From assembly GCF_001282785.1 (NCBI RefSeq), contig NZ_CVUA01000001.1, positions 1,860,001 to 1,924,000 on the forward strand: 64,000 bases of DNA. The letters run 5' to 3'. Below the pieces are notes generated by a model. It was not told the DNA's origin and did no database searches. It worked only from the letters and a program-made list of their open reading frames with translations. Source of the DNA: Halolamina sediminis (GTDB taxonomy: Archaea; Halobacteriota; Halobacteria; Halobacteriales; Haloferacaceae). The first letter of the stretch is position 1. Each line of letters opens with the position of its first letter. Positions 1 through 64,000 of the stretch are shown piece after piece. Both the position numbers and the translations under genes were made by a program.

Positions 1-1011
1 CTCCGCGGCCAGTAGCGTCTCCGTCCCGCCCGTCCTGAGGTCGTGGGCCAGCAGGTCCGACCGGCTGTCGGAGGTGGTGTGGTTCACGAGCACGCGGTCG
101 CCGTCGAGGGCCGGGGCACGGGCGCCGGAGAACGCGGCGACGCCCTCGGGTACGTCGAGTTCGCGGCTCTCGCCGCTCTCGATGTCGTACACCAGCGGCA
201 CGACCGCAGCATCGCGGGTCCGGAGCGCGAGGAACCGCTCGCCGTCGGGGAGGAACGCCACCGGGCTCTCCTCGGCGGTCAGATCGCCGAACCACGCCAC
301 GTCGTCGCTCTCCAGATCGTAGACGCCACAGCGACTGAAGTTCTCGGTGTTGTCCGAGACCAGCAGGCGGCCGCCGTCGGGACTCCAGTCGGCGAAGCTG
401 GCCTCGGCGCCGTCCTCGCCGATGTGGAGGTTCCGCGGGTCGGAGCCGTCGGCGGCGGCGACGTACACGTCCTGATTGTTGTAGTCGTCGGACTCGTTGG
501 TCGTGTACGCCAGCCGATCGACGTCGGGCGAGAAACCGCCGCTGCCGGCCGCACGGTCGTAGTCGGTCAGCTTCGACACCTCACCCGAGGGGAGGTCGTA
601 CGCGAAGAGGTTCATCTGGCCGTCGCGGTTCGAGCCAAGCAGGAGCGTCTCGCCGTCGTCGGCCACCTCGACCAGCGCGGTCTGCCCGTCAAGCTCGGTG
701 AGCTGTTCGACCTCGCCCTCCCGCTCGCCGCGGACGCCGATCCGGTAGATGTCGTTCTGCTCGTTACCGCCCTCGTCGTCGTGAAAGTACACCCAGTCGC
801 CGTCGGCGCTCCAGTCGACGTGCCAGCGGGCGTTGCGGGGCACTTCGCCGTCGCTGATCTGTCGGCGCTCGCCGGTCTCCACGTCGAGGACGTGGAGTTC
901 GTTCCGGCCGGTGACGTCGTAGTAGAGGGCGACGCGGTCGCCGTCGGGGGACGCGACGGCGTGCTGGAAGCTCGGAAGGCTCGCGAGGCGTTCGAGGAAG
1001 TCGTCTGCCAT
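1..1011 (-). CDS. S9/TolB-like beta-propeller protein, 3' end beyond window
   Basis: The reading frame starts MADDFLERLASLPSFQHAV at 1011 and runs off the left edge, so only the first 337 residues are visible. They consist of repeated WSPDG/YDLESGE-type blades (for example DGDRVALYYD, WSADGDWVYF, DWSPDGGRLL), the signature of the TolB/prolyl-oligopeptidase beta-propeller. In haloarchaea such a propeller is usually followed by an alpha/beta-hydrolase peptidase domain of family S9. That catalytic part would lie outside the window, so peptidase activity is an inference. There is no signal peptide, so the protein is probably cytoplasmic. A stand-alone TolB-like propeller is the alternative. Confidence 0.8.
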   Translation of the reverse strand, partial: MADDFLERLASLPSFQHAVASPDGDRVALYYDVTGRNELHVLDVETGERRQISDGEVPRNARWHVDWSADGDWVYFHDDEGGNEQNDIYRIGVRGEREGEVEQLTELDGQTALVEVADDGETLLLGSNRDGQMNLFAYDLPSGEVSKLTDYDRAAGSGGFSPDVDRLAYTTNESDDYNNQDVYVAAADGSDPRNLHIGEDGAEASFADWSPDGGRLLVSDNTENFSRCGVYDLESDDVAWFGDLTAEESPVAFLPDGERFLALRTRDAAVVPLVYDIESGESRELDVPEGVAAFSGARAPALDGDRVLVNHTTSDSRSDLLAHDLRTGGTETLLAAE

Positions 1012-1071
1012 AGCCACACTCTCTCACCCCGGGGGTAAAGTGTTGACTGAACAGTCAGTATGGGCCGGCTT

Positions 1072-3444
1072 TCAGCGGTGCTGGTCCCAGAAGCGCTCGA
1101 CGCCGAAATCCAGCATATCCGGCGAAACGGGCTGGAACTCCTCTCGCTCCCGTTCGGGCAGGTACTCCCGGACCGAGTTCCAGGATGCCCGCGCATAGCG
1201 GGCGTCGACGAGCGCACGGATGCCGACTTCCTCGGGGCCGCGGATCACGCGGCCGATGGCCTGCCGGGCTTTGCGGACCGCCGGGACCGTCAACGCAGTT
1301 TCGAACCCATCTCCAAACTCGCGGTCGTAGGCGGTCCGAACCGCCCGCGTGCGCGGCGAGGCGGTGTTGATGATCGGCACACCGCAGACGACCGCCGCCG
1401 CGAGTCGGTCGCCCTGATAGTCGACGCCCTCGGTCAGCGTCCCGCGGATGCTCGTCACCAGGGCTTTCGGCTCGCCCTGGAAGAACTCGGCTTTCAGTTC
1501 CTCGGTCACTTCGTCCGTCGAGGAACTGTCGAGCAGCACGGGCTTCTCGAGGCGGTCCTCGAGTTCGGCGGCCATCCACTCGGCTTCGCCGTAGCTGGGC
1601 ATTCCCACGAGCACGTTCCCCGGCGAGCGCGCGACGGTGGCAGCGGCGTCGACGTGCATCCGACGGCACTCGGTCCCCTCGCCCGGTTCACCCCGGTTCC
1701 CGTACGTGAACTTCGGTGCGTCGACGGCGAAGGAGGCGCGGTTCCCCTCGGGGAACCCCAGCCCGTAGCTCCGAGTCGTGACCGGCCGCCCCTCCGATTC
1801 GAGGTGGTTCAACCCCGTCACCTCCCGGAACACGTCGAGCGGCTCGAGCGTCGCGCTCATCAGGACGCCGCCGCCGAACTCCGCGAGTTGGTCGCCGATC
1901 GCGCGACTGGGGACGCAGTTGTGCAGGGAGAGCCGCGCGTTGTACGCCCGGCGCCAGGAGTCCGGCCGCTCCGTCTCGTCCCATGTCCGCGAGAGTTCGA
2001 CCTCGCGGAAGAACGACTCGTGATCCTCGCGGTACCACGCGTTCAGCACTCGACCGACCGCCGTGACCGCCCGCGAGGCGTCCTCCTCTTCGACCTCGTT
2101 CAGGATCCGGGCGACGACGGCGCCGACGACTGCCGCCCGCGACCAGACCGCCTCGCCGAACCCCTCACGCTCCGCCCACTCGGTGATTTCGTCGGGCTGA
2201 GGCGTCTCTGGGTCCCGCAGCGGCAGTTCGTGGTCCTCCAGTTCGGTCAACTCCGCGCGCCAGCCCGGGCGCTCGCGGTTGAGGTGGGCTTTTACCCGCC
2301 GATCCAGCTCCTCGCGCAACGATTCGCAGAAATCCCGCAAATTGCGAAGTTCGTCCAGTTTCACGTCGCTCTCCTGCAGCTCCCCGCGGACGAGGTCGGC
2401 GTCGTCGTTCCCCGTCGAAGGCGTCGCCTCGTCGGCGAACTCGACTGCTTGGAGAATCCGCGTCAGTTCCGACACCGCGTCGCGCAGGGTCCGGTCGCCC
2501 ACGCCGTCGCTCACCAGATCCCGCACCCGTGGTTCGAGCATGTGCGCCTCGTCACAGACGACGAACGTCGAGTCGTCGACGAGCGCGCCGGTGAACTGCC
2601 CCGACGTGGTTGGGTCGAACGCGTGGTAGTAGTTCCCGATCACGACCTCGACGTGGCCGAGGACCGCCCCCATCACCGAGTGCGGGCAGCTCCCGTGGCT
2701 CGCCGCGAGGCCGACCAGCTCCTCGGTGTCGATCAGCCCGCGGTCGGTGAAGTCGAACGGCACCGCCTCCGCGGGATCGCCGTCCTCCGGGAGGTCGGCG
2801 AGGTACTGCGCGTAGAACGGGCAGTACTCCGTGCTCCCCGTGCCGGTGCCGTACTCCTCGGTGTCCGGGCGGTACGGCGTCGGTTCCCCCGCGGTTTCGA
2901 GATAGTCGGCGCCGGCGCTGCCCGAGTCAGCGATTCCGACCTGCTGGCTACGGGCCTGACTCGCGAGCGCGTCGGCAGTCGTCGGTCCGCCGTCGCTGGT
3001 GAGGTTCCGAGTGCGCTCGCGCAGCCCCTCACAGCGGTCGTACACGTTCTCGTCGTCGACGCCGCCGCGGTTCTCGCGGGCGTACGGGCACACGTCGGCC
3101 TTCCCGACGAGCGTCAGCCCCGAGACGGGGTCGTACGCCTCGGGGAGGTTCTCGTTGATCGTCCCGAGATCCGCCTCGAACTGGCGCAGCTGCTGCTTGA
3201 CGCTTGTGAGGACCAGCACGCGCTCGAAGTCGGAGTCCGGATCCCGCACTCGGTCCAGCCCCGCAGAAAGCGCGAGCATCGTCTTTCCCGTTCCACAGGC
3301 GCCCTCGAGCGCGAGGAAGCCGCCGTCGTCCGCTGCGTCGAGGGCCGCCTCGATCCCGTCACGCTGCTCGGGGTACGGTTCCGGGTGGCCGAACAGGTCG
3401 CGCCAACTCACTACCGGAGACTGGGCGGCGGCCAGTTTAGGCAT
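1072..3444 (-). CDS. XPD/Rad3-family Fe-S DNA helicase
   Basis: This is a superfamily 2 ATP-dependent DNA helicase of 790 residues. Walker A is EGACGTGKT (residues about 47-55), the DEAH box lies at about 299-302 (VCDEAH), and the C-terminal helicase half ends with the motif VI-like AIGRVIRGPEEVG. Four cysteines between motifs I and II (about C119, C138, C208 in EYCPFY and C253 in GSCPH) match the 4Fe-4S insertion of XPD/DinG-type helicases. I chose the ATG at 3444 (MPKLAAAQSPVVSW) over an upstream in-frame start at 3489, because the extra 15 residues look non-conserved. It is transcribed alone, divergently from the propeller gene at 3772. Family members unwind 5'-3' in repair; the exact role here is inferred. 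Confidence 0.88.
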   Translation of the reverse strand: MPKLAAAQSPVVSWRDLFGHPEPYPEQRDGIEAALDAADDGGFLALEGACGTGKTMLALSAGLDRVRDPDSDFERVLVLTSVKQQLRQFEADLGTINENLPEAYDPVSGLTLVGKADVCPYARENRGGVDDENVYDRCEGLRERTRNLTSDGGPTTADALASQARSQQVGIADSGSAGADYLETAGEPTPYRPDTEEYGTGTGSTEYCPFYAQYLADLPEDGDPAEAVPFDFTDRGLIDTEELVGLAASHGSCPHSVMGAVLGHVEVVIGNYYHAFDPTTSGQFTGALVDDSTFVVCDEAHMLEPRVRDLVSDGVGDRTLRDAVSELTRILQAVEFADEATPSTGNDDADLVRGELQESDVKLDELRNLRDFCESLREELDRRVKAHLNRERPGWRAELTELEDHELPLRDPETPQPDEITEWAEREGFGEAVWSRAAVVGAVVARILNEVEEEDASRAVTAVGRVLNAWYREDHESFFREVELSRTWDETERPDSWRRAYNARLSLHNCVPSRAIGDQLAEFGGGVLMSATLEPLDVFREVTGLNHLESEGRPVTTRSYGLGFPEGNRASFAVDAPKFTYGNRGEPGEGTECRRMHVDAAATVARSPGNVLVGMPSYGEAEWMAAELEDRLEKPVLLDSSSTDEVTEELKAEFFQGEPKALVTSIRGTLTEGVDYQGDRLAAAVVCGVPIINTASPRTRAVRTAYDREFGDGFETALTVPAVRKARQAIGRVIRGPEEVGIRALVDARYARASWNSVREYLPEREREEFQPVSPDMLDFGVERFWDQHR

Positions 3445-3694
3445 GTCGAACGTGGCCGCGTTCCCGCCCTTGAACGCTCGGCCGACCACTCAAGTACGAT
3501 GACGGGACCACCCACCCCGTGACCTGAGACGGCCGGGTGGGAGACGAGGCGGGAGCGCGAGAGATCCCACCCCGATGCAGTCTCGCCTGTCAGCCAACCT
3601 CCAACCCCGTCGCAGGTGCGGGACGACGAGGAGCCTCGCTAGGTGTCCGTGAGTGGGTAACGTTTACTACAGCTCACGTAAACGTACCGTCCGA
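3445..3694. other. Intergenic region between helicase and propeller gene
   Basis: This non-coding stretch separates two divergent genes. It holds an interrupted inverted repeat of CCCACCC and GGGTGGG near 3509-3542, just outside the helicase start, and the promoter dyad listed separately at 3660-3685. I see no RNA gene or further protein gene here. Confidence 0.5.
3660..3685 (+). promoter_or_regulatory. Inverted repeat overlapping putative TATA box
   Basis: ACGTTTAC (3660-3667) and GTAAACGT (3678-3685) form a perfect 8-bp inverted repeat with a 10-base spacer. The left arm overlaps a TATA-like stretch centred about 30 bases upstream of the ATG at 3695, where a leaderless haloarchaeal transcript would start. 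A dimeric repressor bound here would cover the promoter. Function is inferred from position and symmetry only. Confidence 0.4.
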
Positions 3695-3775
3695 ATGCTA
3701 TCTCCTTCGGCTCACACGAAACTATCGTCCGGGCAGCACGGCGGCGTCCCCGTCGTTGGAGGTCGGTCAGGGTGA
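3695..3775 (+). CDS. Possible 26-residue leader ORF overlapping next start (GTGA)
   Basis: An ATG lies about 30 bases downstream of the TATA-like box. The frame runs 26 codons and ends with a TGA that overlaps the GTG start of the propeller gene at 3772, in the same GTGA arrangement used inside the neighbouring operon. It may be a leader peptide coupling translation to the downstream gene, or a relic of a longer N-terminus broken by a frameshift. The peptide resembles nothing I know, and it may not be translated. Confidence 0.3.
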   Translation: MLSPSAHTKLSSGQHGGVPVVGGRSG

Positions 3776-6465
3776 CCGACGACGAGTCCGACCAGTCCGA
3801 ATCACCGTCGTACACGCGGATCGACAGTTTTCGTGCGGGCTCCGTGCAGGCAGCAGCCGGCGGGGAAACCGGTCTCGTCGTCGCCGACGACGAGGGGACC
3901 GCCGTGCTGATCGGCGCCGGCACGCGACGGACGCTCGTCGACGATGCGACCGGGGCCGACGTCGCGATGGCCGACCACGCCTACCTCCTCACTGCCGACG
4001 GACTGGAAGCGTTCGACGCCGACGGGGAGCGAGTGTGGACCGTCGACGTCGACGGCGAAAGCGTGGAGGCCGATCCGGCGGCTGGCGACGTGTACGTCGC
4101 GACGGGCGAAGGGACGTTCGTCCGGTTCGACGCCGAGAGCGGTGCGGAGCTGGGGCGGTTCGACCAGTCTCGTCCCGACCTGGCCGAGACGCCGGCGATC
4201 GCGGCCGCCGATAGCCAGGTCGCGGTCGCACTCTGGACGTTCTTGACCGTCTTCTCCGCGGCGGGGGAGGAGCTCACCGCCATCACGCTCGACGGCGCGG
4301 CAGTCGACGTCGGCTTTCTGGACGGCACTGTCGTCGTCTCGCTGAAGGACGGCCAGCTGATCGCCTACGACGAAGGAGCCAAACGGTGGGAGAGCGATCG
4401 AGGGTTCACGTGGCTGGCCGACGGCGCGGAGACGGCGCTGCTGGGGTACGCCGGGAACCAGGCCTGCCTCGTCGACAGGGACGGCGGCGTTACCGAACTT
4501 CGTGACGTTCGCGGCGAGCCGATCGCCGCCACGTCGGACACGTCGCTGCTGGCGACCCACCACAACGGCACGGTGACCGTCTACGGTGCAGTCGACGCCG
4601 GGGCGGAGAGTATCTCCGTGTCGATAGACGACGACGCCATCACGCCGTCGAACTCAGTCGTCGAAGTCGCGTTCGAGAACGACGGCGGGGGGCCGGCCGA
4701 GACGACGGCGTCGGTCGACGTCGACGGCGCGACTCCGTCGACGCCGACGCTCTCGGCGACGATCCCGCCCGGCGGCCGCGTCGACGAGCGCGTGTCGCTC
4801 CGGGACATCGACGAGGACAGAGAGTCGGTCACGGTGACGGTCGTGGCCGACGGCCAGGAGTCGACGGTGACGGTGCCGATCGAGACCGAACAGCGCGACA
4901 TCGCCGTCTCAGTCGATCCTCTCGGCGTCGACCACGGCGAGGCGACGGTCGAGGTGACCGTCGCCAACGAGGGAAGTGTCCCCCTCACGGACGTGGTCGC
5001 GAGCGAGCGAGAGATCGGAACGGTTCGACCCGGGGCGGAGCACACCTTCCGGATCGAGGGCGAACTCCCGACCTCGCCGGTTAGCGTCCGGACCGCGGAG
5101 CTCTCACCGTCGACGTTCGGAACCGAACTCCCGCCGACGCCGACGGATATCGGCCTCGACGTCGACGAAAACGGGCTGCTCGTCGTCTCCCTCGAGAACG
5201 ACACTCCCGCCCCGGTGCTTGACGAGCTCACCCTCGAGAACGCCCACACCGTCGACGGGGAGCTGTCCTTCGAGATCGAGATCCCCGAACGCGGCCAGTA
5301 CCGCCTCTCGGTTCCCGTGCTGGAGGCGGGAGAACGGTCCGTCGCCGTGGACACGGCCGCGGGTCGCGTCTCCCGGCAGCTCTCGCTCGATCGGACGCCC
5401 GGGTTCGAGCAATCCCGAGCCGAGCCCCGGACCGTCTCGGCCGGCTCCAGCGCGGACCGGCTCGACGACGGCGAGCCGAGCGACCAGGGGACGGCCTCAG
5501 TGGATCGGAGCTTCTCGACGGAGACGCCCACCCGCGGTGAGCGGTTCGTTGAGCGGCTCTCAGTGGGGAACGACGGCGAGGAAAGCGTCCAGTTCGAGCT
5601 CGTTGCCGACGACGGCGACTACCGGATCCCGGTCACCGTCGACGCCGGGAGCGAAGCCGTCGGACGGCGCGATCACGCCGCGTTCGGCGACGAGATCACG
5701 GTGCCGGCAGTGCGCCTCGAAAGCGACGACGGCGAGGCGTTCGCCCCGGCACGCTCGCTGCCGGTCGAAGCCGGGGCGATCGAACCACGGATCACGTGGG
5801 CCGCGACCGACGACGGCTGCGAGCTCTGGTACGAGTTCACGAGCGACGACACCGCGTGTGAGCTGTCGGCGGTGTCGTTCCCGGGCGGGCCGAGCGTCCC
5901 CCTCGACCTCGAACTCGGGGCGAACGAGACCGGAACCGGGACCGTCACCGTCGACTGGCGGCCCGACAGCGAGGTGGTCCGTGCGACCGTCACGGGACGG
6001 GGCCGGGAGGTCGAGACGCTCGTTCCCAACGAGTCGCTAGTCGATCGAACGACCAGCCGACTCGACGATCTGGCGGTCGACGCCGACGCCGAGTGGGGGA
6101 ACGCCGACCAGCCCAACTCGAACGTCTACCTCCGGTTCGAGAACGAGGGCGACGAGCCGATCCGTGACCTACGCTTCGAGGCGGAGGGCCCGGACCTCGA
6201 CGAGTGGACGGTGCCGAAACACGTCGACGAGATCGCACCGGGCGACGGCCCGACCGAGTATCCGATCCACCTCGTTTCGGTCGGTCCGAACACTACGGGC
6301 GAAGTCGAGGTCGAGGTGACGGCCGAGGGCGGCGCCGAACGGCTGTTCACCGTGCGCGTCTCGGCCGACGAGAACGCCGAGGTGCCGCCCGGCGCGATCA
6401 GCGTCCAGGACAGCAGCCCGTCGTCGGTCCGGTTCCCCGACAGCGTCTCCGGGCCGTACCGCTAA
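3772..6465 (+). CDS. Cytosolic beta-propeller plus Ig-like repeat protein, tubulin locus
   Basis: The first ~270 of 897 residues form a PQQ/WD-type propeller with blades such as LTADGLEAFDADGERVW and VYVATGEGTFVRFDAE. The rest is a string of acidic beta-sandwich (CARDB/Ig-like) repeats, for example VEVTVANEGSVPLTDV, AELSPSTFG and VYLRFENEGDEPIRDL. No signal peptide or membrane segment is visible, so it should be cytoplasmic. That is unusual for CARDB-type repeats, which normally occur outside the cell. Translation probably starts at a GTG coupled to a short upstream ORF. It converges on the last gene of the tubulin operon, with the stop codons overlapping by four bases. A scaffold or adaptor role is suggested by domain type only. 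Confidence 0.75.
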   Translation: MTDDESDQSESPSYTRIDSFRAGSVQAAAGGETGLVVADDEGTAVLIGAGTRRTLVDDATGADVAMADHAYLLTADGLEAFDADGERVWTVDVDGESVEADPAAGDVYVATGEGTFVRFDAESGAELGRFDQSRPDLAETPAIAAADSQVAVALWTFLTVFSAAGEELTAITLDGAAVDVGFLDGTVVVSLKDGQLIAYDEGAKRWESDRGFTWLADGAETALLGYAGNQACLVDRDGGVTELRDVRGEPIAATSDTSLLATHHNGTVTVYGAVDAGAESISVSIDDDAITPSNSVVEVAFENDGGGPAETTASVDVDGATPSTPTLSATIPPGGRVDERVSLRDIDEDRESVTVTVVADGQESTVTVPIETEQRDIAVSVDPLGVDHGEATVEVTVANEGSVPLTDVVASEREIGTVRPGAEHTFRIEGELPTSPVSVRTAELSPSTFGTELPPTPTDIGLDVDENGLLVVSLENDTPAPVLDELTLENAHTVDGELSFEIEIPERGQYRLSVPVLEAGERSVAVDTAAGRVSRQLSLDRTPGFEQSRAEPRTVSAGSSADRLDDGEPSDQGTASVDRSFSTETPTRGERFVERLSVGNDGEESVQFELVADDGDYRIPVTVDAGSEAVGRRDHAAFGDEITVPAVRLESDDGEAFAPARSLPVEAGAIEPRITWAATDDGCELWYEFTSDDTACELSAVSFPGGPSVPLDLELGANETGTGTVTVDWRPDSEVVRATVTGRGREVETLVPNESLVDRTTSRLDDLAVDADAEWGNADQPNSNVYLRFENEGDEPIRDLRFEAEGPDLDEWTVPKHVDEIAPGDGPTEYPIHLVSVGPNTTGEVEVEVTAEGGAERLFTVRVSADENAEVPPGAISVQDSSPSSVRFPDSVSGPYR

Positions 6466-9188
6466 CCGCCGTCGAGCAGGAAGTCGCCCGAGGCGGAGGC
6501 GGTCACGTCCCGGTAGTAGGCATAGAGGTTGAGTCCCGTCCTGCCCAGCAGCGCGAGGACCCCGAGCCCGTACACGCCGGTCGCGCCGTAGAGCCCGTAC
6601 TGGCTCACCTGGAGCCGCTGACCGACCGTGTTCGCCCGCTGTCGGGTCGCGTCGCGCTCCTCGGTGGCCCCGGCGCGCTCGTACAGGTCGACCGCAGTGT
6701 CGTACCGGTCCGAGATCAGGCCCGTGGTCGTCCCGACCTCGTCGAGCCGTGCTGGATTCAACACGAGCGGGTAGTCGACCAACACGATCGTCGCGTTGGC
6801 GGCGTACCCCTCGTACGCCGCCGCTCCCGCGGTCCGGTTCGCCGCCGCGGCCTCGACGGTCCGGAGATACTCTTGGGAGGCGCGCTTGTAGGCTTCCTCA
6901 CGCTCCGTGGCGGTCTCCTGGTCGCCCGTATACTCGCTCAGGCGCATCAACGCGCGGTAGGCCTGTGCGTTCCGGTAGATCGAGCTGTTCTCCTCCAGCA
7001 TCTCCCGGTAGTGCGTCTGTTGAATCGACGCCGTCTCGTCGAACGCGGTCTCGGCGGCGGCGACCGACTCGTCCCCAGTGTTCCGGAGCTCGTTCTGCTC
7101 GATCCCGCCGACGTACTGTCGCATCTGGTCACGGGCGGCCGCAGCGCGGGCGAGCGAGCGCTGTGCGGCCGAGTAGTTTCCGCTGTCCTGTGCGGCGCGT
7201 GCCTGTTCGAGCGAGTCGACGAACAGCAGCGTCGCCCGACCGGCCGCGAGCGCACGGGAGAGCACGGAGTTCGAGAGATCGCTGTCGCCGCGCAGTCGCT
7301 CTTCGAGGTCGAGCAGCATCGTGTTCATCGGCCCCGTCGTCGCCGCTTGCCAGTCGCCGCCGCCGGCCCGCTCCTCCAGCGGGTTCGTGATCTGGTCGAA
7401 GCTGTACGGTCTCGCTCGCGCCGTTACGGTGATGTTCCGGGCCTCGACGTTCTCACCGGAGATCCTGAACGTCCACCGGTACTGCTCGTACAGTTCGGCC
7501 TCCGTGTCGAACTGGACGGCGACGATGAACGGGGAGGAGTCGCCGGACTCGATCCGGCTCGGGGGCCGCTCGACGACCGTCAGCCACCGGTCGGGCCCGG
7601 ACACTTTCGTGATCTCCAGCCCCTCGATCGCCTCGTAGCCGAGCCGCTCCTGGACGTCGATCGTCCGTGTCTGGTTCGCGGTGATCGTGAGCTCCCCGTA
7701 GGAGACCTCCGTCTGGGCCGCGAGCTCCGGCTCCTGCGTGATCGTCACGGTCTCGACGACCGTCATCCTCCCCGCGGACTCGGTGTCGACGGTGACCGCG
7801 ACGTCGTACGTCCCCTCTGGCGTGTCCGGATCGGCGGAGATGTCGAGGACCGCCTCGCCGGTCGAGAGTCCCTCGATCGTCGCCGGCGCCTCGTCGATCG
7901 ACGCCGAGATGTACTCCTCGCCGGAGCGCATCGACGCCGAAGTGCTGACGACGTTCATCTCCAAGTCGCCGGAGTTCCTGATGTCGACCTCGGTCGTCGT
8001 GTCGAACGACGTCACCGACGACCGCGGCTCGTCGAACTCGAGTTGGGTCTCCGCGAAGCTGACGTCCTCGAGGATCGCCGGATAGATCGACCGCGCGGAG
8101 ACCGTGACGACGGTGCTCGGCGCGTCCCGATCGTCGGGCGTGAGCTCCACGTCCCAGCTGAGATCCTCGTGCTGTCCGACGTTCTCGTCGACCGACACCG
8201 ACGCGGTCGCCGTGGCGCTCCCGCCGGGCTCCGTCGAGAGGTATCGCGTCCCGCTGATCGAGAGGCTGGCCGATTGCTCGCTCCCGATCGTCGTGGCGGA
8301 GAGCCCGTCGATACCCTCGTAGCCGCCGGCTTCCTCGATCGTGAACTCGACCTCGCGGTCGGTGCCGTTGAGCACGTCGCCGACCTCGATCTCCCCGCCG
8401 GACACCGACGCGATCGGCGGCCGCCTGACTTCGATCGGCACCGATACCTCCTCGGTGTTGCCGAGGTTGTCGGTCAACGTCATCTGGAAGCTGTACTGGC
8501 CGGGCTCGATCGAGTCGCCACCGGTCACCGTCACGTCGACGACACCGGACGAGCCGCCGTCGATCGTTCCGGGGAGGTCGGCCTCCGCCGACAGCCCGCT
8601 GGGGAGCCCGGAGAACGACACGTCAGACAGCACCATCGCCCCTTGGCCGTCGTTCGGGATCTGAACGTCGAAGGAAGTCGACTCGCTCTGTGCGTTCGGA
8701 TCCTGGTAGACGAGTTCCTGAGTCGACGGTGAGACGTAGCCGAATTGGGGGTAGAGCTTGTCGACGGAGAGTTCGAGCGGTTCGGACGCGACCGTCCCGC
8801 CGTTCTGGTTCTGGACGGTGGCGGTCCCGCCGTAGCTCCCCTGGTCGACCGACCCCATCACGCTGACGTCGTACGTCACTTCGTAGCTGCCGCCGGCGAC
8901 CACGTCCCAGCTCGTCGCCATCCCCGAGCCGGAGCCGTCAGTCCGCTCCCAGGAGGCGAACTGGAACGTGACGTCCCCGTTTGCCCGGGTGATCTGTTCG
9001 GTCGCGTCGACGGTCGCGTTCGCGTCGGCGGTGAACGTAAAGGAGAGCTGGTCGGTCTCGCTCTCGTCGGGCAGCGCCGCGTCGACCTCGACCGACGTGA
9101 ACGCGCCTGCCGCCGGCACGGCCGCGCCCACGACGAGCACGAGACAGGCGAGGAGGGTGAGGCTCCGAACTCCGGTCGATCGCTTCAC
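6462..9188 (-). CDS. Secreted, C-terminally anchored Ig-like/helical protein, tubulin operon gene 8
   Basis: A 908-residue protein with a Sec-type signal peptide (MKRSTGVRSLTLLACLVLVV, cleavage near AAGA-FT). About 580 residues of NEW1/CARDB-like beta-sandwich repeats follow (VEVTVTGGDSIEPGQYSF, VDIRNSGDLEMNVVSTSA), then a long Ala/Glu/Arg-rich helical region (about 590-855). One membrane helix near 865-888 leaves a short cytoplasmic tail. Most of the protein is therefore extracytoplasmic. It is the last gene of the operon, and its ATG overlaps the stop of the preceding gene as ATGA. I recognise no enzyme motif. It could be a ligand sensor or an S-layer/wall-contact protein transmitting to cytoplasmic partners; that is inference. 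Confidence 0.75.
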   Translation of the reverse strand: MKRSTGVRSLTLLACLVLVVGAAVPAAGAFTSVEVDAALPDESETDQLSFTFTADANATVDATEQITRANGDVTFQFASWERTDGSGSGMATSWDVVAGGSYEVTYDVSVMGSVDQGSYGGTATVQNQNGGTVASEPLELSVDKLYPQFGYVSPSTQELVYQDPNAQSESTSFDVQIPNDGQGAMVLSDVSFSGLPSGLSAEADLPGTIDGGSSGVVDVTVTGGDSIEPGQYSFQMTLTDNLGNTEEVSVPIEVRRPPIASVSGGEIEVGDVLNGTDREVEFTIEEAGGYEGIDGLSATTIGSEQSASLSISGTRYLSTEPGGSATATASVSVDENVGQHEDLSWDVELTPDDRDAPSTVVTVSARSIYPAILEDVSFAETQLEFDEPRSSVTSFDTTTEVDIRNSGDLEMNVVSTSASMRSGEEYISASIDEAPATIEGLSTGEAVLDISADPDTPEGTYDVAVTVDTESAGRMTVVETVTITQEPELAAQTEVSYGELTITANQTRTIDVQERLGYEAIEGLEITKVSGPDRWLTVVERPPSRIESGDSSPFIVAVQFDTEAELYEQYRWTFRISGENVEARNITVTARARPYSFDQITNPLEERAGGGDWQAATTGPMNTMLLDLEERLRGDSDLSNSVLSRALAAGRATLLFVDSLEQARAAQDSGNYSAAQRSLARAAAARDQMRQYVGGIEQNELRNTGDESVAAAETAFDETASIQQTHYREMLEENSSIYRNAQAYRALMRLSEYTGDQETATEREEAYKRASQEYLRTVEAAAANRTAGAAAYEGYAANATIVLVDYPLVLNPARLDEVGTTTGLISDRYDTAVDLYERAGATEERDATRQRANTVGQRLQVSQYGLYGATGVYGLGVLALLGRTGLNLYAYYRDVTASASGDFLLDGG

Positions 9189-10189
9189 GACTCACCCACC
9201 TCCACGGAGGCCGCCGGGACGATGCGTCCCACCTGTGCGTACTCCAGGTCCTCGCTCCAGGTGGCGATCCGTGCCGCGATCGGCGCGACGACGAGGACGA
9301 TCACGAGCGCGTAGCCGAACAGCAGTACCGTCGACGCGATCACCAGCGAGAGCATCGCCTGATCCGTCCAATCGGAGAGGCCGGCGACCTGCTCGGCGTC
9401 CTCCGAGATCGAGTGCCTGTCCACGATCTGGGTCGCGGTGTCGCTCGCCGCGTTCGCCTCGCGCGCCTGGCGGTACTGTCCGAACACACCCGGCCCGAGC
9501 CCGGTCATCGCAGCGACCGGGCTGGCACACGACTCACTACAGCCCGATCTGAACGAACTCGCCAGCGACACCGCGGTCTCGAGCTCCGCCTGATCGGCCT
9601 CGAACGTGGTCCGGGTCTGGGTCAGTTCGGCGCTCACCCGGGAGAACTGCGTCGTCGCGCCGCCGCGTTCGAGCGCGACGGCGGCGGCCTCGAAGTACTG
9701 GATCTTCGCCGACGTGTTCTCGGCGGAGCGACCCTGTTCGTAGAGCGCGTCCCCCTGCTGGCGGTAGAACCGCTCCAGGCCGAGCTGTGCGAGCGTCGCG
9801 TACTGCCCGCCGTCGGCCGCCTCGACGCGACTGATCGCCTCGCCGGTTCGGTTGGCCATCGTGACGCTCTCGGCCACGCTCCCGTTCTGGGCGGCGGCAT
9901 AGGCATCGCTGAACGTCTCGAGCGTCGCGAGGATCGCCGACATCCGTTCCCGGTCGGTCGCCGTGAACTCGCCTACCTGCACGGCGGTGATCGCCTGACT
10001 CCGCATCACTTCGAACTCGCTGTACGTCTCGAGCGCCGGCGCCTCCTCGTACTCCTGCAGCGCCGCGAGGTACTCGTCGGCCGTCTCCGGGTCCGCGGCC
10101 GACGCCGCGACCGGCGTCCCGCTCGCGGCGAAGACGCTCCCGAGGAGGAGCGCGGTCACGATCAGTCGTGAGAGTGTCGATCGGTGCAT
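9185..10189 (-). CDS. Secreted helical protein with C-terminal membrane anchor, tubulin operon gene 7
   Basis: The 334-residue protein begins with a signal peptide (LIVTALLLGSVFAASGTPVA). An almost wholly alpha-helical, acidic ectodomain of about 250 residues follows, with TPR-like helix pairs (DALYEQGRSAENTSAKIQYF). One strong membrane helix (about 285-310, LVIASTVLLFGYALVIVLVV) precedes a short cytoplasmic tail. A CSESC cysteine pair near residue 220 could form a disulphide or bind metal. It starts three bases after the upstream gene and overlaps the downstream gene by four. The layout (signal, helical ectodomain, one helix, short tail) mirrors the neighbouring operon genes at 6462 and 16211. 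No known family recognised. Confidence 0.75.
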   Translation of the reverse strand: MHRSTLSRLIVTALLLGSVFAASGTPVAASAADPETADEYLAALQEYEEAPALETYSEFEVMRSQAITAVQVGEFTATDRERMSAILATLETFSDAYAAAQNGSVAESVTMANRTGEAISRVEAADGGQYATLAQLGLERFYRQQGDALYEQGRSAENTSAKIQYFEAAAVALERGGATTQFSRVSAELTQTRTTFEADQAELETAVSLASSFRSGCSESCASPVAAMTGLGPGVFGQYRQAREANAASDTATQIVDRHSISEDAEQVAGLSDWTDQAMLSLVIASTVLLFGYALVIVLVVAPIAARIATWSEDLEYAQVGRIVPAASVEVGES

Positions 10190-10192
10190 AGT

Positions 10193-12916
10193 CTAGAACC
10201 TCGTGTGCTGGAGCCGTTCGCGAAGCTCCCCGCGGTCGAACAGCCCGTCCACCGCATCGGCGAACCCGATGACGACGAACGCGACGGCGGCGTTCCGGGT
10301 CGCGTCCGGCTTCTGCGTGCTCCGAGCGTAGTCCCGGAGCTCGTCGAGCACGTCGCTGGCCGGCGAGACGATGTTCAGTTCCTCCCGTTCGGCGTCGACC
10401 CGCTCATCGACCTCGCTGAGACGCTGGCGGATCTCGGTCTGCTGGTCGAGGCGCTCCTGCCCGGCGAGATCGAACAGCGTCGCGACCTCGAACTCGTCCC
10501 ACTCGGCGGCCGCCGCCGGGAGATCCGCACACGCGTTGAACAGATCGACGTTCTGCTTCGTGTTCAGCGCGTTGTCGACGACGGTGATGACGCCCTGCCC
10601 GGCATCGAGCAGCGCCGCGGCCACCGCGTCGGGGTCGACACCCGTCCCGGCGAACTGGTCACCGCGATCCGGCAGCGACTCGACCACGTCGACGAGCGCG
10701 TGGCCGACGCTCGCGTAGTAGCTGTGGACCGCGGTGTCGATCTGACTGGAAGGGACCAGCTCGTCGGCCGCCGTCCGGAGCGCCTCGATATCGTCGCGGT
10801 ACGAGTCGATCGAGAACCGGAACTCGACGTCGAGATCGGCCGTCACAGACTCGTCGGCACCGATCTCGACGGTCTCACGGTCCGGATCGAACGCCGAGCC
10901 GTCGGCCGTCGCGAGCAGCTCGTAACTGCCCACCTGCACGTCCTCGAACTCGTAGATCCCGGGATCGGTCGACTGCTCGACCGTCGGGGCTGCCTCGCTC
11001 CGTGTCCCCTCGGCAGCCCGAATCCGGAGGTCGACCGCGTCGGTCGGCTCGCCGTCGATGCCCGTTCGGACCCGGAGCGTCCCCGTCTTCTCGACCAACG
11101 AGATGGAGTCGGGGAAGACACTGGGGTCGGCGACGTGGCGCGAGACCGACTCGAACCGGTCGTGCTCCACGACGATATCGAAATCCGTCGCATCGGCCGA
11201 GACGTCGAACTGGGCCCGACCGCCCTCGTCCGTCTCTCGGGTGAGGTGGGTCTGTCCGCCCGAGACGACCGCGACCGTCACGCCGGGGATCGGCTCGCCG
11301 TCGTCGTCGCGAACCGTGAGCGTCCGGGAGACCGGGCCGAGGGTCAGCCGGACCGGCCCGGAGTCGGCGAGCTCCACCGTCCGGCTGGTGCTGATCCCGT
11401 TGTACGTCGTCTCGATCTCGACCGGCTTTCTGGGCACCTCGATGCGTGACTCCCCGTCGGTGATCTCGTGGGTCTCACTGCTCGTGTCGACCTGATACCC
11501 CTCCTTCGTCCGCTGCTGTCGGGGCGTCACCTGTACCGTCACGGGGTCGGTGATCCGGCTATCGCTGTACCCGTCGATCACGGAGACCGTGAGCTTTCGC
11601 GGGCCGGACGCACCGCCGCCCGTGGCACCGTCGTCGGAGGAGGTCCGCCAGAGGATCAACAGTACGAGCCCCAGGAGAACTGCGAGCGTGAGGATCGCTC
11701 CGACGAGGACGTTGTTCCCCCCAGTCGAGGGGATCAGACCACCCTCCGTCGGCTCCGGTGTGGCCGTTCCCTCGGTGGATTGGGAGGCTGAAGCGCCGCC
11801 AGCGATATCGACGAACACCGACGAGCCGTCACTGTAGAGCAGCACGAGCGTGTTCACGCCGCCGCTATCGTTTCCCGGGAGTGTCACGGTCCCGGACTGC
11901 TGGGTGACGTTATCGAGCACTCGAACGCCCGAACTCCCGTTCAGTACCGCTCGATCGACGCTCCCGTCGGGGAGAGTCCCGTCGGCGATGGTGACGGTGC
12001 CGTTCTCGATCGAACCCGAGAGCGTTCCCGCGGGCTCGAAGGAGCCGTTGAGCACCGTCTGCCCGTCGAACTCGACTGTGACATCGCCCGCGCCGGCCAC
12101 GTACTCGTTAGCCAGTTGGATCTGCTGGCTGGAGGCGTTCACGGTGGAGACGTACGCCGCCGCGGGGTCGTCGGTCGTGAGAGTGACGTGGTACGCCGAG
12201 CCGTCGACCAGAAGCGGTGACGAGACGACCACGCCGCCGCTCCGGAGCGACACGTCCGTTTCGGCGATCTCCCCGAGGTCGATGCTCCCCTGGGTGACGA
12301 ACTGCAGTTCGCTGTCGGCTGCCGACAGCGTCACGGTCGCTGGCGGCCGCAGCAACGGTCCGAGCGGCCCACGTTCGAGTCGCAGAACGCCGTTCTCGCT
12401 GATCGTGCCCGTGGCCGTCACCGGCTCGCCGCCGAGCGCCGACACCTCGACGTCGACGGAGTCGGCACCGAGCCCCGCAGCCGTGGCGTTCATCGTGAGT
12501 CGCCCGTCGCTGTCGAAGCTGGCCGACCCCGAGTCGACCCCCAGATACCGGAGGTCTATCGTCCGATTGAACTCCTCCGTCCCGTTGTACGTCACTCTCA
12601 CGCGGGCGTCTGCCAGCGAGGAGTCGGGCAACGCGTCGACCGGGACTTCACGGCCCCACCAGTTCGGATCCTCCGTCTCCGTTTCGTTCGTCTCGAGTTC
12701 GATCGTCTCGTTGTTCGCGGTCACGCTGACGCCGACGCCCTGCCGGTCGGGGAACGTCGCGTTGTCGAACTCGATCAGCAGATTGCCGTCGGCCTGCTGG
12801 TTCACTCTGACGTCGCCGTCGGCCGAGTCCTCGGCAACGCCGACGCCGACGGCGGCCACGCTGGAGACGACGAGCGCGATCACGGCGAGCGTCGCGAGGA
12901 GGCGTCGTTCGGTCAT
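10193..12916 (-). CDS. Type I membrane protein with cytoplasmic SpaA-like domains, tubulin operon gene 6
   Basis: This 907-residue protein has a signal peptide (MTERRLLATLAVIALVVSSV) and an ectodomain of about 370 residues with many N-glycosylation sequons (NNET, NGT, NRT, NAT, NAS, NGS, NDS). A Ser/Thr/Pro stalk and one membrane helix (about 408-430, VGAILTLAVLLGLVLLILW) follow. The intracellular half carries two or three carboxypeptidase-regulatory/SpaA-like sandwiches (LTVRDDDGEPIPGVTVAVV, DPGIYEFEDVQVGSYELL) and ends in a helical domain. I chose the ATG at 12916 because the upstream part of the open frame is Arg/Pro-rich antisense-like sequence and this start gives a clean signal peptide and an ATGA overlap with the tubulin-like gene. 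It could link an outside signal to the cytoplasmic filament; inferred. Confidence 0.78.
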   Translation of the reverse strand: MTERRLLATLAVIALVVSSVAAVGVGVAEDSADGDVRVNQQADGNLLIEFDNATFPDRQGVGVSVTANNETIELETNETETEDPNWWGREVPVDALPDSSLADARVRVTYNGTEEFNRTIDLRYLGVDSGSASFDSDGRLTMNATAAGLGADSVDVEVSALGGEPVTATGTISENGVLRLERGPLGPLLRPPATVTLSAADSELQFVTQGSIDLGEIAETDVSLRSGGVVVSSPLLVDGSAYHVTLTTDDPAAAYVSTVNASSQQIQLANEYVAGAGDVTVEFDGQTVLNGSFEPAGTLSGSIENGTVTIADGTLPDGSVDRAVLNGSSGVRVLDNVTQQSGTVTLPGNDSGGVNTLVLLYSDGSSVFVDIAGGASASQSTEGTATPEPTEGGLIPSTGGNNVLVGAILTLAVLLGLVLLILWRTSSDDGATGGGASGPRKLTVSVIDGYSDSRITDPVTVQVTPRQQRTKEGYQVDTSSETHEITDGESRIEVPRKPVEIETTYNGISTSRTVELADSGPVRLTLGPVSRTLTVRDDDGEPIPGVTVAVVSGGQTHLTRETDEGGRAQFDVSADATDFDIVVEHDRFESVSRHVADPSVFPDSISLVEKTGTLRVRTGIDGEPTDAVDLRIRAAEGTRSEAAPTVEQSTDPGIYEFEDVQVGSYELLATADGSAFDPDRETVEIGADESVTADLDVEFRFSIDSYRDDIEALRTAADELVPSSQIDTAVHSYYASVGHALVDVVESLPDRGDQFAGTGVDPDAVAAALLDAGQGVITVVDNALNTKQNVDLFNACADLPAAAAEWDEFEVATLFDLAGQERLDQQTEIRQRLSEVDERVDAEREELNIVSPASDVLDELRDYARSTQKPDATRNAAVAFVVIGFADAVDGLFDRGELRERLQHTRF

Positions 12917-14121
12917 CGGCCCGACCCGTTCACCTCCAGGTACCGCGTCAAGTTCTCCTCTAACTGCTCGATCTCGTTCATCGAAATCGCCGCCTCGGAG
13001 TCGTTCTGCAGCTTCTGTGCCTGCTCGAACTGCCGTTTCGTCTCCTCGTACTCCGCCCACGACTGATCCAGCAGCGGATTCAGGTCGAACCCCCCGAGCA
13101 GGAGCAGCACGTCGACGTTGTTCCCGCGGCCGGGTTTCAGCGTGACCGTCGAGAGCCCCTTCGCGCTCGAGATCCCCTTGTCGCGCTTCCAGCGGCCGAA
13201 CGCGTTCTCGACGCCGGATTTGGTCACCTCGCCCGACTCGACGAGGTGTGCGGGGGCGCGGACGACCGCGAACGCCGCCCGGGAGGTGGACGCGTCCATC
13301 GGGACGAACGACTGGTCGGCCGCCCGGTCGAACATGATCTCGTAGTCGAGCATGTCGTAGTGGAGACCCGTCGCGACGCCGGGGGTGAAGTGGTAGACGC
13401 CGATGTTCGATGGTTGGGCGATGTAGTCCTCCGCGTCGATGACGCGCTCGGCGTTCCGGCCGGCGCTGATCAGCAGGTCGATCGCGGTGACGATCCGCTC
13501 GTTCACTGCGTCGTACTGGTCGGTCGAGTCGTCGCCCTTCTCGATGTGCGTGTTGCTCGCGAGCAGCACCGCGTCGGCGTTCTGTGTCACGTCGCGGCGC
13601 ATGAGCAGCCGCGAGAGCCCCATGACCGCGTTGAACTGCTGCTGGGACGGCTCGTGCTCGTACGGCCACGCCGCGAACGCCATGTTGACCGCGCTCTGGA
13701 CCCACTCCGGTCGCTCCCCTTCGACGTTCGAGCCGGTCGAAAGCTGTTCGATGAGGTACGGGATCGACCCGTTCCCGGTCCCGCCACCGAGGGTGGTGAC
13801 GTGAAGCAGGGCGTCGGCGCCGAGCATCCGCTCCGTGACGGCGTCGTAGATCACGTCGAAGTGTTCCTCGGCCATCTTTTCGCCCTTCGCGAAGTCGTTC
13901 CCCACGCCGCGTCGGGGGCCGAAGATCGTGATGTGGTCGCCGTACTCTTCGAGGATGTCGGCGTCCTGCATCAGGTTCTCCATGTCGGCGCGGTTGGTGT
14001 TGAGCAGCGTCACCCGGTCGTCGATCCCGGGGCTCTCCTCGCGGCTGAGGAACGTCGACGCGATCCGGCCGCCACCTTCGCCGGAGGAGACGATCCCCCA
14101 CTGGGTGTAGGCACCGGACAT
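12913..14121 (-). CDS. Tubulin/FtsZ-superfamily GTPase, divergent, tubulin operon gene 5
   Basis: A 402-residue member of the tubulin/FtsZ superfamily. Visible landmarks are an N-terminal glycine loop GEGGG (14-18), NTNRADM (41-47, where FtsZ binds nucleotide with NTD), the signature loop TTLGGGTGNG (109-118), a helix-7 region DQYDAVNERIVTAIDLLI, and a T7-like loop RVIDAEDY (226-233) that keeps the two acidic catalytic positions of NxDxxD. GTP binding and filament-dependent hydrolysis are therefore plausible. It is clearly not canonical FtsZ1/FtsZ2, nor close to CetZ, and it has a helical C-terminal tail. The start at 14121 is set by a one-base TGATG overlap with the upstream gene. It sits between two membrane proteins that are its likely partners. 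Confidence 0.82.
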   Translation of the reverse strand: MSGAYTQWGIVSSGEGGGRIASTFLSREESPGIDDRVTLLNTNRADMENLMQDADILEEYGDHITIFGPRRGVGNDFAKGEKMAEEHFDVIYDAVTERMLGADALLHVTTLGGGTGNGSIPYLIEQLSTGSNVEGERPEWVQSAVNMAFAAWPYEHEPSQQQFNAVMGLSRLLMRRDVTQNADAVLLASNTHIEKGDDSTDQYDAVNERIVTAIDLLISAGRNAERVIDAEDYIAQPSNIGVYHFTPGVATGLHYDMLDYEIMFDRAADQSFVPMDASTSRAAFAVVRAPAHLVESGEVTKSGVENAFGRWKRDKGISSAKGLSTVTLKPGRGNNVDVLLLLGGFDLNPLLDQSWAEYEETKRQFEQAQKLQNDSEAAISMNEIEQLEENLTRYLEVNGSGR

Positions 14122-16214
14122 CAGGCGCTCACCCCATCGTCGGTGACGGTGACGTCGAGGTCGAGCTCCGTCAGGGTGTTCGTGATCAGTTCGTCGGACG
14201 CCGGAACGGAGAGGAATCTGGTGCGCATGTCGTCGTAGGTGAGTGTTTCGTCGTCGTCGTCGAGGTGGTGGGTTACGAGCGTCCGGAGCCGCGAAACGAA
14301 CCGCTCGTGGTCGTAGACGAGGAGTCGCCCGTCGTCCATCCGGGCGGTGTACCCGGCGTCGTCGGCCCACAGCAGCAGGAGACAGGGGAGGTAGTCGTCC
14401 GCGATCGGCAGGTCGGTGTCGGGCGTCAGGTAGCCGTCCGCCTCGAAGCGATCCTCGAGCTCGGGGGCGACCGTCGGCAGCTGGTCCCGCACCGCGTCCT
14501 CGTGGTCGCCACAGAGTCGGTCACGGAGCGACCGCTCCGAGAGCACGAGCCGTTCGGCGGCGTCGTCGTCGAGTTCGATCGTGGTCTCGGCGTCGACGAT
14601 CGCCTCGGCCGGAACGCTCGCCGTCACCGTGTAGGAGCCGTACGGCACGTCGTCGAACGTTACGGCCGTCGAGGTCCCGATCGCGGCCGTCTCGCGCTCG
14701 GTCGCGTTCTCGCCGTCGAGCTCGATCGTGACCTCGTCGGCCGCCGCAGAGTCGTCGGCGAGTTCGGCCGTCACCTCGAGGCCGTAGGTCTCGCCGCTGC
14801 CGCCGGTGACGAGCACGCCGCGTCGCTCGTCGAACGTCACGCGGGGCTCGTCCTGTGCGTACAGTTCGAAGAACCGCTCGGGCTCCTTGACGGGGAGGTC
14901 CTCGCCGTCGACTTCCCCCTGCTTCCGGAGCGCCTCCTCGATCCGCTCGCTCACGATGCCGTAGGAGTCGGCGACCGCGGCCTTCTCCTCGGCGATGTCG
15001 AGCGCGGCGAGCAGTTCGTCGGTCGCGGTCTCCCAGCGCTCGGTGAACGCTTCGAGATCGTCAGCCGAGCGCAACTCCTCAATGTAGTTCGTGTAGATCG
15101 CGTCCGGCGTAGTGTAGAACTCCGGCGGCACGTCGCTGCTCTCGACGGTATCGTCTGCCCCCTCGAGATCCGACCGGAGCGTCGAGACGACGTCGATCGC
15201 CACGCGGCGGACGTCCGCCGACGCGCTTTCGAGCTGGTCGGTCGAGAGCGCCGACTCCATCTCCTCCAGCTGGCTGCGGACGCTGGAGATCCGGTCGCGC
15301 TGCTCCGCGGAGAGGTACGGGTCGACCTCGGCGTCGTCGATCGCCCCGAGCAGCGAGACCAGCGCGTCGCGGTCGGCGGAGAACTCCTCGGCCGTCGAGC
15401 GCTCGACGCGCTCGCGTGCACGTTCGAGCTTCTCCATCGCGCTCTCCCACTCCCCCACGTCGAGATGGTCCCTGATCGACTGGAACTGCTTCTGGAGGTT
15501 CGCGCGATCACCGCCGTACTCGCCGACCGTCCGCTCGATGCGATCGATCGCCCGGTCGAAAACCTCACGGGTCACGTCACGGCTGCGTTCGATCGTGCGT
15601 TCGGCCTCGGACACGTCGGGCGAATCGCCGTCCGGGGCGGAGATGGAGACCGACTCGAACGGGTCGGCGTCCTCGTCGAGGAACTCCGACTGCACCTCGT
15701 CGGCCGCCTCCCGGGAGCGATCGACCTCCTCGCGGGCGAACCCCGCGAACGACGAGGAGACGGTCGCGGAGAACGACTCCACGTCGCTCTCGAGTTCCTC
15801 CAGTTTGTGGACGCTCTCGAGGGATTCGAGCCGGTAGGAGCCGTCGTCGACGTCGACGTGGATCCCGGCGGACTCGAAGCTGTCGGCGAGATGCTGCGCG
15901 TCGGTTTTTGCCGCCGACGCGTCCCAGCGGGGGTAGTCCCGACTCAGGCGGTTGAGCCGGCTCAGCTCCTCGCGGAACGAGGATGCGACCGACTCGGCCA
16001 TGCTTCTCGTGAACTCCCCCTCGGTCGTGTTGCGGCGGGCGACCGTCCCCCGGACGTAGAGCCCGATAGCGACGATGACCACCAGCGGGGCGCCGACCCC
16101 GACGGCGTACACGCCGAGGGTCGAACCGAAATAGAGGAACGCCGCCGCGCCGAGGGCGGTCGTCACGAGGACGATACCTGCGATACCGAGTGCCGCTCTG
16201 TACTGTCGTTTCAT
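14121..16214 (-). CDS. Membrane-anchored coiled-coil protein, tubulin operon gene 4
   Basis: The protein has 697 residues. Two N-terminal membrane helices (about 8-30 and 36-57) lie before a long acidic coiled-coil region (about 75-430, for example RDRISSVRSQLEEMESALS). A SpaA/carboxypeptidase-regulatory-like sandwich follows (about 470-570, VTFDDVPYGSYTVTASV), then a mixed C-terminal domain of about 120 residues. With a two-helix hairpin both ends should be cytoplasmic, placing the coiled coil next to the tubulin-like proteins. I preferred the ATG at 16214 (MKRQYRAALG) because it gives an ATGA overlap with the upstream gene. A membrane tether or bundling factor is a reasonable guess; no family recognised. 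Confidence 0.75.
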   Translation of the reverse strand: MKRQYRAALGIAGIVLVTTALGAAAFLYFGSTLGVYAVGVGAPLVVIVAIGLYVRGTVARRNTTEGEFTRSMAESVASSFREELSRLNRLSRDYPRWDASAAKTDAQHLADSFESAGIHVDVDDGSYRLESLESVHKLEELESDVESFSATVSSSFAGFAREEVDRSREAADEVQSEFLDEDADPFESVSISAPDGDSPDVSEAERTIERSRDVTREVFDRAIDRIERTVGEYGGDRANLQKQFQSIRDHLDVGEWESAMEKLERARERVERSTAEEFSADRDALVSLLGAIDDAEVDPYLSAEQRDRISSVRSQLEEMESALSTDQLESASADVRRVAIDVVSTLRSDLEGADDTVESSDVPPEFYTTPDAIYTNYIEELRSADDLEAFTERWETATDELLAALDIAEEKAAVADSYGIVSERIEEALRKQGEVDGEDLPVKEPERFFELYAQDEPRVTFDERRGVLVTGGSGETYGLEVTAELADDSAAADEVTIELDGENATERETAAIGTSTAVTFDDVPYGSYTVTASVPAEAIVDAETTIELDDDAAERLVLSERSLRDRLCGDHEDAVRDQLPTVAPELEDRFEADGYLTPDTDLPIADDYLPCLLLLWADDAGYTARMDDGRLLVYDHERFVSRLRTLVTHHLDDDDETLTYDDMRTRFLSVPASDELITNTLTELDLDVTVTDDGVSA

Positions 16215-17245
16215 AGGATCACCTCGAAGAGCGTCGGCCACTGGAGGGCGCCGACGGCGATGCCGGCAAGAAGCGCGAGGATACCGAGTACGAGTGGCAG
16301 TGCGACCTGTTTGGGGCTGTACTGCGTCGCGGTCGAGACGCCGCGGTCGATCTCGATCTTGCTCAGCGTCCGCCGAGAGAGGGCGTAGCCGGCGACGGCG
16401 CCGACGAGGAGGCCGCCGACGAGCCCGCCACCGACGAACAGCCGAACGCGCATGACCGCCGCGCTCCGACGCTGCTCGGCCGCCTCGATGTAGGACCGGA
16501 GCGACTCACGAGCCGCCGTTCTCGCGTCGGCGGCCGTGCTGTTCGACTCCTCGACGATCGTCGCGACCGCCTGTCCGTCGCCGGATCGCGCGGCCGGGAT
16601 CACGCTCCGCTGGAGGTCGGTCGTCCGTTGGGAGAGTTCGCTCCCGTTGAGCGCCGCGATGGCGCTTTGGACCGCCGAACTGTTCGTCGCGTCCGAAGAG
16701 ACGTTCGAGAGTACCGTCGAGTTCGTCCGGACGGTGTCGATCGAGCGCAGCCAGCTCCGCTCCGCCTTTTCGAACTCCCCACTCGCTTCCTCGCTCGGGA
16801 ACCGCATCGTTCGGTCGGCGACTGACGACTCCGCACGGTAGCCGGTCTGGATCTGGATGGTCGTCCCAGTGATGTCGGGACGGTTCTCGACGCCGGCCTT
16901 CGGATCGACCGGCTCAGTCCCCGCTTCGAGCGTGAGCACGATACTGTTCTCGCGTTCGCTCTCGACCGACACCCCGTCGACGGCATTCGCGTCGAACCCG
17001 CCCCACGCGGTCGGGTACTGCTGGGCCTCGCCATCCTGACAAACGTACATCGTCACCGTCGTTCCGGGGTAGTACGACTGGACCCCGTCGATTCGTTCGT
17101 CCGTATCGAGGTAGAACACCGCCGTCGTGCCGTCAGTCCCCCCACACGGGTTCTCGGGTGAGGCAGCCGCAGTCGCGACGCCGGTCGTCGCCGCGACGAC
17201 GAGAACGAGCGCGAGAACGAGGATCGAGTATCGCCGTCGCATCAT
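16211..17245 (-). CDS. Secreted protein with two C-terminal membrane helices, tubulin operon gene 3
   Basis: This 344-residue protein starts with a signal peptide (SILVLALVLVVAATTGVATA). A beta-rich ectodomain contains two cysteines (ENPCGG and YVCQDG), probably a disulphide. An acidic helical stretch then leads to two C-terminal membrane helices (about 264-285, VGGGLVGGLLVGAVAGYAL, and 316-337). The short loop between them would face the cytoplasm. Both of its ends overlap neighbouring genes by four bases. Several NxS/T sequons support an outside location for the ectodomain. No homologous family recognised. Confidence 0.74.
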   Translation of the reverse strand: MMRRRYSILVLALVLVVAATTGVATAAASPENPCGGTDGTTAVFYLDTDERIDGVQSYYPGTTVTMYVCQDGEAQQYPTAWGGFDANAVDGVSVESERENSIVLTLEAGTEPVDPKAGVENRPDITGTTIQIQTGYRAESSVADRTMRFPSEEASGEFEKAERSWLRSIDTVRTNSTVLSNVSSDATNSSAVQSAIAALNGSELSQRTTDLQRSVIPAARSGDGQAVATIVEESNSTAADARTAARESLRSYIEAAEQRRSAAVMRVRLFVGGGLVGGLLVGAVAGYALSRRTLSKIEIDRGVSTATQYSPKQVALPLVLGILALLAGIAVGALQWPTLFEVIL

Positions 17246-17514
17246 CGCATCCCCCTGTTCTGGTAGGCGTAGACGGTTCCGCCGAGAAGACCGATACCGA
17301 GGCCGAGCGCGGCCCCGAACCCGAGCGGCATGACGATGCTCTTGGCAACGTCAGTCGCGGTGGCCGTCACCTCGCGCTGCTGATCGGCCGCCGCGGCGAG
17401 TTCGTCGATCGTCTCCGGGTTTCCGGTCGTATCCCCGGTGAGCGTGAGCACGGCCCCCGCAGCGACGAGGAGAAGGACGATCACGGCCACGACGCCGAGG
17501 AGACGGCGGTTCAC
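17242..17514 (-). CDS. Small two-helix membrane protein, tubulin operon gene 2
   Basis: A 90-residue protein with membrane helices at about 5-27 (LGVVAVIVLLLVAAGAVL) and 60-82 (IVMPLGFGAALGLGIGLLGG), joined by an acidic helical loop of roughly 35 residues that should be outside. The start is a GTG in a GTGA overlap with the stop of the tubulin-like gene at 17511, so the two are translationally coupled. The glycine-rich second helix resembles those of the next gene. It may be an accessory subunit of the larger membrane proteins. No known family. Confidence 0.68.
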   Translation of the reverse strand: MNRRLLGVVAVIVLLLVAAGAVLTLTGDTTGNPETIDELAAAADQQREVTATATDVAKSIVMPLGFGAALGLGIGLLGGTVYAYQNRGMR

Positions 17515-18674
17515 GTCGTCACACCTCCATCGTGTCGCTCGGCGACCTCCTCGATCTCCTGCAGCCGGTCGATGTCCTCGCGAGCGTACGTGAGAAGTGT
17601 CGTAAACGAAGCCAAGTTGCGTTCCGTCAGCGTCATCCCGAGGTTCACCTCCGGACAGTAGGAGTCGAGGAGGTTCCGCACCACCGACGCCTGAATGCGG
17701 TAGTCGTCGTCGACGATGTACGGTGCCGGCGCGCGGATCTGCCCGATCGCCTTGCGCGTCTCTTCGGGGACGAGCCCGTCGACGCTCCGTTTCGACACCG
17801 CGATCCGGGACAGCGCCGCCCCGTCGACGGATTTCCGGCCGAGGAACGGCAGGATGTAGCCGGGCAGCGTCCGCGTCATCGTGATCGAGCGGCCCAGCGC
17901 CGCGTAGCCGACCTCCTCCTCGGGCAGGCGCAGCGAGGTGACGACGTCCCGGAGGTCGATGATCGGCGCGTCGAGGTCCTCGTAGCTTCCCGGGTCGATC
18001 CGTTCGAGGATCGGCCCGGAGATGAGGTCGACGATGGCCGAGGCGACGTACTCGTTGTACTCGTGGAAGCGCCCCTCGGCGGCGTCCTCGTAGGCGAGCC
18101 GCTGATTGTCGACGAGGATCATCCCGTCGATGTGCTCTTCGAGCCGGTCGAGCCCGTACATCGTGTTCGCCGCCTGCCGCGTCGCACGAACCTCGTCGTC
18201 GTCCTTCGTGGCTCGCGCGGTGTTCGGAAGCACCCCCACGGCGATGACGTGTGTCGTCTCCTCCCCGTACTCCCGGAGTGCCTCCGCCAGGTGCGGCGCG
18301 ATCCCACAGCCCGTCCCACCACCTAACCCCAAGAACAGGAACGCGTACGGCGGCGTCTCGTCCCCGAACCGTGTCCGGTACGCGTCACGGATGGCGTCGC
18401 CCTGATCGGCGACGACTTCGTCGGCCTTCCGGGGGTCACGGCCGAACCCGCCGGCGACCTGTTCCTCGAATCCCGCCGTGTTCCCCGGCACGAGGCCGAC
18501 GCCTTCGGCGATCCCGTACCACGCGTCCCGTTCGATGTTGGAGAGGTTCTGCAGATCCCGTATAGTGGAGTTGAACGCCACTGGCGTCGCGAGCTGGGCC
18601 ACACGCTGGTGGTCGAACACCGCGTCGACGATGGCACACCCCGCTTGGCCCGCACCCACGAATAGGTATGGCAT
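17511..18674 (-). CDS. CetZ/FtsZ-like tubulin-superfamily GTPase, tubulin operon gene 1
   Basis: A 387-residue tubulin-superfamily protein. It begins FVGAGQAGCAIVD (GxGQAG, residues 7-12, the N-terminal loop style of haloarchaeal CetZ), has FNST at 34-37, the signature loop GLGGGTGCG (116-124), the VDNQRL/EYNEYVASAI helix 6-7 region, and a T7-like APIIDLRDV (236-244) with the NxDxxD acidic pair kept. Nucleotide binding and hydrolysis are therefore likely. It differs enough from standard CetZ that I give no gene symbol. As the promoter-proximal gene it should be the most abundant product of the operon. A TATA-like box lies 30-39 bases upstream of the ATG. Confidence 0.85.
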   Translation of the reverse strand: MPYLFVGAGQAGCAIVDAVFDHQRVAQLATPVAFNSTIRDLQNLSNIERDAWYGIAEGVGLVPGNTAGFEEQVAGGFGRDPRKADEVVADQGDAIRDAYRTRFGDETPPYAFLFLGLGGGTGCGIAPHLAEALREYGEETTHVIAVGVLPNTARATKDDDEVRATRQAANTMYGLDRLEEHIDGMILVDNQRLAYEDAAEGRFHEYNEYVASAIVDLISGPILERIDPGSYEDLDAPIIDLRDVVTSLRLPEEEVGYAALGRSITMTRTLPGYILPFLGRKSVDGAALSRIAVSKRSVDGLVPEETRKAIGQIRAPAPYIVDDDYRIQASVVRNLLDSYCPEVNLGMTLTERNLASFTTLLTYAREDIDRLQEIEEVAERHDGGVTT

Positions 18675-18703
18675 TGATACATTCGGGAGTAATTATCCAA
18701 GCC

Positions 18704-18713
18704 ACATATAATA
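18704..18713 (-). promoter_or_regulatory. Putative promoter of the eight-gene tubulin operon
   Basis: On the minus strand the box reads GTATTATATG, centred about 35 bases upstream of the ATG at 18674. The surrounding 172-base divergent intergenic region is noticeably AT-richer than the genes. A short or absent 5' leader is expected. Assigned from sequence and position only. Confidence 0.5.
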
Positions 18714-18810
18714 CTGTCGTAAATTGAGGTGATCGGCGAACGTCGATCGGTAGGCACCGCCTAATCGGGCGTACTGCCACGTTGTGGTTCCGCGAGTTCG
18801 CTGAAGCCAA

Positions 18811-18818
18811 CTTTTTTT
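18811..18818 (+). promoter_or_regulatory. Putative promoter of the GTPase/propeller pair
   Basis: A T-rich stretch (CTTTTTTT) is centred about 32 bases upstream of the ATG at 18847, the spacing of a haloarchaeal TATA box for a leaderless transcript. This favours the ATG at 18847 over the in-frame TTG at 18817, which would lie upstream of the transcription start. Confidence 0.4.
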
Positions 18819-18846
18819 GTCACTCGACATATCCCTCCGTTGTACA

Positions 18847-21048
18847 ATGGCGAACTCCCTGAAGAAGCTGATCCGGAGCCCGTCTTTCGTCGAGTTCGTC
18901 TCCGGAATCCTCTACCTCTCTATCGTTGGCGTCGTCGCGTCGTTCCTGCTCGAAAGCCTCTGGCTGCCGGCGTGGGAGAGCCGTGGGATCGCCTTCCGAA
19001 CGGTGCGCCTGATCGGGCGGACGATCGGGACGTTCTTCCCGAGCGAGAGCTTCCTGTTCGTGCTCCCGTTCCCGTTGGGGGTGTTCGTTGGCGTCTCACT
19101 CGTCTGGTTCGTCGACACGTACAAGCGGTACCAGGCAATCGTTCTCTGGGCCGGCATCGGCATCGTGGTCGCACAGCTCCTGATCATGGGTCGGCTGTTC
19201 GACGTCCTGATCCAGAACTTCTCGCTGCTCATTCTCTCGTCGCTCGTCCTCGGCGTCGTCGCCGGGATCCAGATCGGCGGCATCCCGCTGATCGGGTGGC
19301 TCCGCCGGGACCGCGACCACCTGATCGGCAGCCCGCCGAACGAGTTCGACCGCGCCCCGCTGGCGGTGTGGGGGATCCTCCTCCTCATGGTCGTCGCCGG
19401 CCTCGTCGACGCACACCTCTCGCTCGGGTTCGGCGGCGGCCCCGTCGAACCGACCCGGGTCGAGCAGCTCGGCGGGAACGTCGTCGGGAGCGCGATCCTG
19501 CTCGGCGCGTTCTGGAAGTTCACCGAGTACGAGTCCGAGATCAGGACGGTCCAGATCGGCCCCGCACGGGGCGGGAAAACCGCGATCCTGGGCGGGCTGT
19601 ACAACCACCTCGAAACGGAGAACAGCATCACGATCCTCCGCGGCGGGGAGTTCGACACGGCGATCAGCAACCGGATCGAGAACGGCGAGTTCCCGCCACG
19701 GAACCAGCTCCGCGAGGTGGATCGGGGGCGACAGTACCGGTTCCTCGAGATCCCGTTCGTCTCCGACCGCCGGTTCTTCCGGAAGAAGGTCGTCGTCGGG
19801 ACCCTCGACTACCCGGGCGAGCTCATCACCGGCGGGTCGAACTGGAAGCCGCTCGACGAGGAGCTCGAAGCGGTCAGACAGGAGGAGCGACACGACCTGA
19901 TACTCGACCACGAGTACATCGAGAACGAGGTCGACGTGCCGGTGCTGGCGCCCGCGGCGTTGAAGATCGACGCCGCGCTGGGGCGGCTCAGTTCGGCGTT
20001 CTCGTCGACCGACCAGTGGGAGGAGGCCGAACGCGTGCTCGAGAACGCCGAGTCGCTGTCGTACCAGGAGACGGTCCCGCCAGAGGCGCTGGCGAACGCG
20101 CTCTCCCGGCTCGTCGACGGAGCCGACACGATCCTGTTCACCGTCCCGCTGGACGATTTCGCCCAGCGTGCCGCGGCGGCGGGACAGATGCCACAGCACA
20201 CCGACGCCTACTGGCTGCGGCGGACCGGCGGGCAGTACGAGGTGTACAGCACGGACGGCGAACTGGTCGGGCGGTACGACACGCTCGACGATCTGGAGTT
20301 CGAGGCGATCCTCGAGGAGGCCCCCGAGGTCATTACCGACCTCCCCCGGTACGACCATCCGGAGCTCGGCGACGTGCGGCTGGTGATCGAGGGGCGGCCG
20401 GCTCGGACCCCCTCCAGCGAGTACCGCGAGGTGTACGAGGGGATCGTCGACCAGTGTGACACCGGGGCGAAGTCGTTCGTCTGGGTCGCGTCGATGTCGG
20501 ACTACGCGAAGCGACACTTCACCGCCGCCTACACCGCCTACGTGGGGAACAACGAGACGCGGAGCAGTCTGAACCCCACCGAGATCCTGAGCAGCGAGAC
20601 GCTCCCCAACCACCCGTCGCTCCCCCACGAGGACGGCGTGTACACCACGTTCGCCGACTGGATCGAGACCCAGTACCTGGACGTGCCGGAGAACTGGGAC
20701 GGCTACCGGCGGTCGCTCCGGGAGCGAACCCAAGAGGAGTTCCTCTACCCGCTCTGGTACGACGTCGAGTCGGACGAGCAGGGCGAGCGAATCAAGACCG
20801 GGAGTCGCCCCATCCTCCAGGGCGCCGACCGGCTGATCGACCGGATCGAGGGGCGGACGCTCGTCCGGACCTACCCGTGGCGGTCCCACCTGCCGGGTAG
20901 CGAGTCACTGTCGAAGTCCGAGGAGATGGTCGAGAACATGAGAGAAAGCCTCAACACGGAGCGATCGGCGAACGAGCTCGGGATCGAAACCGAGAACGAG
21001 GAGGTCGGGGTTGGAACCGAAAGCGAACACGCCGAGGCGGACCGATGA
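18847..21048 (+). CDS. Polytopic membrane protein with P-loop GTPase domain
   Basis: The protein has 733 residues. Roughly six membrane helices fill the first 225 residues (SIVGVVASFLLESLWL, FLFVLPFPLGVFVGVSLVW, AIVLWAGIGIVVAQLLIMG and others). A cytoplasmic NTPase domain follows: Walker A GPARGGKT (238-245), a switch II/Walker B-type GTLDYPGEL (D321), and a later FVWVASMSDY strand where a G4 NKxD motif would be expected, here degenerate. This pattern fits a TRAFAC-like GTPase, although nucleotide specificity cannot be read with certainty. It is divergent from the tubulin operon and overlaps the next gene (ATGA). The protein at 27705 looks like an inactive sibling with the same topology. Confidence 0.8.
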   Translation: MANSLKKLIRSPSFVEFVSGILYLSIVGVVASFLLESLWLPAWESRGIAFRTVRLIGRTIGTFFPSESFLFVLPFPLGVFVGVSLVWFVDTYKRYQAIVLWAGIGIVVAQLLIMGRLFDVLIQNFSLLILSSLVLGVVAGIQIGGIPLIGWLRRDRDHLIGSPPNEFDRAPLAVWGILLLMVVAGLVDAHLSLGFGGGPVEPTRVEQLGGNVVGSAILLGAFWKFTEYESEIRTVQIGPARGGKTAILGGLYNHLETENSITILRGGEFDTAISNRIENGEFPPRNQLREVDRGRQYRFLEIPFVSDRRFFRKKVVVGTLDYPGELITGGSNWKPLDEELEAVRQEERHDLILDHEYIENEVDVPVLAPAALKIDAALGRLSSAFSSTDQWEEAERVLENAESLSYQETVPPEALANALSRLVDGADTILFTVPLDDFAQRAAAAGQMPQHTDAYWLRRTGGQYEVYSTDGELVGRYDTLDDLEFEAILEEAPEVITDLPRYDHPELGDVRLVIEGRPARTPSSEYREVYEGIVDQCDTGAKSFVWVASMSDYAKRHFTAAYTAYVGNNETRSSLNPTEILSSETLPNHPSLPHEDGVYTTFADWIETQYLDVPENWDGYRRSLRERTQEEFLYPLWYDVESDEQGERIKTGSRPILQGADRLIDRIEGRTLVRTYPWRSHLPGSESLSKSEEMVENMRESLNTERSANELGIETENEEVGVGTESEHAEADR

Positions 21049-24047
21049 GCTGTCGACTCTACACGGCGACGAACGCGAACTGCATCGTCGGCGGGGAGCC
21101 GCCGGCGGGGGAGTCGGCGACGATTCGGGAGGACTTCGAGGCGGGCGTCAGCCTCGTCGTCGACACGACCGGCGAGGAGACGACGGTTCGCGGTGCCGTT
21201 CCCGCACACCGTGAGGCACCCGAGGCGCTCGTCGGCGTCGTCACCGGCCCCCGCGGCGACGACCCGCTGCGCAACTACCACGACGCCGTTCGGGACGTGT
21301 TCGACGACCGCCCCGGCTGGCGGGTCCGCACAGACGTCGTCAACGGCCGTCTGTTCGAGGCGCTGGGTCGGCCGGCCGGCCCGACACCCGGCGAGGAACT
21401 GCTTTCGTCGGTCCGGACCCACCGCCGGGACGGCGAGCACGTCGAGATCGGCGTCCCCGACGCGGCGAACGCGGCGGAGGTCCTTCGAGCGCTCCTCGAT
21501 CGGGAGGGCGACGGAGTGTACGTGATCTCTACCCAGGAGCCGCCGGACCACGTCGGGACAGACGTGTTCGTCCACCTCGCCGACCGCTACACCAGCCCGG
21601 AGCTGGTCGATCTGGAGACGGATCTCTCCCCGGGCGAACGGGTGGGCCGCCGGGTCGACGAGCTCGTCGACGAGCTCCCCCCGCCAGCGGTCGCGTCACG
21701 ACTCGAATCCGAGACCCAACAGCGGGACGTGTCGCTGGGGTTCGAGGCCGACTCTTCTGGCGGCGGGCTCGGGAGGACGGTGCTCGCCGGTGTGGGTATC
21801 GGGCTCGCGGTCGCCGTACTCCTCGCCGGGGTTGGGCCCGCCACGAGCGGGAGCCAAGTCACGCTCGATCTCGGGTGGCTGCCGATCGCCCCCACCCTCC
21901 CGCCGTGGGCGCCGTTGGCCGCCGGAGTAGTCGCCGTCGTCTCCGCCGTCTCAGTGCCCGGCGTCCGTCGGCTGTTCGGTGACGCGATCGGTATCGGTGC
22001 CGTTCTGGGTAGTCGACGGAAGCTCGAACCGGAGCAGCGCGAACGGCTGGAGACGGTCGCCGCCATCCTCGAACAGCAGGCCCTCGAGATGGACGGCGAC
22101 CCGTACCGGACTGCGAAATCGGGGCTAAAATCACGGCCGATACAGCCGGCCCAGCGGAGCGTCGTTCACCGACTCGTCGGAGTGCTGGGGGCGCTCGTCC
22201 CGGCAGTCATCGTCGTCGTCGCGGCGTGGCTGCTCCTCGGCATGCTCTCGACGGAGATCGTGACGCTGGCCCTGTTCGCGATCGCTGCAGTCGCACTGGG
22301 GGTGAGAGTCGGGGTCACGTTAGGGGCAGTCGGCGCCAGCTTCGGGAAGCTCTTCTCTGGCGGCTCGTCGGATCGGGAGACCAACGAACAGCAGCGACAG
22401 GAGGCTGACGACGCGGCCGCCGAACGCGATGACGACGACTCCGATCTCGGGATCCGGACGGCCGACGAAGCTGACGACGGGGTCGGGGCCGGCGACGGCT
22501 CGAACCCGATCCCTGATCCGGCGAAGCAGGATCGTGAAGGCGGAGAAGGCTCCGAGCCGCCAGCCGACGACGGGTCGTTCCCGATCGCCGGGTCGGACCG
22601 CGACGACGAGACGGAAGACGGGACGACGGAACCGGCCGATCCGGCCGGCGACGAGGCGGGGATCGCGCAGAGCACCGACGAGACCGAGGGAGATGTGGGA
22701 ATCACGACGACGGATCCCGACACGCCCGAACGCGATGCCACGGACGACGTGTTCGGCGGCGAACAACGAATCGAGACGGCGAGCGAGGAGACGGAGAGCG
22801 ACGAACCGGACCACCTGTTCGACACGGCGACGGAGCGTGACGGGCAGGAATCACGCGACGACGCCGAGGAAAAGCCGACCACGTCCGACGACGAGCGGTC
22901 CCGAACGATCGATGGGGAGCGATCCACTACGGCCGGTGAGGCGCGATCCGACGACGCGGATCCGACGGCTGACGAGCGGGGGTCGAAGACCGGGGTTGCC
23001 CGGAGCACCGGTCCGAAATCGACGGGGACCGACGCCCACGAACCGACGACCCGGGGACCGTTCGAGCAGTTCTTCGACGAGTACCCGGTGACGATGGCGC
23101 CGGTCGTCACCGACGAACGCGTGTTCGTCGCCGGCGACGCCGGGCTCCACGACCGTTCGATCCCGGTCGACCGGAACTGGCTCCCGCAACGACACCTCGA
23201 CACCGTCCGTCTCGGGACCACGCAGGCACATCTCACGCGCCTGAGCCACGACGGGACGCGTGACGACACGATCCCGTTCACGAACCCGTTCGCGGAGCCG
23301 ATCGTCGGCGGGGACGGCACCGTCTACGTCGTCGATTCCTCGTTGACGGTTGCGGCACTCGGTGAGGCCGGACCGCCCGCGATCCAGACGTTCCGACACG
23401 AGCCGAACCACTTCAGCGGCGATCGATGGCTGTACGTCTCCGACCGGCGCGGGAGCCGCATCCTCGGCGCCGACCTGCAGGTGAAACAGGAGCTCTCCGG
23501 CGTGTTCGCCGTCTCGCCCATGGTGGCTGGGGGCTCGGTGACGCTCTGTTTCGAGGACGGGCAGAGCCGTCGGATCGACCTCACGAACAACCGTGCCACG
23601 GATTTCTCCGCCCCTGCCGGGGAGTTCGTCGGCTCCGTTGTCGCGGATGGGACACCGTACATCGCGAGCGAGTCGGGAGTGGTCTGGTCGGGGGAACGGG
23701 GAGGATGGCAGAAGCGGATGGACGCCCACCGGCCCGGGTTCCGGTGGCTCACGGCGAACGACGACGCGATCGTCATGGCGGGGCGGTCGGTCATCTACAC
23801 GCTCGGGACGGGGATGCACCGGGTCGACAGCTTGGAGACGACCGTCTCCTCGGCGCCGGTCGTAACCGACGACAGCGTCTACTTCGCGTCGAACGGCGAG
23901 CTGGTTCGGGCCGACCCCGAACTGAACACGACCGCCCGGATCGACCTCCCGTGGCGGTCGGTCGACGGGCTAGCCGCCGGGGACGACCGGCTGTTCGTCG
24001 TCGCCGACGGCGCCGTCTGGACGGCCCCGTTCTCGGCCGTTCGGTAG
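21045..24047 (+). CDS. Membrane protein with disordered acidic linker and C-terminal beta-propeller
   Basis: The 1000 residues divide into an N-terminal soluble alpha/beta domain of about 230 residues (starting MSCRLYTATNANCIVGGEPP) and about four membrane helices (near 247-270, 292-312, 372-400 and 402-428). A very acidic, Thr/Ser-rich, low-complexity linker (about 440-670) leads to a PQQ/WD-like propeller (about 680-1000, blades such as VFVAGDAGLHDRSIPVD, WLYVSDRRGSRILGADL, VYFASNGELVRADPE). With an even number of helices the propeller should be cytoplasmic. It starts inside the stop of the GTPase gene, so the two are probably made together. A GTPase partner or effector is the likely role; inferred from coupling. 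Confidence 0.75.
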   Translation: MSCRLYTATNANCIVGGEPPAGESATIREDFEAGVSLVVDTTGEETTVRGAVPAHREAPEALVGVVTGPRGDDPLRNYHDAVRDVFDDRPGWRVRTDVVNGRLFEALGRPAGPTPGEELLSSVRTHRRDGEHVEIGVPDAANAAEVLRALLDREGDGVYVISTQEPPDHVGTDVFVHLADRYTSPELVDLETDLSPGERVGRRVDELVDELPPPAVASRLESETQQRDVSLGFEADSSGGGLGRTVLAGVGIGLAVAVLLAGVGPATSGSQVTLDLGWLPIAPTLPPWAPLAAGVVAVVSAVSVPGVRRLFGDAIGIGAVLGSRRKLEPEQRERLETVAAILEQQALEMDGDPYRTAKSGLKSRPIQPAQRSVVHRLVGVLGALVPAVIVVVAAWLLLGMLSTEIVTLALFAIAAVALGVRVGVTLGAVGASFGKLFSGGSSDRETNEQQRQEADDAAAERDDDDSDLGIRTADEADDGVGAGDGSNPIPDPAKQDREGGEGSEPPADDGSFPIAGSDRDDETEDGTTEPADPAGDEAGIAQSTDETEGDVGITTTDPDTPERDATDDVFGGEQRIETASEETESDEPDHLFDTATERDGQESRDDAEEKPTTSDDERSRTIDGERSTTAGEARSDDADPTADERGSKTGVARSTGPKSTGTDAHEPTTRGPFEQFFDEYPVTMAPVVTDERVFVAGDAGLHDRSIPVDRNWLPQRHLDTVRLGTTQAHLTRLSHDGTRDDTIPFTNPFAEPIVGGDGTVYVVDSSLTVAALGEAGPPAIQTFRHEPNHFSGDRWLYVSDRRGSRILGADLQVKQELSGVFAVSPMVAGGSVTLCFEDGQSRRIDLTNNRATDFSAPAGEFVGSVVADGTPYIASESGVVWSGERGGWQKRMDAHRPGFRWLTANDDAIVMAGRSVIYTLGTGMHRVDSLETTVSSAPVVTDDSVYFASNGELVRADPELNTTARIDLPWRSVDGLAAGDDRLFVVADGAVWTAPFSAVR

Positions 24048-24215
24048 GGGCCGGAATCGGCCGGTAAGCGCTTCCTACTCGATCGGTGAAAACACGACTT
24101 CTGATGCTGATTAAGCGGTGTTTACGAGCACCCGAAGACAGCTTCATTCGGCAGGCTCAAACGGTGTGCTCATCACACAGATTTATGTAGAGATAACTTC
24201 AATCGATAGAGTAGA
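24048..24215 (+). promoter_or_regulatory. Intergenic promoter region of the giant tubulin-like gene
   Basis: This AT-rich gap contains a TATA-like TTTATGTA at 24182-24189, centred 30 bases before the ATG at 24216, which fits leaderless transcription. Farther upstream, AAAACAC (near 24088) and GTGTTTAC (near 24117) form an imperfect inverted pair that could be a regulator site. The tubulin/pseudo-GTPase pair therefore seems to have its own promoter. Confidence 0.45.
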
Positions 24216-27200
24216 ATGGCTCGTTGTAACACCCCCGACACGCTGATTGGCGTCGGAGGGGGCGGGAGTAAGGTGGTTTACAAGTTCATGGAACAGGACT
24301 GGATCCTCGAGGACGTCCTGGACACCGAGAACTACGAACGGGACGAACCGGGGGAGCTCCAGGCCTACACGATCGACACGGCCACGGGAGACGACTGGCA
24401 CGACGAGCGCTACGGGCCGATCAACCGAAAGATCCGGAGCCTGCTCGACGATATCGACACGGCGAACGATCTGCTGGATATGGGGATCGAGCAGCGCAAC
24501 CTCGTCGAGTCCATCCCGAACCGATGGACCGAGAAGGGGAACATGACCGCCCCGGGGGCGATCAAGGAGCTGCTGGAGCGGCGGAACGCGAACAACTGGT
24601 GGCTGAAAGACGACCGCGAACCGCTCTCGCACGTCCAGCGGGAGGGGTTCAGCGGCGGCGTCTACCGGCGCCGTGCCGTGAGCAAGGCACTCTACCACAT
24701 CAACGAGCACGTCGGCGACTCCGTCGTCCCGAACAACCCCGGGGAGACCGTCATGGTGACGACGCTCGGGGGCGGGACGGGGTCGGGGATCTTCATCGAC
24801 ATGGCGATGGAGATGGAGGCCGACAGCATCGACCTGTTCGCCGTCATTCCCTCCGTCGGCGACCAGACGAAACAGAAGACGAACGCCTTTGCCGCGCTCT
24901 CCGAGCTCGAGTACCTCTGGATCAACGACGAGAGCCCGTTCCGGTCGGTGACGTTGGTCCCCCACGTCGGGAGCGTGAGCGACGACGACTTCGAGATGGC
25001 GACCGTCCGGAGCATCCTCGCCCACCAGAACGGGATGATCGGCGGGAACCTGTACGACTCGCTCAACCCCCAAAGCACGAACGGCCCGCCGGAGTTCTCG
25101 GCGTTCTCGATGGCCGTCCCGTACACGATGGAGTACGAGGTCGACCAGCGCGAGAGCGCCCGAGAGGAGGTCGAAGAGACGCTCTCGGAGAAGCTCGACG
25201 AGCTCACTGCCGAAGGGTACCTCTACAAGGTCGTCGAGACGTACCTCCAGGAGAACTTCCCCTCGGCGATGGAGGCCGCCGAACAGGACGTCTCGACCGA
25301 GCCGGTCGTGAACCAGGCGATGGAGCTCCGGAACCGGTACGCGGACGTCCGCGACACGCTGCTCACCGACGACGGGCTCCGGGTCGCGGGGTTGGACGAC
25401 GAGCGCAAGACGATCCGGGATCAGGTGCAGGTGCAGGCCAACGGCGAGGTCCAGCTCCCGGACGACGTGGCGGAGCCGGAAGCGGCCCGACAGTTCATCG
25501 AACAGGCGCCGAGCATCGCACACATCGAGCCTAGCGACATCGACAACGAGGGCGCCCTCGGCTACCTCCTCGCGTCGGTCGTCCGGAAGGAGATCGGGAA
25601 CATCGAGAAGCGGTGGCAGCTGTTCAAGAAAATCTCGGCGATCACCGCGGAGAACGTCGAGGGCTCTCACGCGCTGACGGTCTCGCAGGCACGGATGGTG
25701 CGGGACGTGCTCCGGGACATCGTACTCGACCCCGATCAGGAGACGTACCACCACGTTCAGAACCCATCCTTCGACGAAACGCTCGAACAGGTCGAAAGCG
25801 CCGTGAGCCAGCTCGTCGAGGAGCACGACCAGCTGGTGACGCTCCGGGACCGCGTCGACGACGAAGTCGACGACTGGATACAGACGTGGCATGAGAAGGT
25901 TCGAAGCGACACGGCCCAGGTCGCGGCGGTCAACGAACACCGCGCCGACATCGTCTCCCTCGTCGACGAGCTGGAGTCGGCGATCGAGGCCCGCCTCACC
26001 ACGATCAACGACGCGACCACCGAGAGCGGGATGCGGGGGAGCCTGAACTTCGACTCCTTCGGCACTCTCAACGAGAAGCTCGACGCCGTCGGCGCCGAGC
26101 GGATCGACGGCGAGGGGATCAGGGAGGCGCTCGAGCTGCTGGTCGACATCAAGACGGCAGTGTTGGAGCACAACTCCGGCATCCTCCCGGGGCGCCCGGA
26201 CAAGTCCGAGGAGTTCGACAACAAGTATCGGGAGCTCCAGACGCTCGGCGACTGGTTCACGATCAACCCTCAGCGCAGCTCGAAGGACGTTCGTGACCCG
26301 TTCAACTGTATCTTCGATCCCTCGACGATCCAGCGGGAGGCCCAGATCGACCACTCCTACGACGCAGCCATCGACCGCATGACCGCCGCCTTCGAGGAGC
26401 AGTTCACCGACGCCGGGACGCTGATCGAGTTCGGTCCCGAGGACCTCGCGATCGACGACCCCGTGGTCGAGAAGACGGTTCCGACCGACCGCAACCCCTC
26501 GGCGCTACGCGAACAGCTCGTCGACGATCTCGGGTCGAGCAACGCCGCCGACCCGCACTTGCTACTGGACGACGTGATGCCGCTCGACGCCGGCAGCACG
26601 CGCGGCGACAGCGTTTCCCACCACCTGTACGACCGCTACATCCAGCCGTTCGACGAGGAGATCGACGACGTGAAGCAGGGGCTCCATATCCGTGGTGGCA
26701 ACGACGTCGTCAGCACGGGCGGCACCGTAGAGGCGCTCGAACGGCTCCGTGCGATCGCCAGCGTCCACGCCGAAGCCGTCGACGAGGACGTGTCGGTGCC
26801 CGAAGTCACCCCCCCAGAGGACACCGAGACGTACGGTCGCGACTTCGCTCGCGGCTACGAGGGGATCTACGACTTCGACGTCGAGCCGTCCGTCCCCGCG
26901 AACAACGGCGACCACCCGTACCTTCGTCGCGGGGAGACCAACCCGGAGGACTTGGTCAGCTCGCCGCGGAGCATCGAGGAGTCCGCGGTGCTGGAGAACC
27001 ACGAGGACGAGATCTTCCGGTTCTTCGGGAACTCCCTCGAAGCCATGTTCGAGAACAAGCACGGGCGGGCGCCGATCAACGACTTCTCGCCGCGGGCGCT
27101 GAAGGATCGCTCCGAGAGCGACCCGACGTACGACGGGCTCCGGTACGTCTCGGCGTACATGTCCCGGGCGCTGAAGTACGTCGACGATCCCACGACGCCG

Positions 27201-27689
27201 GCGGATAACCCGCTCCACCCGGCCGTCACCGAGACGCTGGAGGATCACACGATGATCAACTCGGAGACGTACCACGAGGAGCAGTACGACATCGGGAACC
27301 CCGACGAGATCACGATGGTCACCTTCATCGGCGGGCTCACGATGGACAACCTCAGCGTCGTCACCGATCCGGACGGCTACCAGCCGACCTACCGACAGGT
27401 CAGCCGGAACAACTCCTTCATCCCGACCCACCACACTGTCGGGATCGGCGGGATGTGGCAGTACTACCACCGGCTCCACGAGTGGACACGCGAGTCGGAC
27501 GACGACGTGAACTACGGCGCCTACGTCTACCGCGACGACGTTCGGCCGCTCCACCACGACCAAGAGTTCGTCCTCCACATGAACGACGACTCCGACGCGG
27601 AGGTCAAGGAACTGCTCAACGGGATGTTCGGCTCCGGCCGGTTCCCGAGCATGCTGGAGCGGGAAGACGAGCAGGCCGAGCAGCAGTAG
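24216..27689 (+). CDS. Giant tubulin-like (Tubulin_2-type) GTPase
   Basis: A 1157-residue protein. The first ~380 residues resemble the tubulin/FtsZ nucleotide domain: N-terminal loop LIGVGGGGSKVVYKF (GVGGGGSK at 12-19) and signature VTTLGGGTGSG (181-191), followed by FIDMAMEMEADSIDLFAVIP. The loop is nearly identical to that of the tubulin-like protein at 12913. I cannot locate a clear NxDxxD T7 loop, so hydrolysis is less certain than binding. The remaining ~770 residues are largely helical and acidic, with a compact C-terminal domain (about 960-1140, MVTFIGGLTMDNLSVVTDP, HHTVGIGGMWQYYHRLHEW). Such size suits the large tubulin-like family found with membrane systems in prokaryotes. It is probably co-transcribed with the gene at 27705. 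Confidence 0.82.
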   Translation: MARCNTPDTLIGVGGGGSKVVYKFMEQDWILEDVLDTENYERDEPGELQAYTIDTATGDDWHDERYGPINRKIRSLLDDIDTANDLLDMGIEQRNLVESIPNRWTEKGNMTAPGAIKELLERRNANNWWLKDDREPLSHVQREGFSGGVYRRRAVSKALYHINEHVGDSVVPNNPGETVMVTTLGGGTGSGIFIDMAMEMEADSIDLFAVIPSVGDQTKQKTNAFAALSELEYLWINDESPFRSVTLVPHVGSVSDDDFEMATVRSILAHQNGMIGGNLYDSLNPQSTNGPPEFSAFSMAVPYTMEYEVDQRESAREEVEETLSEKLDELTAEGYLYKVVETYLQENFPSAMEAAEQDVSTEPVVNQAMELRNRYADVRDTLLTDDGLRVAGLDDERKTIRDQVQVQANGEVQLPDDVAEPEAARQFIEQAPSIAHIEPSDIDNEGALGYLLASVVRKEIGNIEKRWQLFKKISAITAENVEGSHALTVSQARMVRDVLRDIVLDPDQETYHHVQNPSFDETLEQVESAVSQLVEEHDQLVTLRDRVDDEVDDWIQTWHEKVRSDTAQVAAVNEHRADIVSLVDELESAIEARLTTINDATTESGMRGSLNFDSFGTLNEKLDAVGAERIDGEGIREALELLVDIKTAVLEHNSGILPGRPDKSEEFDNKYRELQTLGDWFTINPQRSSKDVRDPFNCIFDPSTIQREAQIDHSYDAAIDRMTAAFEEQFTDAGTLIEFGPEDLAIDDPVVEKTVPTDRNPSALREQLVDDLGSSNAADPHLLLDDVMPLDAGSTRGDSVSHHLYDRYIQPFDEEIDDVKQGLHIRGGNDVVSTGGTVEALERLRAIASVHAEAVDEDVSVPEVTPPEDTETYGRDFARGYEGIYDFDVEPSVPANNGDHPYLRRGETNPEDLVSSPRSIEESAVLENHEDEIFRFFGNSLEAMFENKHGRAPINDFSPRALKDRSESDPTYDGLRYVSAYMSRALKYVDDPTTPADNPLHPAVTETLEDHTMINSETYHEEQYDIGNPDEITMVTFIGGLTMDNLSVVTDPDGYQPTYRQVSRNNSFIPTHHTVGIGGMWQYYHRLHEWTRESDDDVNYGAYVYRDDVRPLHHDQEFVLHMNDDSDAEVKELLNGMFGSGRFPSMLEREDEQAEQQ

Positions 27690-27704
27690 TACTCCCGCCC
27701 CCTA

Positions 27705-29078
27705 ATGAACCTTCCTTCCAGCCAAACCCGAAAAGAGATCGCCGTCGTCGTCACGGCCTTTGTCAGCCTCGCCGTCACGATACCGGCCGTCGCCGGCGCC
27801 GCGTCGACCGTCTGGGCTAACGGCGGCCTGCTCCGAACGCTGTCGGGGGCCGTCGCGGGCGTCGCGGGCGTGACGCTCGACTTCCCGGTCGTCATCCTCG
27901 GCGGGCTCCTGGCGGGCTGGTTCGCGCTGTTCCTGTTCGACGGGACCAAGCGAATCCAGGCCGGCCTAGTGTTAGTCGTGGCGCTGGTCGCGCTGCTGCC
28001 GACGCTCGGGAATCTCGGGCGGGTGATCGGTGCGGTGCAGCGCGAGTTCCTCACCTTCGGCGTCGCGGTGCTGCTCGGCGTGCTTTCCGGTGGTGTCACC
28101 TCGCGAGTGTACGGTGTCAAGGTCCCACACCAACTCTCGATCCGCGAGCGGCTCCGGTGGATCCAGTTCCCCGTCGCAAGCCGGGCGTTCTTCTACACGG
28201 TGTCAGTACTGGTGTTGCTGGCCGTCGTGCAGTACGTCCAGTACGCCACCTCGATCCTCGACACGGTCGTGACGCTGCTTGCGGGGGCGGTCGCCGTCTT
28301 CGCGCTGTCGGTGTTCATGACCTACGAGTACCAGAAATCCGTCGTGACGATCACGGCGGAGAACGACCGGCGCGCCGAGCCGTACGTCCTCGGCGGGCTG
28401 TTCGACCACGCCGAAACCGACCGCGAGGGGTTCCCAATCGACGGGAACCATCTCCTCCGACAGGCTGCGACCGCGAAGAACGAGGACTCGCTACCGGACG
28501 GGTTCGACTCGCCAGTGTCGTTCGGCTTCCTCTCGGGCGACGTGACCGAGCGAACCGCGAAGGTCACGAGCGAAGGGTTCAGCACCCGTGACGTGAACCG
28601 GAACCGACTGGAAGAGCGACTGCGCGAGCGCAACGGCGCGTACGCGCAGACGAAGCAGCTACTCCGGTGGATCCGCCACCACCTCGTTCTGATCATGCCT
28701 GCGTTCGTCCGCAACGTGCTCGTCTACCAGGAGGGGACGGTGCTCAATCGGCTCGACCACGCCGACACGCTGTTGCTGCTGACGCGAACACCGGGCGCCG
28801 ACGAGGAGCCGCCGGCGGGTGCCGATCTGTACGGACTGTTGACCGAGCTGTACGCCAACGATCCGGGCACCGACATCGTGATCGCGACGAGCGACGCCCG
28901 GGAACCGGCGAACGAGTTCGACGAGGGGATCGACGTCACGATCGACCCGTTTCGATCCGAAGTCGCCGACCGCCTCGGGATTCCTCCCGAAGGCGTCGGC
29001 GTGGAGTATCAGGTCGTCCCCACGAACCGCTTCGACGGCGACGACGAGGGGTTCGACGCGCTCATCGACTCACTCTGA
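27705..29078 (+). CDS. Polytopic membrane protein, probable pseudo-GTPase sibling
   Basis: The 457-residue protein has about six membrane helices in its first 205 residues, then a soluble domain that lines up without gaps with the GTPase at 18847. VLGGLFDHAETD (228-239) matches ILGGLYNHLETE just after Walker A, HADTLLLLTRTPG matches GADTILFTVPLDD, and DIVIATSDA matches the SFVWVASMSD strand. Where the active protein has GPARGGKT, this one has residues ENDRRAEP, so the catalytic Lys and Thr are replaced by Glu and Pro. It should therefore not bind nucleotide in the usual way. It begins 15 bases after the giant tubulin gene, with which it probably forms an operon. Similarity was judged by eye. 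Confidence 0.72.
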   Translation: MNLPSSQTRKEIAVVVTAFVSLAVTIPAVAGAASTVWANGGLLRTLSGAVAGVAGVTLDFPVVILGGLLAGWFALFLFDGTKRIQAGLVLVVALVALLPTLGNLGRVIGAVQREFLTFGVAVLLGVLSGGVTSRVYGVKVPHQLSIRERLRWIQFPVASRAFFYTVSVLVLLAVVQYVQYATSILDTVVTLLAGAVAVFALSVFMTYEYQKSVVTITAENDRRAEPYVLGGLFDHAETDREGFPIDGNHLLRQAATAKNEDSLPDGFDSPVSFGFLSGDVTERTAKVTSEGFSTRDVNRNRLEERLRERNGAYAQTKQLLRWIRHHLVLIMPAFVRNVLVYQEGTVLNRLDHADTLLLLTRTPGADEEPPAGADLYGLLTELYANDPGTDIVIATSDAREPANEFDEGIDVTIDPFRSEVADRLGIPPEGVGVEYQVVPTNRFDGDDEGFDALIDSL

Positions 29079-29210
29079 TCCCCCCTCGCGGCTCTCTCCT
29101 CGATCGCCCGTCAGCCAAACGCTTACCTTCGGCGCCATCGCGCACTCGGGTATGACGAGCAACGCTTCTGGCACGAGTCGGAGGCTCTCGAACCGAGCCC
29201 GGACGAGGGG

Positions 29211-29789
29211 GTGCTGAGTCGGATGCCCGAAGCGGAGGAGCAGACGAACGTCGACGATCTACTCGACGAGCTCGAGGCGCTCGAACTCGAACTCGCCGAC
29301 GAGGACCACGAGACCCAGTCCCGGGTGCGCGAGAGCATCCGGATGGCCAGACGGATCGACGAGGACACCCCCGTCTTCGGTCGGGTGATCACAGGGTTCG
29401 ACCGCCACGACGCTGCCGAGGCGCTGGTCGGGAGCGTCGTGTTCGGCATCCCGATGGTGATCGAGGGCGGCACGCTCGAGGCGGGCGTCTACCTCGCGAC
29501 CCATCCGATCTACTTCGTCGCGACGCTGCTGTTCGGCGTCAGCATCGTCACCGGGCTACTGTACGTGGCCGAGATCCAGGACGTGCGCGTCGTCGACCCG
29601 ATACTGGGCATCGTCCCGCGACGGCCCGTGGGGCTGCTCACGATCGCCGCCCTGACGGCGCTGTTCATGATGACCGCGTGGGGCCGCGTCGACTGGACCG
29701 AGCCCTGGGTCGCGATCTGTCAGACGGCGGTCTGTTTCGTCGGGATGGCGATCGGCGGTGCACTGGGGGATATCCTCCCCGGGAGCTGA
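29211..29789 (+). CDS. DUF2391-type integral membrane protein
   Basis: An acidic helical N-terminus (NVDDLLDELEALELELADED, about residues 17-36) precedes about four membrane segments (LVGSVVFGIPMVIEGG, FVATLLFGVSIVTGLLYVA, LLTIAALTALFMMTAWG, AVCFVGMAIGGALGDILPG). The pattern resembles the DUF2391 (TIGR02587-like) family of unknown function. The start is uncertain: GTG at 29211 or ATG at 29223. The same frame continues upstream with good coding character to 29151 but has no start codon there, while an ATG one frame away at 29152 has a TATA-like box 30 bases before it. A one-base deletion near the original start is possible. Confidence 0.65.
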   Translation: MLSRMPEAEEQTNVDDLLDELEALELELADEDHETQSRVRESIRMARRIDEDTPVFGRVITGFDRHDAAEALVGSVVFGIPMVIEGGTLEAGVYLATHPIYFVATLLFGVSIVTGLLYVAEIQDVRVVDPILGIVPRRPVGLLTIAALTALFMMTAWGRVDWTEPWVAICQTAVCFVGMAIGGALGDILPGS

Positions 29790-29862
29790 CGCTGCCGGCA
29801 GATGTCGCCCACGGGGAACAATGGCCACGACGTTTATGCCCATCTCCCGGTAACGGAACCGT

Positions 29863-30474
29863 ATGGAGCTATCACGTCGAAAAGTCGGTGGGTTGACAGT
29901 AGCAGGGATCGCGGGGCTAGCGGGCTGTAGCGGTTCCACCAGCTTCAGCGCCGAGTACGCCACCACCGACACCGGGGACACCGGGTACGAACAGACCGGC
30001 CAGCGACAGCCGACGATGACCCGGACGTTCGCGGGGCAGGAGGTCGAGGTGACGAACACGGTGACGGAGTACCGGAAGGAGATCGACCTCGGCCCGCTGG
30101 GGAGTTCCGACGTCGGCGTGTTCGCGGCGTTCACCTCACCGCAGGTCCAACTCGCCGGGCAGTCGTTCAACCCGATCGCGAACCTCGACCCCGGGGAGCT
30201 CGTCCAGCGCTTCCAGCAGCGGTTCGACAACATGGAGGACGTGAGTGAGGAGTCCGAGGAGGAGGTCGAGATGCTCGGCTCCGCCCGGACGGTGACGAAG
30301 TTCTCCGCGACGGTGAGCGTCGACGGCAACGAGGTGCCGGTGTTCCTGCTCGTCGCGAACTTCAACCACGAGTCCGACGTGGTCGTCCCGATGGGGATCT
30401 TCCCGCAGGAACGGGAGGACGAGGAGGGGCCGAACGTCCGCCAGCTGATGTCGAACCTGAGTCACCCCGCCTGA
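29863..30474 (+). CDS. DUF6517-type lipoprotein
   Basis: This 203-residue protein starts MELSRRKVGGLTVAGIAGLAGC: a Tat-like twin arginine followed by a lipobox (LAGC), so it should be exported folded and lipid-anchored. The mature part (AEYATTDTGDTGYEQTGQRQ, then TRTFAGQEVEVTNTVTEY and VGVFAAFTSPQVQLAGQSFN) fits the haloarchaeal DUF6517 family as I remember it. Function is unknown. It is a single gene between unrelated neighbours. Confidence 0.7.
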   Translation: MELSRRKVGGLTVAGIAGLAGCSGSTSFSAEYATTDTGDTGYEQTGQRQPTMTRTFAGQEVEVTNTVTEYRKEIDLGPLGSSDVGVFAAFTSPQVQLAGQSFNPIANLDPGELVQRFQQRFDNMEDVSEESEEEVEMLGSARTVTKFSATVSVDGNEVPVFLLVANFNHESDVVVPMGIFPQEREDEEGPNVRQLMSNLSHPA

Positions 30475-30530
30475 GGGGGCGGTCGGAGGGGCGACAAGCT
30501 TTATCGGCCGTCGGGTCCCAACTCCGAGAC

Positions 30531-30710
30531 ATGGTCGAAGCGTTCGTCCGCCTACTGTGTCCGGAGTGTACCAAGGAGTGGGAGTCGAACCCGACGGATC
30601 TCCCCGAGTCCGACCAGAACCTCAGCTGCCCGGACTGTCACGCGACCCGGCGGCTGGCGCAGTTCATGCGGACCGACCGCGACCTCGAAGTCGTCCAGCA
30701 GTTCGAGTAA
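30531..30710 (+). CDS. Small zinc-ribbon protein
   Basis: A 59-residue protein, MVEAFVRLLCPECTKEWESN and onward, with two CxxC knuckles (CPEC at 10-13, CPDC at 33-36) that would bind one zinc ion. The C-terminal helix (LAQFMRTDRDLEVVQQFE) is amphipathic. A TATA-like TTTATC lies about 30 bases upstream of the ATG, so the transcript is probably leaderless. Related tiny zinc-finger proteins are common in haloarchaea, and I recall one such family as DUF7836. Its molecular role is unknown. It converges on purD eight bases downstream. Confidence 0.75.
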   Translation: MVEAFVRLLCPECTKEWESNPTDLPESDQNLSCPDCHATRRLAQFMRTDRDLEVVQQFE

Positions 30711-30718
30711 CGCGGTTC

Positions 30719-32026
30719 TCAGTCGCGGATCGACGCCATGTGGTCGATCCGTGACTCCACCAGTTCTTCGGTTCCCACGTCCTCGCGGACGCGGAGCCCC
30801 TCGCCCGCCGCCGCGAGTGCGTCAGCCGCGATCGATTCCGCGGTCGGGATGTCGTCGGCGACGCCGACGACCGCGAACGATCGCGAGGTCGTGGTGAACA
30901 GGCCGTCCTCGCGGTCGTCGACGGAGGCGTAGAACAGCAGCGCGTCGCCGCCGTGTGCGTCGGCGGCAGCCGCGACGGTCGACTCGTCGACCTCGATCTC
31001 GCTCCCGGCGTCGGGGTCGGTCGGGTAGCCCGCCGGCACGGCGTACTTACAGACCGTCGCGCGGTTTTCGAACGCCGGCTCTGGTAGCGACTCTCCCTCC
31101 CGGGCGGCCGTCACAATATCCAGCAGCGGTGTCTCCATCACGGGGAGAACGTTCATCGCTTCGGGGTCGCCGAAGCGGGCGTTGAACTCCACCACTTTCG
31201 GCCCCTCGTCGGTCAGCATGAACTGCCCGTACAGCACGCCAGTGTACTCCGGCAGGGCGTCGACAGTGGCTTCCAGCACGCTCGCGGCGCTGTAGTACTC
31301 CTGTGGCGTCATGAACGGGAGCGTCGCCCCGGCGTCGCTGTAGCTCCCCATGCCGCCGGTGTTCGGTCCCTCGTCGCCCTCGTAGGCGCGCTTGTGGTCC
31401 TGTACGGCCGGCGTCAGCCGCATCTCCCCGTCGTTGACGAACGCCTGCACGGTGAACTCCTCGCCGACGAGGCGCTCCTCGATCACCCACTCGTCGTGGC
31501 CGCTCCCCCGGACGTACTCGGCGGCCTCGGCGTGGCTCACCTGATCGCCGGTGACGCGGACGCCCTTCCCGCCGGTGAGTCCGGTGGGCTTGACCGCCAC
31601 GTCGCCCTCGACGTCCTCCACGTACGCCGCGGCCGCCTCGGCCTCGTCGAACGTCTCGAACTCGGGCGTCCCCGGGATCTCGTGTTCGGCCATGAACTCC
31701 CGCTGGTAGGCTTTGTCCGTCTCGATCCGGGCAGCCTCGGCGGTCGGGCCGAACGTGAACACGCCAGCGTCGTTCAGCGCGTCGGCGACGCCGGCCGCCA
31801 GCGCCGACTCAGGCCCGATCACCGCGGCATCCGCGTCGATCCTCTCGGCGTACGCGACGACCGCCGCGGTGTCGGTCTCGTCGGTGATCTCGGTTCCGGC
31901 CGCGAGCGAGCCGATCCCCGGGTTCCGGTTGCTGGCCAGCGCGTACACCTCGGCGTCGGGCGCCAGCGCACGCGTGATCGCGTGTTCGCGGCCGCCCCCG
32001 CCGATCACCAGCACGGTTTCGGACAT
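30719..32026 (-). CDS. purD: Phosphoribosylamine-glycine ligase
   Basis: The 435-residue protein begins MSETVLVIGGGGREHAITRA, the hallmark of GAR synthetase. It continues with the ATP-grasp features KAYQREFMAEHEIPGTPEF, DVAVKPTGLTGGKGVRVTG, EEFTVQAFVNDGEMRLTPAV and VVEFNARFGDPEAMNVLPV. It catalyses the second step of de novo purine synthesis: ATP-dependent joining of glycine to 5-phosphoribosylamine in the cytoplasm. Length is normal for the family. It stands alone on this strand, with 73 bases to the arginase-family gene upstream. Confidence 0.97.
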   Translation of the reverse strand: MSETVLVIGGGGREHAITRALAPDAEVYALASNRNPGIGSLAAGTEITDETDTAAVVAYAERIDADAAVIGPESALAAGVADALNDAGVFTFGPTAEAARIETDKAYQREFMAEHEIPGTPEFETFDEAEAAAAYVEDVEGDVAVKPTGLTGGKGVRVTGDQVSHAEAAEYVRGSGHDEWVIEERLVGEEFTVQAFVNDGEMRLTPAVQDHKRAYEGDEGPNTGGMGSYSDAGATLPFMTPQEYYSAASVLEATVDALPEYTGVLYGQFMLTDEGPKVVEFNARFGDPEAMNVLPVMETPLLDIVTAAREGESLPEPAFENRATVCKYAVPAGYPTDPDAGSEIEVDESTVAAAADAHGGDALLFYASVDDREDGLFTTTSRSFAVVGVADDIPTAESIAADALAAAGEGLRVREDVGTEELVESRIDHMASIRD

Positions 32027-32099
32027 GGGCGGAGGATATGAACACAGGAGTGTAAAGGTTCTCTTCCGAGCCAGTATCGAAATACACGAACGCGGATAT

Positions 32100-33035
32100 C
32101 TACAGGATGCGTTTGCCGAACGCGCTGGCCGCGAGCTCGACTGCTAGTTCTGCGGTCTCGTTGTGCTGGTCGAGCGTGGGGTTGACCTCGACCAGTTCCA
32201 TCGAGCGCATGCCGCCATCGGCGGCGACCTGCTCCATCGCGTGGTGGGCCTCGCGGTAGTCGACGCCGCCCCGGACCGGGGTACCGACGCCGGGCGCGAT
32301 CGTCGGGTCGAGCCAGTCGAGGTCCAGGCTGACGTGGTAGCCGTCGGTGCCGTCGTTGGCGACCGCAAGCGCGTCGTCGACCACTTCGTCGAGCCCGCGG
32401 TCGTCGATCTCGGACATCGTGAACGCGCTGATCTCGCTGCCCCGGAGCAGTTCGCGCTCGGCGTCGTCGACCGAGCGCAGGCCGACGATCGCGACGTTCG
32501 CCGGGGAGAGCGACGGCGCGTTGGCCCAGTCGACGCCAGCCCACTCCTTCACGCCCAGCAGCGCCGCCAGAGGCATCCCGTGTACGTTGCCCGAGGGCGT
32601 CGTTGTCGGCGTGTTCAGGTCGCCGTGGGCGTCGAACCAGACTGCGCCGATCTCGGCGTCGGCTGCCGACCCGGAGACGGTTCCGATGGCGATCGAGTGG
32701 TCGCCGCCCAACACCAGCGGGGTGGCGCCGTCCGCGATCGACCCGCGAACCTCCTCGGCCAGCCGGCTACAGACATCCTCGGTCTCCCGGAGGAACCGGG
32801 CTTTCCCCTTACTGGGTGTGCGGTAGTGGGCGTCGCGCTCCTCGGCACGCGGCACGAGTAGATCGCCCGCGTCCTCGTCGTCGACGCCAGCGTCAGAGAG
32901 ACCCTCACTCAGTCCGCCGTAGCGGATCGCCGACGGCCCCATGTCGACCCCGCGCCGGTCTTGCCCGTAGTCTGTCGGCGCGCCGATGATCCGTACCGTC
33001 TGTCGACTCTTTTCGACGCTTCCGTTTTCGGACAT
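32100..33035 (-). CDS. Arginase/agmatinase-family ureohydrolase, probably arginase
   Basis: A 311-residue ureohydrolase. Manganese-binding signatures are present: GGDHS (about 109-113), DAHGD, SLDLDWLDP and a C-terminal VEVNP. The N-terminus IIGAPTDYGQDRRGVDMGPS is typical of arginases of the RocF type rather than agmatinases. The expected reaction is L-arginine plus water to ornithine plus urea. I withhold the symbol because the family also includes formimidoylglutamase and guanidinobutyrase. No other arginine-catabolism gene is adjacent. Confidence 0.85.
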   Translation of the reverse strand: MSENGSVEKSRQTVRIIGAPTDYGQDRRGVDMGPSAIRYGGLSEGLSDAGVDDEDAGDLLVPRAEERDAHYRTPSKGKARFLRETEDVCSRLAEEVRGSIADGATPLVLGGDHSIAIGTVSGSAADAEIGAVWFDAHGDLNTPTTTPSGNVHGMPLAALLGVKEWAGVDWANAPSLSPANVAIVGLRSVDDAERELLRGSEISAFTMSEIDDRGLDEVVDDALAVANDGTDGYHVSLDLDWLDPTIAPGVGTPVRGGVDYREAHHAMEQVAADGGMRSMELVEVNPTLDQHNETAELAVELAASAFGKRIL

Positions 33036-33166
33036 GTACGCCGATACGGTGCCCGCGGGGTTAGCTTCCCGGGATTCGCTTCTGCGAGACGGTCCGGTAG
33101 GAGCCCCCTATCGACTGTTCGGTCAGTTCTCCCCGGGCGTCGTTCGATGGCAAATTACCGAGGTTC

Positions 33167-33182
33167 GATATCGCGAGATATA
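33167..33182. promoter_or_regulatory. ATATCGCGA-containing dyad upstream of the M20 gene
   Basis: GATATC-GCGA-GATATA is a near-perfect inverted repeat in the 243-base gap between the arginase-family and M20 genes, which are divergent. It shares the core ATATCGCGA with the 12-bp palindrome at 36313, next to the propeller lipoprotein gene. A common regulator is possible but unproven. Confidence 0.3.
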
Positions 33183-33278
33183 GTTTACAAGTCGCCGTGG
33201 CGTCACGGGAACTCGACTGAACAGCGTCAGTTCACCGCCGGCCGAGGAGTTAAGCACCCCGCGACCTCGGTTGCGGGC

Positions 33279-34688
33279 GTGAAACAACGGCTGTTCGACG
33301 ACGTGGACGACCTTACCGACCGGATGGACGAACTCGCGGTCGATCTCTGGGAGCACCCGGAGTTGGGGCTCCACGAGGAGCGTGCAAGCAGGCTACTCAG
33401 CGAGGCACTGGCCGACGCCGGGTTCGACGTCACCACCGGTGTTGGCGGCATGCCGACGGCGTTCGTCGCGAGCTACGCCGTCGGGGAGGGGCCGACGATC
33501 GGGATCCTCGGCGAGTACGACGCGCTTCCCGGCCTCTCACAGGCGGTCGCGACGGAGCGCTCGCCGATCGAGCCCGGTGGACCGGGCCACGGCTGCGGCC
33601 ACAACCTGTTCGGGACCGCGGGCGTCGGCGCCGCGATCGCCGTCGCCCGGGCGCTGGATCGCGGCGATACCGAAGGCGAAATCCGGTTCTACGGCTGTCC
33701 CGCCGAGGAGACGTTGGTAGGGAAGACGTTCATGGCCCGCGACGGCGTGTTCGACGACCTCGCGGCCGCCGTGACGTGGCATCCGAGCGACCACACGGCA
33801 CCACAGCGCGGTAGTTCACTCGCGATGGACTCGCTATCGTTTACCTTCGAGGGCGAGAGCGCCCACGCCGCGGCGTCGCCCGAATCCGGCCGGAGCGCAC
33901 TCGACGGCGTCCAGCTGCTCAACACGGGCGTCGAGTACATGCGCGAGCACGTTCCGGAGGCGGTGCGCGTCCACTACAACGTCCAGCAGGGCGGCGATGC
34001 GCCCAACGTCGTGCCCGCGGAGGCGTCGGTCTGGTACTTCGTCCGTGCGCCGACGCGAGACGGTGTCGAGCGGGTGACCGACTGGCTGCGCGAGATCGCA
34101 GCGGGCGCGGCGACGATGAGCCGGACCGAGGTGAACGAACGCTACTACACCGGCGTCCACCGACTCGTTTCCAACTCGGTCATCGCGGATACGTTCCGGG
34201 AGAACATGGCCGAACTCGGTACCGTGACGTTCAGCGAGGAGGAACGCGAACTCGCCGCCAAGCTCCAAGAGACGTTTCCAGAGGGGGCAATCGAGGATCG
34301 GCTCGCGGAGTTCGAACCGCCACACGATGACGTAGCCGCCGACGCGCCGCTGTACGGCGAACCGATGGACGCCTTCGACGAGGGCGATCCCGGCGGCGGC
34401 TCGACCGACGTCGGCGAAGTGAGCCAGATCACGCCCACCGCACAGTTCCGCGCGACGACGTGGGCGTTGGGCACGCCCGGCCACTCCTGGCAGGCCGTCG
34501 TCGCGAACGGCGACTTCGGCCGAACGGCGCTGCCCTACGTCGCGAAGCTGCTCGCGGGCTCGACGCTCGACCTGCTGGCCGACGGGGAGGAACTCGCCGC
34601 TGCACGCGAGGAGTTCGAACGAGAGGTGGATGGCTACGAGAACCCGCTCCCCGCCGATGCGGAGCCACCGTTCGAACTCACACGATGA
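33279..34688 (+). CDS. M20-family amidohydrolase (AbgB-like)
   Basis: This 469-residue metallopeptidase-family hydrolase shows the M20 landmarks: LWEHPELGLHEERASRLL, GILGEYDALPGL, the metal motif GPGHGCGHNLFG, CPAEETLVGKTFM and VTWHPSDHTAP. The family hydrolyses amide bonds of N-acyl or aminobenzoyl-glutamate-type substrates; the exact substrate cannot be told. I chose the GTG at 33279 because a TTAAG box lies 29 bases upstream, as expected for a leaderless gene. The longer open frame upstream contains no plausible protein. Confidence 0.88.
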   Translation: MKQRLFDDVDDLTDRMDELAVDLWEHPELGLHEERASRLLSEALADAGFDVTTGVGGMPTAFVASYAVGEGPTIGILGEYDALPGLSQAVATERSPIEPGGPGHGCGHNLFGTAGVGAAIAVARALDRGDTEGEIRFYGCPAEETLVGKTFMARDGVFDDLAAAVTWHPSDHTAPQRGSSLAMDSLSFTFEGESAHAAASPESGRSALDGVQLLNTGVEYMREHVPEAVRVHYNVQQGGDAPNVVPAEASVWYFVRAPTRDGVERVTDWLREIAAGAATMSRTEVNERYYTGVHRLVSNSVIADTFRENMAELGTVTFSEEERELAAKLQETFPEGAIEDRLAEFEPPHDDVAADAPLYGEPMDAFDEGDPGGGSTDVGEVSQITPTAQFRATTWALGTPGHSWQAVVANGDFGRTALPYVAKLLAGSTLDLLADGEELAAAREEFEREVDGYENPLPADAEPPFELTR

Positions 34689-34803
34689 TCGACGCCAACG
34701 GGACCGAACCGGTGAGAGGTGTTGATCGACGTGGAGAGTACCGAATAACGAAGATCAACAAAGCCGGTACACGTATTTGGGGGAATTGCGGTACCTTTCT
34801 AGA

Positions 34804-34821
34804 GGATTAGGGCACTAATCC
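34804..34821 (+). promoter_or_regulatory. Operator-like dyad upstream of DUF5805 gene
   Basis: GGATTAG (34804-34810) and CTAATCC (34815-34821) form a perfect 7-bp inverted repeat around GGCA. The flanks extend the symmetry, and a second perfect palindrome TACCGGTA lies at 34826-34833. The site is 45 bases upstream of a ribbon-helix-helix gene, where autoregulation is common. Confidence 0.42.
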
Positions 34822-34865
34822 CTGTTACCGGTACGTTGATGTGCTCGGCGACGGACGCTCGACCC

Positions 34866-35264
34866 ATGGCCGAGGACGCCGACAACGAGACGGTACAGGT
34901 CAAGACGCGGGTACCCGCCCACCAGCGTGAGCGGTGGCGGGAGGCTGCCGACGAACTCGGGATGAGTCAGAGCGAGTTCGTCCGGACGATGGTACAGGCG
35001 GGCCGGAGCGGCTTCGAGCCGGCCGACGAGCCGGGGGGGACGAGCAACCCCGAGAAAGGCAGTCCTTCGGGCTCGAACCCCAGGGGTGACACCCTCGAAA
35101 CGCGTGTCCACGAAGTCCTCTCTTCAGAGGAGGCCGTCGGCTGGGACGAACTGGTCGACGCGGTGCTGGGCGACTTCGAAGATCGGCTCGACCGGATCAC
35201 ACAGGAGTCAGAGCAGATCCGCTACAGCGGCAGGGACGGGGGGTACGTGCTCGATGGCGAGTAG
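34866..35264 (+). CDS. DUF5805-type ribbon-helix-helix protein
   Basis: The 132-residue protein has a ribbon-helix-helix N-terminus (VQVKTRVPAHQRERWREAAD followed by ELGMSQSEFVRTMVQAGR), a Gly/Ser/Pro linker and a C-terminal winged-helix-like part (VHEVLSSEEAVGWDELVDAV). It matches the haloarchaeal DUF5805 family as I know it. Proteins of this fold bind DNA as dimers. The start is the ATG at 34866; a longer frame to 34836 adds unlikely residues. Its end overlaps the integrase gene by 11 bases, so the two are co-translated, and it may regulate or assist the recombinase. Confidence 0.78.
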   Translation: MAEDADNETVQVKTRVPAHQRERWREAADELGMSQSEFVRTMVQAGRSGFEPADEPGGTSNPEKGSPSGSNPRGDTLETRVHEVLSSEEAVGWDELVDAVLGDFEDRLDRITQESEQIRYSGRDGGYVLDGE

Positions 35265-36285
35265 GTCTCCCGACGCCGAGGTGGCCGACCCGGTCAACTA
35301 CTACCTCGAAGATATGGAGATGCACGGTCGGGCCGAGCGCACCCGCGACGCCTACGAACGAGTGCTTCGGGGGTTCGCCGAGTTCCTCGAAAGTCGGTCC
35401 ACCGATCCCGGATCCGCCGGCCACCGGGACTGTCTGGCGTGGCTCCACTCCCTGCGGTCGGAGCTGTCGCCGAGCACCGTCGCCACCTACGCCACGACGG
35501 TCAATCGCTTCTACGACTACATGAACCGGGTGGGCGCCTTCGAGGAGAACCCCATGGCGCTGGTGATGGAGGAGATGGACGAGTCGATCGAGAAAGACCC
35601 CGAGCGTCGGGACGTCGACGTGGCGACGATGGGGGAGTTCCTCGGTCGGATCTCTCACCCGCTCCATCACGCGATCGTCCTGACGCTGTTGAAAACCGGG
35701 ATGCGCGTCGGCGAGCTGTGTAACCTCGACTACCGGGACCTGCGACTCGCCGAGCCCGGCCTCGAAGGGTACGACCTCGACGGCCGGCCGCAGCTCGACG
35801 GCCGTGGCGACGCGATATACGTCGACAGCGCGCCCGCACGCGGGGAGGAGTACAACGGTGAGGTCCGCGAGGAGTCGAACAAGCGTAAGCGGTCGACGGT
35901 GATCCCCGTCGACGACGAACTCCGGCGCGGACTCCGGCGCTGGCTGGCGATCCGGCCGGACTCGCCGTCGCCGGCGGAGCCGTTGTTCCTCTCGACCGCG
36001 GGCGACTGGGGGGAACGGCTCACCGCACGGGCGGTCAGACACTACGTCCGGAACTACGCCGAGGAGATGGGCTGGTACGAGCCCGGCGCGGGAGCGGGCG
36101 AGAACGTCACCCCCCACTACTTCCGGCACTTCTTCACCACGCACCTCCGTGATCGTACCGGCGATCGCGGCGTCGTGAAGTACCTCCGAGGGGACGTGGC
36201 CAGCGACGTGATCGACACCTACACCCACAACTGGGGGGACCAAGTCCGAGAGACGTACGTCGCGAACATCTACCGGTTCGATTGA
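35254..36285 (+). CDS. XerC/D-type tyrosine recombinase
   Basis: A 343-residue tyrosine recombinase. An N-terminal SAM-like domain (YYLEDMEMHGRAERTRDAYE, LSPSTVATYATTVNRFYDYM) precedes the catalytic domain with R151 (TGMRVGELCNL), H288 and R291 (HYFRH) and the nucleophile Y323 (IDTYTH). The second His/Trp position is Asp in LRGD, as in several haloarchaeal relatives that I recall. The paired DUF5805 gene is a recurrent chromosomal arrangement, so this is more likely a housekeeping or Xer-like recombinase than a prophage integrase. No phage structural genes lie nearby. Confidence 0.87.
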   Translation: MASRSPDAEVADPVNYYLEDMEMHGRAERTRDAYERVLRGFAEFLESRSTDPGSAGHRDCLAWLHSLRSELSPSTVATYATTVNRFYDYMNRVGAFEENPMALVMEEMDESIEKDPERRDVDVATMGEFLGRISHPLHHAIVLTLLKTGMRVGELCNLDYRDLRLAEPGLEGYDLDGRPQLDGRGDAIYVDSAPARGEEYNGEVREESNKRKRSTVIPVDDELRRGLRRWLAIRPDSPSPAEPLFLSTAGDWGERLTARAVRHYVRNYAEEMGWYEPGAGAGENVTPHYFRHFFTTHLRDRTGDRGVVKYLRGDVASDVIDTYTHNWGDQVRETYVANIYRFD

Positions 36286-36312
36286 GCGACGAGCAGCGAA
36301 CACGTAAATCGT

Positions 36313-36324
36313 ATATCGCGATAT
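36313..36324 (+). promoter_or_regulatory. 12-bp perfect palindrome ATATCGCGATAT
   Basis: The palindrome ATATCGCGATAT lies 28 bases after the integrase stop and directly upstream of the propeller-lipoprotein gene. It overlaps the only TATA-like sequence available to that gene. It shares its core with the dyad at 33167. Confidence 0.38.
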
Positions 36325-36372
36325 CGAATGCGGCGGGAGAAGATTCAACTTCGCCCCGCCACGAGAGCGGCC

Positions 36373-37542
36373 GTGCCCTCCCGCAGAGCGTTCCTCGCGG
36401 CCGCAGGCGCCAGTGTCGGCCTCGCCGGTTGCGTCTCAGGTGGTCTCCCGAACGGAGAACTCGACAGTGTCGGCGGCGAGTGGCGAATGGACGGTCGCGA
36501 CGCGACCCATACACGACGCGTCGAAGACGGACCCAACGACCCCACGACGGTCTGGGGGCGAGAGCTGGACGGCACGCGGGCCGCCGGAACGCCCGCGCTC
36601 GCCGACGAACGACTGTACGTTCCTGCGGACGCCGTGACGCCAGAGTCGCGCTCCTTCAATCGGCTCTACGCCCTGGGTGCACGGACCGGCGAGACGTACT
36701 GGTGGGCGCCGCTCCGGATCGACCTCAACGGCCCGCCGGCAGTCGTCGGCGACCGTATTCTCGTCAGTGGGAAACGATCGCTCGAACGCGGTCGAGTGGT
36801 CTGCTTCGGATCGCGTTACGGCGAGGAAGAGTGGCTGTACGACATCGACGCTCGCCTGACCGCACCGCCGACCGTCGCAGGCGGCGTCGCCTACGTTCCG
36901 GACTGGACCGGTACCGTCCACGCGCTGTGGGTCGCGGACGGGTCGGTGCTGTGGTCGCGCCGGATCCAAGACTCGGTCGACCAGGGGAACACGACGTTCA
37001 CGACTCCGGCCGCAGTCGACGGCGACACGCTGTACGTCGGCTCGAACTCCGGGGTGACGGGGATCGTCGCGCTGAGAACCGACGACGGCGGGGAGCAGTG
37101 GCGCGCGGAGACCAACCCCGTCACTGGCGGGCCGGTGGTCCACGACGACCTGCTGCTCATCCAGAGCTACGGACTCGTCGTCGCGTACGGGACCGACGGC
37201 GAGCGGCGCTGGGGGTTCAATCTACTTAACGGCGGCCACCAGCCAATGGCCGTCGACGACGGGCACGTCTACGCTGCCAGCCCGGAGATCCTCTACGCGA
37301 TCACCCACGACGGGGAGCGATCGTGGACCTACGAGCGATCTGATGGGCGAGCCGGTGTCCCCACGGTCGTCGATGACAGTGTTCTCCTCCGCGGGGAGGA
37401 CCGACTGACGGCGCTCTCAGCAACGACGGGGGAGGAGCAGTGGTCCAGATCGACCGAGGGGGTAGGGGACGTCGTCGCGACCCCGGAAGCGCTGTTCGTC
37501 ACTGGAGACGGTGGACGGCTACTGGCGTTGGGCGAGCCCTGA
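36373..37542 (+). CDS. PQQ-like beta-propeller lipoprotein, Tat-exported
   Basis: The N-terminus VPSRRAFLAAAGASVGLAGC has a twin-arginine motif and a lipobox, so the protein should be exported by Tat and lipid-anchored outside. The mature 370 residues are outer-membrane BamB/PQQ-dehydrogenase-like propeller blades (LYALGARTGETYWW, VHALWVADGSVLWSRRI, IVALRTDDGGEQWRAE). I chose the GTG at 36373 because it yields a normal signal peptide. An ATG at 36328 in the same frame would add 15 residues and lies too close to the TATA-like palindrome. Specific function unknown; no quinoprotein active site can be claimed. Confidence 0.8.
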   Translation: MPSRRAFLAAAGASVGLAGCVSGGLPNGELDSVGGEWRMDGRDATHTRRVEDGPNDPTTVWGRELDGTRAAGTPALADERLYVPADAVTPESRSFNRLYALGARTGETYWWAPLRIDLNGPPAVVGDRILVSGKRSLERGRVVCFGSRYGEEEWLYDIDARLTAPPTVAGGVAYVPDWTGTVHALWVADGSVLWSRRIQDSVDQGNTTFTTPAAVDGDTLYVGSNSGVTGIVALRTDDGGEQWRAETNPVTGGPVVHDDLLLIQSYGLVVAYGTDGERRWGFNLLNGGHQPMAVDDGHVYAASPEILYAITHDGERSWTYERSDGRAGVPTVVDDSVLLRGEDRLTALSATTGEEQWSRSTEGVGDVVATPEALFVTGDGGRLLALGEP

Positions 37543-37561
37543 GCGGTCGCGAGAAGGGTTC

Positions 37562-38188
37562 TCAGGCGATATCCCGGGAGGTGTCGATGTTGACGCTCTC
37601 GGCCAGCCGGAGCTTGATCGGCTCGGAGAGGGCCTTCCCGCCGCGGAACTTGGGGATCACGAGGCGGTTCTCCACCTCGGCGTTTGTGACGGTCGTCTGC
37701 AGGTCGAACACGACGTCTGCGACGTGGGCGGTCAGGTCACGATGGTTCGGCACGTCGACGCCGTTCAGCCCGTGGAGGATCGCGACGCCGCCGGTGTTGA
37801 CCATCACGGTCTGGAGTTCGTTGAGGAAGCGCCGGTAGCGCCCCCGGTCGTAGCGCTCCAGCGCGTCGACCACGTCGACGATCAGCGTCGCTTCCTCGGG
37901 CAGCGTACCGATCAAGCGGTTCGCCCGGTCGAGCGGTGCGTCACCGCCCACATCGCGGACCGTCGGATCGCCCGTCCGGGTAGTCGTCCGGTCGATCGCG
38001 TCGGTCACGGCCTGATCGGAGCGGATGGTCGTGAGATAGAGGGTCTGTCGCTCGGCGGTGAGTTCGTAGAGGAACAGCTCCGACTGGCTGGCGGGTTCGG
38101 CGGAGAGCAGCACGATCGAGCCCGCCGGGAGGCCGCCCTCGATCTCGCGGTCGAGGACGTTGATGCCGGTCGAGAGCCGTCTCGCCAT
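37562..38188 (-). CDS. RAD55/KaiC-like protein without a Walker A motif
   Basis: The 208-residue protein has the RecA-like opening RRLSTGINVLDREIEGGLPAGSIVLLSA and a Walker B-like ATLIVDVVDALERYDRGRYR. Where a GxxGSGKT loop is expected it reads AEPASQSELF, so normal ATP binding seems lost. Such RAD55-like regulators are frequent in haloarchaea. The ATG at 38188 (MARRLSTGIN) is preferred to 38215. It converges on the propeller lipoprotein and follows the MinD-like gene on the same strand (53-base gap). Confidence 0.68.
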   Translation of the reverse strand: MARRLSTGINVLDREIEGGLPAGSIVLLSAEPASQSELFLYELTAERQTLYLTTIRSDQAVTDAIDRTTTRTGDPTVRDVGGDAPLDRANRLIGTLPEEATLIVDVVDALERYDRGRYRRFLNELQTVMVNTGGVAILHGLNGVDVPNHRDLTAHVADVVFDLQTTVTNAEVENRLVIPKFRGGKALSEPIKLRLAESVNIDTSRDIA

Positions 38189-38241
38189 GAACTCTGATAC
38201 TGGTTTGTGGACCAAAAGCGTTCCGTGCAGCTGTCAGGCGC

Positions 38242-38832
38242 TCACAACGACGTCGTCGCGTCGAGGAGCGCGGCCGCGGCCGCCTCGTACCGCTCGCGGA
38301 CCCGCCGGTCGTCGAGTGGTCGACCCGCGGCGTCGGGAACGACGCCGAGGAGCGGACAGCCGAGCAGTTCCGCCACGTTCGGCGGACGGGCGAGCGTGCG
38401 GGTGAGGACCGCTCCGAGGACGGGCGTGCCGACCGCGCGGGCCATCGACGCTGTCTTAGCAGCGTCCCGCAGCGCCGGTGCACAAGCAGTGCTCACCAGC
38501 ACGACGCCGTCGGCGATCCGGAGCGGCGTCGCGGCGTCGACACCCGCACCAGCGGGCGTGTCGACGAGCGTGTGGGCGTCGGCCTCCACCCGGAGGCGTT
38601 CGAGGCACTGATCGAGCGAGTCGGGACGATCCTCCGGCGTGGGAAGGACACGACAGTCGTGTGCCGGACAGACGTGGGGCCTCTCGTCGGCGGGAACGCC
38701 GGCGAGCGCGTGGAGGTTCGGCATGTCGCAGTCGGCATCGACGACCAACGGGCGGTCGGGGAGGGCAGCGGCGAGGCCGAGCGCGGTCGTGGTCTTCCCG
38801 ACGCCGCCCTTGCCGCCAGCGATCGCGAGCAT
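38242..38832 (-). CDS. MinD/ParA-type ATPase
   Basis: A 196-residue deviant-Walker ATPase: MLAIAGGKGGVGKTTTALGL carries the signature Lys of KGGxGKT, followed by PLVVDADCDMPNLHALAG and TLVDTPAGAG. Members of the MinD/ParA/Mrp family dimerise with ATP and position or load partners on membranes or DNA. It is shorter than cell-division MinD (about 260) and shows no clear C-terminal membrane-targeting helix, so the partner is unknown. Start ATG 38832 rather than 38886, since the P-loop strand begins right there. Confidence 0.82.
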   Translation of the reverse strand: MLAIAGGKGGVGKTTTALGLAAALPDRPLVVDADCDMPNLHALAGVPADERPHVCPAHDCRVLPTPEDRPDSLDQCLERLRVEADAHTLVDTPAGAGVDAATPLRIADGVVLVSTACAPALRDAAKTASMARAVGTPVLGAVLTRTLARPPNVAELLGCPLLGVVPDAAGRPLDDRRVRERYEAAAAALLDATTSL

Positions 38833-38921
38833 GGCGCTACTGGTCGCGGTTTCCGACAAAAGCTCTCGGGTGAGAAGTGGCCGCAATCAGTCCTGACAGA
38901 CGGCGACTCTCCGTGTCGCAG

Positions 38922-39293
38922 TCAGTCCTGACAGCAGCCGCCGGCCTCGCCACCGAAGTCGACGACGAGCTCGGAGGAGATCGCGTCGTTCACCGCATCG
39001 AGGCGTGCCTGAAACGCCTCCTGGGCCTCGAGGAACTCCGCCATCTCGGGCAGCGAGTGAAGCTCGTGCTGGGCCTGTCGGACCTCGTCGACCAGCTCCT
39101 GATCGGCCTCGCCGGTCTTCCGAGCAGTCGTGAGTTCGGCCCGGAGCGACTCGAACTGCTCGATGCGCTGCTGGGCCTCCTCGCTCGCCTCGACGGCGCG
39201 TTTGGCTGCCTCGAAGCGCTCGTACTCGTCGGTGGCGGCGATGCGTTCGCCGAGTTCGGCACCGAGATCCTCGACGGTCTTGGCGACGCTCAT
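38922..39293 (-). CDS. YlbF-family helical protein with C-terminal Cys pair
   Basis: The 123-residue all-helical protein (MSVAKTVEDLGAELGERIAA, then AVEASEEAQQRIEQFESLRA) matches the YlbF/YmcA family. It ends GGEAGGCCQD. In Bacillus the related YlbF-YmcA-YaaT complex binds Fe-S clusters and affects RNase Y; no such role is established for archaea. The terminal vicinal cysteines could bind metal or iron-sulphur. It is transcribed alone, divergent from the exchanger gene. Confidence 0.75.
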   Translation of the reverse strand: MSVAKTVEDLGAELGERIAATDEYERFEAAKRAVEASEEAQQRIEQFESLRAELTTARKTGEADQELVDEVRQAQHELHSLPEMAEFLEAQEAFQARLDAVNDAISSELVVDFGGEAGGCCQD

Positions 39294-39388
39294 ACTCGGA
39301 ATTGGTGACGGGCAGATTTAGGGCTACCGACTGCGGCTCCCGACCCTCGCCCGGAGCCGTTTTGAGTGGCGCGTTTGAACGCCGGGCC

Positions 39389-40402
39389 ATGTCGGTGCTG
39401 CTCGCGGCGGTCGCGACGCTCGTGGCGACGGGAGTCGTCTGGAAAGGATCGGAGATGCTGGAGGAGGCGAGCGATCAGCTCTCGACGCACTACGGACTGC
39501 CGCCGGTGATACAGGGGTCCGTCGTCGCCGCGATCGGATCGAGCTTCCCGGAGCTGTCGATCGCGGTGCTGTCGGCCGTGCTCCACGGATCGTTCGACCT
39601 CGGAGTCGGCGCCGTTGTCGGGTCGGCAGTGTTCAACATCCTCGTCATTCCCGGCGTGGCGGCGCTGCTCTCCGAGGACGAGCTGAACGCCAGCCGCGAC
39701 GTGGTGTACAAGGAGGCGCTGTTCTACATGCTCTCCGTCGCGGCGTTGCTGCTGGTGTTCTCGCTGGGCGTGATCTACTACCCCGCCGAGAGCTCGCGGC
39801 TGGCCGCGGAGATTCCGCCGTGGCTCGGGATGGTGCTCATCGGGCTCTACGGACTCTACGTGTTCATCCAGTACGCCGACACCGTAGAGTACGCCGCCGA
39901 GCCCCCAACAGAGTCCGTGAACGTCGCTCGACAGTGGGGCGCGCTCCTGCTCAGCCTCGCGCTCGTGCTCGTGGCAGTCGAGGGGTTCGTCTACGGCGCG
40001 GACGTGTTCGCCGCCGCCTTCGGCGTGCCGGAAGCAGTCTGGGGCCTGACCGTCGTCGCCGCCGCCACCTCGCTACCGGACACGCTGGTGTCGGTCCGGG
40101 CCGCCCGCGAGGGGCGGGGCGTGACCAGCCTCGGGAACGTGCTCGGGAGCAACGTGTTCGACCTACTCGTCGCCGTCCCCGCCGGGATCGTGCTCGCCGG
40201 CGGCGCGGTGATCAACTACGGGGTCGCTGTCCCGATGATGACGTTCCTCGTCGTGGCGACGGTCGCGCTGTTCACCGCGCTCCGGACGGATCTCCAGCTC
40301 AGCGACCGCGAGGCGTGGCTGCTGCTCGTGTTCTACGCGGTGTTCGTGGTGTGGATGCTGCTGGAGACGTTCGCCGTCCTCAACGTCGTCCCCGGGCTCT
40401 GA
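39389..40402 (+). CDS. Sodium/calcium exchanger family membrane protein
   Basis: The 337-residue protein has ten to eleven membrane helices and the two inverted alpha-repeats of the cation/Ca exchanger family: VIQGSVVAAIGSSFPELSIA with GAVVGSAVFNILVIPG, and GLTVVAAATSLPDTLVSVRA with GNVLGSNVFDLLVAVP. The GSSFPE and TSLPD helices hold the ion-binding acidic residues. It should exchange Na+ or H+ against Ca2+ or a similar cation at the membrane. Start ATG 39389; the open frame upstream is not protein-like. Confidence 0.9.
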   Translation: MSVLLAAVATLVATGVVWKGSEMLEEASDQLSTHYGLPPVIQGSVVAAIGSSFPELSIAVLSAVLHGSFDLGVGAVVGSAVFNILVIPGVAALLSEDELNASRDVVYKEALFYMLSVAALLLVFSLGVIYYPAESSRLAAEIPPWLGMVLIGLYGLYVFIQYADTVEYAAEPPTESVNVARQWGALLLSLALVLVAVEGFVYGADVFAAAFGVPEAVWGLTVVAAATSLPDTLVSVRAAREGRGVTSLGNVLGSNVFDLLVAVPAGIVLAGGAVINYGVAVPMMTFLVVATVALFTALRTDLQLSDREAWLLLVFYAVFVVWMLLETFAVLNVVPGL

Positions 40403-40424
40403 TCGACCGGACGACCGTGGCGGG

Positions 40425-41069
40425 CTACGCCTGTTCCTCGACGAACGCCTGCACCGCGTCGAGTTCGTCCGGGCCGATCCCGTGACCGCCCTCGAACGTG
40501 CCGAACGTCACGGCTGCGCCGGCCTCGCGCATCCCCTCCGCGGCCGCCTCCGAGCGACTGGCGGGGATGATCTGATCGGCCGCGCCGGCGGCGACGAACA
40601 CGGGTTTGCCCTCGATCCCGTCCGGCGAGCGGCCGGCGTGGGAGTCGGCGAGGTAGCCGTGGTGGGCGGCGACCCACGCGAACGTGTCGGGCTGTTCGAG
40701 CACCAGCGAGAGGCTGGTGATCGCGCCCTGACTGAACCCCAGCAGGCCGAGGCTGTCGGCGTCGAGGTCGTAGGCGTCGATCGCGGCGTCGACGGACTCG
40801 GCGACCACGTCGAGGCTGCGCCGGAACCCATCGGGGTCGGGCTGGCTCGACTCGAGGCCGCCGCCGGAGAGGTCGAGATCGTACCACGTGTAGCCGCCAC
40901 GCAGGCGGTCCGGCGCGCGGAAGCTGACGACGTGACGGTCGCCGGGCAGGCGGTCCGCGATGGGGAGGAGGTCCTGTTCGTCGGCGCCGCGGCCGTGGAG
41001 AACGAACAAAGCGTTACCGGTGGGGTTGTCGGGCTCGCGGTGGACGTGTTCGAGCGGGATGTCGGTCAT
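40425..41069 (-). CDS. Phospholipase/carboxylesterase-type alpha/beta hydrolase
   Basis: A 214-residue esterase of the YpfH/carboxylesterase 2 type. FVLHGRGADEQDLLPIADRL is the oxyanion-hole strand, GLLGFSQGAITSL holds the nucleophile Ser, AAGAADQIIPA the acidic residue and EGGHGIGPDEL the His. It probably hydrolyses short acyl esters in the cytoplasm; substrate unknown. Start ATG 41069 (MTDIPLEHVH). It lies 58 bases downstream of the exchanger stop region on the opposite strand (convergent). Confidence 0.88.
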   Translation of the reverse strand: MTDIPLEHVHREPDNPTGNALFVLHGRGADEQDLLPIADRLPGDRHVVSFRAPDRLRGGYTWYDLDLSGGGLESSQPDPDGFRRSLDVVAESVDAAIDAYDLDADSLGLLGFSQGAITSLSLVLEQPDTFAWVAAHHGYLADSHAGRSPDGIEGKPVFVAAGAADQIIPASRSEAAAEGMREAGAAVTFGTFEGGHGIGPDELDAVQAFVEEQA

Positions 41070-41126
41070 TGGGAGTGGGTTGTCGGGGCACGCGTTTGAA
41101 CGTCTCCCTCGCGGCACGTCGGCGGG

Positions 41127-42692
41127 CTACCCGAGACGCCGGAGGAGGTAGGCAAGGAGGAAGACGGCCGCCGAGCCGCCGACCGGGGCGGCGTATCCGG
41201 GCGCGCCGATCGTGAGCACGGCCGCCGCGACGGCCGACCCGCCGGCGAGCACCGCGTATCCGAGAGCCGGGTCGCCGGCGCCGCGGTCAGCGGGCGGCTT
41301 GGTTCGGACCGTCAGCTCCCCACGTTCGAGCTGGTCCAGCGTCCGGTCGAGTCTGGTGGGGAGTCTAGCCATCGCGGGCACCGACTGCCGGGCGTCGGCC
41401 AGCGAGTCCTCGACCATCGCGGCGAGCTCGCTCTCGATCAGCCCCTGTTCGAGCAGGAACGTCCGGACGGCCGCGAGGAAGTCGAACTCCGGATCGAGCT
41501 GCCGACAGACGCCCTCGCCGACGGTGCCGACACGAACGAGCAACATCACGTCGGGCGGGATGCGGAACGGGAACTCCCGGAGCGACGTGATGAGTTCGGT
41601 GATGATGGTTCGCCACGTGACCTCCGACCGTCCGGCGAGGTTCTCGATGACGAGTTCGAGCACGCGCCTGACCTCGGCGCGGTCGACGCCGCGTTCGAAA
41701 ACGTCGAGCGCGATCAGCGCGTCGACGAGCCCGTCGGTGTCCCGCTGGACCAGCGCCCGATAGAGGTCGACGATGTCGTCCTGTGTCGTCGCCGGGAGCC
41801 GTTCGCTCATCCCGAAGTCGAAGATCAGCAGCCGGCCGTCCTCGGTGACCGCGAGGTTGCCCGGGTGCGGGTCGGCGTGAAACACGCCGTCGACCAGCCC
41901 CATCTCCAGGTAGATCTCCGTGATCCACGTCGCCATCTCGTGTGGCCCGACGTCGACGCCGTCGAACGCGTCGTCGTCGGTCACCTTCCGGCCGGTCAGG
42001 TACTCCATGGCGAGCACGCGCTCCGAGGAGAGCTCCTCGTAGCCGGCGGGGATCACGACGCGGTCGTCGTCGGCGAAGTTCGTCCGGATGTCGTCCATGA
42101 TCGCCCGCTCCCGGGCGAAGTCGAGCTCGTCGATGATGACTTCCTCGAAGTCGTCGGCGACGTTCCGAACCGAGTACCGCTGTCGCTCGTCGAGAAACGG
42201 GGTGACCAGCGGGAGCAGCCCCCGGATCACCCGGAGGTCGCGCTCGATCAGGGGCTTGAGCCCCGGCCGGCGAACTTTCAGAGCGATCCGCTCGTCGCCG
42301 TAGGCGACCGTGTAGACGAACGCGAGCGAGCCGCCGGCGACCCGTTCGAGCGTCGACAGGTCGAGCTCGTCGCCGAGCTCCGCCTCGAGGACCGTCCGCG
42401 GATCGCCCCCGACGTCCTCGGGTATCTCGTCCTGGAGAGTCCCGAACACGTCGGCGTACGTCGGCGGAACGATGTCCGGGCGCGTCGAGAGCACCTGCCC
42501 GATCTTGACGAACGCCGGGCCGAGCGCCACCATCGTGTCCCGGATGCGCTCGGCCCGCCGGCGGTGGCTCTGCTCGCTCACCTGCCGGGCGGGGCCGAAC
42601 AGGAGGAACCGCCGGCGGTCACGGAGGAAGCTGACCGCGAAGGGGAGAAACCGGAGAACGACGAGCAGGTACCGCCTGACGAGCCCGATCAT
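41127..42692 (-). CDS. ABC1/UbiB-family atypical kinase
   Basis: The 521-residue protein shows the UbiB family marks: MVALGPAFVKIGQVLSTRPD (the KxGQ motif), an Ala-rich nucleotide loop AGGSLAFVYT with the Lys in IALKVRRPG, and the catalytic HADPHPGN and FDFGM. One or two C-terminal membrane helices (about 470-520) anchor it. In bacteria and mitochondria the family supports quinone biosynthesis; in haloarchaea this would relate to menaquinone or lipid homeostasis, which is inference. Start ATG 42692. It is divergent from ileS with 157 bases between. Confidence 0.9.
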   Translation of the reverse strand: MIGLVRRYLLVVLRFLPFAVSFLRDRRRFLLFGPARQVSEQSHRRRAERIRDTMVALGPAFVKIGQVLSTRPDIVPPTYADVFGTLQDEIPEDVGGDPRTVLEAELGDELDLSTLERVAGGSLAFVYTVAYGDERIALKVRRPGLKPLIERDLRVIRGLLPLVTPFLDERQRYSVRNVADDFEEVIIDELDFARERAIMDDIRTNFADDDRVVIPAGYEELSSERVLAMEYLTGRKVTDDDAFDGVDVGPHEMATWITEIYLEMGLVDGVFHADPHPGNLAVTEDGRLLIFDFGMSERLPATTQDDIVDLYRALVQRDTDGLVDALIALDVFERGVDRAEVRRVLELVIENLAGRSEVTWRTIITELITSLREFPFRIPPDVMLLVRVGTVGEGVCRQLDPEFDFLAAVRTFLLEQGLIESELAAMVEDSLADARQSVPAMARLPTRLDRTLDQLERGELTVRTKPPADRGAGDPALGYAVLAGGSAVAAAVLTIGAPGYAAPVGGSAAVFLLAYLLRRLG

Positions 42693-42849
42693 CTCACCGC
42701 GACACCGGCCGGCAACACTCCGTCCTGCTGTCCATGCCCGACGGTTCGGGCATACGACCAATAAATACTGGGCCGGGAGCCGCCGGGCGGTCCGACACCG
42801 AGACTGCGGGACCACCGGGTTGATAAGCGACCCAACACAGCCAACGAGT

Positions 42850-45800
42850 ATGGACGAAGAGGTCCCGGACCAGTACGACCCACGGGCGGTGGAGGACACC
42901 GTCTCGGCGTACTGGGACGACCACGACGCCTACGAACGGACCAAGGAGGCACACGCCGACGACCCGCCATTCTTCTTCGTCGACGGCCCGCCGTACACCT
43001 CCGGGCAGATGCACCTGGGCACGGCGTGGAACAAGACCCTCAAGGACGCCGTCATCCGCCGGAAACGGATGGAGGGCCACCACGTCACCGACCGGCCTGG
43101 CTACGACATGCACGGCCTGCCCATCGAGACGAAAGTCGAGCAGGAGCTCGGCTTCGACTCCAAGCAGGACATCGAGGAGTACGGAATGGAGAAGTTCATC
43201 GAGGAGTGCAAGCGGTTCGCCGTCGAGAACCGCGAGAACATGGACGAGGACTTCCAGTCCATCGGCGTCTGGATGGACTGGGAGAACCCCTACCAGACGA
43301 TCTCGCCGGAGTACATGGAGTCGGCGTGGTGGGCGTTCTCGCAGGCTCACGACAACGGGCTCGTCGAGCAGGGCAAGCGCTCGATTACCCAGTGCCCGCG
43401 GTGTGAAACCGCGATCGCGAAAAACGAGGTCGAGTACCACCAGGTCGAGGATCCCTCGATCTACGTGCAGTTCCCGCTGGCCGACCGCGAGGGAAGCCTC
43501 GTCGCGTGGACCACGACCCCGTGGACCGTCCCGGCGAACACGTTCGTCGCCGTCGACGAGGCCGCGACGTACGCGAAAGTACGCGCCGAGAACGGCGGTG
43601 AGACGGACGTGCTGTACGTCGCGACCGACTGCGTCGAGGACGTGCTGAAGAAGGGTCGGTACGACGAGTACGAGATCGAAGAGGAGCTCGCAGGCGAGGA
43701 GCTCGTGGGGTGGCAGTACGACCACCCGCTCGCCGAGGAGGTGCCCGACCACCCCGACTTCACCGGCGCCGGCGAAGTGTACCACGCCGACTACGTCGAG
43801 ACCGACCGCACCGGACTGGTCCACTCCGCGCCCGGCCACGGGCAGGAGGACTTCGAGCGCGGCGACGAACTCGGGCTGGACATCTTCTGCCCCGTGGGCA
43901 GCGACGGCGTCTACGACGAGCGCGCCGGGAAGTACGCCGGCCAGTTCGTCCGCGACGCCAACGAGGAGATCATCGACGACCTCCGGGAGAACGGCTACCT
44001 GCTCGCCCACGAGACGTACACCCACGACTACGGCCAGTGCTGGCGGTGTGACACGGACATCATCTTCCTCGCGACCGAGCAGTGGTTCGTCACCGTCACC
44101 GACGTGAAGGAGGAGCTGCTCGAGAACATGGAAGACAGCGAGTGGCACCCGGCAGAGGCCCGGGACAACCGCTTCCGGAACTTCATCGAGGACTCGCCGG
44201 ACTGGAACGTCTCCCGGCAGCGCTACTGGGGGATCCCGATCCCGATCTGGACGCCCGAGGACAGCACCGCCGAGGAGACGACCGAGGACGACTGGATCGT
44301 CGTCGGCACGCGCGAGGAGCTCGCGGAACGCGCCGATCAGGACGTGGCGGCCGAGGAGCTCGACCTCCACCGGCCGACCGTCGACGACCTGACGATCACC
44401 GAGGGTGACACGACCTACACCCGCGTTCCGGACGTGTTCGACGTGTGGCTGGACTCCTCAGTCGCCTCGTGGGGCACGCTCGACTACCCCAGCCAGCAAG
44501 AGAACTTCGACGAGTTCTGGCCCGCCGACGTGATCGTCGAGGCCCACGACCAGACCCGCGGCTGGTTCTGGTCCCAGCTCGGGATGGGCACCGCCGCGGT
44601 CGATCAGGTGCCGTACGACGAGGTCGTGATGCACGGGTTCGCGCTGGACAGCGACGGCCGCAAGATGTCCAAGAGCCTCGGCAACATCGTCACGCCCCAC
44701 GAGGCGATCGAGGAGGTCGGCCGCGACCCCCTCCGGGCGTACCTGCTCCAGCACGACCAGCACGGCGCCGACCTACGCTTCGAGTGGGAGGGGCTCGACG
44801 AGATGCAGTCGACGCTCAACATCCTCTGGAACGTGTTCCGGTTCCCGCTGCCGTACATGGAGCTGGACGACTACGACCCCGGCGAGGCCGACCTGAGCGA
44901 CGGCGACCGCTCGGTCGTCGACGAGTGGGTGCTCTCCCGGCTCCAGACGGTCGAGCAGGAGACCGAGGACGCGTGGGAGGAGTACGCCGTCCACGACGCC
45001 CTCAACACGCTGCTCGACTTCGTGACCGAGGACGTGAGCCGGTTCTACGTGAAGGCGATCCGCGAGCGCATGTGGGAGGAAAGTGACTCGGCGAGCAAGC
45101 GCGCCGCGTACGCGACGCTCTCGACCGTGCTGAACGAGGTCGTCCGCCTGCTCGCGCCCTTTACCCCCTATCTCGCCGACCGGATGTACCAGACGCTCGA
45201 CGGCGAGACCGAGACGGTCCACATGCTCGAGGCGGCGACGCCGGACGACGACCTGCACGACCCCGATCTGGAGCGGAACATGGCCGTACTCCGCGACGTA
45301 GAGGAGGCCGCCGCGAACGCCCGCCAGCAGGGCGGCCGGAAGCTCCGCTGGCCCGTCCAGGAGGTCGTGATCGAGACCGACGACGAGACGGTCGCCGACG
45401 CGATGCGCGATCTGGAGGATCTGTTCCTCGAGCGCGTGAACGCACAGAAGCTCACCGTCACCGAGGACTACGAGGAGCTCGTGGCGGTCGCGGACCCGCA
45501 GATGAGCGTGATCGGTCCGGCGTTCGGCGGCGACGCACAGGACGTGATGGCCGCCGTCCGCGGCGAGCCCCGCGAGGGAGTCGAAGGCGGCGTCGAGGTG
45601 AACGGCGAGACCGTCGAACTGACCGAGGAGATGGTCGAGTACGAGACCGAGCCGCCCGAGCACGTCTCCGGCGCCGAGTTCGACGGAGGGTCCGTCTACG
45701 TGAACACCGAACTCACCGAGGCGATCGAGCGTGAAGGGTACGCCCGCGACCTGATCCGCCGAGTACAGGAGACCCGCAAGCGCCTCGAACTCGACGTGGA

Positions 45801-46002
45801 GGAGGAGATCCGCGTCGCGGTCGATATCGACGACGAGCGCGTGGCGGGGTTCTTCGACGACCGTCGCGATCTCGTCGCCGAGGAGGTCCGAGCCGCCGAG
45901 TTCGTCGACGTGAGCGAGATCGACGAGGACAGCGGCCTCGTCGAGGAGTGGGAGATCGAAGGCGTTCCGGTCACGATTGGCGTCGAGCCCGTCGACGGCT
46001 GA
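42850..46002 (+). CDS. ileS: Isoleucyl-tRNA synthetase
   Basis: This 1050-residue class I synthetase shows FVDGPPYTSGQMHLGTAWNK (HIGH-type motif HLGT), GYDMHGLPIETKVEQELG, the editing-domain entry AWTTTPWTVPANTFVAV, and DGRKMSKSLGNIVTPHEA (KMSKS). Zinc-type cysteines occur at CPRCETAI and CWRCDTDI. It charges tRNA-Ile and proofreads valine. The start at 42850 follows a GATAAG TATA-like element about 28 bases upstream. Length and C-terminus fit the archaeal/eukaryotic-type IleRS. Confidence 0.97.
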   Translation: MDEEVPDQYDPRAVEDTVSAYWDDHDAYERTKEAHADDPPFFFVDGPPYTSGQMHLGTAWNKTLKDAVIRRKRMEGHHVTDRPGYDMHGLPIETKVEQELGFDSKQDIEEYGMEKFIEECKRFAVENRENMDEDFQSIGVWMDWENPYQTISPEYMESAWWAFSQAHDNGLVEQGKRSITQCPRCETAIAKNEVEYHQVEDPSIYVQFPLADREGSLVAWTTTPWTVPANTFVAVDEAATYAKVRAENGGETDVLYVATDCVEDVLKKGRYDEYEIEEELAGEELVGWQYDHPLAEEVPDHPDFTGAGEVYHADYVETDRTGLVHSAPGHGQEDFERGDELGLDIFCPVGSDGVYDERAGKYAGQFVRDANEEIIDDLRENGYLLAHETYTHDYGQCWRCDTDIIFLATEQWFVTVTDVKEELLENMEDSEWHPAEARDNRFRNFIEDSPDWNVSRQRYWGIPIPIWTPEDSTAEETTEDDWIVVGTREELAERADQDVAAEELDLHRPTVDDLTITEGDTTYTRVPDVFDVWLDSSVASWGTLDYPSQQENFDEFWPADVIVEAHDQTRGWFWSQLGMGTAAVDQVPYDEVVMHGFALDSDGRKMSKSLGNIVTPHEAIEEVGRDPLRAYLLQHDQHGADLRFEWEGLDEMQSTLNILWNVFRFPLPYMELDDYDPGEADLSDGDRSVVDEWVLSRLQTVEQETEDAWEEYAVHDALNTLLDFVTEDVSRFYVKAIRERMWEESDSASKRAAYATLSTVLNEVVRLLAPFTPYLADRMYQTLDGETETVHMLEAATPDDDLHDPDLERNMAVLRDVEEAAANARQQGGRKLRWPVQEVVIETDDETVADAMRDLEDLFLERVNAQKLTVTEDYEELVAVADPQMSVIGPAFGGDAQDVMAAVRGEPREGVEGGVEVNGETVELTEEMVEYETEPPEHVSGAEFDGGSVYVNTELTEAIEREGYARDLIRRVQETRKRLELDVEEEIRVAVDIDDERVAGFFDDRRDLVAEEVRAAEFVDVSEIDEDSGLVEEWEIEGVPVTIGVEPVDG

Positions 46003-46131
46003 GCGACGCGCTCCCTCCTGCGAGCTTTTTTGGCCGATGACGGGACCATCTCGTTGCGTGACCTGAACACCGCGGCGCGACGAAGACGCAACTCCGGAGC
46101 TGTCGCGCCGGCTGTCCGCTCCGGCTGTTCG

Positions 46132-47346
46132 CTACTCCCCGACCACGTCGGCGTCGGCAGGGCCGACCGCACCGAACTCCCGAGCCAGCTCGTCGAGCCG
46201 CTCGGGAGTCCCTGCTTCCGGAAGCGGCCCCTCGGCAGTTCGGCAGGGCTCCTCGACGCCCAGATCCCCGCAGACGCGATCAGCTACAGCTTCGGCCATG
46301 CGCCGGTACGTCGTGAGCTTCCCGCCGACGACGCTGACTAGCCCCGGCGCAGCGTCGTGGGCGACGACCGCGAAATCCCGGGAGATGCCCCGCCCTTCGC
46401 GGTCGAGTTCGTCCGGTTCGTACAGTGGCCGGAGCCCCCAGTACGTCCGTTCGACCGTCGCGTCGGCCACCGCCGGCAGCATCGCGGCACACTCCGTCAC
46501 CGTCCGCTCGACTTCCCAGTCCTCGCGCTCGAACGTGTCGGGGTCGTCGACGGCGACGCTGGTCGTCCCGAGAACCGCCTGCTCGCCGTGGGGAACGACG
46601 ATATCGCCGTCGGCCGGCTCTCGGCACCGGTTGAGAACCGGCCCGAGGCCCGAATAGTCGACGGCCACCATCACGCCCCGAGTCGGGCGCATCCCCAGAT
46701 CGGCGCCGGCCATCGCGGCGACCTCGCCCGCCCATGGACCTGCGGCGTTCACCACCGAATCGGCGACGATCGTGGGTCCGCCGTCGACGTGCACGGCGAG
46801 ACGTTCGGAGTCCGAACCGGCGTCGATGTCGGTCACCGCCGATCCGGTGTGGATGCTCGCGCCATGGTCGCGAGCACTCGCCGCTGTCGCGGCTACGAGC
46901 CGTGCGGGGGAGACGACGCCGTCGGGAACGGCGAACCCCTCTTCGACAGCCCCGGCGGCTCCGGGGACGCGCTCGCGGAGCTCGTCGGGGTTGAGACGCG
47001 TCGGCTCCATCCCGACCTCGCGGCAGGCGTCGAGCTTCCGCTCGAAGTAGTCGGGATCGTCGCCCGCGAGCCGGACGAACAGGCCGCCGGACTCGACGAC
47101 ACAGCCAGGGGCAATCTCGCGGAGGGTTCGGTTCTCCCGCAAGCAGTCGGCGGCTCCCTCGGGATCGGACTCGGCGTATCGAGCGCCGCTGTGGAGCACG
47201 CCGTGTGAGCACCCCGACGTGCCGGCGTTGAGCCCCGTGCCGCGTTCGAGCAGCGCCACGTCGACACCGCGCATCGCGAGGTCGCGAGCGACGCCGACGC
47301 CGGTCGCGCCGCCGCCGATCACGGCTACCTCCGTCTCGACAGTCAT
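46132..47346 (-). CDS. GlpA-like FAD-dependent oxidoreductase, short form
   Basis: The 404-residue flavoprotein begins VAVIGGGATGVGVARDLAMR (GxGxxG dinucleotide motif). It continues with GTSGCSHGVLHSGARYAESD, NAAGPWAGEVAAMAGADLGM, GTTSVAVDDPDTFEREDWEV and VVGGKLTTYRRMAEAVADRV, all characteristic of glycerol-3-phosphate dehydrogenase (DAO superfamily). Full GlpA has an additional ~150-residue C-terminal domain with a BFD-type [2Fe-2S] region that is absent here, and no glpB or glpC is adjacent. It probably oxidises glycerol 3-phosphate or a related hydroxy compound; substrate uncertain. Confidence 0.8.
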   Translation of the reverse strand: MTVETEVAVIGGGATGVGVARDLAMRGVDVALLERGTGLNAGTSGCSHGVLHSGARYAESDPEGAADCLRENRTLREIAPGCVVESGGLFVRLAGDDPDYFERKLDACREVGMEPTRLNPDELRERVPGAAGAVEEGFAVPDGVVSPARLVAATAASARDHGASIHTGSAVTDIDAGSDSERLAVHVDGGPTIVADSVVNAAGPWAGEVAAMAGADLGMRPTRGVMVAVDYSGLGPVLNRCREPADGDIVVPHGEQAVLGTTSVAVDDPDTFEREDWEVERTVTECAAMLPAVADATVERTYWGLRPLYEPDELDREGRGISRDFAVVAHDAAPGLVSVVGGKLTTYRRMAEAVADRVCGDLGVEEPCRTAEGPLPEAGTPERLDELAREFGAVGPADADVVGE

Positions 47347-47428
47347 CGGCGGGGTTCAGTCGCGCCGGGACTTCAGCGTTCCCGCTCGGACCGAAAGAGT
47401 CGACTCCCGTGCGGCCCGAACGGGACGC

Positions 47429-48094
47429 GTGCACGTCCACGTGAACGCCGCCGAGAGCGTCGACGGGAAGCTCTCGACACGCGAGCGCGAGCAGGTGCCG
47501 ATCTCCGGCCCGGCGGACTTCGACCGGATGGACGAGCTCCGGGCGGGCGTCGACGGCGTGCTGGTCGGGGTCGGAACCGTGCTGGCGGACGATCCGAGGT
47601 TGACCGTCAAGGACGCCGACAGGCGCGCCCGGCGGGAACGCCACGGAAAGCCGGCGAACCCCGCCCGCGTGGTCGCAGACTCCCGCGCACGGACGCCGCC
47701 GGACGCCGAAGTGCTGGACAATGCAGCTGCGACGTACGTGCTCGTGAGCGAAGACGCCGACGACGCCGACGTGGCAGCGCTCTCGGCGTCCGGTGCGACC
47801 GTGATCACGGCGGGGTCCGGGCGAGTCGACCTCACCGCGGCGTTCGACCGTCTCGAAGCGCACGGCGTCGAGCGCCTGCTCGTCGAGGGCGGCGGCGAGC
47901 TCATCTTCTCGCTGTTCGAGGCCGACCTCGTCGACCGGCTGACCGTCTACGTCGGCTCGGTCGTGATCGGCGGCCGGGACGCGCCGACGCTCGCGGACGG
48001 CGAAGGGTTCACCGACCCCGACTCCTTCCCGGAGCTGTCGCTGACGGAGGTCGAACGGCTCGACGACGGGGTCGTGTTGGCTTACGACGCCTGA
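47429..48094 (+). CDS. Riboflavin-pathway pyrimidine reductase (RibD C-terminal type)
   Basis: A 221-residue member of the dihydrofolate-reductase-like RibD-C family: VNAAESVDGKLSTREREQVP, VDGVLVGVGTVLADDPRLTV, VERLLVEGGGELIFSLFEAD and YVGSVVIGGRDAPTLADGEG. In archaea this stand-alone protein is the NADPH-dependent 2,5-diamino-6-ribosylamino-pyrimidinone 5'-phosphate reductase of riboflavin synthesis (often named arfC). The start is a GTG at 47429, just before the first conserved strand. It converges on the phosphatase gene seven bases downstream. Confidence 0.9.
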   Translation: MHVHVNAAESVDGKLSTREREQVPISGPADFDRMDELRAGVDGVLVGVGTVLADDPRLTVKDADRRARRERHGKPANPARVVADSRARTPPDAEVLDNAAATYVLVSEDADDADVAALSASGATVITAGSGRVDLTAAFDRLEAHGVERLLVEGGGELIFSLFEADLVDRLTVYVGSVVIGGRDAPTLADGEGFTDPDSFPELSLTEVERLDDGVVLAYDA

Positions 48095-48100
48095 GTGCCG

Positions 48101-48892
48101 TCAGTCGAAGGCGGTGACAAGCTCGTCGTGGGCCTCGCCGTTCGAGGCGATGATGCCGCCGTCGCCGGGCGTCCAGCGGTCCCCGTCGAGATTGGTGACG
48201 GTGCCGCCCGCTTCTCGGACCATGTGGACGCCGCCGACGGTGTCCCACGGCGAGAGTTCGACGCCGGAGACGGCGGCGTCGAGCTCGCCGGCGGCGACCG
48301 AGGAGAGCGCGTACTGCGAGCTCCCGAAGCGGCGGCTGTCACCGAACTCTTCGGCGATGGTGGTGATGTACTCCGCCAGCTTCCGGCGGTCTCGGGGTTC
48401 GAGACCGAAGATCGGGTTGATCGTGAACGTCCCGGGGTCCGATCGGTCGCTCACGCTGCAGGACTCGCCGTTGCGCATCGCCCCGTCGTCGGCGGCGGCG
48501 AAGCTGTCACCCAGTGCGGGGAATTCGTTGACGGCGGCGACGGCGTCGCCGTCCTCGACGGCGGCGACCGCACAGCCCCAGATCCGGTTGCCCGCGACGA
48601 AGTTGTTGGTGCCGTCGATCGGGTCGACGACCCAGGCGTCGCCGCTCTCGGGGAGGGCGGTCCGGGTATCGACGTCCGGCAGTTCCTCCTCGCCGACGAT
48701 CACCGCGTCGGAGTCGTCCTCGCGAAACATCCCCACCACGTGGCGCTGGACCTCGCGGTCGAACTCCGTCACCGAGTCGAGCGCGTTCTTCTTCGTCTCG
48801 ACGGTCAGCGGCCCGCGGAACCCCCCGTGTGCGACCTCGGCGCCCGCTCTGGCGGCCTCGCGGGCGAGCGTCAGGCGTGTGGTGCTGTCCAT
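48101..48892 (-). CDS. Inositol monophosphatase/fructose-bisphosphatase family enzyme
   Basis: The 263-residue protein has the metal and substrate motifs of the IMPase superfamily: TEFDREVQRH, GEEE, WVVDPIDGTNNFVAGNRIWG and the C-terminal ELSPWDTVGGVHMVREAGG. It is a Mg2+-dependent sugar-phosphate or inositol-phosphate phosphatase. Archaeal members often also act on fructose 1,6-bisphosphate, so the physiological substrate is open. Start ATG 48892 rather than 48919. Confidence 0.9.
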   Translation of the reverse strand: MDSTTRLTLAREAARAGAEVAHGGFRGPLTVETKKNALDSVTEFDREVQRHVVGMFREDDSDAVIVGEEELPDVDTRTALPESGDAWVVDPIDGTNNFVAGNRIWGCAVAAVEDGDAVAAVNEFPALGDSFAAADDGAMRNGESCSVSDRSDPGTFTINPIFGLEPRDRRKLAEYITTIAEEFGDSRRFGSSQYALSSVAAGELDAAVSGVELSPWDTVGGVHMVREAGGTVTNLDGDRWTPGDGGIIASNGEAHDELVTAFD

Positions 48893-49021
48893 AACACCCC
48901 GTGTCTCACCCAGAGCCAAGGGTCGTTCGGTCCGGGCTACTCGCCACTTCCGTAAGCGTTCGTTCGCCGGTCGGACGGGTGGGACGAACCCTTATTAGCC
49001 ATCGCGGCCCAACTCCGCACG

Positions 49022-50299
49022 ATGGACGTAGACAAACACGCCGAGGAGCTCGCCTCCGCTCTCGGTGTTGACAAACAGGAGGTCAAAGAAGATCTGGAGA
49101 ACCTCCTCCAGTACAGCGTTCCGATCGACGAGGCCAAACAGAGCGTCCGCCGGAAACACGGCGACGGTGGGGGGGGCGACGCCACCCCCGAATCGGTCGA
49201 CGTGGCCGACCTGACGACCGAGCGCGACAACGTCACCGTGACGGTCCGCGTGCTCACGAAGGGGACGCGCTCGATCCGGTACCAGGGCGACGACATCACC
49301 ATCCGCGAAGGTGAGTTCGCCGACGGGACGGGCACCGTCTCCTACACCGCCTGGCAGGAGTTCGGCTTCGAGCCGGGCGACACGGTCACCGTCGGCAACG
49401 CCGGCGTCCGCGAGTGGGAGGGCAGCCCCGAACTCAATCTAGGCGACAGCACCAGCGTCGCGCTGGAGACCGACGACCTCGACGTACCGTACGAGATCGG
49501 CGGCGAGCGCGACCTGATCGAACTCGAGCCGGGGGATCGCGGCCGGACTGTCGAGGTACAGGTCGTCGAGGTCGAGGAACGGACGATCGACGGCCGGGAC
49601 GGCGAAACCGAGATCCTCTCGGGCGTCATCGGCGACGAGACCGGCCGACTCCCCTTCACCGACTGGGATCCCCACCCCGAGATCGAGACGGGCGAGAGCG
49701 TCCGGCTCGAGGACGTGTACGTCCGGGAGTACCGCGGCGCGCCCTCCGTGAACGTCTCGGAGTTCTCGACGGTGACGGCGGTGGACGAAGCCGTCTCGGT
49801 CACCGACTCGGCGCCGTCGATGTCGATCGGCGAGGCTGTCACCGGCGGCGGGCTGTTCGACGTGGAGCTTTCCGGCAACGTGATCGAGGTCCGGGACGGC
49901 TCCGGGCTGATCCAGCGCTGTCCTGAGTGCAACCGCGCGATCCAGAACGGCGAGTGTCGCTCCCACGGCGACGTGGAGGGCGAGGACGACCTCCGGACGA
50001 AGGCGATCCTCGACGACGGCACCGGGACGTGTACGGTGATCCTCGGCCGCGATCTGACCGAGGAGATCTACGGCGGCGACCTCGACGACGCCCGTGAGGC
50101 CGCCCGCGAGGCGATGGACCGCGAGGTCGTCGCCGAGACGATCGCCGGGGCGCTGGTTGGCGACGCCTACCGCGCCCGCGGCTCGCTCTCGGTCGACGAG
50201 TACGGCGCCAACATGAACGCCGACGCGTTCGAGCCCGTCGAGGAGGATCCCGAGACGGAAGCGCGTGACCTCCTCGCAGAGCTGGGGGTGGGCGCATGA
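49022..50299 (+). CDS. rpa1: Replication protein A, ssDNA-binding (three OB folds, zinc finger)
   Basis: The 425-residue protein opens with a helical domain (VDKHAEELASALGVDKQEVK). Successive OB-fold domains follow (about 70-165, 175-285 and 285-390), the last carrying a zinc finger with CPEC, then C and H (CPECNRAIQNGECRSHG, about 300-316). It coats single-stranded DNA in replication and repair. The rpa-rpap-rpe order is that of the Haloferax volcanii rpa1 operon, on which I base the symbol. It overlaps the next gene by four bases (ATGA). Confidence 0.93.
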   Translation: MDVDKHAEELASALGVDKQEVKEDLENLLQYSVPIDEAKQSVRRKHGDGGGGDATPESVDVADLTTERDNVTVTVRVLTKGTRSIRYQGDDITIREGEFADGTGTVSYTAWQEFGFEPGDTVTVGNAGVREWEGSPELNLGDSTSVALETDDLDVPYEIGGERDLIELEPGDRGRTVEVQVVEVEERTIDGRDGETEILSGVIGDETGRLPFTDWDPHPEIETGESVRLEDVYVREYRGAPSVNVSEFSTVTAVDEAVSVTDSAPSMSIGEAVTGGGLFDVELSGNVIEVRDGSGLIQRCPECNRAIQNGECRSHGDVEGEDDLRTKAILDDGTGTCTVILGRDLTEEIYGGDLDDAREAAREAMDREVVAETIAGALVGDAYRARGSLSVDEYGANMNADAFEPVEEDPETEARDLLAELGVGA

Positions 50300-51855
50300 G
50301 CGCCGACTCCGGCCCGGGCAACCGCGAGATCGCCCGCCGGCTGTTCGCCGCGGAGTTCGACGACGCCACGCTCTCCTACTCGGAGAGCGACGAGGAGCGC
50401 GCGCCGAACTACGTCGTGACGCCGACGGGCGCGCGCGTGAACCGCCTGTTCGCCGTCGGCGTGCTGACCGAGGTCGAGGAGGTCAACGAGGACAGCCTCC
50501 GTGGGCGCGTCGTCGACCCGACGGGGGCGTTCGTCACCTACGCCGGGCAGTACCAGCCCGACGAACACGCCTTCTTGAGCCGTACCGAGCCGCCAACGTT
50601 CGTCGCGCTCTCGGGGAAGGCCCGGACGTTCGAACCGGAGGACTCCGACCGCGTGTTCACCTCCGTCCGCCCGGAGAGCATCAACGAAGTCGACGCCGAG
50701 ACGCGGGACCGCTGGGTGGTCTCCGCGGCCGAACGCACGCTCCACCGGCTCGCCGTCTTCGCGGCCGCGCTCGACTCGGACCTGCGCGGCGACGACCTCC
50801 GTGACGCGCTCGTTGCCGACGGCGTCGGCCCCTCGCTGGCTGCCGGTGTGCCGAAAGCGATCGAGCACTACGACACCGGAACCGCCTACCTCGAAGCCGT
50901 CCGGTCGCTCGCGGTCGAAGCAGTCGAACAGGTGGCCGGTGAGCGCGACGTCGTCCGCTCGCTGGAGACCGAGCCGAGCGACGGCGGCCCAGCGGAGCTC
51001 GGTCTGCTCCCCGAAGTGGATCTCGACCTCGCCGGCACCGGGTCGACGACCGAGACAGCGTCCGAACCGACGGCCGACGACGCGGAATCGACCGAACCGG
51101 ACTCGACTGGCGAAGGGACGTCACCGACGGAAACCGAATCCACCGGATCAGAATCAGTCGAGTCGGAGGAAGAGGAAACAGAGCAGTCCGAAGAACCCGA
51201 ATCGGTTGAGACGGCGCCAGAGGAAACCGAAGGCGGAGAGAAGTCCCCCGAAGCGTCTACGGAGACGGCTCAGGCGGACGAGAAAACGAATCCGGACACA
51301 ACCGAAGTCGACGAAGAGACGTCGGAGGGGACGGACGAGGAGGCGACTGAGGAACTCGGTGACTTCGACGCCGGCGAGTCGGTCCAAGAGACCGTCGAGG
51401 AAGAGGCCGAGGAGATCGGCGACTTCGATCCCGAGGAGACCGTCGACGACGAGGAAGCCCTGACCGAGGAGGAGCGTCAGGAGGTCAAACAGGAGTTCGG
51501 CGCGGAGTTCTCGACGGGTAGCGAGGTCGGCGAACCCGGCGAGGCCGGCATCGACGTGCCCTCTTCCGAGGAGGAACTCGAAGAGATCGAGGCCGAAGTG
51601 ACCGGTGAGGAGCCCGACGAAACCGAACCGGAAGAAGAGCCTGACGAGGACGCCGGCGACCTCGATCTGGAGGACGCCGTCATCAACGTGATGAGCGAAC
51701 TGGACGATGGCGACGGCGCCGACCGCGAGGCAGTCGTCGCGCGCGTCGTCGACGAGCACGGCGTCGACGCCGGCGCCGTCGAGGACGCGGTGCAGGACGC
51801 GATGATGAGCGGGAAGTGCTACGAGCCCACCGACGGCACGCTCAAGGCGATCTGA
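50296..51855 (+). CDS. rpap1: RPA-associated protein with acidic disordered insert
   Basis: An N-terminal OB-fold/helical domain (about 1-235, EIARRLFAAEFDDATLSYSE, NYVVTPTGARVNRLFAVGVL) matches the archaeal RPA-associated protein family (COG3390). A Glu/Thr/Ser low-complexity region of about 205 residues (about 250-455) follows, then a C-terminal winged-helix-like domain (VINVMSELDDGDGADREAVV). In Haloferax RPAP1 binds RPA1 and is needed for its function. The acidic insert makes this 519-residue copy look unusually long; that judgement is from memory. It is coupled to both neighbours by overlapping start and stop codons. Confidence 0.9.
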   Translation: MSADSGPGNREIARRLFAAEFDDATLSYSESDEERAPNYVVTPTGARVNRLFAVGVLTEVEEVNEDSLRGRVVDPTGAFVTYAGQYQPDEHAFLSRTEPPTFVALSGKARTFEPEDSDRVFTSVRPESINEVDAETRDRWVVSAAERTLHRLAVFAAALDSDLRGDDLRDALVADGVGPSLAAGVPKAIEHYDTGTAYLEAVRSLAVEAVEQVAGERDVVRSLETEPSDGGPAELGLLPEVDLDLAGTGSTTETASEPTADDAESTEPDSTGEGTSPTETESTGSESVESEEEETEQSEEPESVETAPEETEGGEKSPEASTETAQADEKTNPDTTEVDEETSEGTDEEATEELGDFDAGESVQETVEEEAEEIGDFDPEETVDDEEALTEEERQEVKQEFGAEFSTGSEVGEPGEAGIDVPSSEEELEEIEAEVTGEEPDETEPEEEPDEDAGDLDLEDAVINVMSELDDGDGADREAVVARVVDEHGVDAGAVEDAVQDAMMSGKCYEPTDGTLKAI

Positions 51856-52628
51856 TGGGCGAGCCAGCGGTCGAACCCGTCCCCGGCGCGCCGGCGGCGA
51901 CGCTCGACCTCGGCGACGAGCGGGCGCTCGCTGTCGCGGACTACCACGCCGGGATCGAGGTCGGCCTGCGCTACGAGCGCGGCGTCGAACTCGACTCGAA
52001 CGCCGACGAGCGACGGCAGCGGCTGCTCTCCCTGCTCGACCGAACGGGCGCCGACCGCGTGGTCGTGCTCGGTGATCTGGTTCACCGGATCGCCGAGCCC
52101 GACGGCGCAGAGGCCGAGGAGGTTCGGGACCTGCTCGACGCGCTCGACGCGCGTGCAGTGCCGCTCACGCTCGCGAAGGGAAACCACGACGGCGGCATCG
52201 GCGACGTGTTCCCAGATCGGATCGACCTGCTCCCGGCCGAGGGGGCACGGGTCGGTTCGATCGGGATGGTCCACGGCCACACGTGGCCAACCGCTGAGGC
52301 GCTCTCGGCGTCGACGCTCTGTATGGGCCACGAGCACCCGTCGGTTCGGCTGACCGACGAGGTCGGCGGAAGCCGGGTCGAGCGGGCGTGGCTCCGCGGG
52401 CCGCTGCGGCGGGCGCCGTTCCGCGACGCGCTCGGCGACGACGCCGACGAGCTCGCGTGGCACGAGCCGGAGCTGGTGGTGTTCCCCGCGTTCAACGACC
52501 GCTCCGGCGGGACGTGGATCAACGTCGAGGGGGAGTCGTTCCTCGCGCCGTTCCTGCCCGAGGCGCTTGCGAGCGGCGAGGCGTACCTGACCGACGGGAC
52601 ACGGCTCGGCCCGTACCGGAGGGTCTGA
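51855..52628 (+). CDS. rpe: RPA-operon calcineurin-like phosphoesterase
   Basis: A 257-residue metallophosphoesterase: ALAVADYHAGIE (DxH), VVVLGDLVHRI (GDxx), TLAKGNHDGGI (GNHD), MVHGHTWP and MGHEHPSVRL (GHxH) provide the dinuclear metal site. It is the third gene of the rpa1 operon, and its ATG shares one base with the preceding TGA. The corresponding Haloferax gene is called rpe; its substrate is not known to me, though nucleic-acid ends or nucleotides are plausible. Confidence 0.9.
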   Translation: MGEPAVEPVPGAPAATLDLGDERALAVADYHAGIEVGLRYERGVELDSNADERRQRLLSLLDRTGADRVVVLGDLVHRIAEPDGAEAEEVRDLLDALDARAVPLTLAKGNHDGGIGDVFPDRIDLLPAEGARVGSIGMVHGHTWPTAEALSASTLCMGHEHPSVRLTDEVGGSRVERAWLRGPLRRAPFRDALGDDADELAWHEPELVVFPAFNDRSGGTWINVEGESFLAPFLPEALASGEAYLTDGTRLGPYRRV

Positions 52629-52634
52629 GTCGGG

Positions 52635-53393
52635 CTACTCGACGCGGTCGAACGCCGCCCGGAGCCGGTCGGCCGAGTGGACACAGAGGGCCTGATCGGG
52701 GCTGAACGACTCGATCGTGATCGTCCCGTCGAACCCCGCCGCGGTCAGTTCGGCAGCGACGGGTTCGTAGTCGATCTCGCCGTCGCCGAGCGCGAGGTGG
52801 GTGTCCCCGCGGGCGCGGACGTCGTGGACGTGAAGGTGGGTCACGAGGTGGGCGTAGTCGGCGAGGAACGACTCGATCGCCACCTGCCCGTCCTCCTCGA
52901 ACGCGTGTCCCACGTCGAAACAGCAGGCGGCGCCGCAGTCCTCGAGGACCCGGCCGACGGTGTCGAGGTCGTAGCCGCGGTCGAGCTTCCCGAGGTTTTC
53001 GAACGTGACCTCGACGCCGCGCTCGGCGCCTGCCGCGTCGAGCCGGCGGACGTTCTCCCGGAACAGGTCGAGGTCGTCGCGGCTCCCGCGGTTGGCGGTG
53101 CAGTGTGCGACCGCCCGGTCGGCACCCGCCGCCGCCGCGAGATCGAGCGCCCGTTCGACGTAGGCGTGGGCGCCGTCGGCGTGTTCCGGCGGGGCGTGAA
53201 CCAGCGGTTGCTCGATGGGCAGGTGGACGATCAGGTCGAGGTCGGCCTCGTTACAGCGCTCCCGGACGGACTCGGGGTCGAACTCGCGGAGGGGGACGTT
53301 CGACTCGCCGAGGGAGGGCTCGACGAACGCGAAGCTGTCGGGCGTCTCGGGGATGCGATCGGGGAACGGGCCGACGCTGTTGCCGTACTGCAT
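52635..53393 (-). CDS. Xylose-isomerase-like TIM-barrel protein
   Basis: The 252-residue protein is an AP2Ec-type TIM barrel: DLIVHLPIEQPLVHAPPEHA, GADRAVAHCTANRGSRDDLD, VEVTFENLGKLDRGYDLDTV, CFDVGHAFEEDG and LHVHDVRARGDTHLALGDGE. Candidate metal ligands are the Glu in TFENLG, the Asp and His in DVGH and the His in HVHD. Relatives isomerise or epimerise sugars or act as endonuclease IV; substrate unknown. Start ATG 53393. Confidence 0.85.
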   Translation of the reverse strand: MQYGNSVGPFPDRIPETPDSFAFVEPSLGESNVPLREFDPESVRERCNEADLDLIVHLPIEQPLVHAPPEHADGAHAYVERALDLAAAAGADRAVAHCTANRGSRDDLDLFRENVRRLDAAGAERGVEVTFENLGKLDRGYDLDTVGRVLEDCGAACCFDVGHAFEEDGQVAIESFLADYAHLVTHLHVHDVRARGDTHLALGDGEIDYEPVAAELTAAGFDGTITIESFSPDQALCVHSADRLRAAFDRVE

Positions 53394-53434
53394 CGTTTCC
53401 CGCTCCCGGCGGTCGGGGGTAGGTTTTCGGGTTC

Positions 53435-53698
53435 TCAGAGCAGCAGCGCGACCGTCCCGACCGCCGCGGCGACGACGGCCGCCCACCACACCGGGGTCCG
53501 CTCGTCGGGACCGCCGGCCCACTCGGGGCTGAGCACGCCGACCAGCGCGACCAGCGTCAGCAGGGAGAAGCCGGCGAGCGCGGCGACGTTGCCGGGCCAG
53601 ACGCCGACCCGGACAACCGCGATCGCCCACGAGAGACACTGCGTGCCGCCGAGCCAGCAGAGGGCGAGCCAGAACGTGCGACGGGGCGTGAACTCCAC
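53435..53698 (-). CDS. Small three-helix membrane protein
   Basis: An 87-residue hydrophobic protein from a GTG at 53698: FTPRRTFWLALCWLGGTQCL, GNVAALAGFSLLTLVALVGV and WWAAVVAAAVGTVALLL are membrane segments. The open frame extends upstream to 53842, but that part would overlap the acetyltransferase start and looks non-coding. No family recognised. It lies 41 bases downstream of the TIM-barrel gene on the same strand. Confidence 0.55.
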   Translation of the reverse strand: MEFTPRRTFWLALCWLGGTQCLSWAIAVVRVGVWPGNVAALAGFSLLTLVALVGVLSPEWAGGPDERTPVWWAAVVAAAVGTVALLL

Positions 53699-53773
53699 GA
53701 GAAGGTAGGCGGGCGCGGCGACCGAAAAGCTGGCGGGCGAAATCCTCAAGCCGGCGGCGGGACAGCCGCGGGT

Positions 53774-54325
53774 ATGGAGATCCGCGACGCCGTTCCCGGC
53801 GACGCCGCCGCCGTCGCTTCCCTCGCCCGGGAATCGTGGCACGCTGCCTACGACGACCTGCTGGGCGCGGGGACGGTCGATGCGACGGTCGAGGAGTGGT
53901 ACGACACCGAGTCGCTACGGGAGGAAATCCGGGAGGTGGACGCGGCCGACGGTGCCTGCTTTCTCGTCGCCGACGACGACGGCGTGATCGGCTTCGCCAA
54001 CGCCGGCCCAGCACGGGACTGGGAGAGCGACCCCGACGGCCCGGACGCCTTCTTCTCGCGGCTCTACGTCGCGCCCGAGCACTGGGGGGCGGGCGTCGGC
54101 AGCGAACTCACGGCTCACGTCGCCCGCCAGCTCCGCGCGGCGGGCCACGAACACGTCTGGCTGGAGGTGTTCGACGGGAACGAACGAGGCCGGGGGTTCT
54201 ACGAGTCGATCGGCTTCGAGCGGATCGGCAGCGTCACCGAATCGTTCGGCGGGACCGAGGTGACGACGCTGCATCTCGCGGCGCCGCTGTCACGGCTAGT
54301 CGAAGCGTCGCAGTCAGTCGAATAG
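53774..54325 (+). CDS. GNAT-family N-acetyltransferase
   Basis: The 183-residue protein has the GNAT fold: MEIRDAVPGDAAAVASLARE, LVADDDGVIGFANAG, the acetyl-CoA loop LYVAPEHWGAGVGSELTAHV (Q/RxxGxG-type) and LEVFDGNERGRGFYESIGFE. It transfers an acetyl group from acetyl-CoA to an amine, unknown here. Divergent from the small membrane protein gene. Confidence 0.9.
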   Translation: MEIRDAVPGDAAAVASLARESWHAAYDDLLGAGTVDATVEEWYDTESLREEIREVDAADGACFLVADDDGVIGFANAGPARDWESDPDGPDAFFSRLYVAPEHWGAGVGSELTAHVARQLRAAGHEHVWLEVFDGNERGRGFYESIGFERIGSVTESFGGTEVTTLHLAAPLSRLVEASQSVE

Positions 54326-54373
54326 GCTGCCGCCGGCGGAAGGTTCATACCCGAACCCACCCTCACGCCGGCA

Positions 54374-54559
54374 ATGAGCGATCTCCTTCGCACGCCCGAC
54401 CGGCGCGTCTGCGAGCGCTGCGGGCGGCTCGAACGGTACGACGGCGGGGTATGGCGGGCCGACCGGCTCGGCGAGGTGTACTGCATCCACGAGTGGGACA
54501 TCGACGGTACGTTCGTCCCGATCGAGGGCGAGTCCGCGGCCGCGGCCGAGAAGTGCTGA
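54374..54559 (+). CDS. HEWD-family small zinc-finger-like protein
   Basis: A 61-residue protein with CERCGRLERYDGGVWRADRL and then CIHEWDIDGTFVPIEGE. The HEWD motif names a small haloarchaeal family. Three cysteines and the histidine (CxxC, then C and H) could bind zinc. Function unknown. It follows the acetyltransferase gene by 48 bases on the same strand and may share its transcript. Confidence 0.85.
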   Translation: MSDLLRTPDRRVCERCGRLERYDGGVWRADRLGEVYCIHEWDIDGTFVPIEGESAAAAEKC

Positions 54560-55014
54560 GCCGACGCGAGGACACGGTCCCGGCACCGTCCCTACCCGGA
54601 AAGTGCTGAACGGTAGCACCGAAATTTCGAGGCGTGAAACCACGAGCGCGGCTCGTTTGGGTGGAGGGCCGAGACGTCCGGCTCCGAACTAGCCGGGCGT
54701 CAGCGGGGAGAGGATGTCCCGACGGCGGGATGCCGCCGTTGGAAGTGATCGGGGTGTGTCATCCAGGGAGTCGGGGATAGGGCGGACTCCCTCGTCGATC
54801 GTCGGGCGCACCCAACAGGGTGCCGCGGGGACCGCGCCACCGGAGGGGCGCCACGCTCCAGTATTGGTGGGGGAACCATCAACGTCTCCCCGCGTTTCAG
54901 GGTCTGATACTGTGCTGGGCGGATAAGTCGGGGCGAGGCCGCCGTGGTTTCCCTCCCCCGCAAAACTGAGAGGATGCAACAACCCTTTTCGCCGTGGCCC
55001 CGGAACCCGGAGGT
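54560..55014. other. 455-base gap without a protein gene
   Basis: No credible protein frame exists here on either strand; the open frames are Arg/Pro-rich and lack family character. The gap contains a palindrome CGAAATTTCG (54620-54629), two copies of AAGTGCTGA (54550-54558 and 54601-54609), the folded region described separately, and the promoter region of the GGM-rich protein (TATA-like GGATAAG near 54917). Confidence 0.6.
54650..54895 (+). ncRNA. Candidate structured RNA with branched fold
   Basis: GCGGGGAGA (54703-54711) pairs perfectly with TCTCCCCGC (54885-54893), enclosing several hairpins: a 7-bp stem with GATG loop (54722-54739), an 8-bp stem AGGGAGTC/GACTCCCT (54765-54792), and a 10-bp stem with one mismatch and GGA loop (54819-54841). 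The AT-rich palindrome at 54620-54629 would serve as a promoter for a plus-strand RNA starting near 54650; boundaries are estimates. I see no RNase P core (GAGGAAAGTCC), SRP domain IV or tRNA signature. High GC raises the chance of fortuitous stems, so this stays tentative. Confidence 0.3.
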
Positions 55015-55464
55015 ATGGCAGACGAACCCGACGAGGCCGACGGCTCGGAGGAAAGTGCTGAGGGCGAGGAGGAGAAGTCGTTCCGCGAACGCGTCGAGGA
55101 GATCCGCGAGCGCCGCGAGGAGGAGCGTGAGGAGGGCGAGGCGCCCGGCCCGGAGGGGATGGGCGGCGGCCCGCCCGGCATGGGCGGCGAGGGTCCCGGC
55201 GGCGGCAACCCCTTCGCACAGATGATGTCCGGCATGATGGGCGGCGGTGGCGGCCCCGGTGGCATGGGCGGCGGCGGCGGCGCGCCCGGAATGGGCGGCG
55301 GTCCCGGCGGCATGGGCACCGAAGCCGGCGGCGAGGGCGGCGAGGGCAGCGAGCGACAGGCCCAGGCCACCGAGGACATGGTGCGTGAGGTCCGACAGCT
55401 CCGCGACGAGGTCCGCGACGCGACGCGGGAACTGCGGCGGATCGCCGACGCGCTCGAGGACTGA
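55015..55464 (+). CDS. Coiled-coil protein with Gly/Met-rich (GGM) centre
   Basis: The 149-residue protein has an acidic N-terminal helix (FRERVEEIRERREEEREEGE). A central segment of about 65 residues is almost only Gly, Met, Pro and Ala, with GMGGG repeats resembling chaperonin GGM tails, and a C-terminal coiled coil follows (DMVREVRQLRDEVRDATREL). A GGAGGT stretch lies directly before the ATG at 55015. No family recognised. The coiled coil suggests oligomerisation, and the glycine-rich part a flexible or surface-interacting linker. Confidence 0.75.
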   Translation: MADEPDEADGSEESAEGEEEKSFRERVEEIRERREEEREEGEAPGPEGMGGGPPGMGGEGPGGGNPFAQMMSGMMGGGGGPGGMGGGGGAPGMGGGPGGMGTEAGGEGGEGSERQAQATEDMVREVRQLRDEVRDATRELRRIADALED

Positions 55465-55493
55465 GGCGCCGACGTTCTGCGGTCTTCTCTTCA

Positions 55494-55521
55494 CGCGAGA
55501 GCGACAGCGTTAGCTCTCGTG
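55494..55521. terminator. Bidirectional hairpin between convergent genes
   Basis: CGAGAGC (55496-55502) and GCTCTCG (55513-55519) form a stem with a 10-base loop, extended by a G-T wobble and a C-G pair. It lies 30 bases after the GGM-protein stop and 37 bases beyond the synthase stop, where either transcript could end. Confidence 0.4.
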
Positions 55522-55557
55522 GCGTCGTGACGGGTGGATAAGCGAAGGGGTAGCCGG

Positions 55558-56631
55558 TCAGTCCGCGCTGGTCGGCTGCTGGTGGAACGGCGCGCTGGCG
55601 ATCCGCTCGCGGAACGAGGGGAGCGCGTCCCGACCCTTCGAGCTCATCGCGCTCACGACCGCGAACACCTCCTTCCGGGACACCTTCACGCCGCGCTCGG
55701 TCAGCACGTCCTCCGGGTGCTCGCGGACCTCCCGGAGCGTCCCCACTGCGAGCAGGAACGGCACCGCCCACGCTTCGAGCGTGTTGCCGTCCCGCAGCGG
55801 GACGTGCTGGAGGTACGTCCCGGCGTCGTCGAGGTACGACCGCGCGAGGTCGGTCGTACGGCGGACGACCGAGGTCGCACCCTCGCGTTTGGCGGGGTCG
55901 AGCACCTCCTCCTGTTCGACGCCCTCCTCGGCCAGCCACTCGGCGGGGAGGTAGACGTTGTTCTCCTCGTCGTAGTCGTCGTACACGTCCTTCGAGACGT
56001 TGACCAGCTGGAGCAGCAGGCCGAACTCCTCGGCGGTCTCGTACAGCGTTCGCTCGCGCTCGTCGTCGATCTCTCCCCGGGTCACCAGGTTGGTGATGAG
56101 GTTCCCGACGGTGCCGGCGGCGTAGTAGCAGTACTCCTCCAGTTCGTGTCTGTCGTCGATGCGGAGGCCACCCTCGTCGGCGTAGCGCTCGACGAAGTCG
56201 GCCATCCCGTCGACCATCTCCCGGACCGGCGGCGTGATCGCCTCGCGCACGTCGACGGGCAGCGCCTCGAACGTCGCGACGATCCGGCGGGCGCTCGCGA
56301 CGACCGCCCAGTCGGCGTTGCGCTCGTCCTCGGCGGGGAGCCACTTCTCGACCGCAGCCGCGAACGCGTCGATCTCGGTATCGTCGGTCGGGTCGAGCAC
56401 GGCGTCGTACGTGCGAAGCAGCGCCGCCTGTTCCGCGGGCGGGATGTGGGAGGCGTCCTCGACGGTGTCCGCGACCCGGCAGAGGAGGTAGCCCAGACAG
56501 ATGTAGGAGTCCATGGGCTCCTCGAGCACGTCTACCGTCAGGGCGAACGTGCGGGAGACGTCTTGGACGGCCTCGTGACACCACGCGAGGTCATCGGACG
56601 GAACGTCGGCGAGGGGGTCGGGTCCGGGCAT
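55558..56631 (-). CDS. Squalene/phytoene synthase family enzyme
   Basis: A 357-residue trans-isoprenyl diphosphate synthase (head-to-head). The motifs VSRTFALTVDVLEEPM, YLLCRVADTVEDA (first Asp motif, DTVED) and LQLVNVSKDVYDDYDEENNV (second Asp motif) bind Mg-diphosphate; YLPAEWLAEEG follows. The layout is closer to squalene synthase than to carotenoid CrtB, so farnesyl diphosphate to squalene is the likely reaction, but phytoene synthesis cannot be excluded. Start ATG 56631. Confidence 0.87.
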   Translation of the reverse strand: MPGPDPLADVPSDDLAWCHEAVQDVSRTFALTVDVLEEPMDSYICLGYLLCRVADTVEDASHIPPAEQAALLRTYDAVLDPTDDTEIDAFAAAVEKWLPAEDERNADWAVVASARRIVATFEALPVDVREAITPPVREMVDGMADFVERYADEGGLRIDDRHELEEYCYYAAGTVGNLITNLVTRGEIDDERERTLYETAEEFGLLLQLVNVSKDVYDDYDEENNVYLPAEWLAEEGVEQEEVLDPAKREGATSVVRRTTDLARSYLDDAGTYLQHVPLRDGNTLEAWAVPFLLAVGTLREVREHPEDVLTERGVKVSRKEVFAVVSAMSSKGRDALPSFRERIASAPFHQQPTSAD

Positions 56632-56766
56632 TCGGTTTGCAGGGTCTACGTGCAGCGGCGTTAAAAGTCTCTCCCAAGCGGTTCGCGAGCCGTCGTGTTC
56701 CGACCGCGGCCACCGGGCCAGGGCCGGGTAGAAAACCCTAAGCCCGCTCCGGGAGGAGACGGAGGT

Positions 56767-57909
56767 ATGGACTTCAGTCTGGACGCCGAACAGCGCCAGA
56801 TCCGCGACACGGTCGCCGAGTTCGTCGACGAGGAGGTGGTCCCCCGGGCCGCCGAGATCGACGAGACAGACGAGTACCCGGAGGACCTCGTCGACCAGAT
56901 GGCCGAACTGGGGCTGATGGGGATGCCGTTCCCCACGGAGTACGGCGGGGCCGGGCTCGACTACCACTCCTACGCGATCGGCATCGAGGAGATCTCGCGA
57001 GGCTCCGGCGGGCTCGGCACGATCGTCGCCGCCCACACCTCGCTCGCCGGCAATATGCTGTACGAGTTCGGCGACGAGAGCCAGAAGGAGGAGTACCTCA
57101 CGCCGCTCGCTGAAGGCTCCGACGTCGGCGCGTTCGCGCTCTCGGAGGCTGGCGCCGGCAGCGACGTGCCCGCGATGACCACGACCGCCGAGCGGGAGGG
57201 CGACGAGTACGTCATCGACGGCGGGAAGCTCTGGACCTCCAACGGCTCGGTCGCGGATACAGTAGTCGTGTTCGCGAAAACGGACCCCGACGCGGGCAAC
57301 CGGGGGATCTCCTCTTTCGTCGTCCGGCCCGAGACCGACGACGGCTTCATCGTCGAGAACACCGAGCACAAACTCGGCGACAAGGGCTGTCCCACCGCTG
57401 AGCTCCGGTTCGACGGGCTGCGGGTGCCGGCCGAACGCCGACTCGGCGAGGAGGGCGACGGGTTCGTCCAGTCGCTCAAGACGCTCAACGGCGGCCGCAT
57501 CTCCATCGCCGCCCGTGGCGTCGGGATCGCCCGCGCGGCCAAGGAGGCCGCGACGGAGTACGCCACCGACCGCGAGCAGTTCGACCAGCCTATTTCGGAG
57601 TTCCAGGCGATCCAGCACAAGCTCGCGGACATGGACACGAAGGTCCAGAGCGCGAAGCTGCTGATGCACAAAGCCGCGGACCTGAAGATCCGCGGCGAGG
57701 ACTACATCAAGGCATCCGCCCAAGCCAAGCTCAAGGCCAGCGAAGTCAGCCGCGAGGTGGCGAACGAGGCGATCCAAGTCCACGGCGGCTACGGCTACAC
57801 GAAGGACTTCCCGGTCGAGCGCTACTACCGCGACGCCAAACTCAACGAGATCTACGAGGGGACCAGCGAGGTGCTGCGGAACACGATCGCCGACCGGATG
57901 CTGGACTAA
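56767..57909 (+). CDS. Acyl-CoA dehydrogenase
   Basis: The 380-residue flavoprotein has the full acyl-CoA dehydrogenase pattern: MDFSLDAEQRQIRDTVAEFV, GAFALSEAGAGSDVPAM and KLWTSNGSVADTVVVFAKTD at the FAD site, ARGVGIARAAKEAATEYATD, and the C-terminal NEIYEGTSEVLRNTIADRML, where E364 is the probable catalytic base. It introduces a trans-2 double bond into an acyl-CoA, with electrons passed to ETF. Chain-length specificity is unknown. GGAGGT precedes the ATG directly. Confidence 0.93.
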   Translation: MDFSLDAEQRQIRDTVAEFVDEEVVPRAAEIDETDEYPEDLVDQMAELGLMGMPFPTEYGGAGLDYHSYAIGIEEISRGSGGLGTIVAAHTSLAGNMLYEFGDESQKEEYLTPLAEGSDVGAFALSEAGAGSDVPAMTTTAEREGDEYVIDGGKLWTSNGSVADTVVVFAKTDPDAGNRGISSFVVRPETDDGFIVENTEHKLGDKGCPTAELRFDGLRVPAERRLGEEGDGFVQSLKTLNGGRISIAARGVGIARAAKEAATEYATDREQFDQPISEFQAIQHKLADMDTKVQSAKLLMHKAADLKIRGEDYIKASAQAKLKASEVSREVANEAIQVHGGYGYTKDFPVERYYRDAKLNEIYEGTSEVLRNTIADRMLD

Positions 57910-57924
57910 ACGGGGTCTCGAGCG

Positions 57925-59595
57925 TTACTCTGCCGATTCCTCGTTGCCCACTAACCGAAGGCCAACGCCGATGCGTGAACCCTCGTGGGTCGTCTCCGAG
58001 ACGAGTTCGCCGTTCGATCGCTTGACGATCCAGTAGACCAGCCAGAGCCCGATGCCGGAGCCGTGGCTCAGGTCCGTCTCCTTCTCCTCGTCGAGCACCT
58101 GGAGTTCGTGCTCGGGGATACCGGGGCCGTTGTCCGCGACGAACAGCGTCACCCACTCCTCCCCGACCGACGCGGAGATGTCGACAGTCGGGTCGTCGAC
58201 GCGGTCGTTGTGAACGATCGCATTCTCGACGAGTTCCCGAATCGCGAGGTCGAGTTTCGGGTGGGCGATGGCCATCACGGACGGCACGTCGACGGTTATC
58301 GACACCGCTTCCTCCCCCACCTCGACGCCGGTGATCGCGCGCTCGACGACGCGCTCGAGCGAGAGCGGTTGGGCCTGCCCCTCCGTGAATATCTGGCCGA
58401 CGTCTTTCGTCTTTCTCGTGATCGCGATGAGCTCGTCGGCCGTCGACCGGATGCGGGTCGCGTACTCCCCGCCGTCGTCCTCCTGCAGCATCTCCGCATA
58501 GCCGGCGATGACGTTCAGCCGGTTCCGGAAGTTGTGCCGAAAGATGCGGCTTGTGACCTGCCGGAACAGCTCCAGGTCCTGCTGGCGGTTCGTGATCGGA
58601 GTCACGTCCGTCAGCACGATCACTTCGCCCTGTGTTCCGCGGTAGTCCCTCACCGGGGAGTGCTTGACCGAGTAGTACCGGACCCCGTCCTCCTGGGGGA
58701 ACGAGATCGTCTGCGGTTCGTCGGTCGCGGACGCGTCGTACTGCGAGCCGAGCACCGCCGACACCGGCTCGAACTTCACGTCCCGCGCGAACAGCTCTAC
58801 CGCCTTACGGTTGGCGTCGACGACGATGCCCGACGGGCTCGCGACGAGGATGGCGTCCTCGACCTGTTCGAACGCTTGGCCACGGGCGACGGCCGCGAGT
58901 TTGAGGAGACCGCTTCGCTGGGTCGAGACGGCGAACGCGAGCCCCGACAGCGAGAACACGACCGAGGTCAGGTCGAAGTAGATCGGCACGAGCTCGGCGA
59001 CTTTCACCAACGTCGAGAGCGCCAGGATCGAGAACAGGAGCATGATGGAGAACACCTGGCGACGGCGCGTACCCGTCGCGCGGATGGCCTCCCCGAGCAA
59101 CATCCCGGTCGACAGCGTCACCAGTAGGTAGCCGTACACCTTGACGACGAGTAGCTTCACCGGCCCCCCGAACTGCGGGAAGTGGAGCACACCCGCCGAG
59201 TCCACGTAGTACTCCGACGTAAACACCAGATTGTCCGGGTTCCACCACGAGAGCACGAACAGGCCGACGACCGGGAGGAAGAGGCCGACGACCAGCAGGT
59301 TCGCCGGGCGCTTACTAGAGACGTACTCGTAGACGAACAGGAACATCGACACCGATGTCGCCGGGAGGATGGCCCAGAAGACGTTCGCCACCGCCAGCGT
59401 GAGCTCGGGCGACCGGACGAGCGTGAACGTGGCGAACGTCAGCGCCCAGAGCCCGCCGAACACCATGGTCGTGAGAAACCAGACGACGCCCGGTTTCTCC
59501 CGCTCGTCGCGGAGGAGATAGACGTTTGCTACCGCTGGAACCACCCCCGAGAACATGAGCACTACCGCGACCCACCGAGTCAACAGTGGTGGCAT
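57925..59595 (-). CDS. 7TM sensor histidine kinase with PAS domain
   Basis: A 556-residue kinase. Seven membrane helices fill the first ~230 residues (haloarchaeal HisKA_7TM type), followed by a PAS domain (about 237-350, FEQVEDAILVASPSGIVVDA) and a dimerisation helix with the phospho-acceptor His near 353 (RIFRHNFRNRLNVIAGYAEM). The ATPase domain follows (N box ELVENAIVHND, G1 VADNGPGIPE, G2 GSGIGLWLVYWIV). It should autophosphorylate and signal to a response regulator not encoded nearby. It converges on the acyl-CoA dehydrogenase. Confidence 0.93.
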   Translation of the reverse strand: MPPLLTRWVAVVLMFSGVVPAVANVYLLRDEREKPGVVWFLTTMVFGGLWALTFATFTLVRSPELTLAVANVFWAILPATSVSMFLFVYEYVSSKRPANLLVVGLFLPVVGLFVLSWWNPDNLVFTSEYYVDSAGVLHFPQFGGPVKLLVVKVYGYLLVTLSTGMLLGEAIRATGTRRRQVFSIMLLFSILALSTLVKVAELVPIYFDLTSVVFSLSGLAFAVSTQRSGLLKLAAVARGQAFEQVEDAILVASPSGIVVDANRKAVELFARDVKFEPVSAVLGSQYDASATDEPQTISFPQEDGVRYYSVKHSPVRDYRGTQGEVIVLTDVTPITNRQQDLELFRQVTSRIFRHNFRNRLNVIAGYAEMLQEDDGGEYATRIRSTADELIAITRKTKDVGQIFTEGQAQPLSLERVVERAITGVEVGEEAVSITVDVPSVMAIAHPKLDLAIRELVENAIVHNDRVDDPTVDISASVGEEWVTLFVADNGPGIPEHELQVLDEEKETDLSHGSGIGLWLVYWIVKRSNGELVSETTHEGSRIGVGLRLVGNEESAE

Positions 59596-59701
59596 TACCG
59601 GGGGCTTGTCGAAGAGTACTCATAACGGTATTCGTCCCGAGCGGTGACCGTCATCCGGTCGGCGACGCCCCCACCGCGATCCGGCAGCCAACAGCTACCG
59701 C

Positions 59702-60535
59702 TCATCGACCGGCACTCACGGGCCGAGAGAGCGTTCGGAACACTCGAAGCAGTCCGAGATACAGAACCGGCAGGATCACGCTCACGGCTCCACCGACGAG
59801 CCAGAACACGCCGACGCCGCACAGTTTGAGGCAGACGACCAGCGCCGTTGCGCGTCGCGGGCCGAGGAGGCTGGCGACGGTGTCCCGTCGGAGTCGCTGA
59901 TCGCCGTCGGCGTCGTCGACGTTCCGGGACTCCACGCCGGCGAAGACGATCACCACCCAGCCGAGGAGGACGGCGCCGACGGCAGGCGGCGAGACGACGG
60001 GCCCGGTCACGAGCACGCTCGTGACGACGAGCGCCCCCCAGGCGAGCGCCACCGCGAGCGAATCGAGCACCGGGTGGCCCTTCAGCGACGAGTACGCCCA
60101 GAGCACCGCGAACGGCAGGTGAGCGATGCCGAGCATGACCAGCCCGTCCACCGTCCCGAGCGGAACGGCCGAGAACAGCACCAGCTCGTAGGCAGCCAGC
60201 GCCAGCAGCTCCGTCACGTGCAGCGGCCCCTCGTACCGCTCGACGAGCCGGGTTCGCTGCGGGTGGTTGAGCCGGTCCTCGGGCGCGATCGACCGGCGAT
60301 CCCTGACGTAGACGAAGTAGATGGCGAAGCCGGGAAGGAACAGCTCCCGGAGCACCCCTCGCACCGGGATGCCCAGCGCGACGGCCGTGGCCCCGACCAT
60401 CAGCACCGAGGCGACGACGAGCCAGAGATTCAACGCCAGAAACAGCGCGACGGCGTCGGCGCCGACGTCGCGGAACCCACGCTGGGCGTCCGGACTGGCT
60501 CCGTGCGCCCGCCGACCGTGGGTTCCCAGACGCAT
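59702..60535 (-). CDS. UbiA-family-like prenyltransferase
   Basis: The 277-residue protein has about eight membrane helices. YFVYVRDRRSIAPEDRLNHP and VIVFAGVESRNVDDADGDQR resemble the two Asp-rich loops of haloarchaeal UbiA-type proteins, although the first lacks a clean NDxxD. It may transfer a prenyl group to an aromatic or lipid acceptor, but the deviant first motif leaves catalysis uncertain. It starts 9 bases after the Tat-exported protein gene, so the two are probably co-transcribed. Confidence 0.7.
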   Translation of the reverse strand: MRLGTHGRRAHGASPDAQRGFRDVGADAVALFLALNLWLVVASVLMVGATAVALGIPVRGVLRELFLPGFAIYFVYVRDRRSIAPEDRLNHPQRTRLVERYEGPLHVTELLALAAYELVLFSAVPLGTVDGLVMLGIAHLPFAVLWAYSSLKGHPVLDSLAVALAWGALVVTSVLVTGPVVSPPAVGAVLLGWVVIVFAGVESRNVDDADGDQRLRRDTVASLLGPRRATALVVCLKLCGVGVFWLVGGAVSVILPVLYLGLLRVFRTLSRPVSAGR

Positions 60536-60544
60536 CTGTGGGAC

Positions 60545-60997
60545 TCAGGGCCTGCCGTCCGGCGAGTACGTGGTCAGGACGAACTCCCCGCAGTCGATGG
60601 TTCCCGGCTCCGAGAGGGTGTACTGGACCGCCGTGTCGATCGCGTTGTCCCTGGTGAACAGCGTCCGGTCGGTCTCCGCGGGGTCTTCGCCCTCGTAGTA
60701 GAACGACCAGCCAGCCAGGACGATGCCGTTGCCGCCTTTCTCACAGGTTTTCCTGACGAACTCACCGGTCGGTTCGTCGAAGTGGAACGTGCGGGTGCCG
60801 TCGGGGAGTTCGTCGACGGGGACAGCCGCCCTCCCACCTTTCCCCTTCGCCGCGGCGGTACCCATCGTGCCGGCGCCGAGCAGAAGCCCGGTGGCGCCGG
60901 CCCCCACACCGGCCAGAAGTCGGCGCCGGGTGGTCGTCGAGTCGTCCGATCGCGAGTCCTGTGACGGGCCGCCCGCGCTGAGGTTCGGGACGTTCAC
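60545..60997 (-). CDS. Tat-exported small protein
   Basis: This 150-residue protein begins with a GTG at 60997. TTTRRRLLAGVGAGATGLLL is a Tat signal, with probable cleavage near GTAAAKG. The mature ~100 residues include FHFDEPTGEFVRKTCEKGGN, IVLAGWSFYYEGEDPAETD and two cysteines (KTCEKG and IDCGEF). A TATA-like TCAAAAGG lies about 27 bases upstream on the minus strand, supporting this start. No known domain. Probably secreted or attached outside the membrane. Confidence 0.68.
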   Translation of the reverse strand: MNVPNLSAGGPSQDSRSDDSTTTRRRLLAGVGAGATGLLLGAGTMGTAAAKGKGGRAAVPVDELPDGTRTFHFDEPTGEFVRKTCEKGGNGIVLAGWSFYYEGEDPAETDRTLFTRDNAIDTAVQYTLSEPGTIDCGEFVLTTYSPDGRP

Positions 60998-61086
60998 AGA
61001 TACGGAGTCGGGGTGGCCCCTTTTGATTGTTCGGACGAAGTTATCAATGATAGGAACGAGACGGCACGAGGGTGGGGTGGCCGACG

Positions 61087-61998
61087 CTACTGCTCGACGA
61101 CCTCCGGAGGGAGCTCCAGCCCGCCGGAGATGGTCCGCTGGGGAAACGGGATCTCGATGCCCGCCTCGTCGAAACGCTGTTTGACGTTCCTGACGTACTC
61201 CGAGCGGATCTTCACGAAGTCCGCCCGCGAGGGGTTGTCGATCCAGATCCGCGAGCGCAGGCCGACGTAGGAGTCCGCGAGCTCGGTCAGCCGGACGCTC
61301 GGGGCCGGGTCGGTGAGGATGTCGGGGTGGCGCTCGGCCTCGTCGACGATGATGTCGGTCGCTTTCTCCACGTCGTCGTCGTAGCCGATGCCGAACGTGA
61401 ACTGCAGGCGGAGCGTGTCCTTCGCGACGGGGTTTTTGATGACGCCGTCGGTGAGCTGGGAGTTCGGCACGGTGAGCAGTTCGTTGTCGAACGTCCGGAC
61501 GCGGGTGACCCGGAAGGAGATGTCCTCGACGATCCCGGAGTTGCCGTCCCACTCGATCCAGTCGCCGATGCGGAACGGCCGGTCGGCGTAGATGAAGACG
61601 CCGGCGACGAAGTTCGCGATCACGTCCTGCATCGCGAAGCCGATCGCCAGCGTCGCGGCGGCGGCGACCGTCGCCAGCGACTGGAGGAAGTCCCCGAAGC
61701 CGGCGAAGCCGAACGCGACGGTGATCGCCACGAACACGATCAGGACCGACGTGATCTTGATCAGCGGACGGCGGGCGTGGATCTCCAGCCCGCGGGCGTC
61801 GAGGACGCGGTCGACCAGCGGGACGGCCGTCGCCTTGCCCACGCCGTAGATGACCGCGAACACCGCCAAGAAAACCAGAAAGGCGCCGATGGCGTTCGCC
61901 AGCACCGTCGGAAGGAACTGATCGAGGAAGGCCGCGACCACCTGGTTCGCATCGAGGGTCGACCCCCCCGGAGTCGGCGTCGTCTGCAGGATCGCCAT
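61087..61998 (-). CDS. MscS-family mechanosensitive channel
   Basis: The 303-residue protein has three membrane helices, the last being the Gly/Ala-rich pore helix (LATVAAAATLAIGFAMQDVI). The beta domain FRIGDWIEWDGNSGIVEDIS and VRTFDNELLTVPNSQLTDGV is characteristic of MscS. It should open under membrane tension and release solutes during hypo-osmotic shock, a real risk for a halophile. Its first base overlaps the stop of the YhbY-like gene, forming an operon with it and rnp4. Confidence 0.93.
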   Translation of the reverse strand: MAILQTTPTPGGSTLDANQVVAAFLDQFLPTVLANAIGAFLVFLAVFAVIYGVGKATAVPLVDRVLDARGLEIHARRPLIKITSVLIVFVAITVAFGFAGFGDFLQSLATVAAAATLAIGFAMQDVIANFVAGVFIYADRPFRIGDWIEWDGNSGIVEDISFRVTRVRTFDNELLTVPNSQLTDGVIKNPVAKDTLRLQFTFGIGYDDDVEKATDIIVDEAERHPDILTDPAPSVRLTELADSYVGLRSRIWIDNPSRADFVKIRSEYVRNVKQRFDEAGIEIPFPQRTISGGLELPPEVVEQ

Positions 61999-62240
61999 CA
62001 GTGGAACACCGCCGTGTGCCCGCGGGTGTCGATCACCTCCGCGTCGACGCGCTCGGCCAGTGCCGCCGCCAGCTCCTCGGTGTCGTCGGTACCGCGGGCC
62101 GACCGCAGGAACTTCGCCTTCACCAGTTCCTCGTTGTTCAGCTGGTCGTCGAGTTCGTCGACGACGGCGTCGATCCCCTTCTTCCCCACCCAGACGGTCA
62201 CGTCGAGCTCGTGTGCCTGCTTTCGCAGCTCGTCAGACAT
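61998..62240 (-). CDS. YhbY/CRM-domain RNA-binding protein
   Basis: An 80-residue CRM-domain protein: LRKQAHELDVTVWVGKKGID contains the GKKG-type loop, followed by ELVKAKFLRSARGTDDTEEL. The family binds RNA and associates with pre-50S ribosomal subunits in bacteria. It sits between rnp4 and the MscS gene, consistent with an RNA-processing operon. Confidence 0.85.
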   Translation of the reverse strand: MSDELRKQAHELDVTVWVGKKGIDAVVDELDDQLNNEELVKAKFLRSARGTDDTEELAAALAERVDAEVIDTRGHTAVFH

Positions 62241-62293
62241 TGTTATCGGAACGACTCGCCGGGGAAGCTTTGAAGCTTCGATCTGGGGAGCGC

Positions 62294-62578
62294 TCAGTCT
62301 CGGTAGGGGTAGCGGGCGATCGCCCCGCAGTCACAGCGCCGGATCACGCGCCCGCGCTGGACCCGCACCCGGACGTTCACGCCCGGGCGCTGGAACACGT
62401 CGCAGTCGTCGCAGGTCGAGCGCGCGAACCGCCGGGGGAGCGAGAGGCGGTTGCGTTCGGCGAGCCGCCGGGCCAGCCGCACGTACTCCCGCGAACGGTC
62501 GTACTGCCCCGCCGACGCGGCGGCCTCGGCCAGCGCGGCGAGGCGCTCGATCCGCTCCTCGGCGATCCCGGCGCTCAT
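62294..62578 (-). CDS. rnp4: Ribonuclease P protein component 4 (Rpp21/Rpr2)
   Basis: The 94-residue protein has an N-terminal helical part (IERLAALAEAAASAGQYDRS, YVRLARRLAERNRLSLPRRF) and a zinc ribbon with CDDC and later CDC (STCDDCDVFQRPG, RRCDCGAIARYPY). It is the archaeal homologue of Rpp21 and helps RNase P trim tRNA 5' ends. It is the first gene of the rnp4-YhbY-MscS operon. Confidence 0.92.
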   Translation of the reverse strand: MSAGIAEERIERLAALAEAAASAGQYDRSREYVRLARRLAERNRLSLPRRFARSTCDDCDVFQRPGVNVRVRVQRGRVIRRCDCGAIARYPYRD

Positions 62579-62705
62579 CTCTCGTCAGTACCGAGAGGGC
62601 TGTCGGGGTTATCGCTTTCGGGGATCGCTCGGGGAAGTGGCTGTGTCGACGACGGCCGCAGGCCGGAACGTTGATCAATCCGACCTCCGAAGAACGACGA
62701 AAGCC

Positions 62706-63773
62706 GTGCGCGTTCTCGACTACCTCGAACTGGAAGACCGGATCCGCGGCGGGATCGTCACCGCCACCCGCCAGCAGCGCAAGGCGCTCCAGGGGGCGGG
62801 CGTCGACGTGGTCGAGTCGCCGTGGGTCGGCGACGGCCCCGTCGACGCGGCGACGTCTCGGCTCACTGGTGGCCGTGCGTTCCGGGAGTACGACGTGGCC
62901 CACTGCAACATCGTCGGCCCGGGAAGCGTCGCCGTCGCCCGACACGCCACGCGCAACGACATCCCGCTCGTGCTGCACGCCCACGTTACCGCGGAGGATT
63001 TCGGCGAGTCGTTCCGCTTCACCGACCGGCTCGCGCCCGCGCTGCGGCCGTACCTGCGGTGGTTCTACTCGCAGGCGGATCTGGTGCTCTGCCCCAGTGA
63101 GTACACGAAAGGAGTGCTCCGGGAGTACCCCGTGGTGACCCCGATCGAGCCGGTCACCAACGGCGTCGACGTCGACTCGTTGGAGGGGTTCGAGACGCTG
63201 CGCGAAGAGACCCGCGAGCGGTTCGATCTGGAGGGGATGGTGGTGTTCTGCGTCGGCGAGGTGTTCGAGCGCAAGGGGTTGACGACGTTCTGCGAGGTGG
63301 CGAAGGAGACGGAGTACGACTTCGCGTGGTTCGGCCACTACGAGGAGGGCGCCGCCGCCGGCGAGGCGACGCGCTACTGGACGAACAACCCCCCCGAGAA
63401 CGTCACGTTCACGGGGTGGATGGACGACAAGCGCGCCGCCTTCGGCGCAGGGGACGTGTACCTGTTCCCGACCAAGGACGAGAACCAGGGGATCGCCGCG
63501 CTGGAGGCGATGGCCTGCGGGAAGGCGGTCGTGCTCCGGGACATTCCGGTGTTCGAGGAGTTCTTCACCGACGGCGAGGACTGTCTGAAGTGCGACAGCC
63601 GCGAGGGGTTCGTCGACGCGCTCCGGCGACTCGACGAGAACCCCGACCTGCAGGAGCGACTGGGGGAGAACGCCCGCGAGACTGCCGCCGAGCACTCCCT
63701 CGACCGCGTGGGCGAGCGGTTGGTCGAGCAGTACGAGCGCCTCGTGGGGGAGAGCCATTCCGGAACCCCTTAA
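62706..63773 (+). CDS. GT4-family glycosyltransferase
   Basis: A 355-residue GT-B glycosyltransferase from a GTG at 62706 (VRVLDYLELEDRIRGGIVTA). The C-terminal half shows VVFCVGEVFERKGLTTFCEV and the nucleotide-sugar motif ENQGIAALEAMACGKAVVLR (EX7E). It transfers a hexose from an activated sugar, perhaps to a glycolipid. It is followed after 25 bases by a second glycosyltransferase gene, suggesting a glycolipid or glycan pathway. Confidence 0.88.
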   Translation: MRVLDYLELEDRIRGGIVTATRQQRKALQGAGVDVVESPWVGDGPVDAATSRLTGGRAFREYDVAHCNIVGPGSVAVARHATRNDIPLVLHAHVTAEDFGESFRFTDRLAPALRPYLRWFYSQADLVLCPSEYTKGVLREYPVVTPIEPVTNGVDVDSLEGFETLREETRERFDLEGMVVFCVGEVFERKGLTTFCEVAKETEYDFAWFGHYEEGAAAGEATRYWTNNPPENVTFTGWMDDKRAAFGAGDVYLFPTKDENQGIAALEAMACGKAVVLRDIPVFEEFFTDGEDCLKCDSREGFVDALRRLDENPDLQERLGENARETAAEHSLDRVGERLVEQYERLVGESHSGTP

Positions 63774-63798
63774 CCGCGCCTCGGACAACCGCTCGCGC

Positions 63799-64000
63799 AT
63801 GGAGTCGGTCGCGGCGTTCACGGACACCTACCTGCCAACGGTCAACGGCGTCACCTACACCGTCCAGAGCTGGCGGGACCGCTGGCGGGAGCGCGGCGGC
63901 CGGATGGAGATTGTCTACCCCGACTCGCCCGACCGAGCGCCCGAGGCGGACGAACATCCGGTTCGGTCGCTGCCGCTGCCGATCTACGCGGGCTACCGGC
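63799..64000 (+). CDS. Second GT4-like glycosyltransferase, cut by window end
   Basis: Only 67 codons are visible, starting MESVAAFTDTYLPTVNGVTY, followed by TVQSWRDRWRERGGRMEIVY. The FxDTYLPxxNGV opening is typical of GT4 enzymes such as monoglucosyl-diacylglycerol or phosphatidylinositol mannosyltransferases. The acceptor cannot be read from this fragment. It is co-directional with the preceding glycosyltransferase. Confidence 0.8.
   Translation, partial: MESVAAFTDTYLPTVNGVTYTVQSWRDRWRERGGRMEIVYPDSPDRAPEADEHPVRSLPLPIYAGYR

Follow-up and report, generated by a model that had tools for sequence, protein, structure and literature searches.

A degenerate paralogue of a membrane GTPase conserved beside the giant tubulin gene in haloarchaea

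Genes of the locus

The window analysed here is a stretch of 64,000 nucleotides from Halolamina sediminis, in which a giant tubulin gene is accompanied by an active-type membrane GTPase, by a degenerate relative of that GTPase and by a further membrane protein gene. The features referred to in this work are as follows.

18847-21048, plus strand: P0002, membrane GTPase of the active type and sister paralogue of P0001; frame open from a TTG at 18817
19558-19581, plus strand: intact Walker A motif of P0002, GPARGGKT
19807-19821, plus strand: switch II / Walker B motif of P0002, DYPGE, whose glutamate is described as typical of DO-GTPases (PMC7159879)
21045-24047, plus strand: P0004, 1000 aa; N-terminal conserved domain, membrane helices and C-terminal region
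24216-27689, plus strand: P0003, giant tubulin (Tubulin_2 / FtsZl1 type), 1157 aa; PF13809 at 36.5 bits, cut-off 27
24768-24788, plus strand: tubulin T4 signature of P0003, GGGTGSG
27705-29078, plus strand: P0001, membrane pseudo-GTPase of 457 aa, with a degenerate TRAFAC-like GTPase domain (residues ~205-457) after six N-terminal helices
28359-28382, plus strand: degenerate Walker A position of P0001, ENDRRAEP versus GPARGGKT in P0002, lacking G-x4-G-K-[ST]
28554-28595, plus strand: switch II position of P0001, TAKVTSEGFSTRDV versus KVVVGTLDYPGELI in P0002; DxxGE lost
28872-28898, plus strand: guanine-specificity motif position of P0001, DIVIATSDA versus TKxD in single-slot GTPases; degenerate

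The reading frame of P0001, from which a preliminary description of this DNA had set out, is real and lies directly 3' of the giant tubulin gene, with 15 bases between the tubulin stop codon and its start, while the start of P0004 overlaps the stop of P0002 by 4 bases. P0001 has no match to any Pfam or NCBIfam family, and PADLOC returned no match for any of P0001-P0005. In the homologue L027:12937-16080, a PQQ beta-propeller occupies the position of the P0004 C-terminal region. Another gene of the tubulin superfamily, FtsZ/CetZ-like (PF00091, E 1.6e-14), lies at 17511-18674 on the minus strand, divergent from P0002, and heads a minus-strand gene run that includes weak matches to Ig-like domains.

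Homology of P0001 and P0002

BLASTP aligns the two proteins over 194 aa that take in both the membrane helices and the surroundings of the P-loop (E = 6e-5), and places LGGL, H and ET in common and GPARGGKT opposite ENDRRAEP, exactly as had been claimed. Because membrane helices inflate such scores, the membrane and soluble parts were scored separately against a control in which P0002 residues were permuted inside 20-residue blocks (500 trials). The full-length score was matched in none of the 500 shuffles and the soluble-domain score in one, while that of the membrane part alone was equalled by ten. In a profile-profile comparison of the soluble domains, the check proposed in the preliminary description, profiles built from 17 degenerate and 12 active sequences matched with 98.5% probability (E = 2e-15, 230 columns), and the later strands said to correspond, ADTLLLLTRTPG and DIVIATSDA, were aligned. 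A single-slot GTPase profile was matched just as well by the degenerate profile, and control profiles (reversed, tubulin and P0004-domain) reached at most 1.3% probability in this comparison. A trio of the window protein, L024 and L025 matched the active profile weakly, so that the case for homology leans on the wider degenerate family. We rejected convergent similarity of membrane helices as the source of the match, since the soluble domains match by themselves. Judged from these alignments, P0001 and P0002 are true paralogues.

Two details of the earlier account need adjustment. Of the approximately six N-terminal helices ascribed to each protein, hydropathy supports six in P0001 and five clear ones in P0002. 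The residues kept and replaced around Walker A are those reported, but the gapless register was partly luck at the loop, where the family alignment gives the window protein a three-residue insertion and where loop length differs by 0-5 residues among relatives; as GK[S/T] is missing in both registers, this correction leaves the conclusion intact.

Motif loss and predicted fold

The Walker A lysine and glycines, DxxG and TKxD are all gone from P0001 and its 16 kin (17/17), and P0001 is thus presumably unable to bind GTP. The degenerate copies retain the strands and a GGL[Y/F] block at the start of helix 1, and many of them keep T plus A or D at the guanine-motif position. At 28590-28740, after the switch II position and before the following strand, P0001 has a helical segment that bears basic residues and a P-x-x-x-R pattern; most of its kin share this segment, single-slot GTPases lack it, and it may face the membrane.

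P0002 keeps GPARGGKT and DYPGE, with a partial deviation at the TxKD position (SMSD). The guanine motif of second, active copies is often TMAD, so that their GTP specificity is an assumption. The glutamate in the Walker B region (DYPGE / DYAGE) is present in most intact copies. PF19993 was matched by 8 of the 16 members of the P0002 alignment at E <= 0.01 (best 5.9e-7), P0002 itself matched neither PF19993 nor PF19975, and a search of its own genome with this family gave sub-threshold matches only; given this and its altered guanine motif, 'GTPase' is for P0002 a name taken from homology.

The soluble domain of P0001 is predicted to adopt a TRAFAC-GTPase-like fold: the AlphaFold2 model (pLDDT 77.8, pTM 0.79) orders its strands and helices as a TRAFAC G-domain does, and the 50 PDB matches listed for it are all GTPases or GTPase-holding complexes, including EF-Tu, Rac, Ras, septin, atlastin and EGOC/Rag chains. 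The five best listed matches have E <= 0.001; TM-scores are modest (0.3-0.5). Active relatives in the alignment given to AlphaFold2 pull towards a GTPase fold, which makes the model supporting rather than independent evidence. A poor model of P0002 (pLDDT 62; weak fold matches, mainly to septins) was set aside as evidence.

Gene order among relatives

Homologues of the tubulin and the GTPases were gathered and sorted from samples of 148, 392 and 391 genomes. Identity of homologues to P0001 is mostly 26-40%; as the sole query P0001 found no matches in the genome contigs, and it had none among plasmids at 1e-5. The tubulin alignment search yielded 15 named loci, and no case was found in the viral contigs searched.

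In the slot directly 3' of the giant tubulin gene, the member of the GTPase family is intact in 45 cases and degenerate in 17. Intact slots, which occur in haloarchaea and methanogens, consist of one intact membrane GTPase, followed in 33 of 45 loci by a P0004-like gene, and none of the 45 has a second copy nearby. Degenerate slots come from 17 haloarchaeal genomes, the window's included, all of which have a second copy. The earlier statement that P0001 is paired with the giant tubulin gene is supported, as each of the 17 degenerate copies has such a gene immediately on its 5' side.

The second copy is intact in 16 of these 17 genomes. It lies inside the fetched locus for 15 degenerate slots and, in G071, approximately 13 kb off. 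In the remaining genome, G022, the second copy (L031:4016-5794) reads GPHSSGRR, with K changed to R, and the locus is without a P0004-like gene; both copies look impaired there, to go by their motifs. In the 15 degenerate-slot loci where a P0004-like gene was found, this gene comes after the second copy every time and never after the degenerate slot. Eight loci (L027, L029, L030, L035, L036, L040, L076 and L077) have the order tubulin, dead copy, live copy, P0004, an arrangement suggestive of a tandem duplication. In seven others, the window and six more, the unit of live copy and P0004 has been relocated away from the dead copy, and the couplings of tubulin with dead copy and of live copy with P0004 persist although the two GTPase genes stand apart.

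The window's cassette may itself be mobile, as suggested by a phage-type integrase gene approximately 6 kb past it (35086-36285), by the absence of the system from all six other genomes of the genus searched, and by a plasmid-borne relative. On pCBA1112-01 of Haloplanus rubicundus, genes for a propeller, the live and the dead GTPase and the tubulin follow one another in that order, not far from GrpE and Hsp70; both GTPases are annotated there as hypothetical proteins.

Phylogeny and selection

In trees computed after removal of the P-loop columns, all degenerate copies group in a single clade (100/100), whose sister is the clade of second copies (99/97). On this phylogeny the pair is the product of one tandem duplication, with the P-loop lost in one event; the 17 degenerate cases share one origin, and the counts given above do not represent 17 independent events. 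Tubulins of the double systems and six orphan giant tubulins together make up one starred clade.

For three related genomes (Halorubrum LUM.57, Halobellus Atlit-31R and G053), the degenerate gene had a dN/dS of 0.23-0.28, compared with 0.28-0.32 for the active gene and 0.32-0.38 for the tubulin, indicating that the degenerate gene is kept rather than decaying. Together with the controlled profile match, the sister clades and the loss of three motifs in 17 genomes, this purifying selection upholds the description of P0001 as a pseudo-GTPase twin. Patristic distances correlate between dead and live copies (r = 0.83), dead copy and tubulin (r = 0.79) and live copy and tubulin (r = 0.92), as is expected from joint inheritance alone; the live copy tracks the tubulin more closely than its dead counterpart, and this does not speak for the latter as the main tubulin partner.

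A proposed division of labour between the two copies

Based on the gene couplings, we infer a division of labour in which the dead copy serves the tubulin and the live copy serves P0004. The ancestral archaeal cassette would have consisted of giant tubulin, membrane GTPase and P0004-like gene, and in one haloarchaeal lineage the GTPase gene was duplicated in tandem. The tubulin-adjacent copy would then have lost nucleotide binding to become a constitutive membrane-anchored pseudo-GTPase that tethers the giant tubulin to the membrane, while the P0004-adjacent copy would retain the nucleotide switch. The two copies would probably meet through the GTPase dimer face, the live copy regulating the dead one or being regulated by it. 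We lean towards this combination of a dead tubulin-anchoring copy and a live P0004-linked switch copy, probably in contact, as having somewhat better than an even chance of being correct. In salt-loving archaea the 'dead' enzyme thus seems to be a permanent, functioning component of a little-known membrane-tubulin machine, and the whole system may act in membrane remodelling or conflict response.

A heterodimer of active and inactive copies is plausible, and gene order suits equally well an arrangement in which the dead protein serves the tubulin and the live one P0004. In its strict form, an obligate Rag-like heterodimer would make P0001 the regulatory half, with neither half having a separate role for tubulin or P0004. 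The strict co-occurrence of the dead copy with a second copy, the sister relationship of the two clades, the dead-live distance correlation and the proposal that pairs of DO-GTPases form dimers (PMC7159879) all point in this direction. However, separation of the dead and live genes in seven loci, across which the couplings to tubulin and P0004 last, argues against it, and we regard the strict form as possible but doubtful. Less likely again is that P0001 works as a switch, with a non-canonical pocket that still binds a nucleotide or some other ligand: the fold predicted to be retained, the conserved helix 1 block and the residues kept at the guanine-motif position would suit such a pocket, but loop length differs by as many as five residues among the 17 members, which share no charged or glycine pattern there. 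That P0001 is a pseudogene on its way out is highly improbable, for although all three GTPase motifs are lost and divergence is fast, the frame is open in all 17 genomes, which belong to three family groups, the dN/dS of approximately 0.25 is not above that of the active partner or the tubulin, and the degenerate copy constantly occupies the tubulin slot.

Relation to known systems

Non-catalytic or paired G-domains that act as scaffolds or regulators are known from Rag/Gtr pairs, dynein light intermediate chain and CENP-M. P0001 resembles these pseudo-GTPases and heterodimeric G proteins in this respect, and EGOC is among the matches to its predicted fold, which is where the likeness lies; it differs from all three in crossing the membrane several times and in its link to a giant tubulin.

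Two known systems come closest to the cassette. One is the FtsZl1 (Tubulin_2, PF13809) system, in which an archaeal giant tubulin-family protein is accompanied by membrane genes and by a membrane-associated P-loop GTPase (Makarova and Koonin 2010, PMC2875224). The GTPases of that system have intact Walker A/B and TxKD motifs, and the text of the paper reports no degenerate twin. It links a vWA-domain protein to the majority of FtsZl1 operons, though not all; among the window proteins scanned, which cover part of the neighbourhood, none had a Pfam match to vWA. The other is that of the DO-GTPases (PF19993, PF19975), TRAFAC GTPases with a Walker B glutamate, present as two paralogous copies in 38% of systems, for which dimers were proposed, and adjoining tubulin genes in one theme and HSP70/GrpE in another (Kaur et al. 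2020, PMC7159879). The glutamate, the two paralogous copies and the tubulin neighbour all recur here, and on pCBA1112-01 tubulin, both GTPases, HSP70 and GrpE come close together. GAP1, the partner of DO-GTPases, had no match in P0004 or ten of its relatives, and the sections of the DO-GTPase paper drawn on here make no mention of an inactive copy. Among the papers covered by a literature search, none describes a conserved pseudo-GTPase partner for this system.

The FtsZl1/Tubulin_2 giant tubulins have been on record since 2010, and our literature search found no mechanism described for them. The present family adds a conserved prokaryotic pseudo-GTPase tied to a cytoskeletal protein and offers a testable partner pair. 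With one duplication and a dead copy kept in 17 genomes, it represents a natural experiment that would separate an anchoring role from a switching role.

More speculatively, the dead membrane G-domain could be a docking receptor for the filaments of a cytomotive giant tubulin, with docking switched on and off by the live twin and a P0004 sensor, and extra giant tubulins of the same clade could form paired, alpha/beta-like filaments; we offer this only as a tentative extension. The window's genome has a second giant tubulin (G000:C1:2646797-2650021, L042), with no GTPase within the 18.5 kb fetched, which groups in the clade of tubulins that accompany pseudo/live pairs. Two tandem giant tubulin genes lie upstream of the dead GTPase at L024:10489-17690, and the further pair-carrying genomes G095, G110 and G433 possess extra giant tubulins too.
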